A program made the position numbers and the translations under genes. This document shows positions 1 to 14,844 of a stretch of DNA of 14,844 bases, one piece after another. This DNA comes from Clostridia bacterium (GTDB taxonomy: Bacteria > Bacillota > Clostridia > UMGS1883), in the NCBI GenBank assembly GCA_017441965.1, contig JAFSBF010000205.1:1-14844 (forward strand). Direction: 5' to 3'. The notes beneath the pieces were generated by a model. It saw only the letters and a program-made list of their open reading frames with translations. It did not search any database and was not told the DNA's origin. Within the stretch, counting starts at the first letter, position 1, and every line of letters begins with the position of its first letter.

Positions 1-1
1 A

Positions 2-244
2 AAGCTTGAAGGCGAAAACGGTGCAGAAATCAAGTTTAACGAAGTACTTGCAATCGGTGACGAGGGTAAGTTTACAGCAGGTACACCCACAGTTGAGGGT
101 GCAACTGTAAGTGCTAAGATTCTCAGCCAGACAAAGGGCAAGAAGATTATCGTTTTCAAGATGAAACCCAAAAAAGGTTACAGAAACAAGAACGGTCATC
201 GTCAGCCTTACACAAAGGTTGAAATCACAGCTATCAATGCGTAA
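2..244 (+). CDS. rplU: 50S ribosomal protein L21, C-terminal part
   Basis: The frame is open from the left edge to TAA at 242-244 and gives 80 residues, about three quarters of a normal L21 (roughly 100 residues); the N-terminus lies outside the window. The tail with [19 protein letters not shown] is the basic, rRNA-contacting L21 signature. L21 is a large-subunit protein that binds 23S rRNA. The next gene (prp) begins 2 nt after the stop and rpmA (L27) follows, which is the standard Firmicutes L21 operon. Start and upstream regulation cannot be seen. Confidence 0.95.
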
Positions 245-246
245 TT

Positions 247-561
247 ATGATTACGGTAACGACGGTATCTGATGCCGAAGGAAAAATCCTTCACTTTAGT
301 GTGGAGGGGCACAGCGGTTTTGCCGACAGCGGCAGTGACATTGTCTGTGCAGCCGTTTCGTCAACACTGTGGATGATGATAAACGGCATTGAAAAGCAAA
401 ACCTTGCACAGCTTTCATATGAAGAGCGTGATGGTTTTGTTGATTGCACTGTTTCGGCAAATCGCAAAAGCGGTGCAGACGTACTTCTCTCTTCCTTTGT
501 AATGTTTATAGAGGAATTATCAGGGCAGTACGGTGATTATTTGAAACTTGTGCAGAAGTAA
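247..561 (+). CDS. prp: Ribosomal processing cysteine protease Prp (YsxB family)
   Basis: A 104-residue protein, full length for the family. Prp removes the N-terminal extension of ribosomal protein L27 in Firmicutes and related phyla. The catalytic pair is visible: His22 in EGHSGFADSGSDIVC and Cys34 at the end of that motif, the same positions as described for the Staphylococcus aureus enzyme. It lies 2 nt after rplU and 32 nt before rpmA, which encodes its substrate. No good Shine-Dalgarno precedes ATG 247, so translation is probably coupled to rplU. The substrate relation is known for the family and is supported here by the matching cleavage site in the next gene. Confidence 0.93.
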   Translation: MITVTTVSDAEGKILHFSVEGHSGFADSGSDIVCAAVSSTLWMMINGIEKQNLAQLSYEERDGFVDCTVSANRKSGADVLLSSFVMFIEELSGQYGDYLKLVQK

Positions 562-593
562 TCTGCATTATGCTATGAGAGGAGTGAAACATA

Positions 594-872
594 ATGTTCG
601 CATTAAATATTCAGTTGTTCGCTCATAAAAAGGGTGTTGGTTCTACAAAGAACGGACGTGACAGTGAATCCAAGCGTCTTGGTGCTAAGCGTGCTGACGG
701 ACAGTCAGTTCTCGCAGGTAACATCCTTGTTCGTCAGAGAGGAACTAAAATTCATCCCGGTATCAATGTAGGTATTGGCAGCGATGATACCTTGTATGCT
801 CTTGTTGACGGAAAAGTTAAGTTCGAGCGTAAGGGCAAGGATAAGAAGCAGGTAAGTGTTTACACTGCGTAA
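594..872 (+). CDS. rpmA: 50S ribosomal protein L27 precursor with Prp-cleavable N-terminus
   Basis: A 92-residue protein with the L27 signature ([30 protein letters not shown]). L27 reaches the peptidyl transferase centre with its N-terminal tail. Here the protein starts with the extension MFALNIQLF before AHKKG. In Firmicutes Prp cuts after the Phe at position 9 to expose the mature N-terminus, and this sequence fits that pattern (Phe9/Ala10). GAGGAG at 580-585 lies upstream of ATG 594. It is followed 11 nt after the stop by an intrinsic terminator, so it closes the L21-Prp-L27 operon. Confidence 0.97.
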
Positions 873-882
873 ATGCAATAAT

Positions 883-914
883 AAAAGCTCGGCTTTGTTT
901 TAAGCCGGGCTTTT
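883..914 (+). terminator. Intrinsic terminator after rpmA
   Basis: The 13-bp arms 883-895 (AAAAGCTCGGCTT) and 902-914 (AAGCCGGGCTTTT) pair with one G-U wobble around a 6-nt loop and end in TTTT, with further T's after CA at 917-921. It sits between rpmA and obgE, so expression of the downstream run needs read-through or its own promoter. Confidence 0.9.
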
Positions 915-986
915 CATTTTTATCTACACAACCCAAGGATGGGAGAAAGTAGTGCAGAATTTATACGTAATGACGGAGGGGATAGA

Positions 987-2252
987 GTGTTTGCAGATAC
1001 AGCGAAAATTACTGTCAAGGCAGGTAATGGCGGAAACGGTCTTGTTTCCTTTCATAGAGAAAAATATGTTCCTGACGGCGGCCCCGACGGCGGTGACGGC
1101 GGCAGGGGCGGTAATATTGTGTTTAAGGCTGATAAAACCCTTAGTACGCTGATTGATTTTGCACACAGAAAAACCTTCAGTGCAAAAAACGGAGAGGACG
1201 GAAAGGCACGTCATAGCTTTGGCAGAAAAGGCGAGGACCTTTACATTGCTGTCCCCGTCGGTACAGTGATAAAAGATGCAAAGAGCGGAAAAGTTATGAA
1301 GGATATGTCTGAGGACGGCGAAGAATTTATTGCGGCATACGGCGGAAACGGCGGATGGGGTAATGTCCATTTTGCATCGGCAACCCGTCAGACGCCAAAG
1401 TTTGCAAAGGACGGTCTTAAAGGGCAGGAGCGTGAGCTTATTTTAGAGCTTAAGCTTATTGCGGATGTAGGATTGGCAGGCTTTCCCAATGTGGGCAAAT
1501 CAACACTTCTTTCTGCAGTCAGTGCGGCAAGACCTAAAATTGCAAACTACCACTTCACAACACTTGAACCGAATTTAGGTGTTGTAAAAATGGGTGAGGG
1601 GAAGAGCTTTGTAATGGCTGATATTCCCGGACTTATTGAGGGTGCGCATGAGGGGATTGGTCTTGGCCACGAATTTTTGCGCCATATTGAAAGAACACGC
1701 CTTATCGTTCATATTGTTGACGTTTCAGGTATAGAGGGCAGAAACCCAATCGAGGACTTTGAAAAAATAAATAATGAGCTTTCGCTCTATAGCTCGTCAC
1801 TCGCCGAGCGTCCGCAGATTGTGGTTGCAAATAAAACGGATATTATAACAGATATTACACTTTTAGAAGAGTTTAGAAAATATATTGAGGAAAAAGGTCT
1901 CAGGCTTTTTGAAATAAGCGCCGCCGCACATAAGGGCACAAAGGAGCTTATAAATTATGTTTCGGCTATGCTTGATACGTTAGAGCCTGTAGAGATTTAT
2001 GAAGCGGACTTTGAGGAGGAGGATTTCTCCGAAGAACCGTTCGAAGTGAGAAAAGAAGGGGAAACCTACGTTGTTGAGGGACCGTACATTGAAAAGCTTC
2101 TGCGCCACTGTAATTTTGAGGATGCGGAAAGTGTGCAATACTTCCAGCTTGCACTCAGACGAAAGGGAATTATTGATGCCCTCGAGGAAATGGGCTGCGG
2201 TGAGGGTGATGCAGTAAGAATGTACGAGCTTGAATTTGATTATACGGAGTAA
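987..2252 (+). CDS. obgE: GTPase Obg (ribosome assembly / stress GTPase)
   Basis: A 421-residue protein from GTG 987. The start is placed there because GGAGGGG at 976-982 lies just upstream and FADTAKITVKAGNGGNG is the normal Obg N-terminus; an in-frame ATG at 939 would add 16 unrelated residues. Domains in order: glycine-rich Obg fold (about 1-158), G domain with G1 GFPNVGKS at 165-172, DIPGLIEGA switch II, NKTD and the G5 ISAAA, and a C-terminal OCT domain (about the last 75 residues, EGPYIEKLL to the end). It acts in late 50S assembly and ppGpp-linked growth control, as known for the family. yhbY starts 4 nt after its stop. Confidence 0.96.
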   Translation: MFADTAKITVKAGNGGNGLVSFHREKYVPDGGPDGGDGGRGGNIVFKADKTLSTLIDFAHRKTFSAKNGEDGKARHSFGRKGEDLYIAVPVGTVIKDAKSGKVMKDMSEDGEEFIAAYGGNGGWGNVHFASATRQTPKFAKDGLKGQERELILELKLIADVGLAGFPNVGKSTLLSAVSAARPKIANYHFTTLEPNLGVVKMGEGKSFVMADIPGLIEGAHEGIGLGHEFLRHIERTRLIVHIVDVSGIEGRNPIEDFEKINNELSLYSSSLAERPQIVVANKTDIITDITLLEEFRKYIEEKGLRLFEISAAAHKGTKELINYVSAMLDTLEPVEIYEADFEEEDFSEEPFEVRKEGETYVVEGPYIEKLLRHCNFEDAESVQYFQLALRRKGIIDALEEMGCGEGDAVRMYELEFDYTE

Positions 2253-2256
2253 GAAT

Positions 2257-2556
2257 ATGTTATCATCAAAACAGCGCGCATATTTGCGCGGACTTGCAAA
2301 TAAAGAAAATGCCATTTTCCAGATTGGAAAGGGCGGAATTAATGACGAAATTTTAAAAGAGCTTGATATAGTGCTTGAAAAGAGGGAGCTTATTAAAATC
2401 ACAGTTCTCGAAACCTCCTTTATGTCTACACGCGGTGCGTGTGAGGCTATTTGTGAGGAAATCGGGGCAGAGCCTGTGCAGTGTATAGGAAACAAGGTTG
2501 TCATATACCGCATGGCAAGGGCAAAGGATAACCGCAAAATACAGCTTCCCAAGTGA
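2257..2556 (+). CDS. yhbY: YhbY-type CRM-domain RNA-binding protein
   Basis: A 99-residue protein beginning MLSSKQRAYLRGLAN, the usual YhbY/CRS1-YhbY (CRM) start, with IFQIGKGGI carrying the GxxG-like loop of this KH-related fold. E. coli YhbY associates with pre-50S particles, so a role in large-subunit maturation fits its place between obgE and nadD. The start ATG 2257 is chosen because GGAG at 2246-2249, overlapping the end of obgE, has a 7-nt spacing; an upstream in-frame ATG at 2230 lies inside obgE and has no such site. The two genes look translationally coupled. Confidence 0.92.
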   Translation: MLSSKQRAYLRGLANKENAIFQIGKGGINDEILKELDIVLEKRELIKITVLETSFMSTRGACEAICEEIGAEPVQCIGNKVVIYRMARAKDNRKIQLPK

Positions 2557-2566
2557 GGTAGTTATT

Positions 2567-3121
2567 ATGAGAACGGGACTTTTCGGCGGTGCGTTTAACC
2601 CTGTTCATAACGGGCATATGGCGGTGGCACACGCCGCTATAAAAGAGGCAGGGCTTGACAGACTTATTTTCATTCCTACGGGAAATGCTCCGCATAAAAA
2701 GGAAACGGAAATTTCAAGGTATGACAGACTTGAAATGGTAAAAAGGGCTATTAGGAATGAAGAAAAAATGTCGGTCAGCGATTATGAAATTTCACGCACA
2801 GAGGTAAATTACAGTGCCGACACGGCAGAGCATTTTAAAAGCCTTTATCCCGATGACGAGCTTTTTTTCATCATAGGCGATGACTCGTACAATCAGCTTG
2901 ATTTATGGCACGAGCCGCACCGTATTATGAAGGCGTGCACCCTTCTTGTTTTTCCACGGGAGGGGGCAAGGGTAGAGCCGCCCGCTATTGAAATTAAAAT
3001 GGACAGGGTGGAAATCTCATCAAGTGAAATCCGAGAGAAAATAAAGCTTGAAAAAGATTTCAGAAACTTATTGCCAAAAGAGGTTTTTGATTATATAATA
3101 AAAAGTAATCTATACAGATAA
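2567..3121 (+). CDS. nadD: Nicotinate-nucleotide adenylyltransferase NadD
   Basis: A 184-residue protein with the nucleotidyltransferase motif GGAFNPVHNGHM near its start (residues 7-18; H14 and H17 are the ATP-binding histidines) and SSSEIR near the C-terminus, matching the SSTxIR motif. It adenylates nicotinate mononucleotide to deamido-NAD in NAD synthesis. ATG 2567 is preceded by TGAGGT at 2554-2559, which overlaps the stop of yhbY. The neighbour yqeK follows after 5 nt, the conserved Firmicutes nadD-yqeK pairing. Length is close to the family norm. Confidence 0.95.
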   Translation: MRTGLFGGAFNPVHNGHMAVAHAAIKEAGLDRLIFIPTGNAPHKKETEISRYDRLEMVKRAIRNEEKMSVSDYEISRTEVNYSADTAEHFKSLYPDDELFFIIGDDSYNQLDLWHEPHRIMKACTLLVFPREGARVEPPAIEIKMDRVEISSSEIREKIKLEKDFRNLLPKEVFDYIIKSNLYR

Positions 3122-3126
3122 GAGTG

Positions 3127-3717
3127 ATGGCTTTGACAGAGAATGAAATGATAGAAAGGCTTCGCAGCACACAGAAGGAGAGGCGTTTTAAGCATACTCT
3201 CGGTGTTATGGGCGAGGCGGAGCGACTTGCGGAAAAATTTGGCGTGGACAAGGATAAAGCACGCATTGCAGGGCTTTTACACGACTGTGCAAAAAACCTT
3301 GATGAAAAAAGCGGGGAGGAGTTTTCTGCAATCTGTGCAAAATACGGCGTAACACTTGACGAGCTTGCAAAGAAGGAGCGTGCACTCATACACGCATATT
3401 TAGGTGCGGCAGTAGCGTATAAGGATTACGGTATAGATGACCATGAAATACTTGATGCTATTTATTATCACACTACCGCAAGGGAGAATATGACACCTCT
3501 TGAAAAGCTTATTTATATAGCCGATATGACGGAGCCGGGGCGGGAGCTTGAGCAATCAAACGAAATACGCCGTCTTGCAGAAATTGACGTTGATGAGGCG
3601 CTTATCTATGCGATAGGCTGCTCGATAAAGCACGTAATCAGAAAAGGGACACTTATTCATCCTGATTCTGTACACGCACTTAACTATCTTATAGAGCATA
3701 GGAGGAAAAAGGCTTGA
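3127..3717 (+). CDS. yqeK: YqeK-family HD-domain phosphohydrolase (Ap4A hydrolase type)
   Basis: About 196 residues with an HD domain: His23 in RFKHTLGV, the His52-Asp53 pair in GLLHDCAKN, and the later YYHTTA and IYIADMTEPGR motifs. The metal-binding HD fold and the position next to nadD identify it as YqeK, a family for which symmetrical diadenosine tetraphosphate hydrolysis has been reported. The start is uncertain: GTG 3124, ATG 3127 and TTG 3133 are in frame, and the only purine-rich stretch (TAAGAG) is weak for all of them. The last codons overlap rsfS by 4 nt (TTGA). Confidence 0.9.
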   Translation: MALTENEMIERLRSTQKERRFKHTLGVMGEAERLAEKFGVDKDKARIAGLLHDCAKNLDEKSGEEFSAICAKYGVTLDELAKKERALIHAYLGAAVAYKDYGIDDHEILDAIYYHTTARENMTPLEKLIYIADMTEPGRELEQSNEIRRLAEIDVDEALIYAIGCSIKHVIRKGTLIHPDSVHALNYLIEHRRKKA

Positions 3718-4070
3718 CAGATTTAGAAAAGGTTCATAAACTTGCAAAAATTCTTGATATGAAAAGGGCACGTAATATTATCGCCCTTGACCTTGGCGGT
3801 GCGACAATCATTGCCGATTATTTTGTAATATGCTCTGCAGGCTCACCTGCGCAGATGCACGCACTGTATGAGGCGGCAACAGAGGAAATGGCAAAGGAAG
3901 GCGCTGCGCCCGTGCGTACAGAGGGAATGAAAAATCCCGATTGGGCACTTATCGATTTTGGCGGAGTGATGCTTCATATTTTCAGCACACAGATGCGTGA
4001 TTTTTACGGGCTTGATAATTTGTGGGCTGATGCACAAAAGATAGAGCTTGAACTTATAGATGAAAATTGA
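3714..4070 (+). CDS. rsfS: Ribosome silencing factor RsfS (Iojap family)
   Basis: A 118-residue protein with the DUF143/RsfS signature: LDLGGATIIADYFVICSA near the N-terminus and WALIDFGGVMLHIFS...FYGLDNLWADA near the end. RsfS binds ribosomal protein L14 and blocks subunit joining when nutrients are scarce. It starts with TTG at 3714, inside the stop of yqeK (TTGA overlap), with AGGAGG at 3700-3705 giving a good spacing; no ATG fits the N-terminus. The tight coupling with yqeK and nadD is the usual Firmicutes order. Confidence 0.94.
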   Translation: MTDLEKVHKLAKILDMKRARNIIALDLGGATIIADYFVICSAGSPAQMHALYEAATEEMAKEGAAPVRTEGMKNPDWALIDFGGVMLHIFSTQMRDFYGLDNLWADAQKIELELIDEN

Positions 4071-4095
4071 CCTTTCAGAAAGGAAAAGATATATT

Positions 4096-6498
4096 ATGGA
4101 ATACAATTTTAAACAGGTTGAAGAAAAATGGCAAAAATACTGGGAGGATAATAATTCCTTCAAGGCGGAGAATAATTCGGAAAAACCGAAATTCTACGCT
4201 CTTGTAGAATTTCCGTACCCCTCGGGAAGTGGTATGCACGTAGGTCATATAAAGGCATATTCTGGACTTGAGGTTGTAGCAAGGAAGAGAAGACTTGAGG
4301 GCTACAACGTTCTTTTCCCGATTGGCTTTGACGCATACGGTCTTCCTACGGAAAATACTGCTATTAAAACGGGCGTACATCCCAGAGTGGTTACTGATAA
4401 CAACATAGTTAAATTTACAAGTCAGCTTAAAAGGGTAGGCTTCTCCTTTGACTGGTCAAGAGTGGTTGACACAACGGATGAAGGTTATTATAAGTGGACA
4501 CAGTGGATTTTCCTGAAAATGTTTGAAAAGGGTCTTGTGTTCCGTGATACAACCCTTGTAAACTATTGCCCGAGCTGTAAGGTTGTCCTTTCAAACGAGG
4601 ACTCTCAGGGCGGAAAGTGCGACATCTGCCACAGCGATATTGTACAGAAGACAAAGGAAGTATGGTACTTAAGAATAACCGAGTATGCAGATAAGCTTCT
4701 TGAGGGACTTGAGGATGTTGATTATCTTCCAAACATAAAGCTTCAGCAGAAGAACTGGATAGGAAGGTCAGAGGGAGCATTCGTTGATTTCTCAATTAAG
4801 GAAAATGATGAAAAGCTTCGTGTTTATACAACACGTCCCGATACACTCTACGGCGTTACATTTATGGTAATTGCGCCCGAGCATCCTATTATTGAAAAGT
4901 ATAAAGACTCCATTAAAAACTTTGCAGAGCTTGATGCATATAAAAAGGAATGTGCAAAGAAGAGCGAGTTTGAGCGTACACAGCTTGTCAAGGATAAGAC
5001 GGGCGTAAAAATTGACGGTCTCACCGCAATAAATCCCATAACGGAAAAGGAAATTCCCGTTTATATTTCTGACTATGTAATGATGGGCTACGGTACGGGT
5101 GCTATTATGGCAGTGCCTGCACACGACAGCCGTGACTATGACTTTGCAAAGAAGTTTGGTATTGATATTATAGAGGTTATTAAAGGCGGCGACATTTCAA
5201 AGGAGGCCTACACGGGCGACGGTGAAATGGTTAATTCAGGTGTGCTTGACGGTATCAAGACAAAGCAGGAAGCAATTAAAAAGATGCTTGATATCCTCAG
5301 TGAAAAGGGCTGCGGAGAAAAGGGTATACAGTATAAGATGAAGGACTGGGCATTTAACCGCCAGAGATACTGGGGAGAGCCTATCCCGATTGTTCACTGT
5401 GATAAGTGCGGTATGGTAGCAGTTCCCTATGAGGAGCTTCCGTTAAGACTTCCCCCGGTAGATAATTTTGAGCCGGGTTCAGACGGTGAAAGTCCCCTTG
5501 CAAAAATTGAATCATTCGTTAACTGCACATGCCCCAAATGCGGCGGCAAGGCAAGAAGAGAAACAGATACAATGCCGCAGTGGGCAGGCTCTTCATGGTA
5601 TTTCCTCCGTTACTGTGACCCGAATAACGATAAGGAATTTGCATCAAAGGAAGCACTCAGCTACTGGATGAATGTTGACTGGTATAACGGTGGTATGGAG
5701 CACGTTACAAGGCATATGATTTACTCACGCTTCTGGCACAAGTTCCTCTATGATTTGGGTCTTGTTCCCACAAGTGAGCCGTACGCAAAGAGAACTGCGC
5801 AGGGACTTATTTTAGGACCTGACGGTGAAAAAATGAGTAAGAGTAAGGGTAATGTTGTTGACCCCAACGACGTTGTTGATGTATACGGTGCAGACGTTTT
5901 GAGGGCGTATGTTCTGTTTATGGGTGACTATGAGCAGGCAGCTCCCTGGAACGAAAGCAGTATGAAGGGATGTAAGAGATTTCTTGACAGAGTATGGGAG
6001 CTTCATACAAAGCTTGTTGACGGTGACAGCTACCGTGATGAACTTTCAAGCAGTATGCATAAGACAATCAAGAAGGTTTCAGGCGATGTTGAAAGTATGA
6101 AGTTTAATACGGCTATTGCAGCACTTATGACACTTGTAAATAAGATTTACGAGGTTGGCAGTGTGAATAAGGCTGAGTATAAAACTCTTCTCACACTTCT
6201 TAATCCCTTTGCGCCGCATATGACGGAAGAGCTTTATAATAGCCTTTTCGGCGAGGTTCTTTCAAACGGCAAGTGGGTAGAATATGATGAGGCACTTTGC
6301 ATCGACTCCACAGTTGAGATAGTTGTGCAGCTTAACGGCAAGGTAAAGGCAAAGATGGTAATAGATGCTAACCTTGACCGCGACGGTATGCAGAAGGCGG
6401 CAATGGAAAATGATGAAGTAAAAGCTCTTATTGACGGCAAGGAAATAGTAAAGGTTATTGCCGTTCCCGGAAAGCTCGTTAACATAGTTGTTAAATAA
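4096..6498 (+). CDS. leuS: Leucine-tRNA ligase
   Basis: An 800-residue class I aminoacyl-tRNA synthetase, near the bacterial norm. HVGH at 48-51 is the HIGH signature and KMSKS is at 579-583. The inserted CP1 editing domain is recognised by TTRPDTLYGV and GTGAIMAVPAHDSRDYDFA. Four cysteines at 158, 161, 175 and 178 suggest a zinc knuckle; C435/C438 and C477/C479/C482 form a second cysteine cluster. MEYNFKQVEEKWQ is the typical start; ATG 4096 has AAAGGAAAAG upstream, whereas an in-frame ATG at 4060 lies within rsfS. I see no T-box leader before it. Confidence 0.97.
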   Translation: MEYNFKQVEEKWQKYWEDNNSFKAENNSEKPKFYALVEFPYPSGSGMHVGHIKAYSGLEVVARKRRLEGYNVLFPIGFDAYGLPTENTAIKTGVHPRVVTDNNIVKFTSQLKRVGFSFDWSRVVDTTDEGYYKWTQWIFLKMFEKGLVFRDTTLVNYCPSCKVVLSNEDSQGGKCDICHSDIVQKTKEVWYLRITEYADKLLEGLEDVDYLPNIKLQQKNWIGRSEGAFVDFSIKENDEKLRVYTTRPDTLYGVTFMVIAPEHPIIEKYKDSIKNFAELDAYKKECAKKSEFERTQLVKDKTGVKIDGLTAINPITEKEIPVYISDYVMMGYGTGAIMAVPAHDSRDYDFAKKFGIDIIEVIKGGDISKEAYTGDGEMVNSGVLDGIKTKQEAIKKMLDILSEKGCGEKGIQYKMKDWAFNRQRYWGEPIPIVHCDKCGMVAVPYEELPLRLPPVDNFEPGSDGESPLAKIESFVNCTCPKCGGKARRETDTMPQWAGSSWYFLRYCDPNNDKEFASKEALSYWMNVDWYNGGMEHVTRHMIYSRFWHKFLYDLGLVPTSEPYAKRTAQGLILGPDGEKMSKSKGNVVDPNDVVDVYGADVLRAYVLFMGDYEQAAPWNESSMKGCKRFLDRVWELHTKLVDGDSYRDELSSSMHKTIKKVSGDVESMKFNTAIAALMTLVNKIYEVGSVNKAEYKTLLTLLNPFAPHMTEELYNSLFGEVLSNGKWVEYDEALCIDSTVEIVVQLNGKVKAKMVIDANLDRDGMQKAAMENDEVKALIDGKEIVKVIAVPGKLVNIVVK

Positions 6499-6512
6499 AA
6501 GGAATTGATATT

Positions 6513-8012
6513 ATGAATTATAAAAGTACACGTGATAATAATATAAGTGTTAAAAGCAGTGAGGCTATTGCAAAGGGTCTTTCCCCCGAGGGCGGACTTT
6601 TCGTGCCTGACAGTATTCCCATTATATCTGAAAGCAATATTAAGTATATGGCAGGGATGTCATATACACAGCGTGCAAAGGAAATCCTCGGACGGTTCCT
6701 TACCGACTTTACTGATGAGGAGCTTGATGCGTGCATAAATGCGGCATATACAAAGGAAAAGTTTGAAACAAATGCCATTGCACCCGTTTATAAGCTTAGT
6801 GACAGCCAGTATGTGCTTGAACTGTGGCACGGACCGACGTGTGCGTTTAAGGATATGGCACTTCAAATTCTTCCGCACCTTCTTACAACATCTGTTAAAA
6901 AGCTCGGAATAGAGCGTGAAACAGTTATCCTTGTTGCGACAAGCGGCGATACGGGTAAGGCGGCTCTTGAAGGCTTTAAAGATGTTGATAATACAAAGAT
7001 AATCGTATTTTTTCCTGACGAGGGTGTAAGTCAGATTCAGCGTCTGCAGATGTGTACCCAGGAGGGTAAAAACGTATTTGTAAGTGCGGTAAACGGAAAC
7101 TTTGACGATGCGCAAAACGGTGTTAAAGCGATATTTACCGATAAAGAATATGAAAGCTTTTTGCAGGATAATAAAAAGGCATTAAGCTCTGCAAATTCTA
7201 TCAACTGGGGCAGACTTGTTCCGCAGATAGTTTATTATTTCTCCGCTTATTGCGATATGATTGCAGCAGGGGAGATTGAATGCGGTGATGAGGTTAATAT
7301 CTGCGTTCCTACAGGTAACTTCGGAAATATCCTTGCGGCATATTACGCAAAATGTATGGGACTTCCCGTAAAAAAGCTTATATGTGCATCAAACAAGAAC
7401 AATGTTCTTACAGATTTCATAAATACAGGTGTTTATGACAAAAACAGAGATTTCTATGTTACAACATCTCCGTCAATGGACATCCTTATTTCGTCAAACC
7501 TTGAAAGACTTCTTTATATGATTTCAGGCGGCAGGGCAGATGTAGTAAGCTCTTATATGGCAGAGCTTAAGGAAAATGGAATCTACACTGTAAGCGACGA
7601 AATCAAAAATGAAATCAAAGAAAGCTTCTACGGCGGATGCGCAGACGATATTAAGTGTGCTGATACAATAAAGGAAACATATGAAAAGCACGGCTATGTA
7701 ACTGATACACATACTGCCGTTGCCGTATGTGTTCATAACGAATATGTAAAAGAAACAGGCGATAATACAAAGACTATTATTGCATCAACCGCAAGTCCGT
7801 TTAAATTTAATGGAGCAGTTCTTAGCGCACTTGGCAAAGAGGACGAGGTTAATGAGCTTGATGAATTCAGGCTTTTGGAGAAGCTTGCAAACGATTATGA
7901 ACTCAGAATTCCTGCATCACTCAAGACCCTTGAGGAAAAGGAAGTAAGATTTGAGGTTGTTTGCGACAAAAATCAGATGAAAGCCGTTATCAACGAGTTT
8001 TTGGCAAACTAA
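6513..8012 (+). CDS. thrC: Threonine synthase
   Basis: A 499-residue PLP enzyme converting O-phosphohomoserine to threonine. It opens with the N-terminal threonine synthase motif (YKSTRD...EGGLFVPDSIP), has the PLP-lysine motif HGPTCAFKDMAL with Lys113, the phosphate-binding ATSGDTGKAAL, and VPTGNFGNILAAYYAK. The length fits the long, roughly 500-residue class of threonine synthases. AAAGGAATT precedes ATG 6513, 14 nt after leuS, so it is probably co-transcribed with the translation genes. Three nt after the stop, structured element A begins; the first T-run hairpin is at 8166-8280. Confidence 0.96.
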   Translation: MNYKSTRDNNISVKSSEAIAKGLSPEGGLFVPDSIPIISESNIKYMAGMSYTQRAKEILGRFLTDFTDEELDACINAAYTKEKFETNAIAPVYKLSDSQYVLELWHGPTCAFKDMALQILPHLLTTSVKKLGIERETVILVATSGDTGKAALEGFKDVDNTKIIVFFPDEGVSQIQRLQMCTQEGKNVFVSAVNGNFDDAQNGVKAIFTDKEYESFLQDNKKALSSANSINWGRLVPQIVYYFSAYCDMIAAGEIECGDEVNICVPTGNFGNILAAYYAKCMGLPVKKLICASNKNNVLTDFINTGVYDKNRDFYVTTSPSMDILISSNLERLLYMISGGRADVVSSYMAELKENGIYTVSDEIKNEIKESFYGGCADDIKCADTIKETYEKHGYVTDTHTAVAVCVHNEYVKETGDNTKTIIASTASPFKFNGAVLSALGKEDEVNELDEFRLLEKLANDYELRIPASLKTLEEKEVRFEVVCDKNQMKAVINEFLAN

Positions 8013-8014
8013 AC

Positions 8015-8158
8015 TAAGCACACGTGCGTCGAACCCCATATGGTTTTAAAATATGATGCGGAGGACGAAGATAGGCTGACGCCTTTCAAGGACGACAAGT
8101 TAAAAGTGTGCAAATTTATCAAGTTTAAGGCATATGGGATTCGGCTCACGTGTGCTTA
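8015..8158 (+). repeat. Element A: 144-nt structured inverted-repeat element in the thrC 3' region
   Basis: The ends form a long stem: 8015-8026 (TAAGCACACGTG) pairs perfectly with 8147-8158, then 8028-8042 (GTCGAACCCCATATG region) pairs with 8131-8145 with one mismatch and one G-U. Inside is a core at 8056-8098 that is identical to the reverse complement of 8364-8406 in element B (43 of 43 bases). The core contains a short AGGC-TGAC-GCCT hairpin. It starts 3 nt after the thrC stop. It has no coding capacity that looks real. It could be a MITE-like mobile repeat or a structured RNA element; I do not recognise the family. Confidence 0.8.
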
Positions 8159-8161
8159 TGT

Positions 8162-8281
8162 AAACAGACTGCTGCATTAAATCTACTGCACAAAGCCATT
8201 GAAAAGCAGGGGGATTTCCCCCTCACAGTGCGAGCTGTTTCCCTGCAATGGTGTGTGCATTTAATGCAACAGTCTTTTTTA
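8162..8281 (+). terminator. Branched hairpin with T-run, probable terminator or small RNA
   Basis: 8166-8182 pairs with 8259-8275 (17 bp, one mismatch), followed by an inner stem CCATTG 8196-8201 / CAATGG 8246-8251, then CAGG 8207-8210 / CCTG 8242-8245 enclosing two small hairpins (GGGG...CCCC around 8210-8222 and CAG...CTG at 8227-8237). The outer stem ends in TTTTTT at 8275-8280, as an intrinsic terminator on the plus strand would. It probably ends thrC transcripts after element A. The multi-branch fold is larger than a normal terminator needs, so a small RNA or a third palindromic repeat are alternatives. Confidence 0.6.
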
Positions 8282-8303
8282 GGAATTACTCAGAAAATAC
8301 CGT

Positions 8304-8581
8304 TAGGCATAAGGTGTTCGAACCCAATGTGCCTTAAACTTGTTAAATTTTTATTCTTTTTATTTGTCGTCCTTGAAAGGCGTCAGCCTATCTTCGTCCT
8401 CCGCATAAAAATCATATAAAATTTTCCTGCGTTTAAGGTCGAAGAGTTTAAAAACAAGAAATTTTGTTATAAGACAAAGAAAATTCAAGAATAATACTGT
8501 CGTATATTTGCAGAATTTTCTGCAGTATTATGCGAAATTTCTGTTTTTAAACCATATCGGGTTCGACTACCTTATGCCTTA
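8304..8581 (-). repeat. Element B: 278-nt relative of element A, inverted, in the DUF1540 3' region
   Basis: Read on the minus strand it follows element A: an outer stem (AGGCATAAGGT 8305-8315 with its complement 8569-8579), then the shared TCGAACCC / GGGTTCGA arms (8318-8325 with 8559-8566), the 43-bp core (8364-8406) and a shared AT-rich 3' part (AAATTTAnCAAGTTTAAGGCA in sense). The outermost stem differs in sequence from that of A but is still self-complementary. It has about 134 nt more than A between the left arm and the core, including a hairpin ATAATACTG 8491-8499 / CAGTATTAT 8523-8531. Its terminal TAA is the stop codon of the DUF1540 gene. Confidence 0.8.
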
Positions 8582-8758
8582 GTTACAGCATTCTCTCTTT
8601 TTGAAGGTTTCGCAACCTGTTTCGTTAACTGCACACGCATCATGTCCGCAAACGTTAATATGCTCTGCAACGCACTCATTTGAGGTTGTATGATGAACGC
8701 AGTTTTCAACGACGCATCTTACGCCGTTTAAGGGCTTGTCTGAGTTTACAGTTGACAT
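8579..8758 (-). CDS. DUF1540 cysteine-rich small protein
   Basis: A 59-residue protein matching DUF1540, a family of unknown function common in Clostridia. The recognisable part is VRCVVENCVHHTTSNECVAEHINV (residues 13-36), with cysteines at 15, 20, 29, 37, 42, 49, 57 and 58; the spacing suggests metal binding, which is inference. ATG 8758 is chosen because AGGAG (plus-strand CTCCT at 8767-8771) lies 8 nt upstream; the earlier in-frame GTG lies inside that site. The stop codon TAA (8579-8581) is the first triplet of element B. It is divergent from the metallophosphoesterase gene. Confidence 0.85.
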   Translation of the reverse strand: MSTVNSDKPLNGVRCVVENCVHHTTSNECVAEHINVCGHDACAVNETGCETFKKRECCN

Positions 8759-8782
8759 CGTTATCACTCCTGACGAAAAATC

Positions 8783-8817
8783 GTAGTCACGATTGACTAC
8801 AGCACTATTTTGTGCTG
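8783..8817. promoter_or_regulatory. Dyad symmetries in the divergent intergenic region
   Basis: Two inverted repeats stand side by side between the divergent genes: GTAGTCA 8783-8789 / TGACTAC 8794-8800 (loop CGAT) and AGCAC 8801-8805 / GTGCT 8812-8816. TTGACT at 8793-8798 could be a -35 box for the plus-strand gene, but no convincing -10 lies 17 nt on. They may be operator half-sites for a shared regulator, or fortuitous. Confidence 0.35.
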
Positions 8818-8844
8818 ATACAAATTTTATATACGGAGAAAGTT

Positions 8845-9516
8845 ATGGCAATTTTTGCATTAAGTGATTTGCATCTTCCGCTGGGAATAGATAAGCCAAT
8901 GGACGTTTTCGGTGTAAGATGGGATAATTATGTTGAAAAAATTGAATACGAATGGAAAGCACGGGTAAAAGAGGAAGATTTTGTAATTATAAACGGTGAT
9001 TTTTCATGGGCAACGTATCTTTCAGAGGCACTTCCTGATTTTCGTTTTATTGAAAAACTTCCCGGCAAAAAGCTGATTTCAAAGGGAAATCACGATTACT
9101 GGTGGGAAACGTTAAAGAAAATGAACGAGTTTTTAGAAGAAAACGATATAAAGAGCGTTTCCTTTATGCAAAACAATGCCTATCTTTGCGGCGATGTTGC
9201 CGTTTGCGGTGCAAAAGGGTGGCTTTCACCTCAGGACAAGGCTTTTAAAACAGAGGATGAAAAAATCTATAGGCGTGAGCTTATCCGCTTTGAAAGCTCT
9301 GTGAAAGAGGCAAAAAACCTTTCTGATACAGTTATTGCGGCACTTCATTATCCGCCTGATGATGCCTTTATGGAAATTGTGAGAAAATATGATGTATATA
9401 AATGTGTGTTCGGGCATCTTCACGGTAAAAGGGCAGAGGATTATAAAATTTTATACAAAAATACAATACTTGTAAGTGCGGATTTTCGCAAATTTTCACC
9501 AATATTTATAATTTAA
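8845..9516 (+). CDS. Calcineurin-like metallophosphoesterase
   Basis: A 223-residue protein with all motifs of the family: DLH (D8, H10), GD (D52, in NGDFSW), GNHD (N82-H83-D84), a lone His168 in LHYPP and GHLH (G190-H193). These bind a two-metal centre that hydrolyses phosphoesters. The substrate cannot be told from sequence; no signal peptide or membrane segment is seen, so it is probably cytoplasmic. ATG 8845 is chosen over an upstream in-frame start at 8812 because GGAG at 8835-8838 is well placed and MAIFALSDLHL is the typical N-terminus. The tig promoter begins right after it. Confidence 0.9.
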   Translation: MAIFALSDLHLPLGIDKPMDVFGVRWDNYVEKIEYEWKARVKEEDFVIINGDFSWATYLSEALPDFRFIEKLPGKKLISKGNHDYWWETLKKMNEFLEENDIKSVSFMQNNAYLCGDVAVCGAKGWLSPQDKAFKTEDEKIYRRELIRFESSVKEAKNLSDTVIAALHYPPDDAFMEIVRKYDVYKCVFGHLHGKRAEDYKILYKNTILVSADFRKFSPIFII

Positions 9517-9537
9517 ATGGAAATATTTAAAAAACAC

Positions 9538-9566
9538 TTGCAAAATTTGAGAATATATGATATAAA
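9538..9566 (+). promoter_or_regulatory. Sigma-A-type promoter for tig
   Basis: TTGCAA at 9538-9543 and TATAAA at 9561-9566 are separated by exactly 17 nt in an AT-rich stretch after the metallophosphoesterase stop. This would start a leader of roughly 55 nt before tig. Confidence 0.7.
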
Positions 9567-9579
9567 TATGATTTGATGT

Positions 9580-9607
9580 GGGTTTTATATATTTTATAAA
9601 AAAACCC
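9580..9607 (+). promoter_or_regulatory. AT-rich hairpin in the tig leader
   Basis: GGGTTTT 9580-9586 pairs with AAAACCC 9601-9607 around an AT-only loop, ending about 8 nt before AGGAGG of tig. No T-run follows, so it is not a terminator; it could stabilise the 5' end or affect translation. The mirrored T/A runs might also be chance. Confidence 0.35.
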
Positions 9608-9629
9608 GTAACAATAGGAGGAAACAAGT

Positions 9630-11183
9630 ATGAAGGTATTGAAGGTTGAACAGCGCGAAGATAAGAGAATGTATCTCGAAATCGAAATTGACAGCGCAGA
9701 ATTCGAAAAAGCAATGGACAGAAGCTATAAGAAGAATGTTAAGCAGATTAATATTCCCGGCTTCAGAAAGGGTAAGGCACCCAGAAAAATCATTGAAAAG
9801 TATTACACAGAAGCAATTTTTTATGATGATGCAATAAACTTTGTATGCCCCGAAGCATATGATGAAGCTATAAAGGAAGCAGATATTGACCCCGTTGATA
9901 TGCCTGAAATCGACATTGTTAAGCTTGAAAAGGGCGAAAACTTTGTATTCAGTGCACTTGTAACAGTTCGTCCTGAGGTAACTCTTGGCGAGTATAAGGG
10001 TATAACTGCGGAAAAAGATGTCAATACTGTAACAGATGAGGAAATTGACGCTGATATAAAGAGAATGCAGGAGAATGCTGCACGTGTTTCTACTGTAACT
10101 GAGGGTACAATCGAAATGGGCGACAAGGTAGACCTTGATTTCGAGGGCTTTGTTGACGAGGTTGCATTTGAAGGCGGTAAGGGTGAGAATTACAGTCTTG
10201 TACTTGGCTCAAACAGCTTTATCCCCGGTTTTGAGGAGCAGATTGCAGGTAAAACAATCGGTGAGGATTTTGACGTAGACGTTACATTCCCCGAGGATTA
10301 CCACGCAGAAGACCTTAAGGGTAAGAAAGCTATCTTTAAGTGTAAGGTACATTCAGTAGAAAAGAAGGAGCTTCCTGAGCTTGATGACGAGTTTGCAAAG
10401 GATGTAAGTGAGTTTGATACACTCGCAGAGCTTCGCAATGACGCAAAGGAAAAGCTTGAAAAGGCTAAAGAGGCTGAGGCTAACCGTAAGTTTGAGGATG
10501 CCGTTGTTGACGTTGCCGTTGAAAATGCAACTGTTGAAATCCCCGAATGTATGGTTAATAATCAGATTGAAAATCAGATTAAGGATATTTCATACAGACT
10601 TCAGAGCCAGGGTATGCCCCTTGAGCAGTACCTTCAGTTTACAGGTATGACAATGGAGTCACTTCGTGAGCAGCTTAAGGATACCGCATACAAGGCAGTA
10701 AAAACTCAGCTCGTAGTTGGCGCAATTGCTGATGCAGAAAAGGTTGAGGTTACTGACGAGGACCTTGAAGGCGAGTACAAGAAGATGGCTGATATGTACG
10801 GTATGGAGGTTGACAAGGTTAAGGAGCTTATGGGTGCAAACGCAGAGTCACTTAAGCTTGACCTCAAGGCACAAAAGACCATTGACCTTATAGTTGCTGC
10901 TGCAAAGGTTGGTAAGGCAAAGAAAACTACTGCTAAGAAAGCTGCAACAAAGAAGACTGACGAGGGTGAGGAAAAGGCAGAGCCGAAGAAGACTGCTGCT
11001 AAGAAGACCACAACGTCAAAGACAACTGCTGCAAAGAAAACTACAGCTAAAAAGGCTGACGGTGAGGAAAAGGCAGCACCTAAGAAGACTACAGCTAAGA
11101 AGGCGACTACTGCGTCAAAGACAACTGCAGCTAAGAAGACCACAACTACAAAAAAGGCAGCAACTAAGAAAGACGCTGAATAA
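9630..11183 (+). CDS. tig: Trigger factor with a Lys/Ala/Thr-rich C-terminal tail
   Basis: A 517-residue ribosome-bound chaperone and prolyl isomerase. The N-terminal ribosome-binding domain carries GFRKGKAP at 44-51, the FKBP-type PPIase domain lies at about 158-243 (GDKVDLDFEGFVDE to KCKVHSVE), and the helical C-domain runs to about residue 427. From 428 on, where a normal trigger factor (about 430 residues) ends, it has 90 residues made almost only of K, A, T and E, with a 32-residue repeat, resembling bacterial histone H1-like tails. AGGAGGAAACA precedes ATG 9630. clpP and clpX follow, the common tig-clpP-clpX order of protein quality control. Confidence 0.95.
   Translation: MKVLKVEQREDKRMYLEIEIDSAEFEKAMDRSYKKNVKQINIPGFRKGKAPRKIIEKYYTEAIFYDDAINFVCPEAYDEAIKEADIDPVDMPEIDIVKLEKGENFVFSALVTVRPEVTLGEYKGITAEKDVNTVTDEEIDADIKRMQENAARVSTVTEGTIEMGDKVDLDFEGFVDEVAFEGGKGENYSLVLGSNSFIPGFEEQIAGKTIGEDFDVDVTFPEDYHAEDLKGKKAIFKCKVHSVEKKELPELDDEFAKDVSEFDTLAELRNDAKEKLEKAKEAEANRKFEDAVVDVAVENATVEIPECMVNNQIENQIKDISYRLQSQGMPLEQYLQFTGMTMESLREQLKDTAYKAVKTQLVVGAIADAEKVEVTDEDLEGEYKKMADMYGMEVDKVKELMGANAESLKLDLKAQKTIDLIVAAAKVGKAKKTTAKKAATKKTDEGEEKAEPKKTAAKKTTTSKTTAAKKTTAKKADGEEKAAPKKTTAKKATTASKTTAAKKTTTTKKAATKKDAE
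10965..11156 (+). repeat. Two tandem 96-bp imperfect repeats encoding the trigger factor tail
   Basis: Units at 10965-11060 and 11061-11156 both begin GGTGAGGAAAAGGCAG and encode 32 residues each (GEEKAEPKKTAAKKTT and GEEKAAPKKTTAKKAT at their starts, residues 446-477 and 478-509). The period is a multiple of three, so copy number can change without a frameshift. Confidence 0.8.
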
Positions 11184-11305
11184 TACAGAAGAAGCGTGCC
11201 GCTTCACCCATTTCGCGTCCCGACTAAATTCAAATACGTCAAATGTCGCTCGCGATAAAATTACGCAAATTCCTATACAGTAAAAAAGAAAGAGGAGGAT
11301 GTCAG

Positions 11306-11887
11306 ATGAGCTTAGTTCCATACGTAATTGAACAGACAGGTCAGGGAGAAAGATCCTACGATATTTTTTCCAGACTTCTGAAAGACAGAATAATTTTCTT
11401 CGGTGACGAAGTAAATGACCAGACAGCAAGCATTATTGTTGCGCAGATGCTTTTCCTTGAAAGCGAAGACCCCGACAAGGATATAATGCTTTACATCAAT
11501 AGCCCGGGCGGAAGTATTACCGCAGGTATGGCAATATACGACACAATGAATTATATCAAGTGTGATGTATCAACAATCTGTGTTGGTATGGCGGCAAGTA
11601 TGGGTGCATTCCTTCTTTCCGCAGGTGCAAAGGGTAAGCGCCTTGCACTTCCTAACAGTGAAATAATGATTCATCAGCCGCTCGGCGGAATGCAGGGTCA
11701 GGCAACCGATATCAAAATTCACGCAGACAGAATTATCCGTATGAAGGAGAAGCTTAATACAATTCTCAGCGAGAATACGGGTCGTCCGCTTGAAGAAATT
11801 GCACGTGATACAGAGCGTGACAATTTTATGAGTGCACAGCAGGCACTTGACTACGGATTAATTGATAAAATCATTACAGCAAGATAA
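11306..11887 (+). CDS. clpP: ATP-dependent Clp protease proteolytic subunit
   Basis: A 193-residue ClpP, normal length. The catalytic triad is in place: Ser98 in GMAASMGAF, His123 in MIHQPLGG and Asp172 in TERDNFMS. ClpP forms a 14-subunit barrel that degrades proteins fed by ClpX or other AAA+ partners. ATG 11306 has AGGAGG at 11293-11298; an in-frame ATG at 11243 would add 21 unlikely residues. It lies 122 nt after tig. The gap contains only a short GAAGCG/CGCTTC hairpin (11191-11205) without T-run, so read-through from the tig promoter is plausible. Confidence 0.97.
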
Positions 11888-11894
11888 ATTTCAG

Positions 11895-11923
11895 GAGAGG
11901 CTACGTATAAATCGTAGCCTCTC
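11895..11923 (+). promoter_or_regulatory. Stem-loop between clpP and clpX
   Basis: GAGAGGCTACG 11895-11905 pairs perfectly with CGTAGCCTCTC 11913-11923 (11 bp, 7-nt loop). It starts 7 nt after the clpP stop. No T-run follows (TATAAATT), so it is not a clear terminator; it may protect the clpP message end or lower clpX expression. Confidence 0.5.
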
Positions 11924-11958
11924 TATAAATTATCGAATTTATTGGAAGGGTGATTTAT

Positions 11959-13230
11959 TTGCCGAAAAACGAAGAAACACAGTTAAAATGCTCCTTCTGC
12001 GGTAAAACTCAGGATGAAGTAAACCGACTTATCGCAGGTCCCGGGGTTTATATTTGTGATGAATGTATAGAAGTGTGCTTTGAAATCCTTGAGGGCGACT
12101 TTGATGAATTTGAGCATAAGAGTGAAACGGAGCTTCCCGAGCTTACAAAAACGCCTGTTCCCAAGGAAATCAAAGAAGTGCTTGATGATTACGTAATCGG
12201 TCAGGATAAGGCAAAAAGAAACCTTGCCGTTGCAGTTTATAACCACTATAAGCGTATTAATTCCAAGGTTGATACAAACGGTGTAGAACTGCAGAAGAGT
12301 AATATCCTTATGATTGGACCTACGGGCAGCGGTAAAACACTTCTTGCACAAACTCTTGCAAAGGTGCTTCAGGTGCCGTTCGCAATTGCAGATGCAACAA
12401 GCCTTACCGAGGCAGGCTATGTGGGTGAGGATGTTGAAAATATTCTTTTAAAGCTCATTCAGGCGGCAGACTACGATATTAAAAAGGCTGAACGTGGAAT
12501 AATATATATCGACGAAATAGATAAAATCACGAAAAAGAGTGAGAACGTGTCAATTACCCGTGATGTCAGCGGTGAGGGTGTTCAGCAGGCGCTCCTTAAA
12601 ATTTTAGAGGGTACAGTTGCATCTGTTCCTCCGCAGGGCGGAAGAAAGCATCCCCATCAGGAGTTTTATCAGATTGACACAACAAATATTCTGTTTATCT
12701 GCGGCGGTGCGTTTTCAGGACTTGATAAAATAATTGAAAAGCGTATTGGTAAGCAGGGCGTAGGCTTTGGCGCAGAGGTTAAAAGTAAGGAGAAGCGTGA
12801 TGTAGGGGAGAGCTTTAAGAATGTTGAGCCTCAGGATTTATTAAAATTTGGTATCATTCCCGAGCTTGTGGGCAGAGTTCCCGTTATTGTAACGCTCGAC
12901 TCCCTTGATGAGGAAGCGCTCAAGCAGATTTTGACAGAGCCTAAAAATGCACTTGTAAAACAGTATCAGAAGCTTTTTGAAATGGATGGGGTAGAGCTTG
13001 AAATAACAGACGATGCCCTTACAAGCATTGCGAAAAAAGCTATCGAGCGTGACACGGGTGCGAGAGGACTTCGTGCAATAGTTGAAAAAACCTTGTCCGA
13101 GGCTATGTATGAAATCCCCTCTGACAAGAGTGTGAAGAAGGCAATCTTTACGAAGGAAAGCTTTGACGGGGAGAATGCTCCACAGCTTATCCGCAGGGAA
13201 AAAGAGAGTATAGATATTGATATAGCGTAA
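11959..13230 (+). CDS. clpX: ATP-dependent Clp protease ATP-binding subunit ClpX
   Basis: A 423-residue AAA+ unfoldase. The N-terminal zinc domain has CSFC and CDEC pairs; Walker A GPTGSGKT, the pore loop GYVGED, Walker B IIYIDEID, the RKH loop GGRKHPHQ, the ClpP-contacting loop around GVGFGAE (the usual I/L-G-F appears as VGF) and sensor 2 GARGLRAI follow in order. TTG 11959 is taken as start: GGAAGG at 11944-11949 has a 9-nt spacing to it and the protein then begins [14 protein letters not shown], the normal ClpX start. A GTG at 11950 overlaps the ribosome binding site. It works with ClpP from the preceding gene. Confidence 0.96.
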
Positions 13231-13268
13231 AATACAGGGGCGGAAATTCAATCCGCCCCTGTATTTTT
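13231..13268 (+). terminator. Intrinsic terminator after clpX
   Basis: The 14-bp arms 13231-13244 (AATACAGGGGCGGA) and 13252-13265 (TCCGCCCCTGTATT) are perfect and run into TTTTT at 13264-13268, directly after the clpX stop. It closes the tig-clpP-clpX cluster. Confidence 0.93.
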
Positions 13269-13289
13269 AATGTAATAAAATATGTTTTT

Positions 13290-13297
13290 TTGTCGAA
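13290..13297 (+). promoter_or_regulatory. Possible Spo0A box
   Basis: TTGTCGAA contains the full 0A-box core TGTCGAA, 14 nt before the -35 box of the next promoter. A 7-base match is expected about once or twice in this window by chance, so position is the main support. Confidence 0.3.
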
Positions 13298-13311
13298 TGA
13301 ATTAAAAATGG

Positions 13312-13340
13312 TTGAAATCTTCTCCGTTTAATGTTATAAT
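13312..13340 (+). promoter_or_regulatory. Near-consensus sigma-A promoter before the structured leader
   Basis: TTGAAA at 13312-13317 and TATAAT at 13335-13340 with a 17-nt spacer. The predicted transcript start (about 13346-13348) falls on the first base of the large hairpin, so the RNA would begin with that stem. Confidence 0.85.
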
Positions 13341-13346
13341 GACTTT

Positions 13347-13470
13347 GCCAAACAAAATCTGAATATTAGTATGCGAACAAAAAAACAGCCTGTATTTTTA
13401 CTTTGGTAAAAATACATAGACTCTTTCATAAAGGAGCTGTTTTCTGTTCGTATTTATGATTTTGTTTGGC
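13347..13470 (+). other. 124-nt hairpin at the 5' end of the AbrB-like leader
   Basis: Arms GCCAAACAAAATC 13347-13359 and GATTTTGTTTGGC 13458-13470 are perfect (13 bp). Inside, ATGCGAACA 13371-13379 pairs with TGTTCGTAT 13445-13453 (one G-U), CAGC 13386-13389 with GCTG 13436-13439, and TGTATTTTTAC 13391-13401 with GTAAAAATACA 13406-13416 (11 bp, loop TTTG). It could also be a palindromic insertion, but the promoter placement favours a leader. Confidence 0.75.
13371..13409 (+). CDS. Possible 12-codon leader peptide
   Basis: ATG 13371 to TAA 13407-13409 encodes MRTKKQPVFLLW, lying in the loop side of the 124-nt hairpin and ending within the innermost stem. A Trp just before the stop and its location before alternative hairpins recall translation-controlled attenuators. 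No Shine-Dalgarno is visible upstream, so translation is doubtful. Confidence 0.2.
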   Translation: MRTKKQPVFLLW

Positions 13471-13533
13471 GACAAAAAAAGAGCTATGTATTTTTCGGCG
13501 CATAGTCTCTTAATGAGCTATGCGTCTTTTTAA
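13456..13533 (+). CDS. Possible 25-codon leader ORF across the attenuator
   Basis: An ORF of 25 codons starting at ATG 13456 (MILFGDKKRAMYF...), whose TAA stop lies at the T-run of the terminator hairpin, so translation would cover every downstream alternative stem. AAGGAG at 13431-13436 lies 19 nt before the ATG, too far for a standard start; a CTG at 13444 would be better spaced. No family recognised. Real translation is uncertain. Confidence 0.2.
   Translation: MILFGDKKRAMYFSAHSLLMSYASF
13481..13531 (+). terminator. Attenuator-like terminator with competing upstream stem
   Basis: Terminator: 13499-13509 pairs with 13515-13524 (10 bp, one bulged T, loop TTAAT) and TCTTTTT follows at 13525-13531. 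Competing stem: GAGCTATG 13481-13488 pairs with CATAG-T-CTC 13501-13509, which removes the left terminator arm. GAGCTATG is repeated directly at 13481 and 13515, which is what makes the two stems exclusive. It stands 35 nt before the AbrB-like start codon. Confidence 0.7.
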
Positions 13534-13565
13534 TTCATAGCCCCACAAAAACGGAGAGTGCAAAT

Positions 13566-13739
13566 ATGAGAGTAGGAATAAGAAGAAATATTGACAATCT
13601 GGGAAGGATTACAATTCCCGTAAGTTTCAGGAGGTCATATGGTTTGGAGAAAGGGCAGGAGGTTGCCATAGTCGATACCGACGAGGGAGTATTGATTTTT
13701 AATCCAAATAAAAAGAAAGAAAAAGATAATTGTAAGTAA
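13566..13739 (+). CDS. Short AbrB/SpoVT-type DNA-binding protein
   Basis: A 57-residue protein, MRVGIRRNIDNLGRITIPVS then FRRSYGLEKGQEVAIVDTDEG. The LGRITIPVSFRRSYGL part is the swapped-hairpin AbrB fold (as in AbrB and SpoVT N-termini), which dimerises and binds DNA as a transition-state type regulator. It ends soon after the fold with a charged KKKEKDNCK tail, so it lacks the C-terminal oligomerisation or GAF domain of AbrB and SpoVT. GGAG at 13553-13556 precedes ATG 13566. It has its own promoter and a leader with an attenuator-like terminator, so its expression is probably conditional. It stands alone, between terminators. Confidence 0.85.
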   Translation: MRVGIRRNIDNLGRITIPVSFRRSYGLEKGQEVAIVDTDEGVLIFNPNKKKEKDNCK

Positions 13740-13750
13740 TTTGTAATTAG

Positions 13751-13814
13751 AACAAAGTTGACTTCGTCAACTATATGTTCGCTACGCTCACCTTTTTTTA
13801 AGGTAAACTTTGTT
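13751..13814. repeat. Nested hairpins downstream of the AbrB-like gene
   Basis: AACAAAGTT 13751-13759 and AACTTTGTT 13806-13814 form a 9-bp outer stem; inside are GTTGAC-TTC-GTCAAC 13757-13771 (competing with the outer arm) and ACCTT-TTTTT-AAGGT 13790-13804. It begins 12 nt after the stop. It may end the transcript, though no clean T-run follows the stems on either strand. Confidence 0.5.
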
Positions 13815-13824
13815 GAAATACGCA

Positions 13825-13849
13825 AAATTGCGCACGCTGCGCGCAATTT
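13825..13849. repeat. GC-rich palindrome AAATTGCGC/GCGCAATTT
   Basis: AAATTGCGC 13825-13833 pairs with GCGCAATTT 13841-13849 over a 7-nt loop. On the minus strand it lies 12 nt beyond the terminator of the GGGtGRT gene and is also preceded by a GAAAT-like linker, so it may be an outlying member of the hairpin array at 13890-13983. Confidence 0.45.
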
Positions 13850-13861
13850 CCTATATTATAA

Positions 13862-13893
13862 AAATGCACCGTAGCTTTTGCTACGGTGCATTT
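13862..13893 (-). terminator. Intrinsic terminator of the GGGtGRT gene
   Basis: AAATGCACCGTAGC 13862-13875 and GCTACGGTGCATTT 13880-13893 form a perfect 14-bp stem with a 4-nt loop. On the minus strand the stem ends in TTTTT. It may also stop plus-strand transcripts of the AbrB-like gene, though the T-run on that side is weaker. Confidence 0.85.
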
Positions 13894-13983
13894 CAAGCTT
13901 TTTAAGCATTTCAATCGCCAACGGCGAATTTCAATTGCCGAAGGCAAATTTCATTGCAAATAATTTGACCGCAAATTATTTGC
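13890..13983 (-). repeat. Array of mini-hairpins joined by ATTTCAA heptamers
   Basis: Plus-strand heptamers ATTTCAA at 13890-13896, 13908-13914 and 13928-13934, and ATTTCAT at 13948-13954 (spacings 18, 20, 20), separate the hairpins GCTT-TTT-AAGC (13897-13907), TCGCC-AAC-GGCGA (13915-13927), TTGCC-GAA-GGCAA (13935-13947) and GCAAATAATTTG / CAAATTATTTGC (13956-13983, 12 bp). The last one contains the stop codon of the GGGtGRT gene (13976-13978). In the sense of that gene the linker reads TTGAAAT. Confidence 0.75.
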
Positions 13984-14844
13984 TAGCTTCTTCAACTGCA
14001 ACTGCGCAAGCTACACTCATACCAACCATGGGGTTGTTACCTGCGCCGATAAGTCCCATCATTTCAACGTGTGCGGGAACTGATGAAGAACCTGCAAACT
14101 GAGCGTCAGAATGCATTCTTCCCATTGTATCTGTCATACCGTAGGAAGCAGGACCTGCTGCCATATTGTCGGGATGAAGTGTTCTGCCCGTACCGCCGCC
14201 TGATGCAACGGAGAAGTATTTCTTACCAAGCTCGTTACATTCCTTTTTATATGTACCTGCAACGGGATGCTGGAAACGTGTGGGGTTAGTTGAGTTACCT
14301 GTGATGGAAACGTCAACCTTCTCCTGATGCATGATAGCAACACCCTCACGAACATCGTCTGCACCGTAGCAACGAACCTTAGCTCTCGGGCCGTTTGAAT
14401 AAGGTGTTTCGCTGATGATTTCAAGCTTACCTGTCATATAGTCAAACTTTGTTTCAACAAATGTGAAACCGTTAATTCTTGAAATAATCTGTGCAGCATC
14501 CTTACCAAGACCATTAAGGATAACCTGGAGAGGCTCTTTTCTTACCTTGTTTGCGCTGTTTGCGATACCGATAGCACCTTCAGCAGCAGCAAAAGACTCG
14601 TGACCTGCGAGGAATGCAAAGCACTTTGTTTCCTCACGAAGGAGCATTGCAGCAAGGTTACCGTGACCAAGACCAACCTTACGGTCGTCAGCAACAGAGC
14701 CGGGGATACAGAAAGACTGAAGACCCTCACCAATTGCCTCTGCAGCGTCAGCCGCCTTTGTGCAACCCTTCTTAATAGCGATTGCAGTACCTGTGATATA
14801 TGCCCAGCAAGCGTTTTCAAAGCAGATGGGCTGAATACCCTTAA
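13976..14844 (-). CDS. GGGtGRT family protein, N-terminus outside the window
   Basis: The frame is open from the right edge to TAA at 13976-13978 and gives about 288 residues; upstream of the internal ATG at 14647 it continues with KGIQPICFENACWAYITGTA, so the true start is beyond 14844. SVASGGGTGRTLHPDNMAAG is the motif that gives this family its name; PASYGMTDTMGRMHSDAQFA and GLIGAGNNPMVGMSVA follow. The family is found mostly in anaerobic bacteria and has no settled function. No membrane segments are seen. Conserved-looking cysteines (PICF, ENACW, SFCIPG) could bind a cofactor, which is inference. The 3' end carries the hairpin array and a strong terminator. Confidence 0.88.
   Translation of the reverse strand, partial: KGIQPICFENACWAYITGTAIAIKKGCTKAADAAEAIGEGLQSFCIPGSVADDRKVGLGHGNLAAMLLREETKCFAFLAGHESFAAAEGAIGIANSANKVRKEPLQVILNGLGKDAAQIISRINGFTFVETKFDYMTGKLEIISETPYSNGPRAKVRCYGADDVREGVAIMHQEKVDVSITGNSTNPTRFQHPVAGTYKKECNELGKKYFSVASGGGTGRTLHPDNMAAGPASYGMTDTMGRMHSDAQFAGSSSVPAHVEMMGLIGAGNNPMVGMSVACAVAVEEASK

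Follow-up and report, generated by a model that had tools for sequence, protein, structure and literature searches.

A TA-flanked, MITE-like repeat of Clostridia with a predicted functional RNA, often found at gene ends

Results

The window, i.e. the whole stretch of 14,844 nucleotides analysed here, contains the threonine synthase gene thrC, a DUF1540 gene and, between them, two related elements termed A and B (Table 1). The initial annotation had placed each element right behind a stop codon, and this was confirmed: A starts at 8015, three bases behind the thrC stop codon (8010-8012), and B begins inside the DUF1540 stop codon (8579-8581, minus strand). The 43-bp core described as common to both was identical at 43 of 43 positions between A and the reverse complement of B, with identity ending at both borders; the wider match between A and B covers 88 nt with 89% identity (8056-8143 and 8319-8406). 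Each element is closed by an inverted repeat, of 83% in A and 82% in B. With a G+C content of 32.7%, B is A+T-rich, as is asked of a MITE. Compared with B and other full copies, A is without domain P2 and without the 5' strand of the outer helix of domain P3 (for the domains, see below).

Table 1. Genes, elements and element parts at the thrC-DUF1540 locus.
Feature	Position	Strand	Description
thrC, threonine synthase	6513..8012	+	Pfam-confirmed; A lies behind its stop codon
Element A	8015..8158	+	144 nt, shortened copy; flanking TA at 8015-8016 and 8157-8158; core on plus strand
Left arm of A (P1 and start of interior)	8015..8049	+	inverted repeat I2
Model match in A	8020-8134		58 bits (covariance model)
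43-bp core in A	8056..8098	+	identity comparison
Right arm of A	8124..8158	+	inverted repeat I2
Element B	8304..8581	-	278 nt, full-length; flanking TA at 8304-8305 and 8580-8581, the latter being the TA of the DUF1540 stop codon; core on minus strand
Right arm of B, in core sense	8305..8338	-	inverted repeat I3
P3 domain of B, conserved RNA-like fold	8328..8445	-	model R1, 119.6 bits, E 3.2e-27; family covariation
43-bp core in B	8364..8406	-	identity comparison
Left arm of B, in core sense	8546..8579	-	inverted repeat I3
DUF1540 gene	8579..8767	-	Pfam-confirmed; its stop codon contains the TA at which B lies

The end of thrC was found in 7 of 7 genomes of the genus. At the thrC-DUF1540 locus, G004 and G002 contain neither A nor B and represent empty sites, a short hairpin remnant lies within the terminator in G003, G001 retains the remnant of an arm where thrC stops, and G005 has two other copies nearby; on the thrC side of the locus, G006 has no A at the stop codon. 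Deleting B together with one TA from the window yields GTAACTAAC, which matches G004.

The stretch between the two genes also comprises a long terminator-like hairpin (8162-8279), the apical stretch of which, CAGTGCGAGCTGTT, occupies the corresponding position in five of the six other genomes of the genus, though thrC is only 72-77% identical. This hairpin may represent a separate, conserved 3' RNA.

A tRNA-like end and a protein reading of the core were considered and rejected. Many right arms of the family resemble a T arm, yet others lose this likeness and keep their pairing; no tRNA was detected in the window by ARAGORN. The core frame is open in A, and an extra base in L037 and L040 shifts it (by eye).

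Using a covariance model of P3, we obtained 15 matches in the draft genome of the window (1.34 Mb, 228 contigs), A and B included. A 27-base core pattern allowing up to 3 mismatches was found at 10 places in this genome, compared to none for the reversed control pattern. These numbers indicate that the likeness of A and B is above chance. Searching for the core in the parent genome and in other Clostridia, as the initial annotation had proposed, revealed a multi-copy family distributed across genomes. By DNA search, 18 of 60 genomes carried the element. With the covariance model, 18 carriers were detected among 28 genomes at the level of the order. At class level, the sample of 391 genomes contained 47 carriers, belonging to 29 of 222 genera (9 candidates were scored per genome, copy numbers thus being lower bounds), and among 249 genomes drawn from the phylum the single carrier was that of the window itself. 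The exact core pattern occurred in 88 stretches of genome_contigs, with titles such as Oscillospiraceae, Ruminococcaceae, Clostridia and Acetivibrio sp., and gave no match in viral_contigs, which were searched for viral carriers. Copies within the same genome were 93.5-98.9% identical (G355, G402 and G582).

No named family was found to match, as had been suspected. In the window and ten loci, no Rfam 15 family reached its gathering score, the best match below threshold being MIR8565 with 28.6 bits where 136 are needed. We found no description of the element in the literature consulted, including parts of the candidate lists of PMC11109978 and PMC8040213; it could be among the remaining candidates of PMC11109978.

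Full elements of about 276 nt consist of P1, P2 and P3. P1 is a terminal inverted repeat of approximately 25 bp that pairs end to end and encloses the two hairpin domains, i.e. P2, a long hairpin, and P3, a stem bearing the core hairpin. The arms of P1 were complementary at 2197 of 2471 aligned positions and thus are terminal inverted repeats in the sense used for MITEs. They differ strongly between subfamilies, even inside one genus, with complementarity kept. Types I and II, as used below, were defined after the data had been seen. Most full copies measure 273-281 nt and so exceed the limit of less than 200 bp set for MITEs (PMC2229807); a short subfamily of 152-165 nt consists of P1 and P3 without P2. 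The maximum of 391 nt was reached by two G013 copies (L286 and L288) with extra hairpins inserted into the interior. In G016, ends of the short subfamily also enclose forms of 115 and 116 nt without the core hairpin, as well as a 161-nt form with a P2-like interior, the P2 likeness of which scored 48, compared to 23.8 (SD 4.1, maximum 39) in 200 shuffles. The 115- and 116-nt, 161-nt, short and 391-nt forms show that ends are joined to interior modules in more than one arrangement.

The 161-nt form corresponds to L281 3056-3216 (G016:C7:28155-28315) and has no P3 core. L317 likewise displays short-subfamily ends and a P2-like interior without P3 core, its right end being unreadable. Many deleted copies and lone ends belong to the family. 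Little beyond the two arms is left in L197 and L198 (G060), remnants of 58 and 33 nt, and in one copy (L011, L242; G000:C27) the core hairpin is broken by another G+C-rich palindromic stretch. At L190 (around position 352), GGGAGGTGAAC forms the end of a lone arm, only a few bases upstream of a GTG start codon (by eye), and this remnant may now serve as a ribosome-binding site.

TA was present at both ends of 71 of 100 elements (types I and II) and absent at one or both ends of the other 29; control offsets gave 2, 7, 8, 3 and 11 per 100 for TA at both ends. In a short subfamily, the flanking motif is TAA or TTA: of nine G016 elements with both ends readable, eight were flanked by TAA/TAA or TTA/TTA and one by TGA/TTA (by eye). 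Some copies break genes. When the element and one TA were removed, L034 and L137 yielded continuous reading frames; a phosphoesterase domain spans the join in L137, and a weak cupin match and an AraC-type domain flank it in L034, one on each side. Empty sites at A, B, L034 and L137 are consistent with TA duplication, as judged by comparison between species or by the restored frame. One copy, in L348, lies directly against the TA that terminates another arm. T-TA-A was the preferred target away from stop codons too (n = 34). Given that the element starts with A or G after TA, a TAA or TAG stop codon survives insertion.

Usable flanks were available for 93 elements of types I and II, 42 of which touched a stop codon. 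Compared with random use of TA in the same intergenic stretches, contact with a stop codon was observed for 41 of 92 elements and expected for 23.8 (about 24), and the observed value was reached in none of 50,000 simulations. A stricter count gave 15 of 52 elements at a stop codon versus 8.7 expected (P 0.003). The link to stop codons is thus real, and the suggestion that the repeat targets gene ends is supported. Since T-TA-A is preferred also away from stop codons, TAA is likely to be hit, and selection may account for some of the excess.

The initial annotation had furthermore proposed that the elements lie in sense in the 3' UTR of their gene. Among the 42 stop-touching elements, 22 were oriented in sense and 20 in antisense to the touched gene; as a general rule, the proposal fails. 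For the nine scorable copies of the window's genome, A, C119 and B were found in sense at a stop codon, C174, C93, C96 and C137 in antisense at a stop codon, and C201 and C143 at 106 and 58 nt behind one. The in-house gene finder missed DUF1540, and the sense orientation of B was read from the sequence. The attachment of the repeats to stop codons is hence attributed to the choice of TA rather than to a role of RNA in the 3' UTR.

Of the 115 distinct elements, eight had short flanks, and gene context was assigned to the other 107. Where neighbours were co-directional, 45 elements were in sense and 31 in antisense, B being wrongly included in the latter; 16 lay between convergent and 13 between divergent genes. 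An earlier, cruder count (35 sense, 12 antisense, 15 divergent, 14 convergent) was more biased than the later one. Sense to antisense ratios at co-directional genes were 27:10 for type I, 4:15 for one type II group and 11:3 for the remaining type II elements; these groups were made after the fact, B is again wrongly antisense, and C137, type II by its arms, was placed in type I. The GC skew of the flanks, checked for replication as a cause of orientation, was confounded with gene direction.

Conservation of the P3 fold was evaluated on alignment A1, containing 39 of 45 non-redundant sequences (A, L044, L049, L056, L110 and L130 were left out as truncated or shifted). The 45 sequences originate from 104 core matches, from which redundant sequences, edge cases and members of the short subfamily had been removed. 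Pairing was found in 88.6% of cells, compared to 73.0% in shuffles, and double changes at 26 of 35 pairs, compared to a shuffled mean of 17.1; neither the pairing nor the double-change value was reached in any of 500 shuffles. Double-change cells numbered 214, versus 58.6 in shuffles. Slid structures scored far lower than the P3 fold; the shuffles leave relatedness in. The fold is kept across subfamilies with unrelated arms, and in the helix beside the core, Watson-Crick pairs alternate with tandem G-A.

We counted G-U and A-C appositions in the three domains, all counts being of sequences and not of independent events. The ratio of G-U to A-C in P3 was 75:13, or 55:13 after omission of five doubtful pairs; G-U was in excess in both type I (24:7) and type II (31:6). 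Untrimmed P2 displayed the opposite sign (27:89), for which a recurring C-A just beyond the P2 helix accounts; counting P2 helices only, a trimming made after the fact, gave 25:7 (78 elements, 12 skipped). For P1, a first count resulted in 97:68 (77 elements) and a count with fixed arm windows in 86:94 (90 elements). Given that G-U exceeds A-C in P3 and trimmed P2 and not in P1, these sequence patterns suggest that selection has kept the interior in the form of a single folded strand and the ends in that of repeats at the DNA level. When DNA folds, it likewise tolerates G-T more readily than A-C, and the P3 counts therefore cannot separate RNA from single-stranded DNA.

A mobilising enzyme was not found by inspection of end pairs in four genomes or by searching 7 carriers for DDE_3 and DDE_Tnp_1. 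We looked for the ends in G060, G016, G355, G402 and G582, allowing at most 3 mismatches; G582 gave no match, its ends being different. Nearest inward partners in G060 formed 27 pairs of up to 430 nt, 21 of them full length; one pair represents a chance overlap of 2 nt, its true mate at 276 being counted among the 21. G016, G355 and G402 yielded 27, 4 and 8 pairs, respectively. Three ends had a far partner only (G060 C30, 4,559 nt; G060 C1, 3,994 nt; G016 C18, 765 nt), and C30 of G060 is an eroded copy. None of the inward end pairs in the four genomes was shown to enclose a transposase gene, the pairs of 765-4,559 nt lying outside this check. The lone ends inspected were eroded copies or located at contig ends, and no convincing match was obtained when arms were sought within 8 kb of the core. 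The IS630-type domain DDE_3 was detected in none of 7 carriers and in 3 of 14 control genomes, and a MITE driven by IS630, as is RUP, was rejected on this basis. DDE_Tnp_1, tested for the IS4/IS5 type, was present in 1 of 7 carriers and 9 of 14 control genomes.

Discussion

A and B are probably copies of a new, non-autonomous element of Clostridia that is MITE-like and contains a predicted functional RNA; we file it as MITE-like because its size lies above the MITE limit. As such it would add to the gut and rumen Clostridia a recently moving, widespread family with a conserved fold that is absent from Rfam 15. From the interpretation given by the initial annotation, a gene-end repeat with conserved internal structure is retained and a general in-sense 3' UTR rule is dropped. 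Of the observations named there as speaking against it, even orientation and ends resembling a TA duplication were indeed encountered, whereas position relative to genes was non-random and no known IS-derived MITE matched.

In the mechanism that we propose, the P1 ends would be the substrate of an enzyme provided in trans, which would insert the element into TA, preferring T-TA-A. This preference would make stop codons favoured targets, and selection would retain copies landing after a stop codon and ahead of the following gene. In the least certain step, P2 and P3 would act as an RNA of the core strand that aids the element's own movement, e.g. by transposase binding. That the RNA serves the mobility of the element itself is a guess, prompted by the fact that it is retained whichever way a copy is oriented; the RNA may instead act for the host in trans, or have lost its function. 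A bolder version, a transposable element without protein that combines exchangeable DNA ends with a two-domain RNA recruiting or guiding the enzyme to TA at gene ends, appears unlikely to us; if true, it would represent another role of RNA in DNA transposition, beside bridge RNAs and TnpB guide RNAs. The contrast between ends and interior raises the question why a mobile element without protein keeps an RNA, and which enzyme moves it.

Alternatively, the family could be an ordinary MITE derived from a lost insertion sequence, with a leftover interior and a fold that is a by-product of palindromes and shared ancestry. Its ends and TA fit known bacterial MITEs (PMC2229807), and deleted copies and lone ends are many. 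We nevertheless consider this explanation improbable, given the excess of P3 double changes, the persistence of the fold across subfamilies with unrelated arms, the restriction of strand-asymmetric mismatches to the interior, and the far lower scores of slid structures, even with relatedness left in the shuffles. Little credence is also given to a single-strand DNA element, in which an enzyme would recognise the folded DNA strand as in integron cassette sites or IS200/IS605 ends. The G-T tolerance of folded DNA would agree with it, as would the opposite orientation of type I and one type II group at co-directional genes, a post hoc observation; however, the closing helix P1 lacks strand asymmetry in the fixed-window count, though it would be part of the folded strand. 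Moreover, TA or TAA/TTA is found at both ends, whereas single-strand transposition is not known to leave a target duplication. Improbable, too, is an RNA module that serves the host in 3' UTRs or between operon genes (as mRNA stabiliser, processing site or terminator aid) and is kept for its effect on neighbouring genes: the conserved fold, the excess at stop codons and the 20 of 93 elements located between a touched stop codon and a start codon at most 30 nt away would suit it, but half of the copies would present the other strand, the loci are not conserved, with relatives devoid of A and B, and some copies disrupt genes.

The MITE-like element that we favour shares one feature with transposons that use RNA. 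IS110 with its bridge RNA, IS200/IS605 with the TnpB guide RNA, and HEARO encode a structured RNA in a mobile element, as does, by prediction, the present family. In contrast to them, it is without protein gene and without Rfam match at gathering score, and has long inverted repeats and a TA duplication.

Further parallels are provided by bacterial repeats. The bcr repeats of the Bacillus cereus group include the MITE-like bcr1-bcr3 as well as bcr10 and bcr18 with conserved structure, and about half of the bcr repeats are transcribed within mRNAs (PMC3446304); compared by description, they resemble our element in being intergenic and partly MITE-like or structured, and differ in their hosts. 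A screen of 50 genomes resulted in 250 candidates for mobile or repeat sequences and described MRSC-65-2 (PMC11109978), which like our element is multi-copy, structured and covarying, with no fixed orientation to genes; MRSC-65-2 forms a single long stem, whereas our element is built of P1, P2 and P3. The bacterial MITEs Correia/NEMIS and RUP have in common with it terminal inverted repeats, TA ends, A+T-richness, an intergenic location and a transcript predicted to be strongly paired (PMC2229807). They measure approximately 100-200 bp and are genus-bound (PMC2229807), in contrast to about 276 nt and a presence in 29 of the 222 genera sampled across the class for the present family, which is further distinguished from them by exchangeable ends and a conserved three-way-junction interior.
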